A stretch of DNA of 64,000 bases from Euzebyales bacterium (GTDB lineage: Bacteria > Actinomycetota > Nitriliruptoria > Euzebyales > JAHELV01): contig DASUUK010000034.1 of assembly GCA_036374135.1 (NCBI GenBank), forward strand, positions 62,001-126,000, given 5' to 3'. This document shows positions 1 through 64,000 of this stretch, one piece after another. The notes under the pieces are model-generated. The model saw only the letters and a list, made by a program, of their open reading frames with translations. It had not been told where the DNA came from and did no database searches. Each line of letters begins with the position of its first letter. Positions within the stretch are counted from its first letter, which is position 1. Made by a program: the position numbers and the translations under genes.

Positions 1-51
1 GGGTTCGTCCGCCAGCAACGCGGCCAGCGGCGTGTCCGACGCGCCGTTCAT
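1..51 (-). CDS. allG: AllG-like (YlbE/DUF1116) oxamate carbamoyltransferase subunit, N-terminus only
   Basis: Only the first 17 codons lie in the window; the gene runs off the left edge. The ATG at 51 overlaps the stop codon of the preceding allF gene (ATGA), the same coupling used by the rest of this operon. The identity is inferred from position. In Escherichia coli the three oxamate carbamoyltransferase subunits AllF, AllG and AllH (formerly FdrA, YlbE, YlbF) are adjacent, and AllF and AllH are recognisable just upstream here. The visible residues alone do not identify the family. Confidence 0.5.
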   Translation of the reverse strand, partial: MNGASDTPLAALLADEP

Positions 52-1559
52 GCGGAGCCCTCCACAGCGGAGACGAGCCGCACGGCTTCGCGGGCGGCCT
101 CGGCGTTCGACAGGCACACGATCGCTCCGGCGTCCGTCAACGCCTTGGCCTGGCGGTCCAGCCCCTGCGGGTCGTCACCGGTCCCACAGAGCGACACGAC
201 GACGGCCAGGCGGTCGCCGCGGTCGTCGGCCGTCCGCCGTGCGGCGGCGAGGGCCGGCGCGAGCGCGCCGGCCGGGTCGGCGTCGGCGCCGTGCCCGAGC
301 ACGACATCGAGCAGCAGTGTGTGGCTGCCGGGGCGTTGCGCCGTGCGTTCCATCCGGGCGATGCGCAGACCGTGGTCGATCATGGGATGCGGACGGCCCC
401 GTGTCATGTCGTCCTCGCCGAGGTCGATCATCACGTGGCCGTCCGCGTCGTCGCCGTCGGGCAGCGCCCAGTCGGGCTCCAGCGGGATGTTCGACCGGAC
501 CGGTCCGAGCGCCTCGGCGGCGATCACCATGGCCTCGTCGCACAGCGTGCCGCCACTGAACAGGCCGCGCACATCACCGTGCGCGGGTGCGGGCGGGTCC
601 GCCGGATCCCAGCGCAGGTGCGCGTCGACCGCGTGGCCGGCGTACGCTGCGACCTCGTCGGCGACCGCGGTCAGGTCCCGCTCGCCCCGCCCGACGAAGC
701 CGAGCACGACATGCGTGGCGCAGGCCGCGGCCGCCTCGCGCACCCTGGCGGCCACCTGTGGGTCCGGCGGTTTGGACACGATGACGATGAGCTCGGTACG
801 GGGGTCGGCGTCCAGCGCCCTGAGCGCCGTGAGCGTGGAGGCACCGCCGATCTGCGCCGACAGGTCGCGTCCACCGACACCCAGCACGTGGCGGAGGCCG
901 ACGCCCGCCGCGTCGAGCAGGCAGCACACCTGTTGGGCGCCGGTGCCCGACGCGGCGACCATGCCGACCGGCCCCGGACGGACGACGTTGGCGAACCCGA
1001 GACCGACGCCACCGACGATCGCGGTGCCGCAGTCGGGTCCCATCACCAGCAGACCGCGTCGATCGCCTTCGGCCTTGAGGGCGATCTCCTGCGCGACGGG
1101 CACGTTGTCGCTGAACAGCATGACGTGCAGCCCGGCGCGCAGCGCATCCATCGCCTCGACGTACGCGTGCTCCCCCGGCACGGAGATCAGCGCGAGGTCC
1201 AGATCGGTGGACCGCGCGGCTCCACCGACGGTGCGCGGGGGCGGCGCGCTGAAGTCACCGCCCACGCTGGACGTCGATGTAGCCGCGAGCGCGGCATCGA
1301 TCTGCGCGCGCGCCGCGGCTACCGTCGCGTCGTCGGCGGCGCGCACCGCGACGACGAGATCGTTGGGCGTCGCGTCGTCGATGTGCTGGCCGAACCCGAG
1401 ATCGGCCAGGATCCCGAGGTTCAGCTCGGTTGCCATCGCGACGACCGCCTCGTCGACGCCATCGATCGCGGTGATGTCCCGCGAGACCTGCAGCAGCGTC
1501 ACCGAGTCGTGGTAGACGCCGTGCCGGAGCTCGAGGTGGGTCGTGCTCGCGGCGCTCAT
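48..1559 (-). CDS. allF: AllF/FdrA subunit of an oxamate-type carbamoyltransferase
   Basis: This 503-residue protein belongs to the FdrA family, whose fold resembles the CoA-binding and ligase domains of succinyl-CoA synthetase. Glycine-rich stretches such as GTGAQQVCCLLDAAGVG and GVGGRDLSAQIGG mark the two nucleotide-fold halves. In E. coli, AllFGH phosphorolyses oxalurate to oxamate and carbamoyl phosphate. The open frame continues 60 codons upstream, but that part is arginine-rich shadow sequence. The ATG at 1559 overlaps the allH stop (ATGA) and the family-like sequence begins right there. The substrate here may differ from oxalurate, because the operon also encodes a ring-opening amidohydrolase. 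Confidence 0.85.
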   Translation of the reverse strand: MSAASTTHLELRHGVYHDSVTLLQVSRDITAIDGVDEAVVAMATELNLGILADLGFGQHIDDATPNDLVVAVRAADDATVAAARAQIDAALAATSTSSVGGDFSAPPPRTVGGAARSTDLDLALISVPGEHAYVEAMDALRAGLHVMLFSDNVPVAQEIALKAEGDRRGLLVMGPDCGTAIVGGVGLGFANVVRPGPVGMVAASGTGAQQVCCLLDAAGVGLRHVLGVGGRDLSAQIGGASTLTALRALDADPRTELIVIVSKPPDPQVAARVREAAAACATHVVLGFVGRGERDLTAVADEVAAYAGHAVDAHLRWDPADPPAPAHGDVRGLFSGGTLCDEAMVIAAEALGPVRSNIPLEPDWALPDGDDADGHVMIDLGEDDMTRGRPHPMIDHGLRIARMERTAQRPGSHTLLLDVVLGHGADADPAGALAPALAAARRTADDRGDRLAVVVSLCGTGDDPQGLDRQAKALTDAGAIVCLSNAEAAREAVRLVSAVEGSA

Positions 1560-2416
1560 CCTTCGATCCTCTCCGATGTGAGCACGTCGACGGCGATGGT
1601 GATGCCTGCCAGCAGATCCTGCCCGGATGTGTGACCGATCCTCGTCAGCGCTGTCACGGCGCCGTCGAGCCGACCCTGCCCGGCCAGGGCCCGGAGCACC
1701 CGTCCGGCCGCGCCGACCACCGCGGCGTCGTCGGCGCACCGCAGCAGCGTCGATGACAGCGCGGTGGTGTGGTGCGCGTGACGGCGGCTGTGCCGTGCGA
1801 GCGCATCGGCCACAGGTGCCGTCGCGCCGGTGCCGAGCACGCGCAACGCCGCCAGTGCCCCGGCCACCACGTCGTCGCCGGCGGGCGTGGATCCAGCGCC
1901 GCGGCCGATCAGCTCGGCGACGGCCGGTCCGAGCGCCGACAGATCGTGGCGCATCGCGGCGGCCGCCAACCGCCGCACGCCGGCGCGCACCCCGAACGCG
2001 TCGTCGCCTGGGACGCCAGTTGAGGGGAGCGACGCACGGCGGCGGCGCAACTGGTCACGACCGACCGGCCCCACGCGGGGCGTCGGATCCCACCACCGGC
2101 GGACGACCAGCGTTCGGCCGCCGACGCGCAGCCCACTGTTGCCGACGTCGCCGCGCCGGCCGATGGGCACGTCTGCCAACCCACCGGCGCCGGCGCCGAC
2201 GGTCAACGAATTCGGCAACCGGACACCGCCATGGGCCTCGACGGCGATGACCGTGCCGTCGTCGCACCGCACGTACCAGGCCGGCCCGCTGGTGCCGACG
2301 AGCTGCACGTTCCTGGCGGGACCGACGAGAAGCGGTCGCAGCCAGCGGCTGGCAGCCGCAGCGTCCGCCCCGGCCGTCGGGTCGGGTGGTCGGCCGAGGG
2401 TGGTCACCTCGGTCAT
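1556..2416 (-). CDS. allH: AllH/YlbF (DUF2877) subunit of an oxamate-type carbamoyltransferase
   Basis: The 286-residue product matches the DUF2877 family, length about that of E. coli YlbF (AllH). The diagnostic C-terminal region carries GRGAGSTPAGDDVVAGALA and, near the end, GHTSGQDLLAGITIA, both typical of the family. AllH is the third subunit of the transcarbamylase that makes carbamoyl phosphate. The ATG at 2416 overlaps the carbamate kinase stop, and its own stop overlaps the allF start. The subunits are therefore probably made in fixed proportion from one message. The family assignment is firm; the exact substrate is not known from sequence. Confidence 0.82.
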   Translation of the reverse strand: MTEVTTLGRPPDPTAGADAAAASRWLRPLLVGPARNVQLVGTSGPAWYVRCDDGTVIAVEAHGGVRLPNSLTVGAGAGGLADVPIGRRGDVGNSGLRVGGRTLVVRRWWDPTPRVGPVGRDQLRRRRASLPSTGVPGDDAFGVRAGVRRLAAAAMRHDLSALGPAVAELIGRGAGSTPAGDDVVAGALAALRVLGTGATAPVADALARHSRRHAHHTTALSSTLLRCADDAAVVGAAGRVLRALAGQGRLDGAVTALTRIGHTSGQDLLAGITIAVDVLTSERIEG

Positions 2417-3399
2417 GACCCACCGTCGGGCACGATCAGCGTGCCCGCATCACCGCGGACGACACCGCCGACATCGTCGAGCGGTCCGATGGCGGCGGGC
2501 ATGTGCGCGCGCTCCACGAAGGACAGCACGGCAGCGACCTTGGGACCCATCGAGCCGGGCGCGAACTGTCCGTCCTCGGCGTACGCTCGCAGCTCGCCGG
2601 CGGTCACCTTCGCCAGCCACCGCTCCCCCGGCGTGCCGAAGTCGATCGCGACGCCGTCCACGTCGGTGAGGATGACGAAGCCGGTCGCGTGCAGCTGTCG
2701 TGCGAGCAGCGCGCCCGCGAGGTCCTTGTCGACCACGGCCTCCACCCCGACGAGCAGGCCGTCGTCGGTCCGCACCATCGGGATGCCGCCACCGCCGTTG
2801 GCCACGACGACGGCGCCCGCGTCCAGGAGGAGGTTGATCGTCACCGACTCCAGTAGGCGCACCGGTCGGGGCGACGGTACGACCCGCCGCCAGCCCCGGG
2901 CACCGAGATCGATGAAGTGCTGCCCTTCCTCACGTTGGCGGCGCTCGACCTCGGCCCGATCGGTGATGTGCGGGCCGATCGGCTTGGTCGGATCCGACCA
3001 TGCCGGATCGTCGGCGGACACCTCGATCCTCGAGATCACCGGGACGACGGTCGACAGGTCCCCGTGCGCCTCCAGTGCATGCTCGAGCGCGGTGATCATC
3101 TGATAGCCGATCGTGGCCTGGGTCTGCGCGACGCACCAGTCCAAAGGCATCGGCGGCACCACGTCCTTGGCGATCTCGTTCTTGCGCAGCAGGTTGCCGA
3201 CCTGAGGGCCGTTGCCGTGCGTGATCACGATCTCGCGGCCATCGACGATCAGTTCAGCCAGCAGCGTCATCGCTCTGCGGATGTTGCGGGTCTGCTCCTC
3301 GGCCGTCCCGCCCGTGCCGGCGGGCGCGATCGCGTTCCCGCCCAGCGCGACCACGGTGCGCCTGCGGTCCGACGATGCGGCGGACCGGCTGTGGGTCAC
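2413..3399 (-). CDS. allK: Carbamate kinase
   Basis: This 328-residue amino acid kinase catalyses carbamoyl phosphate + ADP to carbamate + ATP. Visible family motifs are ALGGNAI near residue 20, THGNGPQVGNLL at 60-71, and VVANGGGGIPM in the C-terminal half. Length is slightly above the usual 310 because of a short N-terminal extension. Its start overlaps the permease stop by 4 bases and its stop overlaps allH. Next to AllFGH it completes the E. coli-style pair in which phosphorolytic carbamoyl transfer is followed by ATP formation. An arginine-deiminase role is unlikely because arcA and arcB are absent here. Confidence 0.92.
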   Translation of the reverse strand: MTHSRSAASSDRRRTVVALGGNAIAPAGTGGTAEEQTRNIRRAMTLLAELIVDGREIVITHGNGPQVGNLLRKNEIAKDVVPPMPLDWCVAQTQATIGYQMITALEHALEAHGDLSTVVPVISRIEVSADDPAWSDPTKPIGPHITDRAEVERRQREEGQHFIDLGARGWRRVVPSPRPVRLLESVTINLLLDAGAVVVANGGGGIPMVRTDDGLLVGVEAVVDKDLAGALLARQLHATGFVILTDVDGVAIDFGTPGERWLAKVTAGELRAYAEDGQFAPGSMGPKVAAVLSFVERAHMPAAIGPLDDVGGVVRGDAGTLIVPDGGS

Positions 3400-4874
3400 G
3401 CGGGCGTCCCGTCGTCCGTCATCGGATCACGGTCGGCCACGACGCCGCGCTCCGCGTCGGTCCCCGGGATCAGGTTGTCGAGCAACAGCCCGAGGATCGC
3501 GCCGACCGCGATCCCACTGCCGAAGATGCTGCGCGCGAGGTTCGTCGTCCACTCGGCCCCGAGGAACGTCCAGTCATCGGGCAGCTGGTTCATGAAGTCC
3601 GGTACGACGAGCCCCATGAACAGGATGAACCCGGCGATCAGCAGGTTGCGCTGTGACGTCATGTCGGCACGCATCAGGTTCGTCAGTCCGACCGCGGCGA
3701 TCAGCCCGAACAGCGCGAGGTAGACGCCGCCGACCACCGGTGTCGGGATGGTCGCGATGATCGCGCCGAACTTCGTGACGAACCCGAGGAGGATCAGCGC
3801 CCCGGCACCCAGCAGCACCACGTAGCGGCTGGCGACGCGGGTCAACCCGATCAGGCCGATGTTCTCCGTGTACGACGTGGACGCGAACCCGCCGAGCAGA
3901 CCCGTGACGAAGCAACCCAGCCCCTCGCTGCCGATGCCGCGGTTGATCTGGCCACGGGTCGGCTCACCCAGCCCGGAGACACGCGCCACCGCGTGGTAGT
4001 CGCCGAACGACTCGATCATCGACGCCAGGTAGGCCGCGAGGACGGCGATGGCGAAGCCCAGATCGAACGACGGCGCACCCCACGGGAACAGCAGACTCTG
4101 CGCACCGACGACGTTGCGCACCCAAGGTGCGTCCGAGAAGGCCTGTCCGATGCGGTTGAAGCTCACGAACGCCCGGTTGCCCTCGGTGATCAGGCCGGCC
4201 TCCGACAGGATCAACGCCACGATGTACGTGCACAACACCGCGAGCAGTATCGAGAACACCGACACCAACTGCGACCGCCGTGACACGACGAGGGCGAACA
4301 CGAAGATGAAGCTGACGGTGAGCAGCGCGATCCACCAGTTGCCGGCGAGCACGACCTCCCCGTCATCACCGGTGATCGTGTTGATCTGCAGCGTCGCGGC
4401 GTTGAACAGCGACAGCCCGATCAGCGCGATCACGGGGCCGATCACGATCGGTGTGATGTAGCGGCGGATCAGCCCGAACACCCCGCTGAACCCGATGACG
4501 GTCTCGACGACCGCGCCGATCAGGATCGCGCCGCCGATGAACGCCATCGCGTCGACGCCCTCGCGGGCGCCGATGATCGCGAAGAAGGGCCCGAGGAACG
4601 CGAACGACACGCCCTGCACGATCGGCAGCCGTGAGCCGATCGTCACCTGCAGGATCGTTGCGATGCCCGACGCGATGAACACCGAGCTGATGAGGATGGC
4701 GATCTGGGTGGTGTCCATGCCCATCGCGGGCCCCAGCAGCAGCGGCACGGCGATCGTGGCACCGAACATGGTCAGCACGTGCTGCAGACCGAGCCCGAGC
4801 GCCTTGGGAAACGGCGTCGGGACGTCGTCGACCCCGTAGTTCAGATCCAGCTGTCCGGCTGGCGTCGTTGCCAT
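3396..4874 (-). CDS. NCS2 family uracil/xanthine permease
   Basis: This polytopic 492-residue membrane protein is of the nucleobase:cation symporter-2 family (UraA/XanP type). It begins with a soluble leader and then LGLGLQHVLTMFGATIAVPL, the hallmark first transmembrane region. QINRGIGSEGLGCFVTGLLG carries the Q/N-rich NCS2 substrate signature in the second half. The open frame extends far upstream, but the ATG at 4874 has a strong Shine-Dalgarno (GAGGAGG) about 9 bases before it. Its stop overlaps the carbamate kinase start. It most likely imports the heterocycle that the operon degrades. Choice among uracil, xanthine, barbiturate or cyanurate cannot be made by eye. Confidence 0.9.
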   Translation of the reverse strand: MATTPAGQLDLNYGVDDVPTPFPKALGLGLQHVLTMFGATIAVPLLLGPAMGMDTTQIAILISSVFIASGIATILQVTIGSRLPIVQGVSFAFLGPFFAIIGAREGVDAMAFIGGAILIGAVVETVIGFSGVFGLIRRYITPIVIGPVIALIGLSLFNAATLQINTITGDDGEVVLAGNWWIALLTVSFIFVFALVVSRRSQLVSVFSILLAVLCTYIVALILSEAGLITEGNRAFVSFNRIGQAFSDAPWVRNVVGAQSLLFPWGAPSFDLGFAIAVLAAYLASMIESFGDYHAVARVSGLGEPTRGQINRGIGSEGLGCFVTGLLGGFASTSYTENIGLIGLTRVASRYVVLLGAGALILLGFVTKFGAIIATIPTPVVGGVYLALFGLIAAVGLTNLMRADMTSQRNLLIAGFILFMGLVVPDFMNQLPDDWTFLGAEWTTNLARSIFGSGIAVGAILGLLLDNLIPGTDAERGVVADRDPMTDDGTPA

Positions 4875-4897
4875 GGCTTTCCTCCTCCTCGAGGCGT

Positions 4898-6292
4898 TCA
4901 GTGTGCGTGAGGGTCTTGGGCCGTCGTGGGGTTCGGGTCTCCCACCGGGCTCGTCTCCCCAGCGGCGGGGATCGACGTCGTGACCCGCCGGGACGCGGCG
5001 ACGACGTGTCCGGCGCGCAGCACGTGGCGCGGCCGCTCGTGTCGGCGGAGCACCTCGTGGGCGTCGTTGCCGTCGAGCACCACGAGGTCGGCGGACCCGC
5101 CGACCTCCGGGACGTGGCCGTCCAGACGCAGGACGCGGGCCGGATGCGACGTGATCATGTCGAGCAGGCGCTCCATGTCGCGCGGGGCGGTCATGTCCAG
5201 CGCGTGGGCGGCGAGCAGCGCGACCTCGAGCAGGTCGTGCCGGCCGAACGGGTAGTAGGCGTCGGCGACGTCGTCCTGTCCGAGCGCGACCGGCAGGCCC
5301 GCGTCGAGCATTGACGTGACGGGCAGCGCGAGCGGGGCAGTGTGCGGGTTGGTCACGAAGCCCATGCCCGCGCGCACGGCGAGGCGCAGCATGCGCTCGA
5401 GGCGCGGCCGAGGCCAGATGCCCAGGGCCCGCGCGTGGCATGCCGTGACGCGGCCGACCAGACCCCGGTCGAGCGCCGCCTCGGCCAGCATCGCAGTCGT
5501 TCGCAGCCCCGGATCGCCGGCATCGTCCGTCAGCATCGCGACGTCCCGGTCATGGCGGACGGCGATGTCGAGCATCGCGTCGATGTGTGCGCGGGCCTCG
5601 GCGTCGGTGTCCTCGATCCACGGGATGCCGCCGACCAGATCGGCGCCGAGCCGGACGGCCTCCTCGACCACCTCGGCCGCGCCGTCGTCACGTACGACAC
5701 CGTCCTGCGGGAAGGCCACGACCTGGATGTCGATCACCCCGTGCAGCTCGTCGCGCAGCGCGAGCAGTGGACGGATGCCACGCAGCCCTGCCCTGGTGTC
5801 GGTGTCAGCGAAGGCGCGGACGTGGGTGACGCCGCACCGCAGGCCCTCGTGCAGCACGCCGCGCGCGCACGCCGCGATCGTGGACTCGTCGTAGTGGTCC
5901 TTGACCGCCGACGCGAGCTCGATGGCACTGCCCGCGGCGCCCATGCCACCGCCCGCGTAGGCCGCGCGCGCCGCCGGCGCGAGGCGCCAGGTGTGCACCT
6001 TGTCCAGGTGCAGGTGGGCGTCGACGAACGACGGCACGACCAGGTCACCGGCGGCGTCGATCACGTCCCGACCGTCAAGCGTCTCCGAGGCGCTGATCGC
6101 GGTGATGCGCCCGTCAGTGATCCCGATGTCGCGCACGTCGCACCGCAGCGGCTCGCCGGCGCCGCGGCGCAGCCGGGCGTCGCGGATGACCAGGTCGTGG
6201 CCGGTCACGGCGACGCCCCAACCTGCCGGGGCGACGTGACACTCGCCCCGTTCGCAGGCAGCAGCGACGGTGATCCGGTCGCCTGTCGCCAT
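4898..6292 (-). CDS. CodA-like amidohydrolase (cytosine deaminase family, atypical metal site)
   Basis: The 464-residue protein aligns with E. coli cytosine deaminase through DAHLHLDK (His93, His95), DIQVVAFPQDGV, RLGADLVGGIPW, TACHAR (His286) and GQDDVADAYYPFG (Asp340). The segment matching CodA VHCDEID reads MLTDDAG instead. The third metal-binding His (CodA H214) is Leu254 and the catalytic Glu217 is Asp257. A straightforward cytosine deaminase call is therefore unsafe. It could be another amidohydrolase acting on a ring or amide intermediate. The start at 6292 lies 13 bases after the upstream stop; a GTG about 25 codons in is an alternative. About 20 bases separate it from the permease. 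Confidence 0.75.
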   Translation of the reverse strand: MATGDRITVAAACERGECHVAPAGWGVAVTGHDLVIRDARLRRGAGEPLRCDVRDIGITDGRITAISASETLDGRDVIDAAGDLVVPSFVDAHLHLDKVHTWRLAPAARAAYAGGGMGAAGSAIELASAVKDHYDESTIAACARGVLHEGLRCGVTHVRAFADTDTRAGLRGIRPLLALRDELHGVIDIQVVAFPQDGVVRDDGAAEVVEEAVRLGADLVGGIPWIEDTDAEARAHIDAMLDIAVRHDRDVAMLTDDAGDPGLRTTAMLAEAALDRGLVGRVTACHARALGIWPRPRLERMLRLAVRAGMGFVTNPHTAPLALPVTSMLDAGLPVALGQDDVADAYYPFGRHDLLEVALLAAHALDMTAPRDMERLLDMITSHPARVLRLDGHVPEVGGSADLVVLDGNDAHEVLRRHERPRHVLRAGHVVAASRRVTTSIPAAGETSPVGDPNPTTAQDPHAH

Positions 6293-6305
6293 CCCATGCG
6301 AGCGG

Positions 6306-7400
6306 TCAGTCGACGCGCACGATCGCCGCCACCGGTCCGCCGCCGGGTGGGCCTTGGTGCTGGGCGCCGACAGAGACGAATACGGCGGGATCGCCGACCG
6401 CGGCCGCGGTCACGCCACCGACGGCGCCCTTGGCGTGTCGGTGCCAGTGCACGTCCGAGTCGTCGAGCATGATCTGGCGCCGACCGCGCAGCTGTGCGTC
6501 GGGGTCGGCCTCGCACTTGAGGAAGACATTGATCAGACGGTCGCCGAGATCCGATGGGTGGGGACGCTCCGGAAGGTCCATCCCGGCGGAGCGGATCGCG
6601 TCGTAGATGCCGTCGAAGTCCAGCGCGTCGTCCATCACGCCGTGGCCGATGCGCAGATCGCCGCCGGCACCCGGGGCATTGCCGACCAGCACGATCTGGG
6701 CGCGATCCAGCTCGACGCCGGACGAGCACGACGCGACCGACGAGTACAGGTCCAGGTCATGGCCGATGGCGTCCGCCCCGGGCATCTCGATCTCACCGAG
6801 GCCGACCGCGATGCCCAGCCCTGTCGTGCCGTTGGACATGTCCATCGACTGGTGGATGTCCTCGCTGAACACCGTCTCGCCGCGCGACTTGGCCTCGTTG
6901 ATGGTCTCCATCGTCAGCAGCGGCGTCTTCGTCTGGACGTAGTGCACCTCGGCCGGATCGCTGATGCCGGCGATCTCCATCGCCTTGCGCACGCCGTCGG
7001 CGACCTTGGAGACCATCGCCGGCCGCCCGATGTCCTCGGGCAGGATGACGTCGCTCATCGCGATGCCGACGGCGAGCCGCTCCTGGTCGGAGGGCCCCGT
7101 CTGGTCGTTGCGCGCGAACACCGTCGCGTGCGGCGTGATCACACCGTCACAGCCGCCCGACCAGACCATCGGGATCTGCTCGATCTCCTCCGTCGAGCGG
7201 GTTCCGTGCTCGGACAGGACGCTCCGGAACGACCGGTCCGCCAGGATCCTGGTGAAGTCGTTGACACCGCCGTTGCCCTCGGTCTTGCCGATGACCGCGA
7301 TCACCTCGTCGGCGGCGAAGACCTCGTCCGCGATCAGCTGCGCCATCCCGGAGGCGTCTTGGACGTTGTTGAGCACGACCTTGCGCGCGATCACTGCCAT
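6306..7400 (-). CDS. Ring-opening amidohydrolase (barbiturase/cyanuric acid hydrolase family)
   Basis: At 364 residues this is full length for the AtzD/TrzD/Bar family, which hydrolyses barbiturate to ureidomalonate or cyanurate to carboxybiuret. The family has three pseudo-repeats, each giving a Lys-Ser pair. Here I see K39/S81 ([15 protein letters not shown]), K158/S226-227 (QTKTP, CSSGVEL) and K295/S343 ([17 protein letters not shown]). The ATG at 7400 has an AGGAGGG ribosome site 12 bases upstream. It is the first gene of the allantoin-like carbamoyl operon. Barbiturase is favoured by the NCS2 permease and CodA-like neighbour, but specificity within the family is not decided by sequence reading. 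Confidence 0.88.
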
Positions 7401-7705
7401 CGGCGAACAGCCCTCCTGTGCGAGACGGATGACACGGCGGAAGGTAACCGATCGCGGGCGGCTCCGACAGGCGTCGTCGCACGGATGTGCGCCACACCGC
7501 CGGCCGGGCGGGAGTCGGCGCTCATCGCTCGGCGCCGCCACAGCCGAGCGACTGGCTGTCGGGCCCGCCGCGATCTGCACGAGGCACGCGAGCGCCGTGC
7601 GTTCGCCGGAAGACGGCTCGCCGTCCAAGGGCGCCGCGCGGTCGAGGGCACCGATCGTCGCGGAGGCCAATCGTGACGGCCGAGGCCGTCAACGTTCAGG
7701 CGCGG
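7401..7705. other. Intergenic spacer upstream of the ring-opening amidohydrolase
   Basis: This 305-base stretch lies between the DddP-like gene end and the amidohydrolase start, both on the minus strand. Apart from the AGGAGGG ribosome site near 7407-7413 I see no gene. It presumably holds the operon promoter and perhaps a terminator for the DddP-like gene, but I could not identify either with confidence. Confidence 0.4.
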
Positions 7706-9043
7706 TCACCACAGGTCGAGCGGGAAGTGCGTGAGCAACTCCGGCCCGCCCTCGGTCACGAGCACCTGGTTCTCGAGCTTCACGCCCTCGCCGCCCGATC
7801 GGGGACCGACGTAGGCCTCGACGGTGAACACCATGCCGGGTTCGACCACGCCGTCGTAGCCCCATGCGTCCCAATCGCTGGGGAAGTAGATCTCGGGATG
7901 CTCGTCGCATTGCCCGACGCCGTGGAACAGCACGCTGTAGTGCCGGTAGTCCTCGGCGGGAGGGCTCCACGCCCCGTGGGTCAGCTCGCGGAACGACCGC
8001 CCCGGCGTGAGCAGCTCGATGTTGCGGTGGACCTGTTCGAGTGCCAGCGCGTGGACGTCGCGCTGCGCGCCGGAAGGTGGGCCGTCACCGCAGCGCAGGG
8101 TGCGCGAGATGTCGACCATCATTCCGTAGGCCCCGACCAGGTCCGTGTCGTAGGCGACGAGATCGCCGTCCTGGATGATCCGGCTGCTGGCCTCCTGCAT
8201 CCACGGGTTCGTGCGCGGACCCGACGACAGGATTTGCGTCTCGATCCACTCTCCCGCTCGCGCGATGTTGCCGGCGTGCAGCAGCGACCAGACCTCGCGC
8301 TCGGTCATGCCCGGACGCAGCGCGGCGCGCATGTCGGCCATGACCGACTCGCAGGCGTGGACGGCACAGCGCATGGCCCGGATCTCGTCGCCGCTCTTGA
8401 TCCTCCGTGCGCGTTCCATCACCTCCTGGCCGTTGGCGATGACGACACCGGCGTCGAGCAGCATCCGATGGGCGGTGAGGTGGCACTGGTCGATGGCGAT
8501 CCGCGTTCGCGCCCCCGGTCGATGCCCCGCCACGTCGAGGAGCTCGTCGACCCAGCGACGGGCCTGCTCGGCGTAGCGGGAGCCGGCCTGGAAGTACGTC
8601 GACGAGATGGCGGGCCGGACCTCGTCGATCAACGGGTTGTGGCCCGCGAAGAACTCGCAGTTCGCGAACTCCCACAGGATCGTGCGGCCGTCGGCACCGA
8701 TCCACGCGTAGCGCGCGCCGTTGTGCATCACCCACACCTGCATGTTGGTGGTGTCGGTCGCGTAGCGGATGTTCATCGGGTCCATGACCAGGATCCCGAC
8801 GAGATCCGACAGGTGGAGCTGCTCGCGTATCCGTTCGAACCGGTACCGGCGCATCCGGGGAAGGTCAGGCAGATCGAGCCCCGCCGCGACCCACTCCGCG
8901 GTGAGAGCCGGTCCGGGACCCAGCGTGAGGTGGTGCAGCGGGCCGCCAGCCGCCTCGAAGGCGTCGGCCGCACGCTGCACGCTGGCGCGGATCCTGTCAC
9001 CCACCCCGTGGTCCTTCGTCCGCCGCCGGGATGCCGCAGGCAT
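7706..9043 (-). CDS. dddP: DddP-type DMSP lyase (M24 metallopeptidase fold)
   Basis: The 445-residue protein has the creatinase/M24 fold with features of DddP, which cleaves dimethylsulfoniopropionate to dimethyl sulfide and acrylate. As I recall them, DddP metal ligands are D295, D297, D307, H371, E406 and E421, with Y366 and D377 in catalysis. Here the equivalents are D299, D301, D311, H374, E409, E423, Y369 and D380, at nearly the same spacing. Conserved surroundings include YATDTTNMQVW, GEWIETQILSSGPRTNPW and AYDTDLVGAYG. It stands alone upstream of the carbamoyl operon. A related hydrolase with another substrate remains possible. The start at 9043 is the first ATG; an internal one is possible. 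Confidence 0.75.
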   Translation of the reverse strand: MPAASRRRTKDHGVGDRIRASVQRAADAFEAAGGPLHHLTLGPGPALTAEWVAAGLDLPDLPRMRRYRFERIREQLHLSDLVGILVMDPMNIRYATDTTNMQVWVMHNGARYAWIGADGRTILWEFANCEFFAGHNPLIDEVRPAISSTYFQAGSRYAEQARRWVDELLDVAGHRPGARTRIAIDQCHLTAHRMLLDAGVVIANGQEVMERARRIKSGDEIRAMRCAVHACESVMADMRAALRPGMTEREVWSLLHAGNIARAGEWIETQILSSGPRTNPWMQEASSRIIQDGDLVAYDTDLVGAYGMMVDISRTLRCGDGPPSGAQRDVHALALEQVHRNIELLTPGRSFRELTHGAWSPPAEDYRHYSVLFHGVGQCDEHPEIYFPSDWDAWGYDGVVEPGMVFTVEAYVGPRSGGEGVKLENQVLVTEGGPELLTHFPLDLW

Positions 9044-9129
9044 TGTGGACCGTGCGCGACCGCCTCGCGAGGGTCAGTCCATGAGCTCGTCGTGGCGGAC
9101 CCGTGACACCTCGGCTGCGTCGTGCACTC

Positions 9130-9420
9130 CAGCGTCCGACCGGACGGCTGCCGCGTGCGCTCCTGCGACCGATCACTCCGTCGTCCTCGGTGTGGGCGAA
9201 GCGCGGCGTGCCGTGGTCACGATCCGGCACCGATGCGCCACACGTGTGCGCGGAGTAGCGGCCGCGGAAGATCTGCAGATCACCGGGACGCGGGTCGAGC
9301 GTGACCACCGGGCCGACCGTCCCCGCAGCACGTCGGCGACCTCGTCGAACGGCTCGTGCTCCGGCGTCCGGAACGGCTGGGCATCGGCCTGACGGTCCCA
9401 CGCCACGTCGTAGGCGACGA
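9130..9420 (-). pseudogene. Decayed fragment of a 2OG-Fe(II)-oxygenase-like protein
   Basis: Reading the minus strand from 9420, one frame gives AWDRQADAQPF and PFDEVADVLRG. After about 9325 the sequence continues in another frame as PVVTLDPRPGDLQIFRGRYS and RFAHTEDDGVIG. The motif PGDLQIFRGRYS followed by an acidic VIG-type end resembles the C-terminal half of a family of 2OG-Fe(II)-dioxygenase-like proteins. The frame change plus the missing N-terminal half, which would run into the LysR remnant, indicate a dead gene. The boundaries are approximate. Confidence 0.55.
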
Positions 9421-9431
9421 CGCGGTGGCCG

Positions 9432-9942
9432 GGTGTTCGACGTCGTCGTGTCGTCCGGATCGTTGCACGCGGCCGCGCGGAGGCTGCACCTCGGCCAGCC
9501 GGCGGTCAGCCACACGACCGCCCAGCTGGAACGCGTGCTGGGAACCGCGCTGTTCGACCGCACGCCGGGCACGCACCTGACGGCCGCCGGCATCGAACTG
9601 CGCGATCACGTGCGCCCCACGCTGGCCGCGCTGGATGCTGGCGTCCACGCGGTCCGTCGCACCGCCCGCGGAGCAGGCGTGGTTCACCACGGACTCGACC
9701 GCCCCTGCACGACGCCGGTCGAACGACCACGCCGTGGTGGTGCGGGCGGCGCTCGACGGCCCGGGCGTGGCGCCCGGCTGGCAGTACCTCGTCGCTCGTC
9801 GATGTCGGTCGGCTCGTGACCGTCGGGGGGTCTGGCGATCCACACACAACGGCCGTTCGTCCTGCTGCACCGCCGGGGACCCGTCTCGTCGTCGACGACC
9901 GCCCTACGCGACTGGCTGCTCGCGCGGACGACGAGCCCGTGA
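9432..9942 (+). pseudogene. Decayed LysR-type transcriptional regulator
   Basis: A clear LysR helix-turn-helix is visible from about 9432 (SSGSLHAAARRLHLGQPAVS, then LFDRTPGTHLTAAG). The expected 300-residue protein is not there. Most of the effector domain is missing. A short C-terminal piece (AALDGPGVAPGWQYLV) continues in a second frame near 9740-9800. The tail (LVDVGRLVTV, TALRDWLLAR) follows in a third frame and stops at 9942. At least two frameshifts and one internal deletion make this a pseudogene. It probably once regulated the flanking minus-strand genes or the oxygenase-like remnant. Confidence 0.7.
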
Positions 9943-10042
9943 TCGGCTGAGCGTGACACCGGTGGTACCGCACGCCGGCCACCGATCGGCTGCATCCGCC
10001 GGACCCCTACCGCAAGCGCTTACCGCTGTTTACGATGCGAGG

Positions 10043-10822
10043 ATGTTGGCCGTCGAGAACGTGGAGGTCGTCTACGACGATGTCATCCTCGTCCTCCGCG
10101 GCGTCAGCATCGAAGTGCCCGAGGGAAGCATCGTCGCGCTGCTGGGATCCAACGGCGCCGGCAAGACGACCCTCCTGCGCGCCATCAGCGGACTGCTCGA
10201 CATCCACGAGGGCGAGGTCACCAAGGGGACGATCACCCTCGACGGCGAGCCACTAGACCGGCGGCCCGCAGAGGTCGTCCGCGCCGGGGTGACACAGGTG
10301 CTGGAGGGGCGGCGGATCTTCGCCGAGTTCACGGTCGAGGAGAACCTGCGCGTCGGCGCCCACACCCAACCCGGCGACCTGGCCGACAACCTCGCCCGCG
10401 TGTACGACCTGTTCGAGGTGCTCAAGCAGCGCCGCCGTGCGACGGCCGGCTATCTGTCCGGCGGCGAGCAGCAGATGCTCGCCATGGGCCGCGCCATGAT
10501 GTCGGCGCCGCGCTACCTGTTGCTCGACGAGCCGAGCCTGGGGCTCGCCCCGCTGCTCGTGCGGCAGATCCGCGATCTGATCAGCGAGATCAACGCGGCG
10601 GGCACCACGGTCCTGCTGGTCGAGCAGAACGCGAACATGGCGCTGAGGATCGCCCACCATGGCTACGTGATGGAGAACGGCAAGATCGTCATGGACAGGC
10701 CGGCGACCGACCTCCGCGAGGACGACGACGTCCGCGAGTTCTACCTCGGCCTCGGCGAGGAGGGCCACCGGTCGTTCCGTGACGTCAAGCACTACAAGCG
10801 CCGCAAGCGGTGGTTGTCGTGA
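10043..10822 (+). CDS. livF: Branched-chain amino acid-type ABC transporter ATP-binding protein LivF
   Basis: The 259-residue ATPase has Walker A GSNGAGKTT near residue 36, signature LSGGEQQMLAMGRA and Walker B YLLLDEPSLGLAP. The phrase TQVLEGRRIFAEFTVEENLRVG is typical of LivF. The C-terminus carries a basic tail (HYKRRKRW). The frame is open upstream into the LysR remnant, but family sequence begins at the ATG at 10043, preceded by GCGAGG. It heads an operon of transporter genes with an embedded acyl-CoA ligase. It should act at the inner face of the membrane with LivG, LivH and LivM. Confidence 0.93.
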   Translation: MLAVENVEVVYDDVILVLRGVSIEVPEGSIVALLGSNGAGKTTLLRAISGLLDIHEGEVTKGTITLDGEPLDRRPAEVVRAGVTQVLEGRRIFAEFTVEENLRVGAHTQPGDLADNLARVYDLFEVLKQRRRATAGYLSGGEQQMLAMGRAMMSAPRYLLLDEPSLGLAPLLVRQIRDLISEINAAGTTVLLVEQNANMALRIAHHGYVMENGKIVMDRPATDLREDDDVREFYLGLGEEGHRSFRDVKHYKRRKRWLS

Positions 10823-10883
10823 GTGCCTCAAGTGGCGGTAGGCACACGTCCCGTGCCTCAAGCAGCGACCGCGGTAGGCACAC
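10823..10883 (+). repeat. Two copies of hairpin spacer repeat (family A) between livF and livG
   Basis: Copies at 10823-10847 and 10853-10883 share GTGCCTCAAG and GCGGTAGGCACAC. Each can fold into a stem GTGCCT/AGGCAC. The array begins right after the livF stop and ends just before the livG ATG, filling the spacer. The same element, in operon orientation, occupies the paaE/paaZ and paaB/paaC spacers. Confidence 0.8.
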
Positions 10884-10886
10884 ATC

Positions 10887-11795
10887 ATGACCTCGGGCAG
10901 CGACCGTCTCGACGTCACCCAGCGCCGCACGCTCGCGGCCTCCCTCGGCAGCGATCTGGGCGAGACGGGCGCCGATGAACCGGTCCTCGTCTTCGACGAC
11001 GTGCACCTGTCGTTCGCCGGGGTCACGGCCATCGACGGCGTCAGCTTCGACGTGCATCCCCGTGAGCTGCTCGCGATCATCGGACCCAACGGTGCGGGCA
11101 AGACGTCGATCTTCAACGTGCTCAGCGGCGTGTACCGACCGCAACGGGGTCGCGTCGTGTTTCTCGGCGACGACCTGCTCGGCACCTCACCTCACGTGGT
11201 CGCCGCGCGCGGACTGGCACGCACGTTCCAGAACATCGAGCTGTTCGAGAACCTGACGGTCATCGACAACCTGATGCTGGGGCGTCACCACCACGTCCGG
11301 TACCGCTGGTGGCAGGCGATCGGCTGGGTGGGCGCGGCCCGGCGCGAGGAGATGGTCCATCGTCGCGTCATCGAGGACATCATCGACTTCCTCGAGATCC
11401 CCCAGTACCGCAAGCTGCCCGTGGGCCTGCTGCCGTACGGCATCCAGAAGCGCGTCGAGCTGGGTCGTGCCCTGGCGATGGAACCGCGCCTGCTACTGCT
11501 CGACGAGCCGGTGGCGGGCATGAACAACGAGGAGACCGAGGACATGGCCCGGTTCATCCTCGACATCCGCGACGAGCTCGCGATCCCGATGATCCTCGTC
11601 GAGCACGACATGGGTGTCGTGATGGACCTGGCCGACCGCGTGCTGGTGGTCGACTTCGGACAACCCATCGCGATCGACCGTCCCGTCGAGATCCAGCGCA
11701 ACCCGGAGGTCATCCGGGCGTACCTCGGCGAGGACCACGCCGTCGCCGACACCACGGCGGCCGCGCACGAGCCGATGACGGGGAGCGCACCATGA
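10887..11795 (+). CDS. livG: Branched-chain amino acid-type ABC transporter ATP-binding protein LivG
   Basis: This is a 302-residue LivG-type ATPase with an N-terminal extension of about 25 residues. Walker A is GPNGAGKTS, followed by the LivG-specific ARTFQNIELFENLTVIDNLM. The signature region is unusual for an ABC protein: LPYGIQKRVELGRALA replaces the canonical LSGGQ, as is common in LivG. Walker B is LLLLDEPVAGMN. The stop overlaps the acyl-CoA synthetase ATG. Its partner ATPase is LivF. The start follows a repeat hairpin and has only a weak ribosome site. Confidence 0.93.
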   Translation: MTSGSDRLDVTQRRTLAASLGSDLGETGADEPVLVFDDVHLSFAGVTAIDGVSFDVHPRELLAIIGPNGAGKTSIFNVLSGVYRPQRGRVVFLGDDLLGTSPHVVAARGLARTFQNIELFENLTVIDNLMLGRHHHVRYRWWQAIGWVGAARREEMVHRRVIEDIIDFLEIPQYRKLPVGLLPYGIQKRVELGRALAMEPRLLLLDEPVAGMNNEETEDMARFILDIRDELAIPMILVEHDMGVVMDLADRVLVVDFGQPIAIDRPVEIQRNPEVIRAYLGEDHAVADTTAAAHEPMTGSAP

Positions 11796-13756
11796 CCTCC
11801 GCCACCACCGAGACTGCCGCCCCGACGCGGACGACCGCCACGATCGCGAGCCGCGTGCGGGACCGCGCACGCGCCGAACCCGACCGGGTGGCGCTGCGCG
11901 AGAAGGAGTTCGGCATCTGGCAGCAGATCACCTGGGGTCAGTACTGGCAGCACGTGCTCGACGTGGCGCACGGCCTGCTGGCGCTCGGCGTCGACGTCGG
12001 CGACCGCGTGGCGATCCACTCGGAGAACCGGCCGGAGTGGCTGTACGTCGACGCGGCGACGGTCGCGGTGCGGGCGATGACGATGGGCATGTACCCCACC
12101 AACCCCGCGCCGGAGGTGCAGTACCTGCTGGAGAACTCGGGATCGAAGGTGCTGGTCGCCGAGGACCAGGAGCAGCTCGACAAGGCGCTCGCGGTCGCCG
12201 ACGAGCTGCCGGCGCTCGAACGGATCGTCTACATCGAACCCCGAGGAATCCGCCGCGGGGTGCGGGCGAGCGTCAGCGAGCCGGCGGGCGGGGATCGAGG
12301 GGTGCGGGCGAGCGTCAGCGAGCCGGCGGGCGGGGACCTGTACGCCGATCCCCGCCTGCTGTCGTGGAGTGACTTCCTCGCGCTGGGCCGCGAGCACCGC
12401 GCCGAGCATCCGGACGCCGTCGATCTGCGGATGGCCGAGGCCGACCCCGACGACATCGCCACCCTGATCTACACGTCGGGCACGACGGGGCCGCCGAAGG
12501 GCGCGATGCTGTCGGTCGCCAACGTCGAGTTCGCCATCGCGACACTGGTCGACGGGGGCGGCTTCTACAACCCGCCTCCGCAGCCCGACGACGTAACGCT
12601 GTCGTACCTGCCGCTGTGCCACATCGCCGAGCGGATCGCCACGGTGTGGATCAACGCGCAGGCCGGCACGCTCGTGCACTTCGCCGAGTCGATCGAGACC
12701 GTCCAGCAGAACCTGCACGAGGTCCAACCGACCCGCTTCTTCGCGGTACCACGCATCTGGGAGAAGATCCACGCCGGTGTCGAGATCCGGATGGCGTCGG
12801 CCAGCCGGCTCAAGCGCGCCAACTACCGCCTGTGGAGCCGGGTGGCCGCGCACATCGGCGAGCAGCGCGCGGCCAACGACGGGAGCCACACCGCGACGAC
12901 GCGCCTGCTGTACGCGCTGGGTCACCCGTTCCTGTTCCGCGCGCTGCGCGACCGCATCGGGATGCGCAAGGTCATCTCCGCCGGCTCGGGTGCGGCACCG
13001 ATCGCGCCCGAGATCCTCCAGTGGTTCTTCGGGATCGGTGTGCCGATCCTCGAGCTGTACGGGATGACGGAGAACTCGGCCGTCGCGACGGCCACGCGGC
13101 CCGGCCGTGTCAAGCTCGGCTGCGTCGGCGAGCCGCACGACGGCATCGAACTGCGCATCGACGACGGGACCGGGGAGATCCTCACGCGGCATCCCGGCGT
13201 GTTCGTCGGTTACTGGCGCAATCCCGACGCCACCTCGGCGACGCTCGAGCCCGACGGCTGGCTGCACACCGGCGACGTCGGCGAGTGGGTCGACGGCACC
13301 CACGTGCGGATCACCGACCGCATGAAGGACATCATCATCACCTCGGGCGGCAAGAACATCGCCCCGAGCGAGATCGAGAACGCGCTCAAGGCCTCGCCCT
13401 ACATCAAGGAGGCCGTGGTCATCGGGGATGGCCGCAGGTACCTGACCGCCCTGATCGGCATCGAGCTCGACACGGTCGCCGACTGGGCACAGCGGCGCGG
13501 CATGCCGTTCACCACCTACCGCGACCTGTCGGAGAAGCAGGAGACCATCGCGCTGGTGCAGCAGGTCGTCGACCGCGTCAACGAGCGGTTCGCGCGCGTC
13601 GAACAGATCAAGCGCTTCGCGATGCTGCCCAAGGAACTCGACCACGAGGACGGTGAGCTGACCGCGACGCAGAAGGTCAAGCGGTCGGCCATCACCGACA
13701 CGTTCGCCGACCTGGTCGAGCCGATGTACGCCGGGTCGGGCAGGTCGTCGGCGTGA
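11792..13756 (+). CDS. AMP-forming acyl-CoA synthetase (long-chain type) within the liv operon
   Basis: The 654-residue protein is an ANL-superfamily ligase that activates a carboxylic acid as acyl-AMP and then acyl-CoA. The P-loop reads LIYTSGTTGPPKGAML. The A5 region is YGMTENSA, and the C-terminal hinge and catalytic region holds DGWLHTGDVG and DRMKDIIITSGGKNIAPSE. It overlaps livG by ATGA and livH by GTGA, so it is cotranslated with the transporter. This suggests the imported acid is trapped as a CoA thioester. A 14-residue unit is duplicated in tandem before the P-loop (12257-12340), an insertion of a dispersed DNA repeat. Aromatic acids are plausible substrates given the paa genes nearby. 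Confidence 0.9.
   Translation: MTSATTETAAPTRTTATIASRVRDRARAEPDRVALREKEFGIWQQITWGQYWQHVLDVAHGLLALGVDVGDRVAIHSENRPEWLYVDAATVAVRAMTMGMYPTNPAPEVQYLLENSGSKVLVAEDQEQLDKALAVADELPALERIVYIEPRGIRRGVRASVSEPAGGDRGVRASVSEPAGGDLYADPRLLSWSDFLALGREHRAEHPDAVDLRMAEADPDDIATLIYTSGTTGPPKGAMLSVANVEFAIATLVDGGGFYNPPPQPDDVTLSYLPLCHIAERIATVWINAQAGTLVHFAESIETVQQNLHEVQPTRFFAVPRIWEKIHAGVEIRMASASRLKRANYRLWSRVAAHIGEQRAANDGSHTATTRLLYALGHPFLFRALRDRIGMRKVISAGSGAAPIAPEILQWFFGIGVPILELYGMTENSAVATATRPGRVKLGCVGEPHDGIELRIDDGTGEILTRHPGVFVGYWRNPDATSATLEPDGWLHTGDVGEWVDGTHVRITDRMKDIIITSGGKNIAPSEIENALKASPYIKEAVVIGDGRRYLTALIGIELDTVADWAQRRGMPFTTYRDLSEKQETIALVQQVVDRVNERFARVEQIKRFAMLPKELDHEDGELTATQKVKRSAITDTFADLVEPMYAGSGRSSA
12257..12340 (+). 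repeat. Tandem 42-bp repeat (family B) inserted in the acyl-CoA synthetase
   Basis: Two nearly identical 42-base units start at 12257 and 12299 with core GGGCGAGCGTCAGCGAGC. They encode RGVRASVSEPAGGD twice, in frame, between IVYIEP and LYADPRLLSW. That is a surface segment before the P-loop where relatives have only a few residues. The same core occurs in paaD and at 56824-56861. Confidence 0.9.
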
Positions 13757-14646
13757 CGCGGCTCATCCAGACACTGATCGCCGGGCTGGGGCAGGGTTCG
13801 ATCTACGCGCTGATCGCCGTTGGGTTCGTGATCATCTACAAGTCGACGCTGGTCATCAGCTTCGCGCAGCCCGCGATGATGATGGTCGGCGCGAGCCTCG
13901 TCGTCTTCCTCGCCGTCAGCAGCGGGCTCAACTTCTACCTCGCGGTCGGTCTGGCCATCATCCTGACCGCGCTGGTCGCGCTGATCGTCGAGCGGACCGC
14001 ACTGCGACCCATGATCGGTGAGCCCCCGTTCGTCGTCGCGATCATCACCATCGGCGTCGACATCATCCTGCGCATCGGGGTCAACCGCTTCCTCGGCCGC
14101 AACGTCCGCCCGATCGGTGATCCCTGGGGCCTGCAGACCTTCGACATCGGCGGGATCTTCATCCAGCAGCGCCACGTCGTCATGATCGTCACCACCGCCG
14201 TCGTGGTCATCGCCCTGTTCGCGTTCTTCAAGTACAGCCGCATCGGGCTGGCGATGCGCGCGACGGCCTTCGACCAGGAGACGGCGCTGGCGATGGGTGT
14301 CTCGGTCGGGCAGGTGTTCGCACTGTCGTGGATGATCGCCGGTGGACTCGCCGCGCTGGCGGGCACGTTCGTCGGCACCGGCGCCGGAATCGACCAGGGA
14401 ACCTGGGTGATCGCGTTGAAGGCGCTGCCCGCGATCATCCTCGGCGGGCTCGACTCGATCGGTGGCGCGATCATCGGCGGGCTGGTGATCGGCGTCGTCG
14501 AGCAGCTGTTCGCCACCTACCAGGGCACCTACGCGCCGTGGCTGGGCCAGAACTTCTCGGTCGTCTCGCCCTACCTCGTGCTGCTGCTCGTCCTGCTGGT
14601 CCGACCCTACGGGCTGTTCGGCACGCCCGAGATCGAGCGGGTCTGA
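13753..14646 (+). CDS. livH: Branched-chain amino acid-type ABC transporter permease LivH
   Basis: This 297-residue inner-membrane permease has about eight hydrophobic segments. LivH features are the opening GLGQGSIYALIAVGFVIIYK and the cytoplasmic loop RIGLAMRATAFDQETALAMG, which contacts the ATPases. The GTG start at 13753 overlaps the stop of the acyl-CoA synthetase (GTGA). LivM follows two bases after its stop. Together with LivM it forms the translocation channel. Confidence 0.93.
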   Translation: MTRLIQTLIAGLGQGSIYALIAVGFVIIYKSTLVISFAQPAMMMVGASLVVFLAVSSGLNFYLAVGLAIILTALVALIVERTALRPMIGEPPFVVAIITIGVDIILRIGVNRFLGRNVRPIGDPWGLQTFDIGGIFIQQRHVVMIVTTAVVVIALFAFFKYSRIGLAMRATAFDQETALAMGVSVGQVFALSWMIAGGLAALAGTFVGTGAGIDQGTWVIALKALPAIILGGLDSIGGAIIGGLVIGVVEQLFATYQGTYAPWLGQNFSVVSPYLVLLLVLLVRPYGLFGTPEIERV

Positions 14647-14647
14647 C

Positions 14648-15766
14648 ATGTCGGTCGCACCCGCCCTCCGTGGCCGGCCGGAGCTGTTCATCAGCTACGA
14701 GCGCGACATGGCGCTGCTCAACACGCCGGCCAAGCGCCGGGGCACCGTCGCACTGCTGGCGGTGGCGGTCGTGCTGCCGATGCTGCTCGCCGATGACGTG
14801 CTGCTGTTGTTCGCGTCGGGCTTCGCGCTGGCCGTCGGCGCCATCGGCCTGAACCTGGTGACCGGATACGCCGGACAGGTCTCGCTGGGCCACGCGTTCT
14901 TCCTGGGGCTCGGGGCCTATACCGCCGCGGTGATCGGCGGCGAGGCGGGACGCACGATCGGCCTGGGGCTGCCGATGGTGGTGTGGCTGCCGGCGGCCGG
15001 GCTGGTCACGGCGTTCGCGGGGGCGCTCGTGGCGCCGCTCGCGCTGCGCCTGCGCGGCCTGTACCTGGCGATCATGACACTCGGGCTGGTGTTCCTCGGC
15101 GAGCACCTGTTCAAGGAGATGCGCAACGTGACCGGCGGCGTCGGCGTCGGACGCGCGGCCGCGCCGATCGAGCTGTTCGGCGTGTCGTTCACGCGCACCG
15201 GCGAGGTGTTCACCGGCGACCAGAAGGCGTACTGGTTCATGCTGGTGATGCTCATCGTGTTCGGCGTGTGCGCCCGCAACCTGGCGCGTTCCGCCGTGGG
15301 CCGCGCGTTCGCGGCCGTGCGCGACCGTGACGTCGCCGCCGCCGTGATCGGCGTCTCGCTGACTCGTCAGAAGGTGCTGGCGTTCGTCATCTCGTCGTTC
15401 TACGCCGGGGTCTGCGGCGCGTTGTACTACGGCCTGATCGGGTTCATCGAACCCGGGTCGTTCAACCTGCTGCTGTCGGTGCAGTTCGTCGCGATGATCC
15501 TGATCGGTGGCGTCGCGACGATCTCCGGCTCGATCGCCGGGGCGCTCTTCATCGCACTGCTGCCCCGGTTCACGCAGGAACTGCCCCGCTACTTCGACTT
15601 CATCTCGGCACGCGCGACCGGCGGCGGACTGCTCACGGTCTTCGACATCGAGGCGATCCTGTACGGCCTGCTCGTCATCGGGTTCCTCATCTTCGAGCCC
15701 CGAGGCCTGTTCGGGATCTGGGTGCGCATCAGGAATTACTGGAAGCAGTGGCCCTTCTCCTACTAG
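14648..15766 (+). CDS. livM: Branched-chain amino acid-type ABC transporter permease LivM
   Basis: The 372-residue LivM-family permease contains GLNLVTGYAGQVSLGHAFFL and AVRDRDVAAAVIGVSLTRQK, the conserved coupling loop. It ends in FEPRGLFGIW, a usual LivM C-terminal motif. A soluble N-terminal stretch of about 30 residues precedes the first membrane segment. It follows livH almost directly and is followed by livK after 58 bases. Substrate cannot be read from the permease. Confidence 0.93.
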   Translation: MSVAPALRGRPELFISYERDMALLNTPAKRRGTVALLAVAVVLPMLLADDVLLLFASGFALAVGAIGLNLVTGYAGQVSLGHAFFLGLGAYTAAVIGGEAGRTIGLGLPMVVWLPAAGLVTAFAGALVAPLALRLRGLYLAIMTLGLVFLGEHLFKEMRNVTGGVGVGRAAAPIELFGVSFTRTGEVFTGDQKAYWFMLVMLIVFGVCARNLARSAVGRAFAAVRDRDVAAAVIGVSLTRQKVLAFVISSFYAGVCGALYYGLIGFIEPGSFNLLLSVQFVAMILIGGVATISGSIAGALFIALLPRFTQELPRYFDFISARATGGGLLTVFDIEAILYGLLVIGFLIFEPRGLFGIWVRIRNYWKQWPFSY

Positions 15767-15824
15767 AACTGTCGTGACGGTCCGGCGCACGTCGGTTCGT
15801 CGGGAGCCAAGGAAAGGATCTGAC

Positions 15825-17189
15825 GTGAGGCGGCGCAGCCTGCGGGTGTTGGCGGTACTGGTCATGTGTGTGCTGATCGCGACGGGTTGTCGGGGCGCTG
15901 CCGACACCGCCGACTCCGACGACGCGGCGGGTGGCGATGCCGCGGCCAGCCCCGAGGCCGGCGGCAGCGAGGAGGCAGCGACCGGCGAGCTGACGTTCGC
16001 CGAGGGCGTGACCGAGGAGCCCTGTCCCGACGAGGTCGCGGTCAACCCGGACAACGGCTGCATCTACCTGGGCGTCATCAGTGACTTCACCGGCACGTTC
16101 GCCGGCCTCGGTGCGCCGATCGCCGAGGCGGTCGGGGCGTTCTGGAACCGCGTGAACGAGCAGGGCGGCATTGGCGGGTTCGACGTCGACGCCGTGACCT
16201 ACGTCCGCGACAACAACTACAACCCGGAGACCCACAACGAGGTCTACCAGGAGATCAAACCCGAGATCCTGGCGCTCGCGATGTCACTGGGATCGCCGAC
16301 GACCGCGGCGATCTACGACGACCTCGAGGCCAGCAGCATCGTGACGGTGCCGGCGGGCTGGACGTCGAACTACGTGTTCCAGGACCTCGTGCTCGAGTAC
16401 GGCACGAGCTACTGCGTCGAGTCGATGAACGCCGTGTCGTGGGCGACCGAGAACGTCGTCGACGATCCGCAGACGATCATGGCGGTCCACTACCCCGGTG
16501 ACTACGGGGCTGACGCCGCGTACGGGGCACAGGTCGCCGCCGACGACCTGGGCGCCGAGTTCGTCGCCGTCGAGACCGAGCCCGGGCAGGACAACCAGGC
16601 GGGCGCCATCGACGCGATCGTGTCGCAGAACCCGGACCTGGTCGTCGTCACGACCGGCCCGACCGACGTCGCAACGATCATCGGCCAGGCCGCGGCACAG
16701 GGCTACCAGGGCCAGTACGTGGGCACCAGCCCGACGTGGAACCCGGGCCTCAAGGACACGCCCGCGTTCGAGGCGATGACGCAGCAGTACCACCAGTCGC
16801 GTCCGGCCGAGACCTACGAGGAGGGTGAGGGCCCCGGGTTCGACGCCGTCCGCGAGGTGTTCGGCGACGACGGTGACGACGGCATACTGACCGGTTGGAC
16901 ACCGCAGTACGCGGTCAAGGCCGCGATCGAAGCTGCCATCGACAACGGCGACCTGACCCGGGAGGGTCTGCTCGAGGCCGCCACCAGCCTGGAGGCCGTG
17001 GACTACGAGGGCATGCAGCCGGAGGGGTCGGGCAACTTCGCCGCCGGCGAGGCCTTCCCGCGCGAGATCATCATGGCCCAGCCAGACGCCGAGGCCTCGT
17101 CGGGCGTCACCGCGGTCACCGACTACATCAGCAGCGACGTCGCCGAGGGGTTCGAGTTCGGCGACCAGCCCTGCTGGCAGCAGCTGTAG
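15825..17189 (+). CDS. livK: ABC transporter substrate-binding lipoprotein (LivK type)
   Basis: The 454-residue extracytoplasmic lipoprotein starts at GTG 15825, preceded by AAGGAAAGG. A short basic leader and hydrophobic core end in the lipobox IATGC, with lipid-attached Cys22. An acidic, Gly/Ala-rich linker follows, then a type I periplasmic-binding fold beginning at IYLGVISDFTGTFAG. The sequence DLVVVTTGPTDVATIIGQAA fits the second lobe. It is the last gene of the operon and captures the substrate for LivHMGF. The acyl-CoA ligase in the same operon argues for a carboxylic or aromatic acid rather than an amino acid. Confidence 0.92.
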   Translation: MRRRSLRVLAVLVMCVLIATGCRGAADTADSDDAAGGDAAASPEAGGSEEAATGELTFAEGVTEEPCPDEVAVNPDNGCIYLGVISDFTGTFAGLGAPIAEAVGAFWNRVNEQGGIGGFDVDAVTYVRDNNYNPETHNEVYQEIKPEILALAMSLGSPTTAAIYDDLEASSIVTVPAGWTSNYVFQDLVLEYGTSYCVESMNAVSWATENVVDDPQTIMAVHYPGDYGADAAYGAQVAADDLGAEFVAVETEPGQDNQAGAIDAIVSQNPDLVVVTTGPTDVATIIGQAAAQGYQGQYVGTSPTWNPGLKDTPAFEAMTQQYHQSRPAETYEEGEGPGFDAVREVFGDDGDDGILTGWTPQYAVKAAIEAAIDNGDLTREGLLEAATSLEAVDYEGMQPEGSGNFAAGEAFPREIIMAQPDAEASSGVTAVTDYISSDVAEGFEFGDQPCWQQL

Positions 17190-17262
17190 CTCGCACGGTC
17201 CCGAGACGGTTGGGCGGTGCCGTGTGGCCCGCCCGGCCGTCGGTGGACATCGACGCGCCGCC

Positions 17263-18570
17263 TCAGGAGGTGCGCGTGTCGATGATGCGCCTGGCCTTGC
17301 CGACCGACCGGTCTATCCCGCCGGGGTCGACGACCTCGATGGTGACGGTCACGCCGACGCGGTCCCGGATGCGGTCACGCAGGCGGGTGGCGGCGTGCGT
17401 TCCGGCGTCTCCGCCGAGGTGTCCCTCGCGGCGCTCGATGCGGACGGTCAGCTCGTCGAGCCGCTCGGGGCGGCTCAGCACGCACTCGAAGTGCGGGGCG
17501 AACCCGCGAACGTCGAGCAGTAGCTCCTCGATCTGGGTGGGGAACACGTTGACGCCACGGACGATCATCATGTCGTCACTGCGGCCCGTGACCTTCTCCA
17601 TGCGCCGCATCGTGCGCGCGGTGCCCGGCAGCAGTCGCGTCAGGTCGCGGGTGCGGTAGCGGATCACCGGCATCGCCTGCTTGGTCAGCGACGTGAAGAC
17701 CAGTTCGCCCTCGTGCCCGTCGGGCAGCACCTCGCCGCTCTCGGGATCGATGATCTCCGGATAGAAGTGGTCCTCCCACACGTGCAGGCCGTCCTTGGTC
17801 TCCACGCACTCCTGTGAGACGCCTGGGCCGACGACCTCCGACAGCCCGTAGATGTCGACGGCGTGCATGTTGGTGGCGGCTTCGACCTCCGCCCGCATCG
17901 CGTCGGTCCACGGCTCGGCACCGAGGATGCCCACCTGCAGCGACGTCGACGCGGGGTCGACGCCCTGGCGCCGCATCTCGTCGATCAGCGAGAGCATGTA
18001 CGAGGGCGTGACGAGGATGATGTCGGGTCCGAAGTCGGCGATCAGCTGCACCTGACGCTCGGTCTGGCCGCCGGACACAGGCACGACCGTGCAGCCGAGG
18101 CGCTCCGCACCGTAGTGCGCCCCGAGGCCACCGGTGAACAGGCCGTAGCCGTACGCCACGTGGGCGATCATGCCGGGACGGCCGCCTGCGGCCCGGATGC
18201 TGCGGGCCATCACGTCCGCCCACATGTCGACGTCGTCGCGTGTGTAGCCGACGACCGTGGGACGACCGGTCGTGCCGGACGACGCGTGGATGCGCACGAC
18301 CTGCTCGCGCGGCACGGCGAACATGCCGTACGGGTACGCGTCACGCAGGTCGTCCTTGGTCGTGAACGGGAAGCCTGCGAGATCCGACAGGTCCGTCAGG
18401 TCGTCCGGGGCGACGCCCGCGGCGTCGAACGCGTGGCGGTAGTGGCCGACGTTGTCGTACGCGTGGCGCAGGCTCCACCGCAACCGGTCGAGCTGCAGGC
18501 TGCGCAGTTCGTCGACCGACGCGGTCTCGATCGGCTCCAGCGACGCGGGGTCTGGGGTCAGGTCACGCAC
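17263..18570 (-). CDS. paaK: Phenylacetate-CoA ligase
   Basis: The 435-residue enzyme activates phenylacetate to phenylacetyl-CoA with ATP. The N-terminus (LQLDRLRWSLRHAYDNVGHY) and P-loop IHASSGTTGRPTVVGYT are characteristic of PaaK. So are YGYGLFTGGLGAHYGAERLG and DDMMIVRGVNVFPTQIEELL. The start is GTG at 18570, with GAGGAG about 10 bases upstream. The longer open frame upstream runs into a decayed gene and is not used. It is convergent with the liv operon and sits downstream of the paa operon on the same strand, separated by a 630-base region. It supplies the substrate for PaaABCE. Confidence 0.95.
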   Translation of the reverse strand: MRDLTPDPASLEPIETASVDELRSLQLDRLRWSLRHAYDNVGHYRHAFDAAGVAPDDLTDLSDLAGFPFTTKDDLRDAYPYGMFAVPREQVVRIHASSGTTGRPTVVGYTRDDVDMWADVMARSIRAAGGRPGMIAHVAYGYGLFTGGLGAHYGAERLGCTVVPVSGGQTERQVQLIADFGPDIILVTPSYMLSLIDEMRRQGVDPASTSLQVGILGAEPWTDAMRAEVEAATNMHAVDIYGLSEVVGPGVSQECVETKDGLHVWEDHFYPEIIDPESGEVLPDGHEGELVFTSLTKQAMPVIRYRTRDLTRLLPGTARTMRRMEKVTGRSDDMMIVRGVNVFPTQIEELLLDVRGFAPHFECVLSRPERLDELTVRIERREGHLGGDAGTHAATRLRDRIRDRVGVTVTIEVVDPGGIDRSVGKARRIIDTRTS

Positions 18571-19200
18571 GGCGGCTCCTCGTCTCGCAGCATTGCTTCT
18601 CGTCCGGCGGAGTCGGTCGCGTGTTCGTGGAAGCAGGCTCCGCGACGTTCTACCTCGCCACCACCACGCGCACGTCACGAGGGGCGGCCCGGGTCTCCGA
18701 GCCGCCTCTCGCGCGCGTCGTTCGGCTATGGCGTGCCGAGCAGGTAGTCCCATGACCCTACCCATCACCGTCGCCCGCTCCTCGGGCTCGTGATCGCCTC
18801 GAGCCCGAACCCGAAGGTCACTGTGTCCTCGGTGATGACCGAGGCCGCCTGCGGGTCGAGCAGTGCCGCTGCGATCTGCCAGTTGCCGGCGTTCTCCGGA
18901 CTGCCGGCGGGCGACCCCACGATGGTCCAGGCGCCGGCGCCGGACTCGAACCCATTCTCGTCGACGATGTTGCCATCGACGGGTGTCGTCGACGAAGGCG
19001 CCGAAGCCGCTCCAGTGCCGGCTGCAGACCAAGGTAGAAGCCCGCCTCGCACTGGGCCGGGACAGCCGACGTCGAGTTGCCCGCCACGTCGGGCAACGTC
19101 GTCCAGTTGTCCTAAGCCGGTGCGTGGCCCACCCCTGCGCGAGCGACGCACCGCCGAACGCGACGGATCTCGCACGGAGGTGAAGGCTTCGCCGCAGATC
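18571..19200. other. Spacer holding a decayed gene between the paa operon and paaK
   Basis: The 630 bases between paaK and the fused ferredoxin oxidoreductase hold one recognisable item, the gene remnant at 18726-19090. The part nearest paaK should carry its promoter, but no convincing -35/-10 pair was found. Confidence 0.5.
18726..19090 (-). pseudogene. C-terminal remnant of a secreted protein (peptidase-associated type)
   Basis: On the minus strand one frame reads ENGFESGAGAWTIVGSP, NWQIAAALLD and AASVITEDTVTFGFGLEAI. The continuation ERATVMGRVM is in a second frame. The end DYLLGTP, followed by a TAG at 18728-18726, is in a third. This pattern resembles the C-terminal tail of secreted zinc-peptidase or immune-inhibitor-like proteins, but the catalytic part is absent. 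Two single-base shifts and the missing N-terminus make it a dead fragment. The family label is from memory and tentative. Confidence 0.5.
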
Positions 19201-22200
19201 TCAGGTGTGGTCCGGCGCGCCGAGGTCGCGCTCGAGGTCGTCCACCGCAGCCGCCAACTGCTGGCGGTACGCCGCAGCGCGGCGCAGCTTGAGCTCCTCG
19301 AAGCCGCGGACCATGTCGGGCAGTTCGGCGATGGCGATCGCGGACTCGACGTTGCCAGTGGTCAGCACGCGGGCGACGCGCATGATCGCGTCGGCATACT
19401 CGACCGGCAGGGCGCGCTCGAGCCGACGCATGCGGGTACGTCCGAACGGGTCGAAGCGGGTGCCACGAAGCCGCTTGCCGGCCCCGAGCGCCGCGAACAG
19501 CGGTGCGGTACGGCCATCGAACCGCAACTTGCGGTCCACGCCGAGCGCCTTGAGCATCGGCGGGTGCAGGTGCCAGCTGATCGCGGCGTCCGGGCGTCCG
19601 GCGACGCGCTGCGCCTCGGCGAGCCCGTCGTCCGACAGCATGAGCCTGGCCACCTCGTACTCGTCCTTGTACGCCAGCAGCTTGTGATGGCCGCGTGCCA
19701 CGGCGACCGAGAACCGCTGGTCGTCCAGGCCCACACGTCGCTCCGAGTTGCGCGCGACCTCCACGAGATCGAGGAACCGCGCGGCGTAGACCGCGTTCTG
19801 GTACCCGACCAGGTCGGCGGCGAGCATGGACACGGCCTCGGTGGCCGCGTCGTCGAGGCCGAGCCCGATCACCCGGGCCCGTAGCCGGCGGGGCAGCGCC
19901 ACGGTGCGCACCTGCGGCGCGCCGTCCGCGCGGGATCCCGCGATGCGCTCCACCGCGCGCGGATCGGCGACCCAACGCCGACCCCACTCGAACGCCGCCT
20001 TGTTCGCCTCGACCGCAACCCCGTTGAGCTCGATCGCCCGCTCGACGGCTGCGGGCGGCACCGGCACCACGCCCTGCTGCACCGCGACACCGAGCAGCAG
20101 GATGTTCGCCGCGGCCGCGGCACCGGTCAGGCTGTCGGCGAGCGTGGCCGCGTCGAGCGCCGTGTAGCGGTCGTCATCGCCCCGGCCCGTGAGCCGCGCG
20201 GCGAGCCGCTCCGGCGTCGGATAGGGCGTCTCGGGTTTGCCGATCATCGCACCCGTCGGCGTCTCGCGCGTGGCGGCCACCACGACGGTGCGACCGGACG
20301 CGCCGGCCGCAACCACGCCGTCGGCGGCGGCGACCAACTGGTCGAACGCGATGATCACATCGGCCTGGCCTGTGCCGATGGCGTTGGACCTCCGGGACGT
20401 GCCGCGCGAGAACGTCAGGTCGCTGATCACGGGGCCCGCCTTCTGCGACAGGCCGGTCTGGTCGACACCGTCGACCGACCAACCGGCCAGCATGGCGGCG
20501 GTGCCGAGCACCTGGGCGGCCGTGACCACACCGGTGCCACCGATGCCCGCCAGGCGGACGGCGACGCTGTCGGCATCGGACGACGCCGGATCGTCGACCG
20601 GCACCTGCGTGGGATCGGGATGCCGGTCGCGCGGTTCTGCGGCGGGATCGACCGCGACGGTCATGAACGCCGGGCAGTCGCCCTTCAGGCACGACCAGTC
20701 GAAGTTGCAGCTCAATTGATCGATGCGTGTCTTGCGACCGAGGGGGGTGTCCAGTGGCTGCACCGACAGGCAGTTGCTGACGTCGCCGCAATCGCCGCAG
20801 CCCTCGCAGATCCGATGGTTGATGACAACGCGCGTGTCGGGCGTCTCGACCCGTCCCCGTCGCCGCGCGCGTCGCAACTCGGCCGCGCACTCCTGGTCGT
20901 GGATGAGCACCGTCACACCCGGCCGCGCCGCCAGGTGCTGCTGCGCCTCGACGATGCGCGTGCGGTCCCACACCTGGACGCCGTCCGGCAGCCCGCTGCG
21001 GTCGTAGCGGTCGGCATCGTCGGTCGTGATCAGGACTTCGGTGACGCCGTGACCCAACAGCACCCGCGCCAGGTCCGGCACGCCGATGCTGTGGGTCGCG
21101 TCCTGACCGCCGGTCATCGCGACCGTGTCGTTGTAGAGGATCTTGAAGGTCATGTGGACGCCGGCACCGACCGCGGCCTGGATGGCCAGCTGTCCCGAGT
21201 GGAAGAAGGTGCCGTCGCCGACGTTCTGAAAGATGTGGCCGGTGTTGACGAACGGCTCCATGCCGATCCACTGGGCACCCTCGTTGCCCATCGCGGTGAT
21301 GCCGATCGACTCGCCGACGCGATCCTCGTCCATCAGCAACGTCATGCCGTGGCAGCCGGTCCCGGCGCCGACCACCGCGCCGTCGGGGACCTTGACGCCC
21401 CAGTTGTGCGGGCAGCCCGAGCAGAAGAACGGGGTCCGCCCGGTCGCGAGCGGCAGCAGTTCGCGCGGTGGCGGAGGCGGGGGGGGCAGCCGGTCGGCCA
21501 GCCTGGGCGCGAGCCGTCGGCGCAACGCCGGGGCGATGACGTCGGCGTTGAGGTGCCCGTACGTGGGTAGCAGCCGCGCGCCGTCGGTGTCGTGCTTGCC
21601 GAGCACCCGCGGGCGAACGGTCGTGTCGTACAGCGCGTCGCGGATCAGCCGTTCGAGCGTCGGGTTCTTCTCCTCCACGACGACGATCTCGTCGACGTCG
21701 CGGGCGAAGTCGGCGATCAGGGCGGTGTCGAACGGGACCGGCAGACGCAGGTGCAGCAGGCGGATGCCGGCGTCGGCGATCGCGTCGAGGTTGTCGAAGC
21801 CGAGTCGCCGCAGCGCGTCGAGCACCTGATAATAGGTGTAGCCGGTGGCGACCAGGCCGATCCATGCGTCGGTCGGGTCGGCTGTGACGCGGTTCAGGCC
21901 GTTGTCGACGCCGTAGCGGTACGCGAGCGGCCAGCGCACCTCGTGGAACTCCTGCTCGACGGCGACCATGCGGGGCCCGAGGAACTGCGCGGACGGCATC
22001 GGCGACCATCGCTCGCCGTCGATCTCGGTCGTGGGGATCGACAGCTCCTGGTCGAGCACGGGCAGGTCCACGCTGCCGGTGCCGTCAGCGATGGGCGTGA
22101 CGATCTTCAGCGCCGACCACAGCCCCGTCGCCCGCGACATCGCGATGCCGTGCAGGCCGAGCTCGAGGCATTCAGCGATCGTGCCGGGATAGAGGATCGG

Positions 22201-22707
22201 CATGTGCAGGTCGATCAGCGCGGCATCCGACGATGACGGCATGGTCGACGACTTTGCCGACGGATCGTCGCCGACCAGCGCGAGGGCCCCACCACCGGCG
22301 CTCGAGCCGGCGAACCCGCCGTGGCGCAACGCATCGGTCGCCCGGTCCAGTCCCGGCGCCTTGCCGTACCAGATGCCGACCACGCCGTCGTAGGTGGCGT
22401 CGGGTCGTGTGGCGACCAGCTGGGAACCCATGACCGCCGTGGCGCCCAGCTCCTCGTTGACCGCGGGCCGGTGCACGACAGGTAGGTCGGGCACCTGACG
22501 GATGGCCCGCGCGAGCTCCTGGTCGAACCCACCCAGCGGCGAGCCCGGGTACCCCGACGCCAGTGCCGCGGTGTTGCGCCCGACGGCACGGTCGCGGCGC
22601 AGCTGTTCGAACGGGATCCGTGCGAGCGCCTGGATGCCCGTCAGGAACACGCGCCCCTCGGCGCGAACATAACGATCCTCGAGCCGGTAGTCCGACAGAT
22701 CGGTCAT
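19201..22707 (-). CDS. Indolepyruvate ferredoxin oxidoreductase, fused alpha/beta/gamma type
   Basis: At 1168 residues this is the single-chain form of indolepyruvate:ferredoxin oxidoreductase. It decarboxylates aryl pyruvates oxidatively to aryl acetyl-CoA, reducing ferredoxin. The thiamine diphosphate region holds NVGDGTFFHSG and ILYNDTVAMTGGQ near residue 500. Cysteine clusters ICEGCGDCGDVSNC and SCNFDWSCLKGDC around 630-675 bind iron-sulfur. The gamma-like domain follows with GIGGTGVVTAAQVLG. It overlaps the paaZ stop (ATGA) and is the last gene of the paa operon. The likely role is phenylpyruvate to phenylacetyl-CoA, a second entry to the pathway that bypasses PaaK. Confidence 0.9.
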   Translation of the reverse strand: MTDLSDYRLEDRYVRAEGRVFLTGIQALARIPFEQLRRDRAVGRNTAALASGYPGSPLGGFDQELARAIRQVPDLPVVHRPAVNEELGATAVMGSQLVATRPDATYDGVVGIWYGKAPGLDRATDALRHGGFAGSSAGGGALALVGDDPSAKSSTMPSSSDAALIDLHMPILYPGTIAECLELGLHGIAMSRATGLWSALKIVTPIADGTGSVDLPVLDQELSIPTTEIDGERWSPMPSAQFLGPRMVAVEQEFHEVRWPLAYRYGVDNGLNRVTADPTDAWIGLVATGYTYYQVLDALRRLGFDNLDAIADAGIRLLHLRLPVPFDTALIADFARDVDEIVVVEEKNPTLERLIRDALYDTTVRPRVLGKHDTDGARLLPTYGHLNADVIAPALRRRLAPRLADRLPPPPPPPRELLPLATGRTPFFCSGCPHNWGVKVPDGAVVGAGTGCHGMTLLMDEDRVGESIGITAMGNEGAQWIGMEPFVNTGHIFQNVGDGTFFHSGQLAIQAAVGAGVHMTFKILYNDTVAMTGGQDATHSIGVPDLARVLLGHGVTEVLITTDDADRYDRSGLPDGVQVWDRTRIVEAQQHLAARPGVTVLIHDQECAAELRRARRRGRVETPDTRVVINHRICEGCGDCGDVSNCLSVQPLDTPLGRKTRIDQLSCNFDWSCLKGDCPAFMTVAVDPAAEPRDRHPDPTQVPVDDPASSDADSVAVRLAGIGGTGVVTAAQVLGTAAMLAGWSVDGVDQTGLSQKAGPVISDLTFSRGTSRRSNAIGTGQADVIIAFDQLVAAADGVVAAGASGRTVVVAATRETPTGAMIGKPETPYPTPERLAARLTGRGDDDRYTALDAATLADSLTGAAAAANILLLGVAVQQGVVPVPPAAVERAIELNGVAVEANKAAFEWGRRWVADPRAVERIAGSRADGAPQVRTVALPRRLRARVIGLGLDDAATEAVSMLAADLVGYQNAVYAARFLDLVEVARNSERRVGLDDQRFSVAVARGHHKLLAYKDEYEVARLMLSDDGLAEAQRVAGRPDAAISWHLHPPMLKALGVDRKLRFDGRTAPLFAALGAGKRLRGTRFDPFGRTRMRRLERALPVEYADAIMRVARVLTTGNVESAIAIAELPDMVRGFEELKLRRAAAYRQQLAAAVDDLERDLGAPDHT

Positions 22708-24878
22708 CGCGCAGCACCCCCGCCACTGCGGGGAGACCTGTCAATAGATGCGCCCGACGAACTCCCCAGATCGGCGCCCTTCCCCACAGCCCCGCCACTG
22801 CGGGGAGACCTGTCAACAGATGCGCCCGACGAACTCCCCAGATCGGTGGCGACGCCCGCACGGGTCGCGACCGCGGTGATCAGCTCATACGCGGCGACCT
22901 CGACGCCGTCGCCGTTCGTGACCTGCGCGTCCCAGCGGACCTCGCCGTACGGCTGGTCCTCACGTGGACTGATGCGTTTGCACGTCAGCGCCACCGCGAT
23001 CTCGTCGTCCAGATACACGGGCGCCCCGAAGCGCAGCAGGGTCAGGCCCTGGTTGGCCAGCAGCGGTCCCGGGTCGGTGTGGACGAACAGCCCGGCCGCG
23101 AACGACAGCACCAGGTATCCGTGCGCCACACGGCGTTCGAAGAACGGATGGTCGGCCAACGCCTTGTCGTCGAGATGCGCGTAGAACTCGTCGCCAGTGA
23201 ACTCGGCGAAGTGCTCCACGTCCTCGGTGGTGATCACACGCGGATCGCTGACGAAGGTGTCGCCGACGCGCAGGTCCTCCAGACACCGGCTCATCGGATG
23301 GTCGTCCGTCACGTTGCGGGACGCGCCCGGCATCCACGTGCCGGTGGCTGCGGTCACCAGATCCGGTGAACCCTGCACCGCCGTGCGCTGCATGAAGTGC
23401 AGCACGCTGCGGACGCCGCCGAGCTCCTCTCCCCCGCCGGCGCGTCCGGGACCACCGTGCACCATGTGCGGTAACGGCGACCCGTGGCCCGTCTGCTCGG
23501 CGGCACAGTCACGGTCGACCAGGTGCAGCCGTCCGTGATCGGCGGCCACGCCGATCACGATGTCCCGCGCGATGGCCGGGTCATGCGTGAACAGCGACCC
23601 GACCAGGCTGCCGTCGCCCATGCGCGCCAGTTCGATGGCCTCGTCGGTGCCGTCATAGGGCAGCACGGCACACACCGGACCGAACGCCTCGATGGTGTGC
23701 AACGGGGCAGCGGTCGGGTCGTCCGCGTACAGCACCTGCGGTGCCAGGAACGCGCCGACCTCGGCGTCGACGCCGTGGACGGTCAGCTCGCCGTCCCCGA
23801 CAACGAGGTCGCCGACCTCGCGCAGCCTGCCGACCGCGCCGCGGACCTCGTCACGTTGTGCCTGGCTCGCCAGCGCACCCATCTCGGTCGCGCGGTCGGC
23901 CGGATCACCGATCCGCACGGCGCCCAGGCGATCGCGCAGCGCCTCGGCGACGGCGTCGGCGTGCTCCCGCGGGACGATGACCCGGCGGATGGCCGTGCAG
24001 CGCTGACCCGCCTTCGCGGTGATCTCGCTGACCACCTCGTCGATGTACAGGTCGAACTCGGGTGTGCCCGGCTTGGCGTCGGCGCCGAGGACCGCACAGT
24101 TCAATGAGTCGCGCTCGGCGTTGAAGCGCACCGCCTTGGCGAGCACCGTCGGATGGGCCGCGAGCTTCGTCGCGGTCGCCGCCGACCCCGTGAACGCGAC
24201 CATGTCGCGGCCGGTGAGGTGAGCGAACAGGTCGCCGGTCGATCCGCAGATCAACTGCAGCGCGCCCTCGGGCAGGATCTGCGACTCGATGATCCGGCGG
24301 ACGACGAGCTCGGTCAGGTACGCGGTCTGGCTGGCGGGCTTGACGATCGTCGGAACGCCGGCGACCAGGGCCGGGGCGAGCTTCTCGAGCATCCCCCACA
24401 CCGGGAAGTTGAAGGCGTTGATCTGCACAGCGACGCCATGCAACGGGGTGTAGACGTGCTGCCCGACGAACGTGCCGTGTCGCGACAGCCGTTCCGGCGG
24501 ACCGTCGAGGTGGACGTGCGCGTTCGGCAGCTCCTGACGCGCCTTGCTGGAGATCACGCGCATCGTGATGATGCCGCCGTCGACGTCGAAGCCAGCGTCG
24601 CGACGTGTCGCGCCGGTCGCCAGCGACAGGGCGTGGAACTCCTCGCGGTGGTCGTTCAGGTGCGCGGCCAGCTGCTTGACCAGCATCGCCCGCTGGTGGA
24701 ACCTCATGGCCCGCAGCGCCGGCCCGCCGACCTGGCGGCCGTGGTCGAGCATCCCCGCGAAGTCCAGGCCGGTGCTCGAGATGCGCGCGACCGGTTCCCC
24801 GGTGACGGCGTTGCGCAGCTCCTTGCCGTCGTCGGGCGCCGTGTGCCACCGCCCCTGTGCGTAGCTGCCGAGCAACAT
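22704..24878 (-). CDS. paaZ: Bifunctional oxepin-CoA hydrolase / 3-oxo-5,6-dehydrosuberyl-CoA semialdehyde dehydrogenase
   Basis: The 724-residue protein joins an N-terminal aldehyde dehydrogenase domain to a C-terminal MaoC-like hydratase (about 530-690). The dehydrogenase part shows NAFNFPVWGMLEKLAPAL, FNAERDSLN and the catalytic Cys in AGQRCTAIR. The hydratase part shows FTGDEFYAHLDDKAL and RRVAHGYLVLSFAAG. Ring opening of oxepin-CoA and oxidation of the resulting aldehyde follow. The ATG at 24878 has AGGAGGGG 4 bases upstream and is preferred over the ATG at 24896. Its last 45 codons are two copies of a repeat (22718-22846) that is not part of the family. Confidence 0.94.
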   Translation of the reverse strand: MLLGSYAQGRWHTAPDDGKELRNAVTGEPVARISSTGLDFAGMLDHGRQVGGPALRAMRFHQRAMLVKQLAAHLNDHREEFHALSLATGATRRDAGFDVDGGIITMRVISSKARQELPNAHVHLDGPPERLSRHGTFVGQHVYTPLHGVAVQINAFNFPVWGMLEKLAPALVAGVPTIVKPASQTAYLTELVVRRIIESQILPEGALQLICGSTGDLFAHLTGRDMVAFTGSAATATKLAAHPTVLAKAVRFNAERDSLNCAVLGADAKPGTPEFDLYIDEVVSEITAKAGQRCTAIRRVIVPREHADAVAEALRDRLGAVRIGDPADRATEMGALASQAQRDEVRGAVGRLREVGDLVVGDGELTVHGVDAEVGAFLAPQVLYADDPTAAPLHTIEAFGPVCAVLPYDGTDEAIELARMGDGSLVGSLFTHDPAIARDIVIGVAADHGRLHLVDRDCAAEQTGHGSPLPHMVHGGPGRAGGGEELGGVRSVLHFMQRTAVQGSPDLVTAATGTWMPGASRNVTDDHPMSRCLEDLRVGDTFVSDPRVITTEDVEHFAEFTGDEFYAHLDDKALADHPFFERRVAHGYLVLSFAAGLFVHTDPGPLLANQGLTLLRFGAPVYLDDEIAVALTCKRISPREDQPYGEVRWDAQVTNGDGVEVAAYELITAVATRAGVATDLGSSSGASVDRSPRSGGAVGKGADLGSSSGASIDRSPRSGGGAAR
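22718..22846 (-). repeat. Two copies of a 57-bp repeat (family C) forming the paaZ 3' end
   Basis: Units at 22718-22774 and 22790-22846 match at 56 of 57 positions with a 72-base period, which is 24 codons and in frame. Each contains CCCCGCCACTGCGGGG, able to form a 6-bp stem with a 4-base loop. They encode DLGSSSGAS, a Val or Ile, then DRSPRSGG, twice, before the stop. Confidence 0.9.
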
Positions 24879-24899
24879 GTGCCCCTCCTGCCTCATGAC

Positions 24900-24930
24900 G
24901 TGTGCCTACCGCTGCCGCGACTCGAGGCGC
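24900..24930 (-). repeat. Single hairpin spacer repeat (family A) between paaE and paaZ
   Basis: Read on the minus strand the copy ends GCGGTAGGCACAC, as in the livF/livG and paaB/paaC spacers. The left arm has changed to GCGCCTCGAG. It abuts the paaE stop and precedes the paaZ ribosome site. Confidence 0.7.
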
Positions 24931-26019
24931 TCATGCGTCGTAGTCGACCGTCAGGTGCTCGGAAACGGGGAGCGACTGACACGTGAGCACGAACCCCTGC
25001 GCCAGCTCGTCCTCGTCCAACGCGAAGTTGCGCCGCATGCGCACCACGCCGTCCCGCAGCATCGCCCGGCACGTGCCGCAAACGCCCCCCTTGCACGCGA
25101 ACGGCAGATCGGAACGCACCCGCTGGGCCGCGTCCAGGATCGGCTGATCGACCGGAAGCGGCACCGTGGTTGCTCGGCCGTCCAGGATGACCGTGGCCTC
25201 CGCGACATCGCCGGTGATCTCCGCCTCGACGTGCTCGACCTCGGGGGGCGGCTCGTCCTCGACGTAGAACAGCTCACGGTGGATCCGCTCGATCGGGATC
25301 CCGTGCGCCTTCAGCAGGGCGCGGGCGTCGTCGACCATGCCGTGGGGGCCGCACAGCCACCAGTGGTCGACATCCCCGACAGGGACGAACGTGCCGAGCA
25401 GCTCCGCCAGCCGATCGGCGTCCATGCGGCCACTGAACAGCTCCGCGTCCCGCGGTTCGCGTGATAGCACGTGGATCAGCTGGAACCGCGCCGGGTGCCG
25501 GTCCTTCAGGTCCGACAGCTCGTCGATGAACATCACCGTGTCGGTCCGTCGGTTGCCGTACAGCACCGTCACGTGGTTGCTGGGACCAGCGTCGAGCAGC
25601 GAAGCGGCGATCGACAGGATCGGCGTGATGCCCGACCCGGCGGCGATGAGCACGTGGCGACCGGCGGGCCCGTCGAGGTCCGGCACGAACCGGCCCTGCG
25701 GTGGCAGCACGTCGACCTCGTCGCCCGCCCGCACCTCGTGGACCAGCCACGGAGACACCGCACCGTCGGGCACCTCGCGGACACCGATGCGCGGCGCGGC
25801 GCCGGCCGGCGCACAGATCGAGTACGACCGACGCTCATCGGCGCCGTCAACCTCCCGACGCACGGTCAGCGACTGCCCCGGCCTGAACGCAAACGTCGCC
25901 GCCAGATCGTCCGGCACGTCGAACGTGACCGCCACCGCGTCATCGCAGAGAGGCTCGACCTTCGCCACGCGCAGCGGATGGAACCGCGGACGGCTATCGG
26001 TCTGCGCCGTCACCGACAT
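24931..26019 (-). CDS. paaE: Phenylacetyl-CoA epoxidase reductase subunit
   Basis: The 362-residue reductase passes electrons from NAD(P)H through FAD to a plant-type 2Fe-2S cluster and on to PaaA. The ferredoxin-reductase part shows FRPGQSLTVRR, RRSYSIC (flavin) and IAAGSGITPILSI (nucleotide). The C-terminal ferredoxin shows CKGGVCGTCRA and, further on, LTCQS, together giving four ligand cysteines. The ATG at 26019 directly follows the paaD stop with AAGGAGAT just upstream. Length matches other PaaE proteins. Confidence 0.95.
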   Translation of the reverse strand: MSVTAQTDSRPRFHPLRVAKVEPLCDDAVAVTFDVPDDLAATFAFRPGQSLTVRREVDGADERRSYSICAPAGAAPRIGVREVPDGAVSPWLVHEVRAGDEVDVLPPQGRFVPDLDGPAGRHVLIAAGSGITPILSIAASLLDAGPSNHVTVLYGNRRTDTVMFIDELSDLKDRHPARFQLIHVLSREPRDAELFSGRMDADRLAELLGTFVPVGDVDHWWLCGPHGMVDDARALLKAHGIPIERIHRELFYVEDEPPPEVEHVEAEITGDVAEATVILDGRATTVPLPVDQPILDAAQRVRSDLPFACKGGVCGTCRAMLRDGVVRMRRNFALDEDELAQGFVLTCQSLPVSEHLTVDYDA

Positions 26020-26610
26020 CTAGATCTCCTTGATGTGCTCGAAGGGCTCGGCGCATGCGGTGCAACGCCGCAGGGCCTTGCACGCCGTCGAGCTGAACTG
26101 GGACACCAGCACGGTGTCAGGCGATCCGCACTGCGGGCAGGCGACGGTCCTGGGTCGGGAGGTCAGCGCGACCAGCACCGGGCCCGCGGCACGCGGCGCC
26201 GGCCCCGGCGGAGCGATGCCGTGCTCCGCGAGCGCGCGCCGGCCCGCCGGCGTGATGTCATCGGTCGACCATGGCGGCGACAGCACGGTCCGCACCTCGA
26301 CGTCCGGGTAGCCAGCGGCATGCAGGCGGCGGGTCAGGTCGGCCTTCATCGCATCCATCGCCGGGCAGCCCGAGTAGGTCGGTGTGATCGACACGATCAC
26401 CGTGCCGTCGGCTGCGGTGTCCACGTCGCGCAGCACCCCGAGGTCGGCGAGCGTGAGCATCGGCAGCTCGGGGTCGGTGACGGTCTTGGCCACCGCCCGC
26501 GGGGTGGGGCGCACATCCCCACCCACCGCTCGCTGACGCTCGCCCTCGCCCGGCAGATCCCCACCCACCGCTCGCTGACGCTCGCCCTCGCCCGGGTCCG
26601 CAGCCATCAC
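26020..26610 (-). CDS. paaD: Phenylacetyl-CoA epoxidase assembly protein PaaD
   Basis: PaaD is a MIP18/SufT-like (DUF59) protein thought to help iron-sulfur or di-iron assembly of the epoxidase. The core begins at VTDPELPMLTLADLGVLRDV and continues with TYSGCPAMDAMKADL. A C-terminal zinc-ribbon-like part has CPQCG and CTAC. The first 33 residues are abnormal: two copies of PGEGERQRAVGGD from a 42-bp DNA repeat lie between the start and the domain. Start is GTG at 26610 (overlapping the paaC stop) or the next ATG at 26607. Confidence 0.93.
   Translation of the reverse strand: MMAADPGEGERQRAVGGDLPGEGERQRAVGGDVRPTPRAVAKTVTDPELPMLTLADLGVLRDVDTAADGTVIVSITPTYSGCPAMDAMKADLTRRLHAAGYPDVEVRTVLSPPWSTDDITPAGRRALAEHGIAPPGPAPRAAGPVLVALTSRPRTVACPQCGSPDTVLVSQFSSTACKALRRCTACAEPFEHIKEI
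26515..26598 (-). repeat. Tandem 42-bp repeat (family B) inserted at the start of paaD
   Basis: Two units with a 42-base period carry the same core as in the acyl-CoA synthetase (GGGCGAGCGTCAGCGAGC on the coding strand). Here the core is read in a different frame, giving GEGERQRAVGGD rather than RASVSEPAGGD. Both arrays keep their host frames open. Confidence 0.9.
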
Positions 26611-27497
26611 CAGGTGGCGTCCGGGTGCTGGCGGGCGACGCTCTGCAGTTCGGCGAGCAGGTAGCCCATGGCCTCGGTGTGCGTGCCGTCGCGGCCGGCC
26701 CGTCCGGACACCCGTGCCAGCGGCGCGACATCGGGAACCTCCAGGCGCGCCGCGTCCAGGACGGTGGCGATCACGCCGTCGAAGGCGTCGCGGAGCTCGG
26801 CGGGATCGACTGCCACTCCCGAGTCGGCGAGCCGGCGCTCCACGTCGTGGGTCTCGAACAGCTCAGCGACCAGCGGCCACACCGCCTCGAGCCCGTCGCG
26901 GGCACGGTCGTGCGACAGGCCGGTGCCGTCCCCGAGTCGCACGACCCATCCGGCCGCGTAGTCGCGGTGGTAGCGGAGCTCGTTGACGGCCTTGGCGGCG
27001 ATGGCGGCGAGCACGTGGTCTGCGGAGTCGGTGAGGCGCTGGCACTGCGAGAGCCGCCACGTCGAGAAGATCAGCAGCCGCGCCATCGTGTGGGCGAAGT
27101 CGCCGTTGACGACCTCGGTCAGCTGCACGTTTCGGAACTCGTGCTCGGCGCGGAAGAACGCGAGCGCGTCCTCGTCGCGCCCGCTGCCGTCCGCGTGGCC
27201 GGCGCGGGCCAGCAGCATCCGCGCCTGGCCGAGCAGATCGAGCGCGATGTTGGCTAGCGCCAGCTCCGCCTCGAGCTCCGGCGCGTGCGTGACCCACTGC
27301 GTCAACCGGTGGGACATGATCAGCGCGTCGTCACCGAGCATGAGGCAATAGGCGGCGAGATCGTCGCCGTCGACGCCATCCGGGACGGACGTGTCGATCC
27401 CCGCGAGCGGGTCGTGGAAGCCGGTCCCGAACGCCCAGCGCGCGTCTCCGTCGCTGTCGGTCGAGATCAGTGCCTGGTAGGCGCTCTCGTCAGGCAT
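26607..27497 (-). CDS. paaC: Phenylacetyl-CoA epoxidase structural subunit PaaC
   Basis: The 296-residue ferritin-like protein is the non-catalytic partner of PaaA in the 1,2-phenylacetyl-CoA epoxidase. Family segments are CLMLGDDALIMSHRLTQW, ELALANIALDLLGQARMLL and AKAVNELRYHRDYAAGWVVR. It starts directly after a three-copy repeat array that fills the paaB/paaC spacer, and its stop overlaps paaD. Length is about 30 residues above E. coli PaaC because of an N-terminal extension. Confidence 0.95.
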   Translation of the reverse strand: MPDESAYQALISTDSDGDARWAFGTGFHDPLAGIDTSVPDGVDGDDLAAYCLMLGDDALIMSHRLTQWVTHAPELEAELALANIALDLLGQARMLLARAGHADGSGRDEDALAFFRAEHEFRNVQLTEVVNGDFAHTMARLLIFSTWRLSQCQRLTDSADHVLAAIAAKAVNELRYHRDYAAGWVVRLGDGTGLSHDRARDGLEAVWPLVAELFETHDVERRLADSGVAVDPAELRDAFDGVIATVLDAARLEVPDVAPLARVSGRAGRDGTHTEAMGYLLAELQSVARQHPDATW

Positions 27498-27602
27498 GTG
27501 TGCCTACCGCTCCGCTCCTTGAGGCACGAGCATGTGTGCCTACCGCTCCGCTCCTTGAGGCACGAGCACGTGTGCCCACCGCTCCGCTCCATGAGGCACG
27601 CA
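27498..27602 (-). repeat. Three-copy hairpin spacer repeat (family A, 36-bp unit) between paaB and paaC
   Basis: Units begin at 27498, 27534 and 27570 (period 36). Read on the coding strand each contains GTGCCT, CAAGGAG, GCGGAGCGGT and AGGCACAC. The arms GTGCCT and AGGCAC can pair and leave AAGGAG in the loop. The copy next to paaC ends one base before its ATG, with AAGGAG 17 bases away. The array equals the whole spacer. Identical repeats back to back without spacers exclude a CRISPR array. Confidence 0.9.
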
Positions 27603-27995
27603 TCACATGTGCGGGACGTCGTCGGGCAGCTCGTAGAACGTCGGGTGGCGATAGACCTTGTCCCCGGCCGGGTCGAACAGCGGCCCCTTGCGGTCCGGAT
27701 CGGACGCCGTGATGTCGGCGGCCCGCACGACCCAGATGCTCACGCCCTCGTTGCGCCGGGTGTACACGTCACGCGCGTTGAGGATCGCCATCTGCGCGTC
27801 GGCCGCGTGCAGCGAACCGACGTGCACGTGGTTCAGGCCCCGCTTGCCGCGCACGAACACCTCGTACAACGGCCACGACGAGTCGGGCGCGTGGTCGAGG
27901 TCGCCGGTGGGAACGCCGGTCGTCGGGACGGCGCCGTGCCCGCCCTCGGCGATGAAGCCGCCCGGCTCGGACGCGTCGCGCTCGCCATCGGTCAT
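27603..27995 (-). CDS. paaB: Phenylacetyl-CoA epoxidase subunit PaaB
   Basis: The 130-residue protein contains the PaaB core [20 protein letters not shown], then [20 protein letters not shown] and [10 protein letters not shown]. PaaB stabilises the PaaA-PaaC assembly. It has about 40 extra residues at the N-terminus compared with the usual 95. The ATG at 27995 overlaps the paaA stop (ATGA) and is preferred over an ATG 42 bases upstream. The stop runs into the tandem spacer repeats before paaC. Confidence 0.93.
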
Positions 27996-28960
27996 GCCGG
28001 CGCCTCCGCGGTCCGCTCGGCGTGCTTGGCGGCCCACGCAATCGCCGCCTCACGCACCCACCGGCCGTCCTCGTGCGCCCGCCGGCGGGTGCCCAGGCGC
28101 TCCGCGTTGCACGGGCCGTTTCCGCTGACCACGCGCTTGAACTCGTCCCAGTCGATCTCACCGAAGTCGTAGTGCCCGCGGTCAGCGTTCCAGCGCAGCT
28201 CCGGGTCGGGAAGCGTGACGCCCAGGATCTCCGCCTGGGGCACCGTCATGTCGATGAACCGCTGGCGCACCTCGTCGTTGGTGTCGCGCTTGATCCCCCA
28301 CGCCAGCGACTGCGCCGTGTTCGGCGACTTGTCGTCGGGTGGGCCGAACATCATGAGCGAGGGCCACCAGAAGCGGTCGACCGACTCCCGCACCATCGCG
28401 CGCTGCTCGTCGGTGCCGGACATCATCGCGAGCAGCAGTTCGTAGCCCTGCCGCTGGTGGAACGACTCCTCCTTGCAGATGCGGACCATGCCGCGCCCGT
28501 ACGGGCCGTACGAACTGCGACACAGCGGCACCTGGTTGCAGATCGCCGCACCGTCGACCAGCCAGCCGATCGTTCCGACGTCGGCGAAGGTCAGCGTCGG
28601 GTAGTTGAAGATCGACGAGTACTTCTGCTGGGCGTCGATCAGCCGTTGCGTCAAAGTGCCCCGGTCGACGCCGAGGGTCTCGGCCGCCGAGTAGAGGTAC
28701 ATCCCGTGACCCGCCTCGTCCTGGACCTTGGCGAGCAGGATGGCCTTGCGTCGCAGGCTGGGCGCGCGGGTCAGCCAGTTGCCCTCCGGCTGCATGCCGA
28801 TGATCTCGGAGTGGGCGTGCTGCGCGATCTGACGGATCAGCGTCCGACGGTACCCCTCGGGCATCCAGTCGCGCGGCTCGATGCGCCGCTCGTGGGCGAT
28901 GTGGTCCTCGAAGACCGCCTCGAGCGCACTGTCCTCGGTGTGCGGGTCGACAGTCGTCAT
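27992..28960 (-). CDS. paaA: Phenylacetyl-CoA epoxidase catalytic subunit PaaA
   Basis: The 322-residue di-iron protein epoxidises the ring of phenylacetyl-CoA. Carboxylate and histidine ligands of the ferritin-like site are in [18 protein letters not shown] and [15 protein letters not shown]. The start at 28960 has GAGGGG 6 bases upstream. The upstream open frame overlaps the promoter and operator and is not coding. It is the first gene of paaABCDEZ-ior, all on the minus strand and mostly overlapping. Transcription begins near a promoter at 29049-29078 covered by a TetR-type operator. Confidence 0.96.
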
Positions 28961-29032
28961 CTCGCTCCCCTCGCGTCTTCCCGGCGGCCGCGGGCCCACC
29001 ATGCAGCTCGTGGACAGCCCTCTCAAATGTTC

Positions 29033-29078
29033 GACCGACCGTTCGGTCAATGTACTATGCGCGACCCTTGATCGACAA
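29033..29078 (-). promoter_or_regulatory. paaA promoter with overlapping TetR-type operator
   Basis: On the minus strand a -35 TTGTCG (29078-29073) and -10 TACATT (29054-29049) are 18 bases apart. Directly downstream lies GACCGAACGGTCGGTC (29048-29033), a dyad with arms GACCGA/TCGGTC. The same sequence sits in the same position after the -10 box of the paaI promoter. A bound TetR dimer would block initiation. PaaR-type repressors are released by phenylacetyl-CoA in other bacteria. Confidence 0.75.
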
Positions 29079-29081
29079 CGC

Positions 29082-29867
29082 TCACCGCCCCGTGAACTGC
29101 GGCCGCTGCTTGTCGAGGAAGGCCGAGACCGCGGTGCGGTGGTCGGCCGTGAGCGCCAGCGCCTCCTGCGCGTCGGCCTCCCACGAGAGCATCGTCGCCA
29201 GTTCGGTCGTGTCGGCGCGGCGCAGCAGCGCCTTGACCCGCGCGAACGCCCGCGTCGGCCCCTCGGCCAGACGGCGCGCCAGGGTGGCGGCGGTCTCGTC
29301 CACGTCGTCCGCGGCCACGACGCGGGTCACCAGGCCCCACGCCCTCGCCTGCTCGGCACTGAACGGCTCGCCCAACAGCAGCAACTCGGCAGCCACGCCG
29401 GCACCGGCGGTGCGAACGAGTGCCCGTGCGAGCCCCGAGTCGCTGGCCAGGCCGATGCCTGTGAACGCGGTCGCGAACCGGGCGTCGTCAGCCGCGACCC
29501 GGATGTCGCCGGCCAGGGCGAATCCGAGACCGGCACCGACGCATGCGCCCGAGATCGCCACGACGACGGGAACGTCGAGCGCGTCGATGCCGGTCACGAT
29601 GCGGTTGTAGTGCGCGCGCACCGTCGTCAGCGCCGTCTGCGGCCCGCGCTCGAGTGCGTCGGCGTGCTCCCGCAGATCCTGGCCGACGCAGAACGCCGGG
29701 CCTTCGGCGCGCAGCAGGAGCGCGCGGACGTCGTCGTCGTGCGCGGCACGGTGAAGGGCGTCGATGAAGGCGATCTTCATCTCCAGGTTCACCGCGTTGC
29801 GCGCCTCCGGGCGGCGCAGGGTCACCGTCGCCAGGCCGTCAGCGTGTTCCAACGTGACCAGTGACAC
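29082..29867 (-). CDS. paaG: Enoyl-CoA hydratase/isomerase, probable PaaG
   Basis: This 261-residue crotonase-fold protein would fit ring 1,2-epoxyphenylacetyl-CoA isomerase, which converts the epoxide to oxepin-CoA. Family motifs are [13 protein letters not shown], the CoA-binding loop [12 protein letters not shown] and the oxyanion region [36 protein letters not shown] lies near the C-terminus. PaaG proteins have an Asp in the last helix-loop of the active site; GIGLASDSG near residue 138 fits that. It follows tetR by 23 bases. PaaF-type hydratase is the alternative. The downstream operator region begins just after its stop. Confidence 0.75.
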
Positions 29868-29890
29868 CTCTGCTCCTGTCGTGGATCGGC

Positions 29891-30556
29891 TCAGTTGGAG
29901 GTCGTGGCGCGTTCGCGGATCCAGCCGTCGAGCCCCGGCACCCCGTCGAGCCCATCCAGCATCAGCCCCGTGACCATGTCGACGTAGTCGTCACGCGACA
30001 GCGGCCCGTCGGACCGGAACCACCGGTAGTGCCAGTTGAGCATGCCGAACAGCGACATGGTCAGCGGTGTGAGCACCTCCGGTCGATCGGCGAGCCGCGG
30101 ATCGACCAGCGCCAGCACGCGGGCGACGACGTCGACCACCTGCCGCTGCGCGGCCCGGATCTCGTGCTGCTGTTCGGCGGACAGCCGCGCGAGGTCGTTG
30201 AGGATCGCCGCGTGGCGGCTCTGCGCGTGGTCGTAGGAATGCAGGATCGCCGCGATCAGTGCGCGCAACCGGTCGCGGGGCGCGAGTGCGTCGTCGTCGG
30301 CGGCCGTGACGACAGCCAGCAGGTCGTCGGTGTAGCTGCGCAACAGGTCGTAGAGCACCGCTTCCTTCGACGGGTAGTAGTGGTAGATCCACGCCTTGGA
30401 CCCACCGGATGCCTCGGCGAGCATCGCCACCGACGTGCTGCCGAAGCCGTGCGCGGCGAACAGATCGGCCGCAGCCTCGAGAATGCGACGACGCTTGTCG
30501 TCGTAGTCCGTCGAGCGTTCGCGGGCCGTGGCGGTCTCCTTGGTCGGCAGGGTCAG
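29891..30556 (-). CDS. paaR: TetR-family repressor, PaaR-like
   Basis: The protein of about 221 residues has a TetR helix-turn-helix: KRRRILEAAADLFAAHGFGS, then KAWIYHYYPSKEAVLYDLL. The C-terminal ligand domain resembles actinobacterial PaaR/TetR_N-plus-TetR_C40 members. No ATG, GTG or TTG stands before the DNA-binding domain. The best start is the CTG at 30556, whose last bases form the paaI stop (CTGA), echoing the overlaps used throughout. It lies between paaI and paaG, and two identical operators flank its operon and paaA. It probably represses both and itself. Confidence 0.82.
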   Translation of the reverse strand: MTLPTKETATARERSTDYDDKRRRILEAAADLFAAHGFGSTSVAMLAEASGGSKAWIYHYYPSKEAVLYDLLRSYTDDLLAVVTAADDDALAPRDRLRALIAAILHSYDHAQSRHAAILNDLARLSAEQQHEIRAAQRQVVDVVARVLALVDPRLADRPEVLTPLTMSLFGMLNWHYRWFRSDGPLSRDDYVDMVTGLMLDGLDGVPGLDGWIRERATTSN

Positions 30557-31053
30557 GCGCCCGGCATGCCCGGGTGGTCGTTGTCGTCGAGGATCGTGCG
30601 GCCCAGGGTGCGGCTGCGTCCGCGGAACTCGGCGACGACCTCGCCGCCGCCGGCGGTGACGGTGACGTCGTAGATGCCCGACCGCCCGTGACGGATCCGT
30701 TCGACGGCGTCGGCCACCAGCCGCTGTCCGGCGCGCGCCGGCCGGACGAACACCACGTCGCACGAGGCCGCGACGGTCACGTCGTCGTAGGTGTTGCACG
30801 CGAACGCGAAGGCGGTGTCGGCCAGCAGGAACACGTACCCCCCGTGGCAGATGTCGTGACCGTTGACCATGGTGTCGGTGACCGCCATCGCGGCCTGCGC
30901 CCGCCCCGGGGCGACGTCGGTGATGTCGATGCCCAGGTGCTGGGACGCCCGGTCCGCCGCGTACATCCGTTGCGCGCAGCGTTCGGCGACATCCTGCTCG
31001 GCGGGAGCGTCGTCCCCGACCGTGGGGGCGGCGCGGGGTGCCGCGGCATCCAA
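30553..31053 (-). CDS. paaI: PaaI-type hydroxyphenylacetyl-CoA thioesterase
   Basis: The hotdog-fold thioesterase shows MVNGHDICHGGYVFLLADTA, which holds the conserved HGG and Asp of PaaI, and FVRPARAGQRLVADAV. It removes CoA from dead-end intermediates and frees the CoA pool. The long open frame upstream crosses the operator and promoter. I place the start at TTG 31053, because GGGAGGAG lies 9-10 bases before it and downstream of the promoter. That gives 166 residues, slightly above the usual 140-150. It leads the paaI-tetR-paaG operon. Confidence 0.85.
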   Translation of the reverse strand: MDAAAPRAAPTVGDDAPAEQDVAERCAQRMYAADRASQHLGIDITDVAPGRAQAAMAVTDTMVNGHDICHGGYVFLLADTAFAFACNTYDDVTVAASCDVVFVRPARAGQRLVADAVERIRHGRSGIYDVTVTAGGGEVVAEFRGRSRTLGRTILDDNDHPGMPGA

Positions 31054-31091
31054 TGGAACGTCGTCTCCTCCCGGGACGGCACCGCCATCCT

Positions 31092-31139
31092 CTACCGACC
31101 GTTCGGTCAATCCTAACGGACGTCGTCCACGGATCTCAG
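31092..31139 (-). promoter_or_regulatory. paaI promoter with overlapping TetR-type operator
   Basis: On the minus strand a -10 TAGGAT (31115-31110) is followed by TTGACCGAACGGTCGGT, the same dyad as upstream of paaA. A weak -35 (CTGAGA, 31139-31134) overlaps the stop codon of the upstream CrtI-like gene. The repeated geometry of -10 box then dyad makes this the second site of the same regulator. Confidence 0.7.
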
Positions 31140-32662
31140 CGCCCGAGGCGGTCGGCGGCCAGGGCGTAGCTCGCGGCGGCCCAGCCGGGCACGCCGTGGA
31201 CGGCACCCCCGGGAAACGCCGAGGCGCTGCCCAGCCAGAGGCCCCGGATCGGAGTTGCGTAGGGCACCAGCGCGGGCAGCGGCCGGAAGATCGTCTGATC
31301 GAGCGTGTAGGTGCCGCCGCCGACGTCACCCCCGACCAGGTTGGGATCACCGTCCTCGAGATCGGCGGGCCCCTGGACGTGGCGTGCCAGCACGGTGTCG
31401 CGGAACCCGGGAGCGAACCGTTCCATCTGGTCGGTCATGCGCTCGGCGTGGGCCGTGACCGCCTCGGCTCCGACGACCTGCGCTGGCACCCTCGTGTAGG
31501 CCCAGGCGGTGTGATGCCCGGCTGGTGCGCGCGTCGGGTCGGCCAGGCTCTGCTGCCCGAACAGCATGAAGGGACGCTCGGGGATCCGCCCGGCGCGGAC
31601 GTCCGTCGTCTGTCTGGTCACCGCCTCGGCGGGTCCCCCGACGTGCACGGTGCCGGCCACCCGTGCCTCGGGCGCGGTCCACGGCACCGGCTCGGACAAC
31701 GCCCAGTCGATCTTCACCGTCCGGGGGCCATAGCGGTACCGCGCCAGGCGCGCCGCGTAGCGGTCCGGCATCGCCCTGCCCGTGAGCCGCAGCAATGCGT
31801 GCGGCGTGGTGGACGCGATGACGATCGGGGCGCGCAGGCGATCACCGCCGCCGGTGATGACACCTGCAACGCGGCGGTCGTCGGCGACGATCCGCTCCAC
31901 CGGTGTCGACAACCGCACCTCACCGCCCAGCGACTCGAGATACGACACCAGAGCGTCCGTCAGCCGGCCGGCACCGCCGTGCGGACTGGGCCAACCGACC
32001 GCATGGCCGAGCAGTTGCAGATATCCGCCCGCGATCGCCGAGCCGGCCTCCTCGGCGGGCACGTCGCCGTGGAGCACCGACCCGTACAGCCAGGCGCGGG
32101 CGTGTGGCCCCTCGAACAGCTCCGCGGCCAGGCGCGCAGCGGGCATCAGCAGCAGCCGGGCGAACTCCAGCACGCCGGTCAGGCCAAGCCCGAACGCCAG
32201 CGGCACGGCACCCCGCAGCGGAGGGAACCCGCCGAGCAACGTCCGCTTGAGTGATGGCAGGTTGTCGAGGTACGGCGTCGCGAACCGGCGCCATGCGTCA
32301 CCGTCACCAGGGTGCAGGTCGTTCAGGCTGTCGACCGTGCGCTCCAGCTTCCGGTACAGCGCGCCCGCGCGGCCGTCCGGCATGGGATGGGCCATCGCGA
32401 CGGGGGGGTTGATCCATCGCAGCCCGTGCACCTCCAGCGGCAGACGGTTGAACACCGGCGAGGCGGCACCGGCCGGGTGCACGGCGCTGTAGGTGTCGTG
32501 TACGAAGCCGTCCAGGGTCAGCGGTTCGCTCTTGACCGCGCCGCCGGGCATCGCCGCCGCCTCGCACACCGCCACTGCACGACCGGCACGCGCGAGGCGG
32601 ATGGCGGCGGCCAGGCCGTTGGGCCCCGACCCGATCACGACGGCGTCGGCGTGATCGGTCAT
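31136..32662 (-). CDS. FAD-dependent oxidoreductase, phytoene desaturase/PYROXD2-like
   Basis: The 508-residue protein opens with the dinucleotide-binding fold AVVIGSGPNGLAAAIRLARAG and the substrate-side motif MPGGAVKSEPLT. It ends with LWLGSASAFPGGAVHGVPGW, the C-terminal FAD motif of CrtI-like amine oxidase-fold enzymes. It overlaps the upstream unknown gene (ATGA). No other carotenoid genes are in the window, so a classical desaturase role is unsupported. PYROXD2-like oxidoreductases of unknown substrate are the closer match. Its stop overlaps the paaI promoter. Confidence 0.8.
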   Translation of the reverse strand: MTDHADAVVIGSGPNGLAAAIRLARAGRAVAVCEAAAMPGGAVKSEPLTLDGFVHDTYSAVHPAGAASPVFNRLPLEVHGLRWINPPVAMAHPMPDGRAGALYRKLERTVDSLNDLHPGDGDAWRRFATPYLDNLPSLKRTLLGGFPPLRGAVPLAFGLGLTGVLEFARLLLMPAARLAAELFEGPHARAWLYGSVLHGDVPAEEAGSAIAGGYLQLLGHAVGWPSPHGGAGRLTDALVSYLESLGGEVRLSTPVERIVADDRRVAGVITGGGDRLRAPIVIASTTPHALLRLTGRAMPDRYAARLARYRYGPRTVKIDWALSEPVPWTAPEARVAGTVHVGGPAEAVTRQTTDVRAGRIPERPFMLFGQQSLADPTRAPAGHHTAWAYTRVPAQVVGAEAVTAHAERMTDQMERFAPGFRDTVLARHVQGPADLEDGDPNLVGGDVGGGTYTLDQTIFRPLPALVPYATPIRGLWLGSASAFPGGAVHGVPGWAAASYALAADRLGR

Positions 32663-33792
32663 GGCGCCACCCGATCATGTCGCGCCGCGACGTAGGCGGC
32701 GATCTGGTGCAACATCGATTCGCGCGGGCTCTCCATGCCCCAGAACGCGTGCTGCGAGTAGCGACCGACGCGGTCGTACAGTTGCGCGAGGTGTGGCTGC
32801 ATCGGATCCCACGTGCCCGCGGCCCGCAGGTAGCTGCGCCCGTCGAACGAGTACAGCACCAGGCGGTTCTTGGCGTTGCCCATGAAGTGGTGCTCGTGGC
32901 ACGTCAGGTCGAACCCGGCGTGGACGTCCGCGCCGTCGGGGATCGGCGCCTGCTCGTCGGGGCGCGCGACGAACCCGTGGCGGACGTCGTCGACCCATGC
33001 GTCCAGTGCCGCCGGGTCGTCGGCCGTCACCAGGGCGGTGATGGTGACGTAGCCACGGGTGAACACCGGTGTGCGAGGGCTGGGGAAGGCGACGACCTCG
33101 ATCTCGAACGTCTGACCGGCGAGCCCGCGGCGGCGCAGCGGCGTGAAGCGCCCGAGCTCGCTGGCATAGTCGGGCCAGTGCTCGACGGCGAGCACGGCGG
33201 CGGCCGTCGCACCGGCGTCCGGAACCTCGACCGGCGGGTACGTGTGCCAGATCTGCTGGTCCTCGGGCGCCTGGGGCGGGGTGAGCGCACCCACCCGTGC
33301 CTGCCCGAGACGGACCTCGGGATCGTGGGTGTCCTTATCGGCGCGCGTCGGGAACGCGATGCCCCAGCCCCGCCGGTCGTCGTCGCCGGCGGCGTCGGGG
33401 AACCAGTCGCCGAGCAGCCGCGCCCCGCCCTCGAGCAGCGACGCGGTGTCGAGCGTGCCCGTCCGGCCTCCGGTGCCGCGGAACCGTGACGTGCCCAGCG
33501 CACGGTGGAACCGCACCACATCGGCGGCGCCGAGCTGCCTGGCCCCGGCCTGGTGCCAGTAGGTCGTCAGCACCAGGAACGCCATGCGCAGGTCATCCAG
33601 GTCGCGGCGGTCTCGTGGCTTGGCGTAGTACGCGGCGTTGAGGAAGTCGGTGATCCATGCGGCCGCGCCCACCGATGCCAGGGTCGATCCCCCCATCCGG
33701 GCGAAGCGGCCCGGTGCGGAACGCAGCGCACGCTGTCCACCCAGGGCGATGGCAGCGCCGGCCGCGGCCGACGCGAGATGACTCAAGCGCAT
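32659..33792 (-). CDS. Unrecognised protein translationally coupled to the CrtI-like oxidoreductase
   Basis: I do not recognise this 377-residue protein. The N-terminus (SHLASAAAGAAIALGG) is moderately hydrophobic and could be a signal or anchor. The rest is soluble, with histidine-rich LTCHEHHFMGNAKNRLVLYS and many Trp and Tyr residues. The ATG at 33792 has GAAGGG 10 bases upstream and is preferred over an in-frame ATG further up. Its stop overlaps the start of the FAD oxidoreductase (ATGA), so the two are probably made together. It could be a partner or a substrate-modifying enzyme of that protein. Confidence 0.7.
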   Translation of the reverse strand: MRLSHLASAAAGAAIALGGQRALRSAPGRFARMGGSTLASVGAAAWITDFLNAAYYAKPRDRRDLDDLRMAFLVLTTYWHQAGARQLGAADVVRFHRALGTSRFRGTGGRTGTLDTASLLEGGARLLGDWFPDAAGDDDRRGWGIAFPTRADKDTHDPEVRLGQARVGALTPPQAPEDQQIWHTYPPVEVPDAGATAAAVLAVEHWPDYASELGRFTPLRRRGLAGQTFEIEVVAFPSPRTPVFTRGYVTITALVTADDPAALDAWVDDVRHGFVARPDEQAPIPDGADVHAGFDLTCHEHHFMGNAKNRLVLYSFDGRSYLRAAGTWDPMQPHLAQLYDRVGRYSQHAFWGMESPRESMLHQIAAYVAARHDRVAP

Positions 33793-33870
33793 GGTGTCAA
33801 CCCTTCGAGCTTCGACGTCTGCCATCGTCCCCGACGACCACCCCGCCACACGTCACGGTCGCCGAAGGCG

Positions 33871-34510
33871 TCAGCTGCGGCCGTGACCGGGCAGCACGCC
33901 CAGGTGCGCCAGATCGCGTCGCAGCTGCGCCGCGGACTCGAACCGGATCGCGTGGAGTCCGGCGTCTCGCGCGCCGGCGACGTTGTCGTCGCGATCGTCG
34001 ACGAAGACGGTGGCCAGGGGATCCAGGTCGAAGCGCTCGATCAGCAGGCCGAAGATGGCGGGGTCCGGTTTCACCAGCCCCTCGTCGCCGGAGATGAGCA
34101 GGCCGTCGAACCTGTCGAGGAAGTCGAACCTCGACCGTTGCTGACGGAACAGGTCGCCGGAGAAGTTCGACAGCGCGTACAGCCGAACGTCCAACCGGTG
34201 CAGCTCGTCCAGGACGGCCACCGTCGCATCCAACGCTCCGGGCAGGGTGTGATGCCAGTTGTCGAGGTAGTGGTCGATGGTCGCCACATCGCCGGGGAAC
34301 GTCGCGTGCCACTGTGTGCGCACCTGTTCGAGCGGAATGCCGAGATCGAGCTCCCGCTGCACGCCCGCGATGTCCAGCGCCTCGATCTGCGACCGTTCGA
34401 GCACGTAGGTCGGGTCCCAGTCGAGCAGCACCCCGCCGAGGTCGAAGACGACGGCGACGTTCGCCGTCGTCTTCACGGAGGTCGTGCGTGCGGGAGGCGG
34501 CGTCCGCCGA

Positions 34511-34527
<17 letters not shown>
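33871..34527 (-). CDS. HAD-superfamily hydrolase (subfamily IA phosphatase)
   Basis: The 218-residue protein has all HAD motifs. Motif I is VVFDLGGVLLDWDP with the nucleophilic Asp, motif II is ALSNFSG, motif III is KPDPAIFG and motif IV is VFVDDRDDNVAGA. The short helical cap resembles YihX or HAD-IA sugar phosphatases. The GTG at 34527 overlaps the end of glpD by 17 bases; GTG 34476 is an alternative that still keeps the whole domain. Proximity to glpD suggests a glycerol or sugar phosphate substrate, but this is only context. Confidence 0.85.
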
Positions 34528-36220
<1,693 letters not shown>

Positions 36221-36330
36221 CGCAGGCTCCTTCGATCGCAACGCGTCACGCTGTTGATACCCGGCAGGCCGCCAATCATCCATTCGCGCCGCGACACGAT
36301 CCGACGAGCGCGACGCGGTCAGCGAGCCGC

Positions 36331-36350
36331 CCGCTCCGCGCGCGGAGCGG
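36331..36350. repeat. Perfect 20-bp palindrome between plsC and glpD
   Basis: The sequence CCGCTCCGCGCGCGGAGCGG is its own reverse complement. It lies 16 bases after the plsC stop and 111 bases before the glpD start. It could be a terminator stem for the fab-plsC operon (no T-run follows) or an operator of glpD. Confidence 0.7.
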
Positions 36351-36366
36351 TCGCACCGAGATCGGG

Positions 36367-37026
36367 TCAGCGCTCGCCGTCGTCGGCGACCGGGGCGAAG
36401 CTGTCGGCCATCGTCTGGCCGCTCAGGCGGGCGACCTGCGCACGGATCTGCTCGGTCCAGACACGGCGGGCCCTGCCCTGCGGCACCTCCGGCGGCGCGA
36501 CCGGTGCGCCGAAGTGAACCTCAAGCAGGCCGGGCGCGGGGCGCCGCGGCTTCGGCCATCGACCGCGGGGCCACACGTCGGCGGCACCACGGATGCCGAC
36601 GGGGACGACGTCGGCGCGGGCCGCATGTGCGATGCGTGCCAGACCGCTGCGGAACCGGAACAGCTGCCCGGTCGGGCTACGGCTTCCCTCCGGGAACAGC
36701 GCCACCACCTCACCCCGCCTGACGACATCGGCGACCTGCTCGATCACCGAGGCGTCCGCGCGTCCGCGCTCGATGGGCACCATGCCCATCGCGACGTTGA
36801 ACGCCCCGAACAGCCCTCGGGCGAGCTCCTGCTTGCCCACGTAGGCGACGGGCCGGGGGCACACCGCGGACACGAGGTAGTTGTCCAGGTTGGAAACGTG
36901 GTTGACAGCGAGCAGCACGCCGCCGTGTGCCGGCACGTTCACGGTGCCCGTGACGGTCGGTCGCAGCAGCCAGGCGACGGGGGGCGCCGCGACGCGGTGG
37001 ACGAGGTGCAGAGCGGTGGTCGGCAT
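36367..37026 (-). CDS. plsC: 1-acyl-sn-glycerol-3-phosphate acyltransferase (PlsC family)
   Basis: The 219-residue membrane-associated acyltransferase has the NHxxxxD block as AVNHVSNLDNYLV. The glycerol-phosphate-binding EGSRS is in ALFPEGSRSPTGQ, and VPIERGRAD and VVPVGIRGAAD also match the family. It transfers an acyl chain to lysophosphatidate. It follows fabG by 14 bases and shares its operon with fabD, so fatty acid and phospholipid synthesis are linked here. The ATG at 37026 is taken over the long upstream frame because that frame overlaps fabG. Confidence 0.88.
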   Translation of the reverse strand: MPTTALHLVHRVAAPPVAWLLRPTVTGTVNVPAHGGVLLAVNHVSNLDNYLVSAVCPRPVAYVGKQELARGLFGAFNVAMGMVPIERGRADASVIEQVADVVRRGEVVALFPEGSRSPTGQLFRFRSGLARIAHAARADVVPVGIRGAADVWPRGRWPKPRRPAPGLLEVHFGAPVAPPEVPQGRARRVWTEQIRAQVARLSGQTMADSFAPVADDGER

Positions 37027-37040
37027 CCGTCGGCGATGCG

Positions 37041-37757
37041 CTAGGCGAACAGGCCGCCGTCGACCTGGAGCACCGCGCCATTGACGTACGACGCAGCCGG
37101 CGAGCACAGGAAGCGGACCGCGGCCGCGACCTCGTCGGGGGTGCCGAGGCGACCGGCGGGCACGCGGTCGACGTACCCGGTCGTGTCGACCGCCGCGGTC
37201 ATGCCGGTCTCGATGAATCCGGGTGCCACGACGTTCGCGGTGATCCCACGCCTGCCGACCTCACGCGCCAGTGTCTTCGTCAATCCGACGAGCGCCGCCT
37301 TGCTGGCCGCGTAGTTCGCCTGGCCGGCGTTGCCGTGCAGCCCGACCACGCTCGACATCGTGACGATGCGCCCCGCGCGCGCCCGCAGCATGCGCCGCAG
37401 CACGGCCCGGGTCAGGGCGAACGCGGCGGCGACGTTGACCTGCCAGGTGAGCGCGAAGTCCTCGTCGGACATCGTCATCGCGAGGCCGTCCGCGGTGACA
37501 CCGGCGTTGTTGACGAGGGCTGCAAGCCCGCCCACGTCCTCGGCAGCCTCGACCAGCGGAGCGGGATCCCAGCGCAGGTCCGCCCCGACCACACGGGTCT
37601 GGACGCCATGGCCGGCGCACCGCTCGGCGACGTGCTCGGCACCGGCGCGGTCACCGCCGTAGTGCACGACGACGTCGAAGCCGTCAGCGGCCAGTCCCGT
37701 CGCGACCGCTGCGCCGATGCCCTTCGACGAGCCGGTGACCAGCGCCCATCCGCTCAC
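37041..37757 (-). CDS. fabG: 3-oxoacyl-ACP reductase
   Basis: The 238-residue short-chain dehydrogenase reduces 3-oxoacyl-ACP with NADPH. The cofactor motif is VTGSSKGIGAAVA and the structural motif is NNAGVTADG. The catalytic Ser-Tyr-Lys is in MSSVVGLHGNAGQANYAASK. The tail AVLQVDGGLFA is typical of FabG. The GTG at 37757 overlaps the fabD stop (GTGA), and this pairing with fabD supports a fatty acid role over a general SDR. Confidence 0.9.
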   Translation of the reverse strand: MSGWALVTGSSKGIGAAVATGLAADGFDVVVHYGGDRAGAEHVAERCAGHGVQTRVVGADLRWDPAPLVEAAEDVGGLAALVNNAGVTADGLAMTMSDEDFALTWQVNVAAAFALTRAVLRRMLRARAGRIVTMSSVVGLHGNAGQANYAASKAALVGLTKTLAREVGRRGITANVVAPGFIETGMTAAVDTTGYVDRVPAGRLGTPDEVAAAVRFLCSPAASYVNGAVLQVDGGLFA

Positions 37758-38674
37758 CGTCCACCTCCCGTCAGGTCGTCCGGCGTGATGACGGTGCGGC
37801 GCCCCAGCGAACGGTCGGTGCGCTTGACCAGGCCCGTCAACACGGCGGACGGGCCCAGCTCGACCACCTCACCCACGCCGAGCTCGGCGAACGCGGCGAC
37901 CGTCTCGCGCCAGCGGACTGGTGACGTCAGCTGCGTGCGCAGCAGCGACGGCCAGTCGTCGGCGTCGGCGTGCGCCGTCGCGTCGACGTTGGCGACCACC
38001 GGCAGCTTCGCGGCCGCGAACTCGACCGCGTCGAGTGCCGGGCCGAACGCTTCGACCGCCGGGGCCATGTGCGGGCTGTGGTAGGCGGCGCCCACCTGCA
38101 GCGCGACGACCTTGCCCCGCGCACCGGATGCAGCCAGCACGTCACGCAACCGGTCCAGGTCCTCGGCGGTTCCGGCAGCGACCAGCTGGCCCGGCGCGTT
38201 GTCGTTCGCGACGTGGGCGCCGACCTGTGCGCACGCCTCCGTCACGGCGTCGACCGGGTAACCCAGGCACGCGACCATCGTTCCCGGCCGTTCGTCGGCG
38301 GCATCCTGCGTGGCACGTGCGCGGGCGTCGACCAGTCGGAGCCCGTCCGCGAAGTCGAGGACGCCGGCGGCGACGAGTGCAGCGTACTCCCCCAGCGAGT
38401 GGCCGGCGGTCACGTCCGCCTCTGCCCCGGCCGCACGCCAGCTCTCGAGCTCCACGACGAAGTGCACGAACAGCGCCACCTGGCAGTTGACAGGGATGCG
38501 CAGCTCGTCGTCGTCGGCGTCGAGGCCGAGACGGGACACGTCCCTGCGGAGCAGGTCGTCGGCCTCGGCCCAGCGGGCGAACGCCGGCTGATCACGCCAT
38601 GGCCCGGCCATGCCGGCGCGCTGACTACCCTGTCCGGGGAAGACGACCGCGACGCGTTCCTCAGCAGGGGGCAC
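37754..38674 (-). CDS. fabD: Malonyl-CoA:ACP transacylase
   Basis: The 306-residue enzyme loads malonyl groups onto acyl carrier protein. Motifs are VVFPGQGSQRAGM, nucleophile Ser in GHSLGEYAALVAAG, and the later YHSPHM region with the active-site His. The GTG at 38674 has AAGGTGA 5 bases upstream. The upstream frame is arginine-rich and noncoding. It heads fabD-fabG-plsC and is preceded by a strong promoter at 38925-38954, giving a leader of about 240 bases. No acpP or fabF is adjacent, which is unusual for this gene. Confidence 0.93.
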   Translation of the reverse strand: MPPAEERVAVVFPGQGSQRAGMAGPWRDQPAFARWAEADDLLRRDVSRLGLDADDDELRIPVNCQVALFVHFVVELESWRAAGAEADVTAGHSLGEYAALVAAGVLDFADGLRLVDARARATQDAADERPGTMVACLGYPVDAVTEACAQVGAHVANDNAPGQLVAAGTAEDLDRLRDVLAASGARGKVVALQVGAAYHSPHMAPAVEAFGPALDAVEFAAAKLPVVANVDATAHADADDWPSLLRTQLTSPVRWRETVAAFAELGVGEVVELGPSAVLTGLVKRTDRSLGRRTVITPDDLTGGGR

Positions 38675-39064
38675 GTGCTCACCTTTCGTCCGGGACCGCC
38701 GGGAGCGTAGTACGTCGGCGCGACCTCGCACGCGGCATGGTCCAGACGCAACCCACGCGATTCGCAAGCCGGAGGCATGACAGGGCGGTCACGTTGTCGA
38801 CGCGGGCCGCAGTGCCGACGCACACCGGGTCGTCGAGCCACCCGGCAGCGCCCGGACGGGGCGTGCGGGCAGGAGGAGCCGGTGGACCCCCCTCATCCGT
38901 CGTCCACCGAATCCCCGTGGCCCGGTTGTAGACGTCGTCACATGGCCTTGTCAAACGTGCGCTGCGAAATTCGCAGACACGTCACCGTTGCCGTGCGGAG
39001 CGTGACCGCGCGTCGGCGCCCAGCGCTGGACGCCGACGCACGGCGACGGCGTCCGCACGGGCGG
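38675..39064. other. Spacer between ctaB and fabD with promoter and two dyads
   Basis: This 390-base stretch has no convincing gene. Going with the fabD operon it holds a 15-base dyad (38962-38976, arms CTGCGAA/TTCGCAG), then the promoter at 38954-38925. A stem GGTGGAC/GTCCACC (38908-38881) follows at the probable transcription start, then a long leader. The first dyad could instead be the ctaB terminator. Confidence 0.6.
38925..38954 (-). promoter_or_regulatory. Probable fabD-fabG-plsC promoter
   Basis: On the minus strand a perfect -35 TTGACA (38954-38949) and a -10 TACAAC (38930-38925) are separated by 18 bases. The downstream gene on this strand is fabD, about 250 bases on. Confidence 0.6.
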
Positions 39065-40042
39065 TCACAACGTCGGCGTACCGCCCGCCAGCGTCACATC
39101 GACCGCCATCGCAGCGAACAGCAGCGTGATGTACGTGATCGACCAGCGGAACGACGCGTGCGCGGTGACCGCGTCGGGCGTCCGCCACAGCCGCACCGAC
39201 GACAGGACGTAGACGCCGCCGAGCACGATGGCACTGATGAGGTACAGCAGACCGAGGTCGGCGACGGCGCCGAACATCAGCGTGAGCGTGACCAGCAGGA
39301 TCGTGTACAGCAATATGTGCCGCGTGGTCTCGGTCACGCCCATGACCACCGGCATCATCGGCACGCCGGCACGCGCGTAGTCGCGGCGGTAGCGAACCGC
39401 CAGGGCCCAGAAGTGCGGAGGCGTCCATGCGAACACGATTGCGAACAGCAGCAGGGCGGGAAGCTCGATCGTGCCAGTCACCGCCGACCAGCCGACCAGC
39501 ACGGGAACGCAGCCCGCGGCGCCACCGATCACGATGTTCTGCGCCGTCCGCCGCTTGAGGCCCATGGTGTACACGAGGACGTAGAACAGGTTGGCCGCGA
39601 TCGCCAGCGAGGCGGCCATGAGGTTCACCGTCATTGCGAGCCACACGAACGCGACGACGCCGAGTGCCACTCCGAACACCAGGGCGTTGCGAGGCGGCAC
39701 CTCCGACCGCACCAGCGGCCGATGCGCGGTCCGCGCCATCAGCGCGTCGATGTCGCGATCGACCCAGCAGTTGATCGCGTTCGCGCTGCCCGCCGCTGCC
39801 GCACCGCCGAGCGTCGTCGCGATCATCAGCCACAGCGGGGGGATGCCGCGCTGCGCGACGAACATGGCGGGGACGGTCGTCACGAGCAGCAGTTCGATGA
39901 TGCGCGGCTTGGTCAGCGCGACGTAGGCCGCGATCGTGTTCCGGCGGATGGCACGACCGGCCGGCGGGCCGGCCGAAGGCGTGTCGGTCGACCCGCGGTC
40001 GTCAGGAGCGGCCCACAACGGGGCGTCGGTATGTTCGATCAC
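39065..40042 (-). CDS. ctaB: Protoheme IX farnesyltransferase (heme O synthase)
   Basis: The 325-residue UbiA-family prenyltransferase adds a farnesyl group to heme for cytochrome c oxidase. Family motifs are LTKPRIIELLLVTTVPA, the Asp-rich NCWVDRDIDALMART and the second motif region VFAWTPPHFWALAVRYRRDY. Several hydrophobic segments follow. It is divergent from transketolase, the arrangement common in actinobacteria. The first 37 residues are a variable cytoplasmic leader. Confidence 0.95.
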   Translation of the reverse strand: MIEHTDAPLWAAPDDRGSTDTPSAGPPAGRAIRRNTIAAYVALTKPRIIELLLVTTVPAMFVAQRGIPPLWLMIATTLGGAAAAGSANAINCWVDRDIDALMARTAHRPLVRSEVPPRNALVFGVALGVVAFVWLAMTVNLMAASLAIAANLFYVLVYTMGLKRRTAQNIVIGGAAGCVPVLVGWSAVTGTIELPALLLFAIVFAWTPPHFWALAVRYRRDYARAGVPMMPVVMGVTETTRHILLYTILLVTLTLMFGAVADLGLLYLISAIVLGGVYVLSSVRLWRTPDAVTAHASFRWSITYITLLFAAMAVDVTLAGGTPTL

Positions 40043-40236
40043 GGCGGCGCCAGTCTAGTCGTCCGCCTCAGCACAGCCGACCACTCCGCGACCACTTTCG
40101 GACCCGAGAGCGGCCTGGATCACCAACCGGTCGCGGTTCGGTCGGCGGTGGCGGCGGGTACACGTGATCCCATCGGCGCGTTCGGCCCCGCCACGCGCCC
40201 CCAGCCACCCCACGAACCTTCGACAGGAGCACCGCC

Positions 40237-42075
40237 ATGCAGCACGACGACCGCCGCGAGCTCGCGCAGCAGTTGCGCGTCGACACGGTCCGCGCCCCCT
40301 CCGTCACCGGCTCGGGGCATCCGACGTCAGGCATGTCGGCCGCCGAGCTGATGGCCGTCCTGTTCGACGGCTACCTGACCTACGACTTCGACGACGCGGA
40401 CAATCCCGGCAACGATCACCTCATCTTCTCGAAGGGTCACGCCACGCCGCTGCTCTACGCGCTGTACAAGGCGGCCGGTGCCATCGACGACGACGAGCTG
40501 ATGACCTACCGACTGCGCGGCAGCCGCCTGGAGGGACACCCTACGCCGGTGCTGCCATGGGTCGACGTGGGCACCGGTTCCCTCGGTCAGGGCCTGCCCT
40601 TCGGCGTCGGCATCGCACTGGCGGGCACCAAGCTCGACCGCCTGCCCTACCGCGTATGGGTGCTGTGCGGCGACAGCGAGATGACCGAGGGGTCGATGTG
40701 GGAGGCGTTCGAACGCGCGGCATTCGAGCAGTTGGACAACCTGACGGCCATCATCGATGTGAACCGGTTGGGTCAGCGAGGCCCGACGCAGTACGGGTGG
40801 GACACCGACGTGTACCGCCGCCGGGCCGAGGCGTTCGGGTGGAACGCGATCGAGGTCGACGGACACGACGTCGAGGCGGTCGATCGCGCGTACGCCGAGG
40901 CCATCGACACGACCGGTCGCCCCACGGTGATCATCGCCCGCACGGTGAAGGGCAAGGGCGTCGAGGCGGTCGAGAACGTCGACGGCATGCATGGCAAGGC
41001 CATCGACGACGTCGAGGCCGCCATCGCCGAGCTCGGCGGAGACCCCGGCATGCGCGTAGCGGTACGGACGCCGTCGGGTGACGCCAAGCCCCACGTCTTC
41101 GACACCGGCGGGGGGGAGCTGCCGACGTGGGATCTCGGGGAGAGCGTCGCCACCCGCGACGCGTACGGTGCCGCGCTCGCGGCGCTGGGCAACATCCGCG
41201 GTGACGTCGTCGCGCTCGACGGTGAGGTGAGCAACTCCACCCGCGCCGAGGACTTCAAGGAGGCGCACCCCGAGCGTTTCTTCGAGATGTACATCGCCGA
41301 GCAGCAGATGATCGCCGCGGCCGTCGGCATGGACGTCCGCGGGTGGGTCCCCTTCGCGTCGACGTTCTCGGCCTTCACGAGCCGCGCGTACGACTTCGTT
41401 CGGATGGCCGCCGTCAGCCGGGCCAGCATCCGCGTGTCCGGCTCGCACGCCGGCGTCGAGATCGGCCAGGACGGACCATCCCAGATGGGCCTGGAGGACA
41501 TCGCCTCCTTCCGCGTGATCCATGGATCGACGGTGCTCTACCCGGCCGACGCCAACAGCACCGCCAAGCTGGTGGCCGCGCTCGCGGACCGCGAGGGTGT
41601 CAGCTACCTGCGCACGACGCGCGGCGGCACCCCCGTCATCCACGGACCCGGCGCGGACATCGCCATCGGCGGCAGCGCGACGTTGCGGTCGTCCAGCGAC
41701 GACCTGGTCACCATTTGTGCCGCAGGCATAACCCTGCACGAGGCGCTCGAGGCCGCCGACGCGCTCGCCGGGGACGGCCTCGCCGTGCGTGTGATCGACT
41801 GCTACTCCGTCAAGCCGCTGGACGCGGCGACCGTGCGGGACGCCGCGACGGCGACCGCGGGGCGCGTGGTGACCGTCGAGGACCACCGCGCGGAGGGCGG
41901 CCTGGGCGACGCGGTGCTCGAGGCGCTCGCAGCGTCGGGGCTGCCACTGCAGCTGCGCAAGCTGGCGGTACGCACGATGCCGGGCTCGGCGACGTCGGAC
42001 GAGCAACTCGCCGACGCCGGCATCGACGCCGCCGCGATCGCCACGGCCGTCCGCGACCTCGTCGGACAGGAGTGA
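40237..42075 (+). CDS. tkt: Transketolase
   Basis: The 612-residue thiamine diphosphate enzyme exchanges two-carbon units in the pentose phosphate pathway. The N-terminal half has GSGHPTSGMSAAELMAVLF and the cofactor motif VLCGDSEMTEGSMWEAFE. The pyrimidine-binding half has DGEVSNSTRAEDF, IAEQQMIAAAVGM and FASTFSAFTSRAYDFVRM. It is the shorter animal-like type, about 50 residues below E. coli TktA. The ATG at 40237 has CAGGAG 9 bases upstream. Transaldolase follows after 4 bases. Confidence 0.94.
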   Translation: MQHDDRRELAQQLRVDTVRAPSVTGSGHPTSGMSAAELMAVLFDGYLTYDFDDADNPGNDHLIFSKGHATPLLYALYKAAGAIDDDELMTYRLRGSRLEGHPTPVLPWVDVGTGSLGQGLPFGVGIALAGTKLDRLPYRVWVLCGDSEMTEGSMWEAFERAAFEQLDNLTAIIDVNRLGQRGPTQYGWDTDVYRRRAEAFGWNAIEVDGHDVEAVDRAYAEAIDTTGRPTVIIARTVKGKGVEAVENVDGMHGKAIDDVEAAIAELGGDPGMRVAVRTPSGDAKPHVFDTGGGELPTWDLGESVATRDAYGAALAALGNIRGDVVALDGEVSNSTRAEDFKEAHPERFFEMYIAEQQMIAAAVGMDVRGWVPFASTFSAFTSRAYDFVRMAAVSRASIRVSGSHAGVEIGQDGPSQMGLEDIASFRVIHGSTVLYPADANSTAKLVAALADREGVSYLRTTRGGTPVIHGPGADIAIGGSATLRSSSDDLVTICAAGITLHEALEAADALAGDGLAVRVIDCYSVKPLDAATVRDAATATAGRVVTVEDHRAEGGLGDAVLEALAASGLPLQLRKLAVRTMPGSATSDEQLADAGIDAAAIATAVRDLVGQE

Positions 42076-42079
42076 CACG

Positions 42080-43159
42080 ATGAACCCGTTGCAGCAGCTC
42101 AATGACCTGGGTCAGGCCGTCTGGCTCGACAGCATCAAGCGCTCGTACCTCGGCGATGGCGGATACATCGCCAGGATGATCTCCACGGGCGAACTGCGGG
42201 GGCTCACGTCGAACCCGTCGATCTTCGACAGCGCGCTCGGGAGCGACGACAGCTACGACGAGCAACTCGCCGAGCTTCGGGGCGAGGATCCGCGCGACGC
42301 GCTGTGGACGATTATGAAGCGCGACGTCACCGGCGCCTGCGACGAGTTCCTCGACCTGTGGAACGAGACCGACGGCCTTCACGGGCAGGTGTCGATCGAA
42401 TTGGATCCCAACAGCGCCTACGACACCGAGAAGTCGGTGTCCGAGGGCCTCGCGCTGTTCGCGGAGATCGACCGGCCGAACCTGATGATCAAGGTGCCCG
42501 GCACCGAACCGGGGCTGCCGGCCATCACGCGCCTGCTGGCCGAGGGCGTCAACGTCAACGTGACGCTGCTGTTCAGCGTGGCGCGCTACGACGCGGTGAT
42601 CACGGCGTTCATGGACGGCGTGCGCCAGCGGCTCGACAACGGAGGCGACGTGTCGCGGCTGTGCAGCGTCGCGTCGTTCTTCGTCAGCCGCGTGGACGGC
42701 AAGGTCGACGATCTGTTCGACGACGGGGTGCAACCGCGGGCCCCGTTGACCGCGGGCGTGGCCAACGCGCGTCTGGCCTACGACCTGTTCCGTCAGCGGT
42801 TCGCGGACGGGGGGTTCGCCGACCTCGCCGCAGAGGGCGCGCGTCCGCAGCGACCGCTGTGGGCGTCGACGTCGACGAAGAACGAGGCGTACAGCGACGT
42901 CGTCTACGTCGAGCAGCTCGCCGCGCCCGACACGGTCAACACCATGCCGGAGGAGACGATCGGCGCCGTCCGCGACCATGCCGACGTCGATGACCGGGTG
43001 ACAGGCACGGCCGCCGAGGCCCGCGCGCACCTCGACGGGCTGCGCGAGCAGGGCATGGATCTGGTCCAGGTCACCAAGGAGCTCGAGGCCGAGGGCGTCG
43101 ACAAGTTCGCTGACGCGTTCCAGTCGGCGGTCGCCACGGTGGCCGCGCACGTACGCTGA
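42080..43159 (+). CDS. tal: Transaldolase
   Basis: The 359-residue protein is of the actinobacterial/cyanobacterial transaldolase type. Markers are LDSIKRSYL, LTSNPSIFDSA, the Schiff-base Lys in NLMIKVPGTEPGLPAI, and VNVNVTLLFSVARYDAV. It moves a dihydroxyacetone unit between sugar phosphates. It is cotranscribed with tkt. In many actinobacteria pgi, zwf and opcA follow tal; here an oppositely oriented ABC-F gene follows. Confidence 0.95.
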   Translation: MNPLQQLNDLGQAVWLDSIKRSYLGDGGYIARMISTGELRGLTSNPSIFDSALGSDDSYDEQLAELRGEDPRDALWTIMKRDVTGACDEFLDLWNETDGLHGQVSIELDPNSAYDTEKSVSEGLALFAEIDRPNLMIKVPGTEPGLPAITRLLAEGVNVNVTLLFSVARYDAVITAFMDGVRQRLDNGGDVSRLCSVASFFVSRVDGKVDDLFDDGVQPRAPLTAGVANARLAYDLFRQRFADGGFADLAAEGARPQRPLWASTSTKNEAYSDVVYVEQLAAPDTVNTMPEETIGAVRDHADVDDRVTGTAAEARAHLDGLREQGMDLVQVTKELEAEGVDKFADAFQSAVATVAAHVR

Positions 43160-43170
43160 TCTCGCGGGGC

Positions 43171-43229
43171 GGGTGGCCGGGCGCGGCGCGCGACGCACGC
43201 CCCGCCCTGGCAGCACGGTCCGGCCACCC
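43171..43229. terminator. Possible bidirectional terminator between tal and the ABC-F gene
   Basis: Arms GGGTGGCCGG (43171-43180) and CCGGCCACCC (43220-43229) can pair across a GC-rich loop between two convergent genes. There is no T-run, so this is a weak call. Confidence 0.35.
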
Positions 43230-43267
43230 GGCGCCCGCTGCCACCCGAGTGACGCGACGCCGCCGGC

Positions 43268-44866
43268 TCAGCTCTGCCAAATCGGTTGGTCGACCTCGCG
43301 CACCTGACCGTCGCCGTCCAGGACGACGAAGCGGTCGAAGCCGCGGACGAACCAGCGGTCGTGGGTGACCGCGATCACGGTGCCCTCGAACTGTCCCAGT
43401 CCGCGTTCGAGCGCCTCGGCGCTGACGACGTCGAGGTTGTCGGTGGGCTCGTCGAGCAGCAGCAGCGTGGTTCCCGAGAGTTCGAGCAACAGGATCTGGA
43501 ACCGCGCCTGCTGGCCGCCCGAGAGCAGCTCGAACGGCGCGGCGGCTGCGTCGTCCAGCTCGTAGCGGCGCAGCGCTCCCATCGCCTGCCCACGCTGCAG
43601 TGCCGCGTCCTCCCACAGGATTTCGAGCAGCGTCCGGCCCACCAGCTCGGGATGATCGTGGGTCTGCGAGAAGTGCCCGGGCACGACCCGTGCCCCCAGG
43701 CGCCACCGGCCGGTGTGCTCAACCGCGGCGCGGACGGTGTCCCCGGCGAGCAGCCGCAGCAGATGCGACTTGCCGGTGCCGTTGCGCCCGAGGACAGCCA
43801 CCCGCTCGCCGAAGTAGATGCCGAGGTCGAACGGCTCTGTGAGCCCCGTCAGCGCGAGGCCCTCGCAGACCACGACCTTGTCCCCCGTGCGCCCTCCGCC
43901 CAGGCGGACGGTGACCTGCTGGTCGGGTGGCGGCGCCTCGGGTGGGCCGGCCTCCTCGAACTTGCGCAACCGTGTCTGCATGGCCCGGTAGCGCGACGCC
44001 ATGTCCGGTGAGCGCGCCGCCTGCTGCTGCAGCGTGCGGACCAGCGCCTTGAGGCGCTCGTGCTCGCGCTCCCACTGCCGCAGCACCGCGTCGAGCCGTT
44101 CGTGCCGGGCGCGCCGCGCCTCGTCGTAGGCGGCGAACCCGCCCCCGTGGGTCCACGCGCCGCCGCCCTCGAGCGTGACGATCCGCGTGGCGGTCTGCGC
44201 CAGCAGCTCGCGGTCGTGGCTGATGTAGAGCACCGTCTTCTTCGTGTCTCGCAGTGCCTGTTCGAGCCACAGCTTGCCGGGGACGTCGAGGAAGTTGTCG
44301 GGCTCGTCGAGCAGCAGCATCTGGTCGGGTCCCCGCAGCAGGGCCTCGAGCACGAGTCGCTTCTGCTCGCCGCCTGACAGGGTCGCGACGTCGCGGTGAC
44401 GCACCTGTTCGTAGTGCCGCCCGACCGCCGCCGTGCAGCACGCGTCCCAGACGTGCTCGGCGTCGTAGCCGCCCGCATCGGTCCACCCGGCGAGCGCGTC
44501 GGCGTAGGCGAGCTGGATCGCCTCGTCGTCGGACTCCATCATCGCGAGCTCGGCACGGTCCAGTCTGACCGCCGCGTCGTGGACCGCCGGGGGGGCAACG
44601 GACAGCAGCAACCCGCGGACGTCGGTGCCGTCGTCGATCGAGCCGATGAACTGTGGCATGACGCCGAGCCCACCGCTGGTGACGGCGGTGCCGGAGTCAG
44701 GCGTCAGCTCGCCGGCCAGGATGCGCAGCAGCGTCGTCTTGCCGGTCCCGTTGGCGCCGACGAGCGCCGCCTTCGCGCCCTCTCCGACACGGAAGGACAC
44801 ATCGTCGAGCAGCACCCTGCCGTTCGGCAGGGTGTACCGCAGGTGGGAGACATCGACGTGCGCCAT
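43268..44866 (-). CDS. ABC-F family ATPase
   Basis: The 532-residue protein has two ABC domains and no membrane segments, as in ABC-F translation factors and antibiotic-resistance proteins. The first domain has Walker A GANGTGKTT near residue 40, signature LSGGEQKR at 163-170 and Walker B MLLLDEPDNFLD. A charged linker with ARSPDMASRYRAMQTRLRKF joins the second domain (GRNGTGKSH, LSGGQQAR, LLLLDEPTDNLD). It lies just downstream of proS on the same strand. A ribosome-associated role is the family norm; no drug can be named. Confidence 0.9.
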   Translation of the reverse strand: MAHVDVSHLRYTLPNGRVLLDDVSFRVGEGAKAALVGANGTGKTTLLRILAGELTPDSGTAVTSGGLGVMPQFIGSIDDGTDVRGLLLSVAPPAVHDAAVRLDRAELAMMESDDEAIQLAYADALAGWTDAGGYDAEHVWDACCTAAVGRHYEQVRHRDVATLSGGEQKRLVLEALLRGPDQMLLLDEPDNFLDVPGKLWLEQALRDTKKTVLYISHDRELLAQTATRIVTLEGGGAWTHGGGFAAYDEARRARHERLDAVLRQWEREHERLKALVRTLQQQAARSPDMASRYRAMQTRLRKFEEAGPPEAPPPDQQVTVRLGGGRTGDKVVVCEGLALTGLTEPFDLGIYFGERVAVLGRNGTGKSHLLRLLAGDTVRAAVEHTGRWRLGARVVPGHFSQTHDHPELVGRTLLEILWEDAALQRGQAMGALRRYELDDAAAAPFELLSGGQQARFQILLLELSGTTLLLLDEPTDNLDVVSAEALERGLGQFEGTVIAVTHDRWFVRGFDRFVVLDGDGQVREVDQPIWQS

Positions 44867-44887
44867 GCGGCTGCTGGTCCGATGGTG

Positions 44888-46651
44888 TCAGCTGCCACGG
44901 ACCAGGTCGGTCAGGTGCGCGGCGACGTCGGACAGCTCGACGTCGACCCGTTCGCCGGTCGCGCGATCCTTGACCTCCGCGACACCGCGCTTGAGACCGC
45001 GGCCGAGCACGACGATCGTCGGCACGCCGATCAGATCCGCATCGTTGAACTTCACGCCGGCGCTCACCCGGCGGTCGTCATACAGCACCGACACGCCGGC
45101 GTCCTGGAGCTCGGCGATCAACGCCTCAGCGGCCTCGAAGGGCACGTCGTCCTTGCCGGTCGCCACGATGTGGACGTCCGCCGGAGACACGGACCGCGGC
45201 CAGCACAGACCGTCGTCGTCGTAGGTCTGCTCCACGATCGCCGGGACGGCGCGCGACACGCCGATACCGTATGACCCCATGGTCACCGTGACCTGCCTGC
45301 CGGCCTCGTCCTGCACGGTCAGGTCGAGCGCCTCGGCGTAGCGGCGACCGAGCTTGAAGATGTGACCGATCTCGATGCCGCGGGCGATGGTGACCTCGCC
45401 GTCGCAGCGCGGACAGGGATCGCCGTCGCGGATCTCGGCGACGTCGATCAGCCCGTCGGCCGTGAAGTCCCTGCCGGCCACCAGGTCGACGACGTGGCGA
45501 CCCGGCTCGTTGGCGCCGGTGACCCAGCGCGTGCCGTCGGCGATGCGGGGATCGAGCAGGTATCGCACGCCCATCGACTCGCCCAGCGCCGTCGGTCCGA
45601 TGTAGCCTTTGACCAGGTTGGGATGCGCCGCGAAGTCCGGGTCGTCGAACGGCTCGACGGCTGCCGGGGTCACGGCGGCCTCCAGCCGCTTGTCGTCGAT
45701 GTCGCGGTCGCCGGGCACACCGATGGCCAGCGGCTCGACGCGTCCGTCCGGATGCCGCAGCCGGACCAGCACGTGCTTGAGCATGTCGCCGGCGGTCCAG
45801 GGACGTTCGTCACGCCGCAGGTCGTCGCGGCTGTTGAGCAGGTCGACCAGCGTCGCGATCGTCGGCGTGTCCGGCGTGTCCTCGACGTGCGCGGCCGGGA
45901 CGTCGTCGGCGGGGACGGGCTTGGCTGGCGTGAGGCGGACGGCCTCGGCGTTGGCCGCATAGTCGCACGACGAGCACCTGACGAAGGTGTCCTCGCCCGT
46001 CGGCGTGGGCGCGAGGAACTCCTCGGACGCCGACCCGCCCATCGCGCCCGACATCGCTGACACGATCTCGTAGCGCAGACCCAGCCGGTCGAACGTCCGT
46101 AGGTACGCCGCCCGGTGCCGGTCGTAAGAGTCGTCGAGACCGCCGTCGTCGACGTCGAACGAGTAGCTGTCCTTCATGGCGAACTCGCGACCGCGCAGCA
46201 GCCCTCCGCGCGGCCGCGGCTCATCGCGGTACTTGGTCTGGATCTGGTAGATCCACAGCGGCAGGTCGCGATACGAGCTGTACAGGTCCTTGACCAGCAG
46301 CGTGAACAGTTCCTCGTGCGTGGGTCCCAGCAGGTAGTCGGCCTCGCGGCGGTCACGCAGGCGGAAGATGTTGTCGCCGTACTCGGTCCAGCGCCCCGTC
46401 GCGTCGTAGGGCTCCCGGGGCAGCAGCGCAGGGAAGTGCACCTCCTGGAAGCCGGCGGCATCCATCTCCTCGCGGATGATGCGCTCGACGTTGCGGAACA
46501 CCTTCCAGCCCAGCGGCAGCCACGTGAAGATCCCCGGCGCCGCGCGCCGGACGTAGCCGGCGCGCACGAGCAGGCGGTGGCTCGGCACCTCGGCGTCCGA
46601 CGGGTCCTCGCGGAGGGTTCGCAGGAACAACGTCGACATGCGCAGTGCCAC
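44888..46651 (-). CDS. proS: Prolyl-tRNA synthetase
   Basis: The 587-residue class II synthetase is the bacterial type with an editing-like insertion. Class motif 1 lies around [20 protein letters not shown]. Motif 2 is [22 protein letters not shown] without its usual variation, and motif 3 is [16 protein letters not shown]. The start is GTG at 46651 with GAGGAG about 8 bases upstream. The C-terminal anticodon domain includes DVLYDDRRV-like sequence ([16 protein letters not shown]). A near-palindrome of 38 bases lies about 100 bases upstream. Confidence 0.95.
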
Positions 46652-46753
46652 GGCTGGTTCTCCTCGGTTCGTGTGGTGGAGACCCGAGCCTAGCGGCCGT
46701 CATCGACTGTGAACTGCCGCCGGAGCGCATCGGCGCCCCGAGCGATCCGTTTC

Positions 46754-46791
46754 GGACACCGGCGACACGGTCGACGGTGTCCGCCGTGTCC
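46754..46791. repeat. 38-bp near-palindrome between the nitroreductase gene and proS
   Basis: The region from GGACACC to GTGTCC is centred on GTCGAC and pairs with itself except for about four positions per arm. It also contains the shorter inverted repeats GACACCG/CGGTGTC and GACACGG/CCGTGTC. It could be a terminator of the upstream gene or a regulatory site for proS. Confidence 0.6.
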
Positions 46792-46850
46792 GATTCGCGT
46801 CGCTCGGCGCTCGGCGCCCGGCGCCCGTCGCCCGGCCGGCGCCCCGCCCG

Positions 46851-47447
46851 TCAGCCCCGCCAGCGGTCCCGGTGCAACTGGTCGGACAGCGGGCGGCGCG
46901 CACGGCGGCTGGCCGAGGACGGCGGTCGCCCGTCGGCGGGATGGCCGATCGTGATCAGCGCGACGGGCGCGACGTCGCCGGGGATGTCCAGCAGGTCGCG
47001 CAGGCCGTCAGGATCTGCGACGTCGAGCATCCCTGCACCGAAGCCTTCGTCGACGGCCGCCAGCAGCAGCAGCATCACGGCGGCGCCAGCGTCGACCCAC
47101 CAGAACGGCACGTGCCATCCGGCGGGACCGCGGCTGCCCGCCTTGTCCGGCTCGGCGTAGCGTTCCCGGTAGCTGTCGGGCCGCACGCACGGCACGACGT
47201 GGACCGGTGCGACCGACAGCCAGGGTTCGCGACCCCGGGCGACGTGCTCGGGTTCGCCGCAGAGCGCAGCAAGGCGCACGCGCGTCGGATCAGCGGTGAC
47301 CACGACGAAGTCGACGCCCTGTGTGAAGCCCGCGCTGGGGCCGCGGCGCGCGGTGTCGACGATGCGGTCGACAGCCGCCGGATCGACGGGGTCGGGCCGG
47401 TACCGCCGGATCATCCGGCGGTGGGCGACGATGTCAGCCAGCTCCAT
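46851..47447 (-). CDS. Nitroreductase-family FMN oxidoreductase
   Basis: This is a protein of about 198 residues with the nitroreductase fold. The FMN phosphate-binding RRMIRRYRPDPVD opens it, followed by DTARRGPSAGFTQGVDFVVV. A dimer-interface helix contains AAVMLLLLAAVDEGFGAGML. The tail GHPADGRPPSSASRRARRPL is typical of small NAD(P)H-dependent nitroreductases. The ATG at 47447 overlaps the end of the ParC-like gene by 14 bases. The substrate is unknown. Confidence 0.85.
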   Translation of the reverse strand: MELADIVAHRRMIRRYRPDPVDPAAVDRIVDTARRGPSAGFTQGVDFVVVTADPTRVRLAALCGEPEHVARGREPWLSVAPVHVVPCVRPDSYRERYAEPDKAGSRGPAGWHVPFWWVDAGAAVMLLLLAAVDEGFGAGMLDVADPDGLRDLLDIPGDVAPVALITIGHPADGRPPSSASRRARRPLSDQLHRDRWRG

Positions 47448-49854
47448 CGTCGCCACGCCGCTCGGGCACCACACGACCGGTGATGGGGGCCACCGCGGAC
47501 GTGAGCCGGCCGCTGCGGCCGGCCTGTGTCAGCTGCGCCGGTCGCACCACCTGGGGTCCGTCGATGGTGACGACGTGCACGTCGCGGGCCGCACCGACCC
47601 ACGCGGGACGGTCGGTACCGGTCAGCACGCCCTTGCCGCCGCGCTTCTGCGCCGGGTAGTCGTCGAGCGGGCTGCGCTTGGCGGTCCCGTCGGCGTCCAG
47701 CGTGATGATCTCGGCCGGCGGATCAGCAGCGTGCAGCACCGACAGCGCCACGCAGCGCTGGTCGTCGCGCACCTGCTGGGCGGCCACGCCGTACGAGGGC
47801 CGTCCCATCGACCGGACGTCGTCGGCGGCGAACCGGATGACCAGTCCGCCGCTGTGCGCGACGACGAGCTCGTCGCCGTCGGCGCACGACGTGACGTCGA
47901 CGAGCTCGTCGTCGTCCCGCACACCGGCGGCGATCATCTGCTGGGTACGTCCCCGGTACTCGTCGACGCCGGTGCGCTTGACCAGCCCGCGCGCCGACAG
48001 CGTCACCACGTCGGTGCCGTCGACCAGGCGGACGGCGCCGACGATCGGCGCGTCCGGCGGCGAGCCGTAGAGCTGGACGATCGGGACGCCCCGCTGACGG
48101 GCGGGTACCACCGGCACGTCGGCGAGTGCCACCCGGTAGCCACTGCCCTCGGCGTCGACGAGGAGCAGATCATCGGCCGTCGTGGCCCGCACCACGGCCA
48201 CCAACGGGTCGCGCGCGTCGCGGTACGGCGAGCTCGTCCGCCGCCGGGTGACGGCCTTGATCACCCCGCCACCGGTCACATACACCGTCACCGGCTGCGC
48301 CTCGAACGTGGGCAGTGCCTCGGCGTCCTCGTCGGGATCATCGTCGGCGGGACCACGACCGTCGAGCCGGCTGCGGCGTGGGTCGGCGTGTGCGCGACGC
48401 AGTGCCCGCAGCTCGCTCACGAGCAGCTTGTCGAGTTCGGCCGGGTCGGCGAGGATCGCCTCGAGCTCGGCGATCAGCGCGCGCAGGTCGGCGAGCTCAG
48501 CGACGATCTTGCGGCGCTCGAGCTGTGCGAGGCGGCGCAACTGCATGTCGAGGATGGCCGTCGCCTGGATCTCGGTCAGGCCGAAGCGCTCCATCAGCTG
48601 GGTCCGGGCGACGTCGGCGCTCTCGGCGGCCCGGATCAGTGCGATGACCTCGTCGAGGTGGTCCAGTGCGACCATCAGGCCCTCGAGCACGTGCGCCCGG
48701 GCGGCTGCGCGGTCACGACGGTACGTCGTCCGGCGCGTCAGGACCTCGCGCTGGTGGTCGACGTAGGCCGTCAGGCAGTCACGTAGCCCCAACGTCGCGG
48801 GCTGGCCGCGGTTCAGCGCGACGATGTTGACGTTGAAGTTGGCGCGCAGATCGCTGTGCTTGTAGAGCTTGGCGAGCACGCGTGCAGGATCCTCGCCCCG
48901 CTTGAGCTCGATGACGATCCGCATGCCGTCACGGGACGACTCGTCCCGGAGGTCGCGGATCTCGTCGATCTTGCGGTTCTTGACGAGGTCGGCGATGCGC
49001 TCCAGCATCGTCGCCTTGTTCACCTGGTACGGGATCTCGGTGACGATGATGCGCGGCATCCCCCCGGAGCGCGTCTCGGTGGTCGCGACGGCCTCGACCG
49101 TCACGGCGCCACGCCCCGTCGTGTAGGCCTGACGGATGCCGTCCGTCTCGACGATCCGCCCGCCCGTGGGGAAGTCGGGCGCTGGGACCTTGGCCATCAG
49201 CTGGTCGAGCGAGGCGTCGGGCCGCTCGACCAGCAGCAGGCATGCGTCGACCAGCTCGCCGAGGTTGTGGGGCGGGATGTTGGTGGCCATGCCGACGGCG
49301 ATGCCGGTCGACCCGTTGAGCAGCAGGTTCGGCAGCCGCGCCGTCAGGACGACCGGCTCCTCGTCATCGCCGTCGTAGTTGGCCACGAAGTCGACGGTCT
49401 GCTCGTCGATGCCGTCGAGCAGCGCCATCGCGACCTCGGACAGGCGCGCCTCGGTATAGCGCATCGCGGCGGCGTTGTCGCCGTCGATCGACCCGAAGTT
49501 GCCGTGTCCGTCGATCAGCGGCGCCCGCATCGTGAAGTCCTGCGCCATGCGCACCAGGGCGTCGTAGATCGAGGTGTCACCGTGCGGGTGGTACTTCTGC
49601 ATGACCTCACCGACGGCGCGCGCGCACTTGCGCAACGGACGGTCGGGGCGCAGCCCCGCCTCCCACATCGCGTACAGGATGCGCCGCTGGACCGGCTTGA
49701 GCCCGTCGCGCACGTCAGGTAGCGCGCGGCCGACGATGACGCTCATCGAGTAGTCGAGGAAGGCCTGCTGCATGCGGTCGACGATGTTCACCGGACGCAC
49801 TCCGCGGCCGGTGTCGCCGTCCGAGGTGTCCAGCAGGCTTGGCTGGCGGCTCAT
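47434..49854 (-). CDS. parC: Type IIA topoisomerase subunit A, ParC/GyrA-like
   Basis: The 806-residue protein cuts and rejoins DNA. The N-terminal [20 protein letters not shown] and quinolone region [19 protein letters not shown] precede the catalytic Tyr in [13 protein letters not shown] beta-pinwheel C-terminal domain follows ([26 protein letters not shown]). The start at 49854 is chosen because the upstream frame lacks family sequence. Its neighbourhood (sigma factor and ParE-like gene about 5-11 kb away) matches the second topoisomerase pair of Streptomyces. That argues against the oriC-linked gyrA. The position equivalent to GyrA Ser83 is Thr. Confidence 0.85.
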
Positions 49855-50024
49855 GAAGGATGTCCCCACGTCGATCGACTGCACGGCCGCGCCGCACGGA
49901 CGCGCCCGACGGATGCGCTGACCCGTCGCAGACCGATTGTGCCGCGCTCCGTAACCGATCCCGGCCAGGCAGTGCACCGGCAGCACGTGACCCGGGCCCA
50001 GCGGTCGCGTAGGCTGCCGTGATC

Positions 50025-51275
50025 ATGACGACGCTCGAAGACCTCGCCAGCGGCGGCACCGACCACATCGATCTGACCGATCCGGCCAACCAACCGCACG
50101 TCCGCGACCTGGCCGACGAGATGCTCGCCACCGGGGCCGATGTCGAGGCGTTGCGGGCCCTGGGCCGCGACACGTCGGCTGGCATCGACGTGCGCGTGGC
50201 CACCAAGCTCGCCGAATCGAAGACGCTGCTCGACGAGATCGCGTTGCGCACCGCCCTCGACGTCGTCGTCCAGTTCGCCATGTGGGGCGAGGCACGACGG
50301 CTGCGGCCGCGCGACGACGCGAACCCGCTCGGCGAGGATGCGCTGGCGGTCAAGCTCGACCAGCTCGACTGGCTGCTGAACGGCACGTCGGTGACCTGGA
50401 CCCTGGTCGCCATCGACGACGGCTGCCCGGACGACAGCGCGGGCGTCGCCGAGCAGATGGCGGACGCTCACCGGCTGGGCGATCACGTTCGCGTGCTGCG
50501 GCTGGCCGAGGCACTGCCGGCCAGCGAGGGCCCGTTGGCGGAACTGCGGGACACGTCCGCGTCGCGCAAGGGCGGCGCCCAGGTCTACGGCGCCCAGCAT
50601 GCGCTCGACGAGGGCGCGGACGCGGTCGTCTACACGGACGCCGACTGCTCGGTCGATCTGGGTCAGCTTGGTCTGCTGCTGGCGCCGTACCCGGGTCGGG
50701 CGGAGGTCGTGATCGGCGACCGCAAGCATCCCGACGCGGTGCTGCGCAAGGCCGAGGCGCGGTGGGGCCCCGGGATCGTGGTGTTGCGGCACATGCAGCG
50801 CATGGTGGGCCGGGCGTTGTTCTCGAAGGGCCTGCGCGACACGCAGGCGGCGTTCAAGCTCTACGGCCGCAACGCGCTGGCCGACATCCTGGCGGCGCCG
50901 TCGACGTACGGCTTCGCGTTCGACTCCGACTGGCTCTACGGCGCGCTGGGCGGTGGGCACCGGATCATGACCACGCCGTTCGCGTTCGTGGACTCCTTCG
51001 AGGAGTCCGCGTCGATCGCGCAGGGCCCGATGACGACCTGGGAGTCCCTGCTCGTCGGACTGACCGCGTCGGCGCGGGCCCGCGGTGCCGATCACGACGA
51101 GCAGATGGCCGCGATCGTCGATGACTACGGATCCGCCGCCATCCTCGAGCGCGTCGTGCAGCACGTGCCCGACCAGCTCACCGGCGTTGCGCCGGAGGCT
51201 CTGGGCGATCCGACCGTGATGTCTCCGGCCGAGCTGCGCAGCTGGCTCGCCGAGCTCACCGCCGACCAGACCTGA
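50025..51275 (+). CDS. Family 2-like glycosyltransferase (dolichol-phosphate mannosyltransferase type)
   Basis: The 416-residue protein has a GT-A fold with the nucleotide-sugar signature VAIDDGCPDDSAGVAEQM and an acidic DxD-like YTDADCSVDLGQLG. The acceptor loop is KGLRDTQAAFKLYGRNAL, close to DPM1-type enzymes. An N-terminal region of about 110 residues precedes the GT core and is unusual for the family. There is no membrane segment. The start is ATG 50025, with GTG 50019 as an alternative. It is divergent from the ParC-like gene. The acceptor is unknown. Confidence 0.8.
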   Translation: MTTLEDLASGGTDHIDLTDPANQPHVRDLADEMLATGADVEALRALGRDTSAGIDVRVATKLAESKTLLDEIALRTALDVVVQFAMWGEARRLRPRDDANPLGEDALAVKLDQLDWLLNGTSVTWTLVAIDDGCPDDSAGVAEQMADAHRLGDHVRVLRLAEALPASEGPLAELRDTSASRKGGAQVYGAQHALDEGADAVVYTDADCSVDLGQLGLLLAPYPGRAEVVIGDRKHPDAVLRKAEARWGPGIVVLRHMQRMVGRALFSKGLRDTQAAFKLYGRNALADILAAPSTYGFAFDSDWLYGALGGGHRIMTTPFAFVDSFEESASIAQGPMTTWESLLVGLTASARARGADHDEQMAAIVDDYGSAAILERVVQHVPDQLTGVAPEALGDPTVMSPAELRSWLAELTADQT

Positions 51276-51330
51276 GCACTCGGACCGTCCAGCGCGCACA
51301 CCCATCCCCGCCCGGATCGGCTCAGGGAGA

Positions 51331-51383
51331 GGGCGGCCGTGGGCGGGCGAGGAGGCCGGCAGGTAGAGTCGCCGCGGCCGCCC
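51331..51383. terminator. Possible terminator stem between convergent glycosyltransferase and proX genes
   Basis: Arms GGGCGGCCG (51331-51339) and CGGCCGCCC (51375-51383) pair across a 35-base loop between two converging genes. No T-run follows. Confidence 0.35.
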
Positions 51384-51392
51384 CGTGGCGCG

Positions 51393-52508
51393 TCAGCTGC
51401 CGGCCGACCGGGCCTGCTCGAGCCAGCCGTCGACGGCGTCGCGGTTCTGCTCGATCCACTCAGCGGCATCCGCCGCGATGTCGTCCTCGGTGTAGCTGTC
51501 GCCCGCCTCGTTCATCTCGGCGTTCTGCGCGCTGATGTCGCTCAGCGGGATCTGCACGGCCTCGAGCAGCGCCGCCGCGTCGGGGTTGTTCTCGAGGAAG
51601 TCGTTGTTGACGACAGCGCGGATGTCGTTGACGACCCACCCGAGCTCGCAGGACTCGCCGCCGGTGGCGCAGCCCGCCAACCCGTCCGCGGTCGTCGATT
51701 CGTCGTCACCTGGCAGCGGCGGCGACTCCAGCCACACCACGTCCTCTCCCGGAACCAGCACGTCGATCGTCCAGTTGGGCGTCCAGGTGTAGAACAGGAC
51801 CGGCTCGCCGGCGTCGACCTTCTGTGCGACCTCGTCGATCTGCACGGAGTAGTCGCCGACGATCTGCTCGACGTTCGCACCCCAGTCCAGGGTGTTGATC
51901 TGCTCGGTGATCGCGGCGTTGCAGCCCCAGCCGTCGTTGCAGCCGATCAGGTCGGCCTGGCCGTTGCCGTCGCCATCGAACGCGGCGGCCGTATCGGCGT
52001 CGGTCAGGTCCGACATGCTGGTCAGGCCCATCTCGTCGGCAGTCTTCTTGTCGACCAGGTACCCCTGCAGCGCGCCGCCGTCGACCTGAGTCCCGACGGG
52101 CGTGATCGGCTCCTCGTTCTGTTCGCCGGAGAACAGCTCCCGCTCCAGGTAGATGTCGTGCAGCGGGAACCAGCCGTTGGCCCACAGGTCGAAGTCACCC
52201 TCGGCGAGCGCCGGGTAGAACACGTTGGGGTCCAGCGTGGCCTCGGATGGGTCCGACACGTCGTAGCCCAGTTCGGTCAGCAGGTCACGGTAGATGTAGG
52301 CCTGCATGAAGCCGGTGTCCCAGGTGGCGCGGGCCATCGTGATCTGCCCGTCGCCACCGCCGCCGTCGTCGCCGGCCGCCGGACCACCATCACCGGCGAC
52401 GTCCGCTGCCGGGCCGCAGGCCGCCGTCAGCAGTCCGAGAACCACGGCGAGCGTCACGGATCGCCAGGCCAATGATCGCTGTCGTAGCATGGGGGGTACA
52501 GTTGCCAT
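51393..52508 (-). CDS. Glycine betaine-type substrate-binding lipoprotein (ProX/OpuAC)
   Basis: The 371-residue lipoprotein has a leader ending in LTAAC (Cys31) and a linker rich in Gly and Asp. An OpuAC-type domain follows, beginning at ARATWDTGFMQAYIYRDLL. Family phrases are DLWANGWFPLHDIYLE and FYTWTPNWTIDVLVPGEDV. A calcium-loop-like DGDGNGQADLIGCNDGWGCN is seen near residue 185. The ATG at 52508 has GGGAGG 11 bases upstream. It lies 21 bases after a BCCT carrier gene, but no permease or ATPase partner is nearby, so its partners are elsewhere or it is an orphan. Confidence 0.88.
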   Translation of the reverse strand: MATVPPMLRQRSLAWRSVTLAVVLGLLTAACGPAADVAGDGGPAAGDDGGGGDGQITMARATWDTGFMQAYIYRDLLTELGYDVSDPSEATLDPNVFYPALAEGDFDLWANGWFPLHDIYLERELFSGEQNEEPITPVGTQVDGGALQGYLVDKKTADEMGLTSMSDLTDADTAAAFDGDGNGQADLIGCNDGWGCNAAITEQINTLDWGANVEQIVGDYSVQIDEVAQKVDAGEPVLFYTWTPNWTIDVLVPGEDVVWLESPPLPGDDESTTADGLAGCATGGESCELGWVVNDIRAVVNNDFLENNPDAAALLEAVQIPLSDISAQNAEMNEAGDSYTEDDIAADAAEWIEQNRDAVDGWLEQARSAGS

Positions 52509-52529
52509 TGCGGGTGTTCCTCCCCCGGC

Positions 52530-54347
52530 TCAGCTCTCGCTGGATGCAGTGTCGGCGGTCTCGGAGGTGTCGGAGTCGTCGGACTTCTCACCGAAGACGT
52601 CCTCGTCGCTGATGAGGGACGGGTGGCGCACCCTGAACAGCGCCGCGTCGTAGTACTCCTCGAGCAGGTCGAGTTCCTCGTCGAACGCCGTGTACATGCT
52701 CCACATCATGATGATGAGGATCACCGCGAAGGGCAGGCCGCTGGCGATCGCCATGGCCTGCAACGCGTTCAGGCCGCCGCCGAGCAGCAGGACGGCCGCA
52801 ATGGCGCCCTCCATCACAGCCCAGAAGACCCGTTGCGGCTTGGGCGAGTCGAGCTTGCCGCCCGACGTCAGATGGTCGACGACCAGCGATCCCGAGTCCG
52901 ACGAGGTCACGAAGAACGACACGACCAGCAGCACGGCGACGATCGACGTGAACTCGGTCAGCGGAAAGGCCTCGAGCATGACGAACATCGCGGTCGCGAC
53001 GTTCTCGTTGACCGCGGTCGCGAGGTCGACGACGCCGTTGAGCTGCAGGTTGATCGCGGCCCCACCGAACACGGCCATCCAGACGAACGACAGCAGCGAC
53101 GGCGCGACCATGACCCCGAGGATCAGCTCGCGGACAGTGCGGCCTTTCGAGATCCGGGCGATGAACATGCCCACGAACGGCGACCAGGAGATCCACCAGC
53201 CCCAGTAGAACACCGTCCAGCTGCCCTGCCAGCCGCCGCCCTCACCAAAGGCCTCGGTCCAGAACGCCAGCTCGGGGAGGACCTGGACGTAGAAACCGGT
53301 GCTCTGGATGAACACCGACAGGAGGAACAGCGTGGGACCGACCGCGACGATGAACACGAGGAACGCCGCCGCGAGGTAGATGTTGAGCTGGCTGAGCCGC
53401 TTGACGCCCGCGTCGAGACCCGCGACGACCGAGAGCGTGGCCATTGCGGTGATCGCCGCGATGAGCAGCACCTGGAAGCCGGTGTTGGCCGGCCACCCGA
53501 ACAAGAAGGTCAGTCCGGCCGACGCCTGCTGCACACCGAACCCGAGTGAGGTCGCCAGCCCGAAGAGCGTCGCCAGCACGGTCAGCACGTCGATGACGTT
53601 GCCCCAGGTGCCGTAGATCCGCTTGCCGAGCAGCGGATAGAACACCGACCGGAACGTCAGTGGCAGACCGCGGTTGAACGCGAAGAACGCCAGCGCCAGG
53701 CTGACCAGCGCGTAGATCCCCCACGGGTGGATTCCCCAGTGGTAGTAGGTCGTTGCCAGGGCGGCCTGCGCGGCGGCGTCGGTTCCCGCCTCGACACCGA
53801 ACAGCGGCGCGGGCGACGTCAGGTGGAAGATCGGCTCGGCGACGCTCCAGAACATCAGCCCGATGCCCATGCCGGCCGACAGCAGCATCGCGTACCACGC
53901 ACCGGTCGAGAACTCGGGGCGCGCCTGCGGCCCTCCGAGGCGGATCTTGCCGAACCGGCTGAAGGCGAAGAACAGCCCGGCCAGCACGTAGAGATTGGCC
54001 GCCAGGATGTAGAACCAGCCGAAGAACGCGTTGATGCCATCGCGCAGTCCGACGAAGAACGCCTCCATCGGCTCGCGGAACACCAGGGTGACGACGAGCA
54101 ACGTGACGACCAGCCCGGCCGACCAGAAGGTGACCTGAGGATGCAGGTCGAAGCCCCAGCGGACGATGTTGCTGTCGCCGGGCTCCCGGTCGGCGACCTC
54201 CGGGTAGAAGTCGATCTCGGGCGCAACCTGCAGGCCCTCGAAGCGCGGACGTTCGATGATGGCCTGGCGCCGTGCCTCGCGCTCGGCGGCCTCCTCTCGG
54301 CGGTGCTCCTCCTCGGCCTTCGTCAGGTTCCGCTCTTCACCGCTCAT
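52530..54347 (-). CDS. BCCT-family betaine/carnitine/choline transporter
   Basis: The 605-residue, about 12-segment carrier imports quaternary ammonium solutes with sodium or protons. Family signatures are LLSAGMGIGLMFWSVAEPI, YYHWGIHPWGIYALV and WGWWISWSPFVGMFIARISK. Long charged cytoplasmic tails at both ends resemble osmosensing BCCT members. The ATG at 54347 has GGGGAG 9 bases upstream and is preferred over an ATG 30 bases earlier. Relatives also carry DMSP, which is relevant because a DddP-type lyase is encoded at 7706-9043. Confidence 0.93.
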   Translation of the reverse strand: MSGEERNLTKAEEEHRREEAAEREARRQAIIERPRFEGLQVAPEIDFYPEVADREPGDSNIVRWGFDLHPQVTFWSAGLVVTLLVVTLVFREPMEAFFVGLRDGINAFFGWFYILAANLYVLAGLFFAFSRFGKIRLGGPQARPEFSTGAWYAMLLSAGMGIGLMFWSVAEPIFHLTSPAPLFGVEAGTDAAAQAALATTYYHWGIHPWGIYALVSLALAFFAFNRGLPLTFRSVFYPLLGKRIYGTWGNVIDVLTVLATLFGLATSLGFGVQQASAGLTFLFGWPANTGFQVLLIAAITAMATLSVVAGLDAGVKRLSQLNIYLAAAFLVFIVAVGPTLFLLSVFIQSTGFYVQVLPELAFWTEAFGEGGGWQGSWTVFYWGWWISWSPFVGMFIARISKGRTVRELILGVMVAPSLLSFVWMAVFGGAAINLQLNGVVDLATAVNENVATAMFVMLEAFPLTEFTSIVAVLLVVSFFVTSSDSGSLVVDHLTSGGKLDSPKPQRVFWAVMEGAIAAVLLLGGGLNALQAMAIASGLPFAVILIIMMWSMYTAFDEELDLLEEYYDAALFRVRHPSLISDEDVFGEKSDDSDTSETADTASSES

Positions 54348-54606
54348 CGGCGCCACTCCCCGGTACGTGCCAGCCACCCAGCGACGCCGATTGCGCCAAC
54401 GCGACCGTCACCGTCGGCGCCGTTCCCCAACGCCGATGCAGGGCCGGGTGCAAGCGCTCCCAGTCATCCGCATCCGGATCGTAACACCGCCGCGCCTCGA
54501 TACGGCAAGGGATACCTCACTACATCTGCTGACATCTCCGCCCAGCGCGCACGCGCGTGTTGCGCATGGCGCACTGATCAGCGCTAAACGGACCTCGCTG
54601 ACTGAC

Positions 54607-56897
<2,291 letters not shown>

Positions 56898-57083
56898 TCA
56901 GGTGAACAGCAGCAGGTACATGACACCGGCGAGTGCTGCGACGCCGACCAGGAGCGAGATCAGCCGGAAGGTGCGGCCGTCGTCGGATTTCTGGGGCTCG
57001 CTGGCGTCCATGAACTGCTGGAAGTTGGCGGTGTCGGCCTCGTCGTGGCTCGGCTCGTTCGAGCGGGGGTCGGGCGTCGACAT
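56898..57083 (-). CDS. Small tail-anchored membrane protein of 61 residues
   Basis: The short protein starts MSTPDPRSNEPSHDEADTAN and is hydrophilic and acidic up to about residue 38. It ends in a single membrane segment (LISLLVGVAALAGVMYLLL). The ATG at 57083 has GAGGAGCG upstream and lies three bases after the dapE stop, so it is probably cotranscribed with dapD-dapE. I do not recognise it. The clear start, ribosome site and spacing make it a likely real gene. Confidence 0.7.
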   Translation of the reverse strand: MSTPDPRSNEPSHDEADTANFQQFMDASEPQKSDDGRTFRLISLLVGVAALAGVMYLLLFT

Positions 57084-57086
57084 GAT

Positions 57087-58187
57087 TCAGCGCTCCTCGT
57101 GGAGCTCGGGGGCGGTGGACAGGAACGTCGCGAGCACGGTGCGGGCACGCTCGAGGTTGGCGACCGGGACGTGCTCGCCGGCCTGGTGTGCCTGTGCGGT
57201 CAGACCAGGACCGTAGTTGAATGCGGGCACGCCGACCTCGGCCAACCGGGCGACATCGGTCCAGGCCTGCTTGCCCGACACGCGTCCTCCCGCCGCCTCG
57301 ATCACGCGCTGCACCAACGGGTGGTCGCGATGGGGCGGCGCCGGCAGTGCACGGTCGACGATGGTGACGTGCACGTCGTCGGTGGCCAGCGCTGCGATCC
57401 GCCCGCGCAGCTCCGCCTCGGCCTCGTCGAGCGTGCGGTCGGGCGCGAACCGGAAGTTGACGTTGACGGTGAAGCGGTCGGGGACAACATTGCGCGCGTT
57501 GTCGGTCCACGCGCCAGTCGCAGTCAGCACGTCGCGGAACGCCAGCCCGTCGACGGGGTGATCGACCGGTGCCTGCTCCCCCAGCGCGGCGAGCAACGGG
57601 GCGGCGGCGGTGAGCGCGTTCACGCCCAGCCACGGCCGCGCGGAGTGCGCCGCGCGACCGCACACGGTCACGTGCGCGTGCAGCCCACCCATGCAGCCCA
57701 GCTGGACCTGGAGATCGGTCGGCTCGAGCACGATGCCGAGCTCGGCTTGCGCCAGATGCGGCAGGGCGTCCAGCAGCGGCGCCAACTCGTTGCCATCAGC
57801 CGGGCCCTCCTCCCCTGCATAGGCCACCAGCAGCAGCTGGTACGGACCGTCGCGCAGCACGGGATCCTCGAACAGATCCATCGCGATGGCCAGTCCGGCC
57901 TTCATGTCACTGGTGCCGCGCCCGACGACGTAATCACCCTCGACGCGCCCCGGCAGGTCGCCGTCCGTCGGTGGCACGACGTCGGTGTGGCCGACCAGCA
58001 GCACGACGGGGCGGTGGTCGGTGACCTCGCCCACGACCAGCGAGTCGGCGACGCGCTCGATGTGCTCGCCGCGCGCCGCGTAGCGGTCGACCAGCCAGTC
58101 GGCGATCGGCTTCTCGTGGCGGGTCACGCACGGCTGGTCAACCAGTTCGATCAGCAGGTCGACCAGCCGAGCGGTCACGGGGCTCAT
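57087..58187 (-). CDS. dapE: Succinyl-diaminopimelate desuccinylase
   Basis: The 366-residue M20 metallopeptidase-fold enzyme removes succinate in lysine and peptidoglycan precursor synthesis. Zinc-site motifs are LLVGHTDVVPP, GRGTSDMKAGLAIAMDLF and the catalytic Glu pair in VAYAGEEGPADGNEL. NVVPDRFTVNVNFRFAPDRT is the dimerisation region. Its ATG overlaps the dapD stop (ATGA). The DapD neighbour supports this function over other M20 enzymes. Confidence 0.92.
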   Translation of the reverse strand: MSPVTARLVDLLIELVDQPCVTRHEKPIADWLVDRYAARGEHIERVADSLVVGEVTDHRPVVLLVGHTDVVPPTDGDLPGRVEGDYVVGRGTSDMKAGLAIAMDLFEDPVLRDGPYQLLLVAYAGEEGPADGNELAPLLDALPHLAQAELGIVLEPTDLQVQLGCMGGLHAHVTVCGRAAHSARPWLGVNALTAAAPLLAALGEQAPVDHPVDGLAFRDVLTATGAWTDNARNVVPDRFTVNVNFRFAPDRTLDEAEAELRGRIAALATDDVHVTIVDRALPAPPHRDHPLVQRVIEAAGGRVSGKQAWTDVARLAEVGVPAFNYGPGLTAQAHQAGEHVPVANLERARTVLATFLSTAPELHEER

Positions 58188-59023
58188 CCGCCGACGCCGT
58201 GCTCGCGCAGCGCCTCGTTGAGCGACGTCTTGGTGTCAGTCGACGCCGAGCGCTGCCCGACGATCAGCGCGCAGCTCAGGTGGAACTCACCGGCCGGGAA
58301 CTGCTTGGGCCGCGTGCCGGGCAGCACGATCGCGTTGGCCGGCACACGGCCCTTGTAGGTCACCGGCTCGTCACCGGTGACATCGATGATCGGCACCGAC
58401 GCGGTCAGGTGGACGCCGGGCCCGATCACTGCGCCGCGCTCGACGATCACGCCCTCGGTCACCGCACAGCGCGAGCCGAGGAAGGCGTCGTCCTCGATGA
58501 TCACGGGACGCGCGCCGGGGGGCTCGAGGACGCCACCGATGCCCACGCCGCCCGCGAGGTGCACGTTGCGGCCGACCTGCGCGCACGACCCGACGGTCGC
58601 CCAGGTGTCGACCATGGTGCCGCTACCGACGCGGGCGCCGATGTTGACGTACGACGGCATCAGCACCGCCCCGGCCTCGACGTATGCGCCGTGGCGCACG
58701 ACCGCCGGTGGCACCACCCGGACGTTCGCCTGCTCGTAGCCCGTCTTCAGCGGCACCTTGTCGCGGTACTCGAACGGCCCGACCTCGATGGTCTCCATCG
58801 AGCGCTGGCGGAACGACAGCAGCACCGCCCGCTTGAGCCACTCGTTGACGCGCCACCGCGACGCACCGGCGTCGTCGGTGCCGTCGGGCTCGGCGATGCG
58901 CACCTCACCCCTGTCGAGCAGGTCGACCGCGGCGGCGACGGCTTCGACCGCCTCGGCAGTGTCGTGCCCGCCGTGGTCGTACGCGTCGTCGATCATCTTG
59001 CGCAGGGCATCGAGGTCGCTCAT
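58184..59023 (-). CDS. dapD: Tetrahydrodipicolinate N-succinyltransferase
   Basis: The 279-residue left-handed beta-helix transferase has hexapeptide repeats from about residue 110, including GAYVEAGAVLMPSYVNIGA and GTMVDTWATVGSCAQVG. FRQRSMETIEVGPFEYRDKV is typical of DapD. It adds succinate to tetrahydrodipicolinate. The ATG at 59023 is preferred because the upstream frame is not conserved. The next gene on the same strand upstream is dapC, 54 bases away. Confidence 0.93.
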   Translation of the reverse strand: MSDLDALRKMIDDAYDHGGHDTAEAVEAVAAAVDLLDRGEVRIAEPDGTDDAGASRWRVNEWLKRAVLLSFRQRSMETIEVGPFEYRDKVPLKTGYEQANVRVVPPAVVRHGAYVEAGAVLMPSYVNIGARVGSGTMVDTWATVGSCAQVGRNVHLAGGVGIGGVLEPPGARPVIIEDDAFLGSRCAVTEGVIVERGAVIGPGVHLTASVPIIDVTGDEPVTYKGRVPANAIVLPGTRPKQFPAGEFHLSCALIVGQRSASTDTKTSLNEALREHGVGG

Positions 59024-59077
59024 GCGATGTGTCCGTGCCTTTCTCGGTACCGCGGGTCCGGTTGATCGCACCGGATG

Positions 59078-60256
59078 CTAGTCGTGACCGGGCAGACGTC
59101 CGGCGTTGATCGCATCGTCCCATGCGGCGACGGCGGCCTCGCAGCCGTCCGTCGACGGGACCAGCGCCAGTCGCAGCCATCCCTTTCCGCCCCGGCCGAA
59201 GGCCCGGCCCGGCGAGACGACGACACGCTCCGAGAGCAGGGCCTTCGCGTAGGCGAAGTCGTCACCTCCCGGCGCGGCCAGCCACACGTAGAAGGTCGCC
59301 TCGCTGCCGCTCACGCGCAGCCCCGCCCGCTCGGCAAACGCGGTGATGATGGCGCGCTTGGCCTCGAAGATCTCCCGACGCTGCTCCACGTGGACGTCCT
59401 CGGACCACGCGGCCACGGCGGCCCGCTGGACGAACTCCGGGCTGGCGGTGCCGATGTTGGGCCGCAGCACGCGCTGCGCGGCGATCAGGTCGGCGTCTCC
59501 GACGAGCGCGCCGCTGCGGTAGCCGGTCATGCCCGAGCGCTTGGACAGGCTGAACGCCACGATCACACCGGAGCGGTCGTCGCCGGCGGCCTGGAGCAGC
59601 GAACCGGGCGGATCGCCGCCCGGCGGATGGATGTCGACGTAGCACTCGTCGCTGGCCAGCACGATGTCGTTGGCGCGAGCGACGTTCAGGTTCGCGCGGT
59701 GGAAGGCCACGTCAGCCGTCGCGCCGGTCGGGTTGTGGGGGTAGTTCACCCATGCGAGGCATGCACGGTCGCGCCGTTCCTGCTCGACGTCGGCCAGCCG
59801 CAGCCGCCAACCGTCGCCGTGGCGGAGGGTCACCGGGTCGCTGGAGCCTCCGGCGAAGAGGAAACCGCGTTCGTACACCGGGTAGCCCGGCGTGCCCCAC
59901 AGGACGCTCGTGCGCTGGCTCCTGGCGTCGAGCACGCCGAGGGGAAGGTGGAAGATGGCCTCCTTGCTGCCCGCGGTCGGCAGCACCTCGCGGTCCGGAT
60001 CGACGTGGACCTTGAACCGCCGCTCGACCCACGCCGCAATCGCCTCGCGCAGCTCGTCGAGCCCGGCGGCGGTCGGATACTGACTGGTCTCGGGTATGCC
60101 GTCGACGAGGGCCTGCCGGATGAAGGCCGGGGTGGGCTCGGTGGGGTCGCCGATCGAGAAGTCGTGCAGCGGGCGACCGTCAGCCGCGAGCTGACGCTTG
60201 AGCTCCTGGTAGGCGGCCAGCGGGTAGCCGCCGAGCTCAGTGAGCACAGGGTTCAT
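59078..60256 (-). CDS. dapC: N-succinyldiaminopimelate aminotransferase
   Basis: The 392-residue class I aminotransferase uses pyridoxal phosphate. The cofactor Lys is in VAFSLSKRSGMTGYRSG, and NYPHNPTGA and the Tyr-containing SDECYVDI are seen. DapC-like features include GDPTEPTPAFIRQAL and placement beside dapD and dapE. The ATG at 60256 has AAGGA 8 bases upstream; the longer upstream frame crosses the sigma gene promoter. It completes a compact dapC-dapD-dapE succinylase set. Confidence 0.9.
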   Translation of the reverse strand: MNPVLTELGGYPLAAYQELKRQLAADGRPLHDFSIGDPTEPTPAFIRQALVDGIPETSQYPTAAGLDELREAIAAWVERRFKVHVDPDREVLPTAGSKEAIFHLPLGVLDARSQRTSVLWGTPGYPVYERGFLFAGGSSDPVTLRHGDGWRLRLADVEQERRDRACLAWVNYPHNPTGATADVAFHRANLNVARANDIVLASDECYVDIHPPGGDPPGSLLQAAGDDRSGVIVAFSLSKRSGMTGYRSGALVGDADLIAAQRVLRPNIGTASPEFVQRAAVAAWSEDVHVEQRREIFEAKRAIITAFAERAGLRVSGSEATFYVWLAAPGGDDFAYAKALLSERVVVSPGRAFGRGGKGWLRLALVPSTDGCEAAVAAWDDAINAGRLPGHD

Positions 60257-60330
60257 GGCGGTCCTTGATGAGGATCCCGTACTGAAGGACGGCTCCGTAG
60301 GGTGTTTGGAACCCGACGCGAGGTTTGCGC

Positions 60331-60359
60331 TTGCCTTCTCGCGGAGAACATGAAATACT
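60331..60359 (+). promoter_or_regulatory. Promoter of the sigma factor gene
   Basis: A -35 TTGCCT (60331-60336) and -10 AATACT (60354-60359) are separated by exactly 17 bases, giving a leader of about 130 bases before the sigma gene ATG. It is the clearest housekeeping-type promoter in the window. Confidence 0.65.
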
Positions 60360-60495
60360 ACGCGGTTCGGGTAGGCTTGATGGGTCGGCCTCCCGACTTC
60401 CTTGGGCGAAAGTGCCCGCCAATGGGAACAACGTAGCAGAGACGAGTGTTGGACAGATTGTGAAGACGAGCACAAGGCGTAGAGAGGACCGCCCG

Positions 60496-61404
60496 ATGGA
60501 CGTCCCCGAGGACCTCCTCGACCTCTACTTCTCCGAGCTCGGTAAGGTCCGCCTCCTGACCGCGGAGGACGAGGTCAGGCTGGCCAAGACCATCGAGGCG
60601 GGACGCGAGGCGCAGGAGCGCCTCGACAGCGGAGAGATCACCGAGACCAGCGAACGGCGCGCACTCGAGCGGAAGGTGCGCGAAGGTCAGGGTGCGTTCG
60701 ACCACTTCGTCGCGGCGAACCTGCGGCTGGTCGTCAGCGTGGCCGCCCAGTTCTCCAAGCGGTCGACGCTCGACCTGGGTGAGTTGATCCAGGAGGGCAA
60801 CCTCGGCCTGCTCCGCGCGGTCGAGAAGTTCGACTGGCGCCGGGGCTACAAGTTCTCGACGTACGCGACCTGGTGGATCCGTCAGGCCATCCAGCGGGGC
60901 GTCGCCGGGTCCGAGCGGACCATCCGCCTGCCCGTCGCCCTGCACGACGCGCTCGTGAAGGTGCGCGCGGCCAGCGCCCGGCTCGAGGCCGAGACGGGTC
61001 GCGAGCCGACCGTCGACGAACTTGCGCAGGCGACGCGTCTGACCACCGACAAGGTGCAGCGCGCGCTCGAGGGTGACCACTCGATGACCTCGCTGGACCG
61101 CCCGGTCGGGTTCGACAGCGACGCCAGCGACCTCGGTGAGTTCGTGGCGGTGTCTGACGACTCGCCGGCGGACGAGGTGGTCGAGAAGACCTTCATGCAG
61201 GACCTGTTCGACATGGCACGCGACCGGCTCGACGACCGCAGCTGGTACGTGCTGCAGCGCCGGTACGGCCTCGACGGCCGCCAGACGCTGACCCTGGACG
61301 CCCTGGGTCGCGAGCTGAGCCTGTCGCGCGAGTCCGTCCGCAAGATCGAGAACCAGGCGCTGTCCCGCCTGCAGGAGGAGCTGGGCGTCAGCATCGCCGC
61401 CTGA
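60496..61404 (+). CDS. RNA polymerase sigma-70 factor (group 2-like, HrdB/SigB type)
   Basis: The 302-residue sigma factor has region 1.2 (DLYFSELGKVRLLTAEDEVR). Region 2 follows with NLRLVVSVAAQFSK, LGELIQEGNLGLLRAVEKFD and GYKFSTYATWWIRQAIQRGV. Region 3 has LPVALHDALVKVRAA and region 4 has ELSLSRESVRKIENQALSRL. Region 1.1 and the long N-terminus of the principal actinobacterial sigma are missing, so a group 2 role is likely. The ATG at 60496 follows AGAGAGGA; an in-frame GTG upstream (60460) is an alternative. Confidence 0.88.
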   Translation: MDVPEDLLDLYFSELGKVRLLTAEDEVRLAKTIEAGREAQERLDSGEITETSERRALERKVREGQGAFDHFVAANLRLVVSVAAQFSKRSTLDLGELIQEGNLGLLRAVEKFDWRRGYKFSTYATWWIRQAIQRGVAGSERTIRLPVALHDALVKVRAASARLEAETGREPTVDELAQATRLTTDKVQRALEGDHSMTSLDRPVGFDSDASDLGEFVAVSDDSPADEVVEKTFMQDLFDMARDRLDDRSWYVLQRRYGLDGRQTLTLDALGRELSLSRESVRKIENQALSRLQEELGVSIAA

Positions 61405-61420
61405 GCCTCCGGACAGACAC

Positions 61421-61459
61421 GCGACGACCCGCGGGCCCGATGGGACCGCGGGTCGTCGC
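61421..61459 (+). terminator. Strong hairpin after the sigma factor gene
   Basis: Arms GCGACGACCCGCGG (61421-61434) and CCGCGGGTCGTCGC (61446-61459) form a perfect 14-bp stem with an 11-base loop, 17 bases after the stop. No T-run follows, as is common in GC-rich actinobacteria. Confidence 0.8.
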
Positions 61460-61491
61460 ATTCGATGCCCCATCCGTGGCATCCTGCTGCG

Positions 61492-62463
61492 ATGCCCTCC
61501 GCCCCCGCCGTCGCGACCGCCCAGCGCACCACGCTGCTGGCACGGGACCGGCTCCACATCGACGAATCCGTCGACACCGTGCCGATCACCGATCGGGCGC
61601 GCCGCGGATCGGTCGCGGCCCGGCTGCGGCGTGGCGTGGTGCGACGCGCAGAGCCCGCACGCGACGGCGCGCTGATCTACGAGGCGACGCAGATCGGCGG
61701 CCGTGTCGACATCCAGATCTGGGGATCGCCCGACACACCCGACCACACGCGCGAGCGCGCGCTCGACGCGGCCCGCGGATGGATCGGCTTCCATGACCGC
61801 CCACCGGACCTGGAGGAGCTGACCGCCGGACACGCGCGGCTGCGCCGCGCCGCCCGCCACGTCGGATCGATCCGGCTGTCCCGGCTGCCGCGCGTTGGCG
61901 AGGCCGTCGGGCGCGCCGTCCTCGGCCAGCTCGTGCAGGGCATGGAGGCCCGCCGCTCGACCGCCCAGCTGGCGGCGCAGATCGGGACGCCGGCACCGGG
62001 GGGCCTGTGGGCGTGGCCGACCGCCGAGATGCTGGGGCGCACGCCCGCCCACGCGATGCGACGGTGCGGAATCAGCCTCAAGGGCGCCGTCGCGCTGCAC
62101 CGCAGCGCGCTGGACGACCCCCAGCTCGAACGGGTACGCGGCGACCTCGTCGCCCTCGACCGTCGCCTGCGTGCGCTGCCGGGCATAGGCCCGTGGACCA
62201 GCGCAGAGGTCCGCCTGGCACTCGGCGACCCCGACGCCGTCAGCGTCGGCGACTACAACCTGCCCGCCACCGTCTGCCATGCGCTGGCCGACGCGACCGG
62301 CGACGAGTGCACCGACGAGCTGATGCTCGAGCTGCTGGAGCCCTACCGCGGGCAGCGTGGCCGGGTCATCCAGCTCGTCGTGCGCGCCGCTGGTCAGGGT
62401 CTGCTGCCGCGGGGTCGTCGCCGGGCGCCGCGGGCGGCGCTGTCGGCGCACCGCTACTGGTAG
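61492..62463 (+). CDS. HhH-GPD DNA glycosylase (3-methyladenine glycosylase II/AlkA type)
   Basis: The 323-residue repair enzyme has the helix-hairpin-helix region LRALPGIGPWTSAEVRLALG with the conserved Pro/Gly. The catalytic Asp is in GDPDAVSVGDYNLP. The N-terminal third resembles AlkA-type beta domains. The ATG at 61492 is chosen because translation from 61465 would include only noncoding upstream sequence. Its last 98 bases overlap the convergent SDR-type gene on the other strand. Confidence 0.85.
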   Translation: MPSAPAVATAQRTTLLARDRLHIDESVDTVPITDRARRGSVAARLRRGVVRRAEPARDGALIYEATQIGGRVDIQIWGSPDTPDHTRERALDAARGWIGFHDRPPDLEELTAGHARLRRAARHVGSIRLSRLPRVGEAVGRAVLGQLVQGMEARRSTAQLAAQIGTPAPGGLWAWPTAEMLGRTPAHAMRRCGISLKGAVALHRSALDDPQLERVRGDLVALDRRLRALPGIGPWTSAEVRLALGDPDAVSVGDYNLPATVCHALADATGDECTDELMLELLEPYRGQRGRVIQLVVRAAGQGLLPRGRRRAPRAALSAHRYW

Positions 62464-63943
62464 CCAGCTGCTCGGCACGTCGCGCCAGCGTCGTCGCCAT
62501 CGTGGGGAAGATCATGCCGTGGAACGGCACGAGCACCCACCAGTAGAGGCGGCCGAGCAGGCCCTTGGGCGCGAACAGTGCACGTTGGTGGAGCTCGCTC
62601 CCGCCCTCGACCGCGACGACGCGGAACTCGAGCCACGCGCGGCCCGGCAGCCGCATCTCCGCGAGCAGGCGCAGCAGACCCGGTCGGCGCGCGGTCGGCC
62701 GGCGAACGTCGATGACACGCCAGAAGTCCAGGGCGTCGCCCACGCGCAGCGTGTCGGGATCCCGCCGCCCCCGGCGCAGTCCGATGCCGCCGACCGCACG
62801 GTCCAGCAGGCCGCGCACCCGCCAGGCCCACCCGTGGCTCGGCCATCCGCGGTCACCGCCGACGCCGCTGACAGCATCGAAGAGCACGTCCGCCGGCGCG
62901 GCCGACCGCGCCCGGCGGATGTCGGCGTACATCGTGCCGCCGCTCCACTCGGGATCCCCCGGATCGGGTTCGGCGGGCGCGCGTTCCGCGAGGTCGGCCT
63001 CACGCCACGAGGTCTCGACATCGTGGTCGCGGATCCGCGCGAGCGCGAGCTGCAGCGCGCGGCGGTAGCCGAGGCGCTCCCCTGGGACGAGCCGCTCGAT
63101 CGCCGCGGTCCCGTGCTCGGCGAACGCGTCGACGATGAGGCTGTCCACCAGCGGCTTGGCGATCGAGGCTGGGACGGACGTCACCAGGCCGACCCAGAGG
63201 CTGGACAGCCGCGGCGTGAGCAGCGGCACGCCGATGATGACTCTTCGTGGCAGTCCGGCGACCTCCGCGTACGTGCGCATCATCTGGCGGTAGGTGAGGA
63301 CGTCGGGACCGCCGATGTCGTAGGTGTGGTCGTCGGCGTCGTCGAGGGTCAGCACACCGATCAGGTACCGCAGCACGTCGCGGATGGCGATCGGCTGGAC
63401 ACGCGACTCCACCCATCGTGGCGTCACCATGACCGGCAGCACCTCGACGAGGTTGCGCAGCATCTCGAACGACGCGCTCCCCGACCCGATGATCACGGCG
63501 GCCCGCAGTTCCGTCACGGGTACGGTGCCCTCGCGCAGCACCTCGGCGACCTCGGCGCGGCTGCGCATGTGCTCGCTGCCGGGCGCATCGGCCGTCGTCA
63601 GGCCGCCCAGGTAGACGATGCGCCCGACACCGGCCGAGGCGGCCATGCGGGCGACCGTCGCCGCGATCCGCCTGTCGCGGTCGGCGAAGTCCTCGCCCGC
63701 GGACATCGAGTGGACCAGGTGGTAGACGACGTCGACGTCCGCGAAGGCCCTTGCGACGTCGTCGGGTCGCAGCAGGTCGCCCGGCACGATCTCGGCCCGG
63801 TCGGCCCAAACGGTGCCACGCAGCTTGGCCGGGTCGCGGGCGAGGCAACGAATCGCATAGCCGGCGTCCAGCAGGCGAGGGACCAACCGGCCACCGACGT
63901 AGCCGGAGGCACCGAGAACGAGCACGCGACGGGATTGCTGCAC
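62366..63943 (-). CDS. NAD(P)-binding SDR fused to a DUF2867-type domain
   Basis: The 525-residue protein begins with an atypical SDR/NmrA-like fold: VLVLGASGYVGGRLVPRLLDA, VVYHLVHSM, RIVYLGGL and VIIGSGSASFEMLRNLVE. A C-terminal domain of about 180 residues (FDAVSGVGGDRGWPSHGWAW, LAEMRLPGRAWLEFRVVAVE) matches DUF2867. It ends in an Ala/Pro-rich tail. Such fusions are widespread in actinobacteria; the substrate is unknown. Its 3' end overlaps the glycosylase gene on the opposite strand. Confidence 0.85.
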   Translation of the reverse strand: MQQSRRVLVLGASGYVGGRLVPRLLDAGYAIRCLARDPAKLRGTVWADRAEIVPGDLLRPDDVARAFADVDVVYHLVHSMSAGEDFADRDRRIAATVARMAASAGVGRIVYLGGLTTADAPGSEHMRSRAEVAEVLREGTVPVTELRAAVIIGSGSASFEMLRNLVEVLPVMVTPRWVESRVQPIAIRDVLRYLIGVLTLDDADDHTYDIGGPDVLTYRQMMRTYAEVAGLPRRVIIGVPLLTPRLSSLWVGLVTSVPASIAKPLVDSLIVDAFAEHGTAAIERLVPGERLGYRRALQLALARIRDHDVETSWREADLAERAPAEPDPGDPEWSGGTMYADIRRARSAAPADVLFDAVSGVGGDRGWPSHGWAWRVRGLLDRAVGGIGLRRGRRDPDTLRVGDALDFWRVIDVRRPTARRPGLLRLLAEMRLPGRAWLEFRVVAVEGGSELHQRALFAPKGLLGRLYWWVLVPFHGMIFPTMATTLARRAEQLATSSGAPTAPPAAPGDDPAAADPDQRRARRAG

Positions 63944-64000
63944 GAGGCAACGCTACCGCTCGCCCCACGGGGCGGGGCGCGACCCCGCTCGCGACCGTAG

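Follow-up and report, generated by a model that had tools for sequence, protein, structure and literature searches.

Among bacterial genes for DMSP lyases, dddP is frequently described as the most abundant. A DddP-like gene in an actinobacterial genome raises the question of whether its product, here P0002, cleaves DMSP or acts on another substrate. The gene lies in a 64-kb stretch of DNA that we analysed as a whole (the window), and a sequence-only reading of this stretch had proposed that it encodes a complete DddP-type DMSP lyase and would extend DMSP cleavage to this lineage. In 2018, sequenced actinobacteria had no known functional ddd gene, yet several isolates made DMS from DMSP (PMC6309047). 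The novelty of the lineage is weakened by marine surveys, in which DddP homologues from Actinobacteria and Acidimicrobiia have already been reported (PMC7494906, PMC13280387). In the literature searched we found no report of a functionally tested actinobacterial DddP, although absence there is not proof.

An intact gene of the DddP superfamily

The window belongs to contig C34 of a 4.0-Mb, 96% complete genome, and the assignment of that genome to the Nitriliruptorales bears out the actinobacterial host. The open reading frame of P0002 has an ATG start, a stop codon and no internal stops, and we assign it to the minus strand, which had previously been left unstated (Table 1). Its score against PF00557 passes the gathering score of 23, making the protein a member of the M24 domain superfamily. 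A protein search of the window's genome found P0002 in a single copy, and the DddP family model has a second, weaker match elsewhere in that genome.

The solved DddP enzymes are the closest relatives of P0002 with known structure, by sequence as well as by predicted fold, so the description as a complete DddP-type M24 protein holds. RlDddP from Ruegeria lacuscaerulensis (PDB 4RZY, 4RZZ, 4S00 and 4S01) was matched by phmmer at E = 5e-104 and by BLASTP at 44% identity over 412 residues (330 bits, against 22.7 bits for the best of 20 shuffles of P0002). For RdDddP from Roseobacter denitrificans (PDB 4B28), the phmmer E-value was about 1e-101 and the identity 41%, and P0002 shares its metal-site residues and its fold. 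Among solved proteins, prolidases were far weaker matches than the DddPs (E about 1e-16 against about 1e-104). An AlphaFold2 monomer model built with 37 homologues (pLDDT 86.4, pTM 0.87) predicts the two-domain M24 fold of DddP, its best match being RlDddP (4rzy, TM 0.86, rmsd 2.0), followed by prolidases at a TM of about 0.66. Creatinase and the ectoine hydrolase DoeA, M24 enzymes from osmolyte metabolism which use the fold on non-peptide substrates as we propose for P0002, are more distant in the fold comparison (17-20% identity, TM 0.61-0.67).

Table 1. Positions in the window of the DddP-like gene, of its active-site codons and of other genes discussed in the text
Feature	Positions	Strand	Basis or remark
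DddP-like M24-fold protein P0002	7706-9043	minus	445 aa, intact ORF; PF00557 115.9 bits; NCBIfam NF043017 (DddP) 434.9 bits
Codons of metal ligands D299 and D301 (RlDddP D295, D297)	8141-8149	minus	alignment
Codon of metal ligand D311 (RlDddP D307)	8111-8113	minus	alignment
Codon of Y369 (RlDddP Y366, proposed catalytic)	7937-7939	minus	alignment
H374 (metal ligand) to D380 (RlDddP D377, proposed base), including Q378	7904-7924	minus	alignment, clade comparison
Codon of metal ligand E409 (RlDddP E406)	7817-7819	minus	alignment
Codon of metal ligand E424 (RlDddP E421)	7772-7774	minus	alignment
Codon of Q270, in place of R266	8234-8236	minus	clade comparison
AtzD-family ring-opening amidohydrolase	6306-7400	minus	NF052395 456.5 bits, cut-off 360; 305 bp downstream of the DddP-like gene
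LysR fragment	9433-9684	plus	PF00126; mainly the HTH region, 85 of some 306 aa; oriented divergently to the DddP-like gene
OpuAC/ProX glycine-betaine-type binding protein	51396-52529	minus	PF04069; 35% to ProX of locus L017
BCCT betaine/carnitine/choline-family carrier	52533-54407	minus	PF02028, 622 bits

Active-site residues shared across the superfamily

Aligned with RlDddP, P0002 keeps all six metal ligands (D295, D297, D307, H371, E406 and E421, found as D299, D301, D311, H374, E409 and E424) and both proposed catalytic residues (Y366 and D377, found as Y369 and D380), with the roles of these residues taken from the work on DddP (PMC4108388). All eight matches to DddP put forward in the sequence-only reading are thus present, as are the motifs YATDTTNMQVW and GEWIET, the residue following the latter being Q, not R. 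A specificity of these features for DddP was not confirmed, as most of the superfamily has them. Across 94 aligned proteins, the eight residues are kept both in the clade of the solved DddPs and in that of P0002, and shorter relatives (short forms) carry the metal ligands in 37/37, the Tyr in 35/37 and the Asp in 26/37. Being common to most DddP-like paralogues, the eight residues are not diagnostic of function; they place P0002 in the superfamily and do not demonstrate its activity. Because most paralogues look alike at these positions, with up to nine such proteins per genome, we do not take the match at the active site to prove that P0002 cleaves DMSP.

One alphaproteobacterial genome of 2.7 Mb (G331) encodes nine full-length DddP-like members and another of the same class, of 8.0 Mb (G241), encodes five, so that it is unlikely that all are DMSP lyases. 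The expansion of DddP-like M24 proteins was seen in the proteobacterial genomes G331, G241 and G324, with some copies in tandem (L078 9893-12415; L144), and hints at a substrate-diversified family that extends beyond DMSP.

Other positions separate P0002 from peptidases of the M24 fold. After the SGxR motif it has W281, a Trp in common with RlDddP, where all five outgroup M24 proteins have His, and Phe and His of the outgroup at two active-site positions are Tyr and Asp in P0002. The loss of the M24B His makes ordinary Xaa-Pro peptidase activity unlikely.

The surroundings of the active site also differ from those of the DddPs. Of 91 columns with at least 93% conservation across the DddP clade, P0002 retains 80, and three replacements are fixed in its own clade. 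R266 of RlDddP becomes Q270, where every compared protein of the DddP clade and of the short forms has R or K; L375 becomes Q378, between the metal ligand H371 and the base D377 in RlDddP numbering; and C305 becomes M309, two residues ahead of the metal ligand D307 in the same numbering. Two more differences from RlDddP, A103 to Y112 and G282 to S286, are common to most short forms. These short forms, which come from Proteobacteria and are represented by plasmid-borne proteins of Pseudomonas sp. MPC6 and Rhizobium phaseoli with 42-48% identity to P0002, also share W164 and, in most cases, the eight active-site residues. Unlike P0002, most lack the N-terminal extension, and they have R or K at position 266 and L or M at 375.

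A clade beside that of the solved DddPs

The best-scoring family model for P0002 is NF043017, the DddP equivalog, which aligns over nearly its full length (model positions 28-439 of 443). At 434.9 bits against a cut-off of 600, P0002 falls short by 165 bits; for comparison, a roseobacter-type protein scores 903 bits and a Pelagibius protein 628. Among 198 genomes sampled from the window's phylum, none passed this cut-off.

In a maximum-likelihood tree of 72 rows (LG+C20), whose DddPs do not include the ratified, divergent ones from fungi and from O. doudoroffii (DddP1 and DddP2), P0002 belongs to a clade of 20 proteins (support 100/100), nearly all from Acidimicrobiia or Nitriliruptoria. Another clade, of 27 proteins (100/99), contains the DddPs of known structure. 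A constraint that united the P0002 clade with the five roseobacter-type DddPs cost 49.5 log-likelihood units and was rejected (p-AU = 0.0016). The phylogeny thus puts P0002 outside the solved-DddP clade, against the sequence-only reading when that clade is taken narrowly; in a broader sense the kinship stands, since the two clades are close relatives, joined at 100/97 together with two proteobacterial rows (L125 and L137). On this sequence phylogeny, the clade of P0002 is the sister group, or nearly so, of the DddP DMSP lyases. Members of the actinobacterial clade were also seen on two MAG contigs labelled as Proteobacteria (L005 10001-11302; L045 2338-3603), reflecting either lateral transfer or wrong binning.

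Gene neighbours of relatives point to small methylated osmolytes

We counted the neighbours of the DddP-like gene at 50 loci of the P0002 clade, many of them cut short, and these raw counts, which carry no background rate, are read as associations: an FAD-GcvT protein of the dimethylglycine/sarcosine-dehydrogenase type at 20/50, an MttB-family methyltransferase at 16/50, and a GbcA-like Rieske oxygenase and a ProX-like binding protein at 12/50 each. The FAD-GcvT gene is frequently adjacent, upstream and on the same strand. In a genome of the same order as that of the window (G008), the orthologue of P0002 lies 2.3 kb from the MttB and FAD-GcvT (DMGDH) genes, and an MttB-DMGDH pair is also present in the window's genome, on a contig other than that of the window. 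Short-form plasmid relatives adjoin genes of betaine catabolism and related functions, namely BCCT, Rieske, sarcosine oxidase, proline-betaine transport and 4-hydroxyproline epimerase genes. Taken together, the neighbours of relatives point to small methylated osmolytes as substrates, DMSP among these. The frequent association of sister-branch members with betaine- and methylamine-degradation genes makes a small osmolyte the probable substrate.

Genes annotated as DddP can have a similar setting. In Loktanella, one such gene has a Rieske oxygenase two genes away. On Loktanella and Paracoccus plasmids, the neighbours of DddP-annotated genes are Rieske oxygenase or hydantoinase genes and include no known DMSP genes (L114 7881-15037; L113 6691-16841).

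Proposed function of P0002 and the case for DMSP

We favour the view, which we hold to be somewhat better than even, that P0002 is a di-metal lyase or hydrolase of the DddP superfamily acting on a small onium or N-methylated osmolyte. We infer its chemistry, substrate and physiology as follows. RdDddP is a homodimer with bound iron (PMC4108388), and P0002 is expected to be a homodimer by homology. Its two-metal centre would bind the carboxylate of the substrate, and D380, aided by Y369, would take a proton, leading to the breakage of a carbon-heteroatom bond. The substrate would most likely be a small zwitterionic osmolyte of the betaine or onium type; DMSP is one candidate, and N-methylated betaines or their demethylation products appear at least as likely. 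The weak side of this explanation is that the telling neighbours are those of relatives, and in the window the gene adjoins unrelated catabolic genes.

A more specific proposal, which we advance tentatively and rate at a little under even, is that the Acidimicrobiia/Nitriliruptoria clade represents an enzyme family of its own, built on the DddP scaffold and cleaving or hydrolysing a nitrogen onium compound, an N-methylated osmolyte or a demethylation product of one, and that many dddP genes counted in surveys of soil, sediment and ocean are not DMSP lyases. Published criteria for dddP include an E-value of at most 1e-30 (PMC8520302) and at least 40% identity with an E-value of at most 1e-55 (PMC12904073). 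P0002 would pass such filters despite its separate clade, its changed active-site surroundings and the betaine-type context of its relatives. Whether members of its clade produce DMS decides between two outcomes: actinobacteria take part in the DMS cycle through DddP, or dddP counts are inflated.

The main alternative is that P0002 is a genuine DMSP lyase. DMSP, taken up through BCCT or ProX-type carriers, would then undergo beta-elimination to dimethyl sulfide and acrylate, D380 serving as the base, and the acrylate would be disposed of via AcuI/YhdH. The whole proposed catalytic set is conserved, the predicted fold is nearly identical to that of RlDddP, and the N-terminal extension of DddP is partly retained, the match starting at model position 28. 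Distance in sequence need not count against it, as ratified DddPs are as far apart as 32% identity: FgDddP from Fusarium shares 32% identity with RdDddP and is reported to be active (PMC4108388), and DMSP lyase activity may therefore reach beyond the tree clade that we used as a boundary. Several marine actinobacteria moreover cleave DMSP through genes that are not known (PMC6309047). The BCCT carrier noted in the sequence-only reading as a possible supplier of DMSP is present, about 43.5 kb from the DddP-like gene; it adjoins the OpuAC/ProX gene, both lying about 42-45 kb away, and the latter's product may possibly serve osmolyte uptake. An AcuI/YhdH-family gene scores above its cut-off elsewhere in the window's genome and in three congeners, but this family also occurs in E. 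coli and many other bacteria without DMSP metabolism (PMC3338564), and no ddd or dmd genes were seen near the P0002 gene. Against a DMSP lyase stand the position outside the solved-DddP clade with the rejected union with roseobacter DddPs, the shortfall from the curated cut-off, and the clade-specific replacements near an active site whose conserved residues are not diagnostic. The identification of P0002 as a DMSP lyase is accordingly not supported, and we regard it as plausible but less likely than not, while still the most serious competitor of an osmolyte lyase or hydrolase with another substrate.

The adjacent genes of a probable catabolic operon

Downstream of the DddP-like gene, the ring-opening amidohydrolase is followed by genes for a cytosine-deaminase-like amidohydrolase, an NCS2 permease, carbamate kinase, AllH and AllF, and, past the window edge, AllG, a three-subunit molybdenum hydroxylase, CoxG and an amidase. 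These genes likely form a catabolic operon (window 48-7400, minus; L002 4584-12117, minus). Its composition suggests a route like that for allantoin/oxamate, in which ring opening is followed by carbamoyl transfer and by the use of carbamoyl phosphate to form ATP, with a pyrimidine, barbiturate or cyanurate as candidate substrates. The product of the ring-opening gene passes the NCBIfam cut-off for cyanuric acid amidohydrolase.

Could P0002 belong to this nitrogen-heterocycle operon and hydrolyse one of its intermediates in the manner of creatinase? Its gene lies on the same strand and next upstream of the ring-opening gene, both in the window and in G002, the only other genome with a comparably tight spacing (about 150 bp). 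The distributions of the two genes differ, however: the ring-opening gene occurs in 23/66 genomes of the class and a close P0002 orthologue in 5/61 searched, and G008 has the orthologue and no ring-opening gene. In G001, 3.9 kb and a PucR gene oriented divergently to the ring-opening gene intervene between the two, and in G003 they do not share a contig. G005, where PucR is again divergent to the ring-opening gene, has no close orthologue; the remaining loci of the P0002 clade lack the operon. On distribution and on the arrangement in G001, G003 and G005, we rejected a role of P0002 in a downstream nucleobase or cyanurate operon. We consider such a role decidedly improbable, and the ring-opening amidohydrolase is probably a neighbour of the P0002 gene rather than part of the same system. 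Least probable is plain M24 peptidase activity of the Xaa-Pro or prolidase type, a reading that draws on the M24 Pfam domain and on plasmid relatives annotated as 'Xaa-Pro peptidase family protein', and that runs against the lower sequence and fold scores of prolidases, the DddP-like Trp in place of the M24B His, and the Tyr and Asp in place of the outgroup Phe and His.

A scan of positions 7300-9600 found no promoters or terminators, a result that is uninformative in high-GC DNA. Beside the orthologue in the congener G003, a 3-hydroxyisobutyrate-dehydrogenase-type gene was considered for an acrylate/3-hydroxypropionate route and rejected, as other congeners have no close copy. The LysR gene upstream of the DddP-like gene was likewise rejected as a dedicated regulator, since an HTH fragment alone is left in the window; by tblastn it is 72% identical to the G003 LysR over residues 23-107 only. 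In G003 itself, a full-length LysR gene lies beside the orthologue (L160 7376-8296). Loci of the PucR-family regulator were seen in G001 and G005 (L190 6334-7977, minus; L192 9371-10963), and the regulator is absent in the window and in G002.
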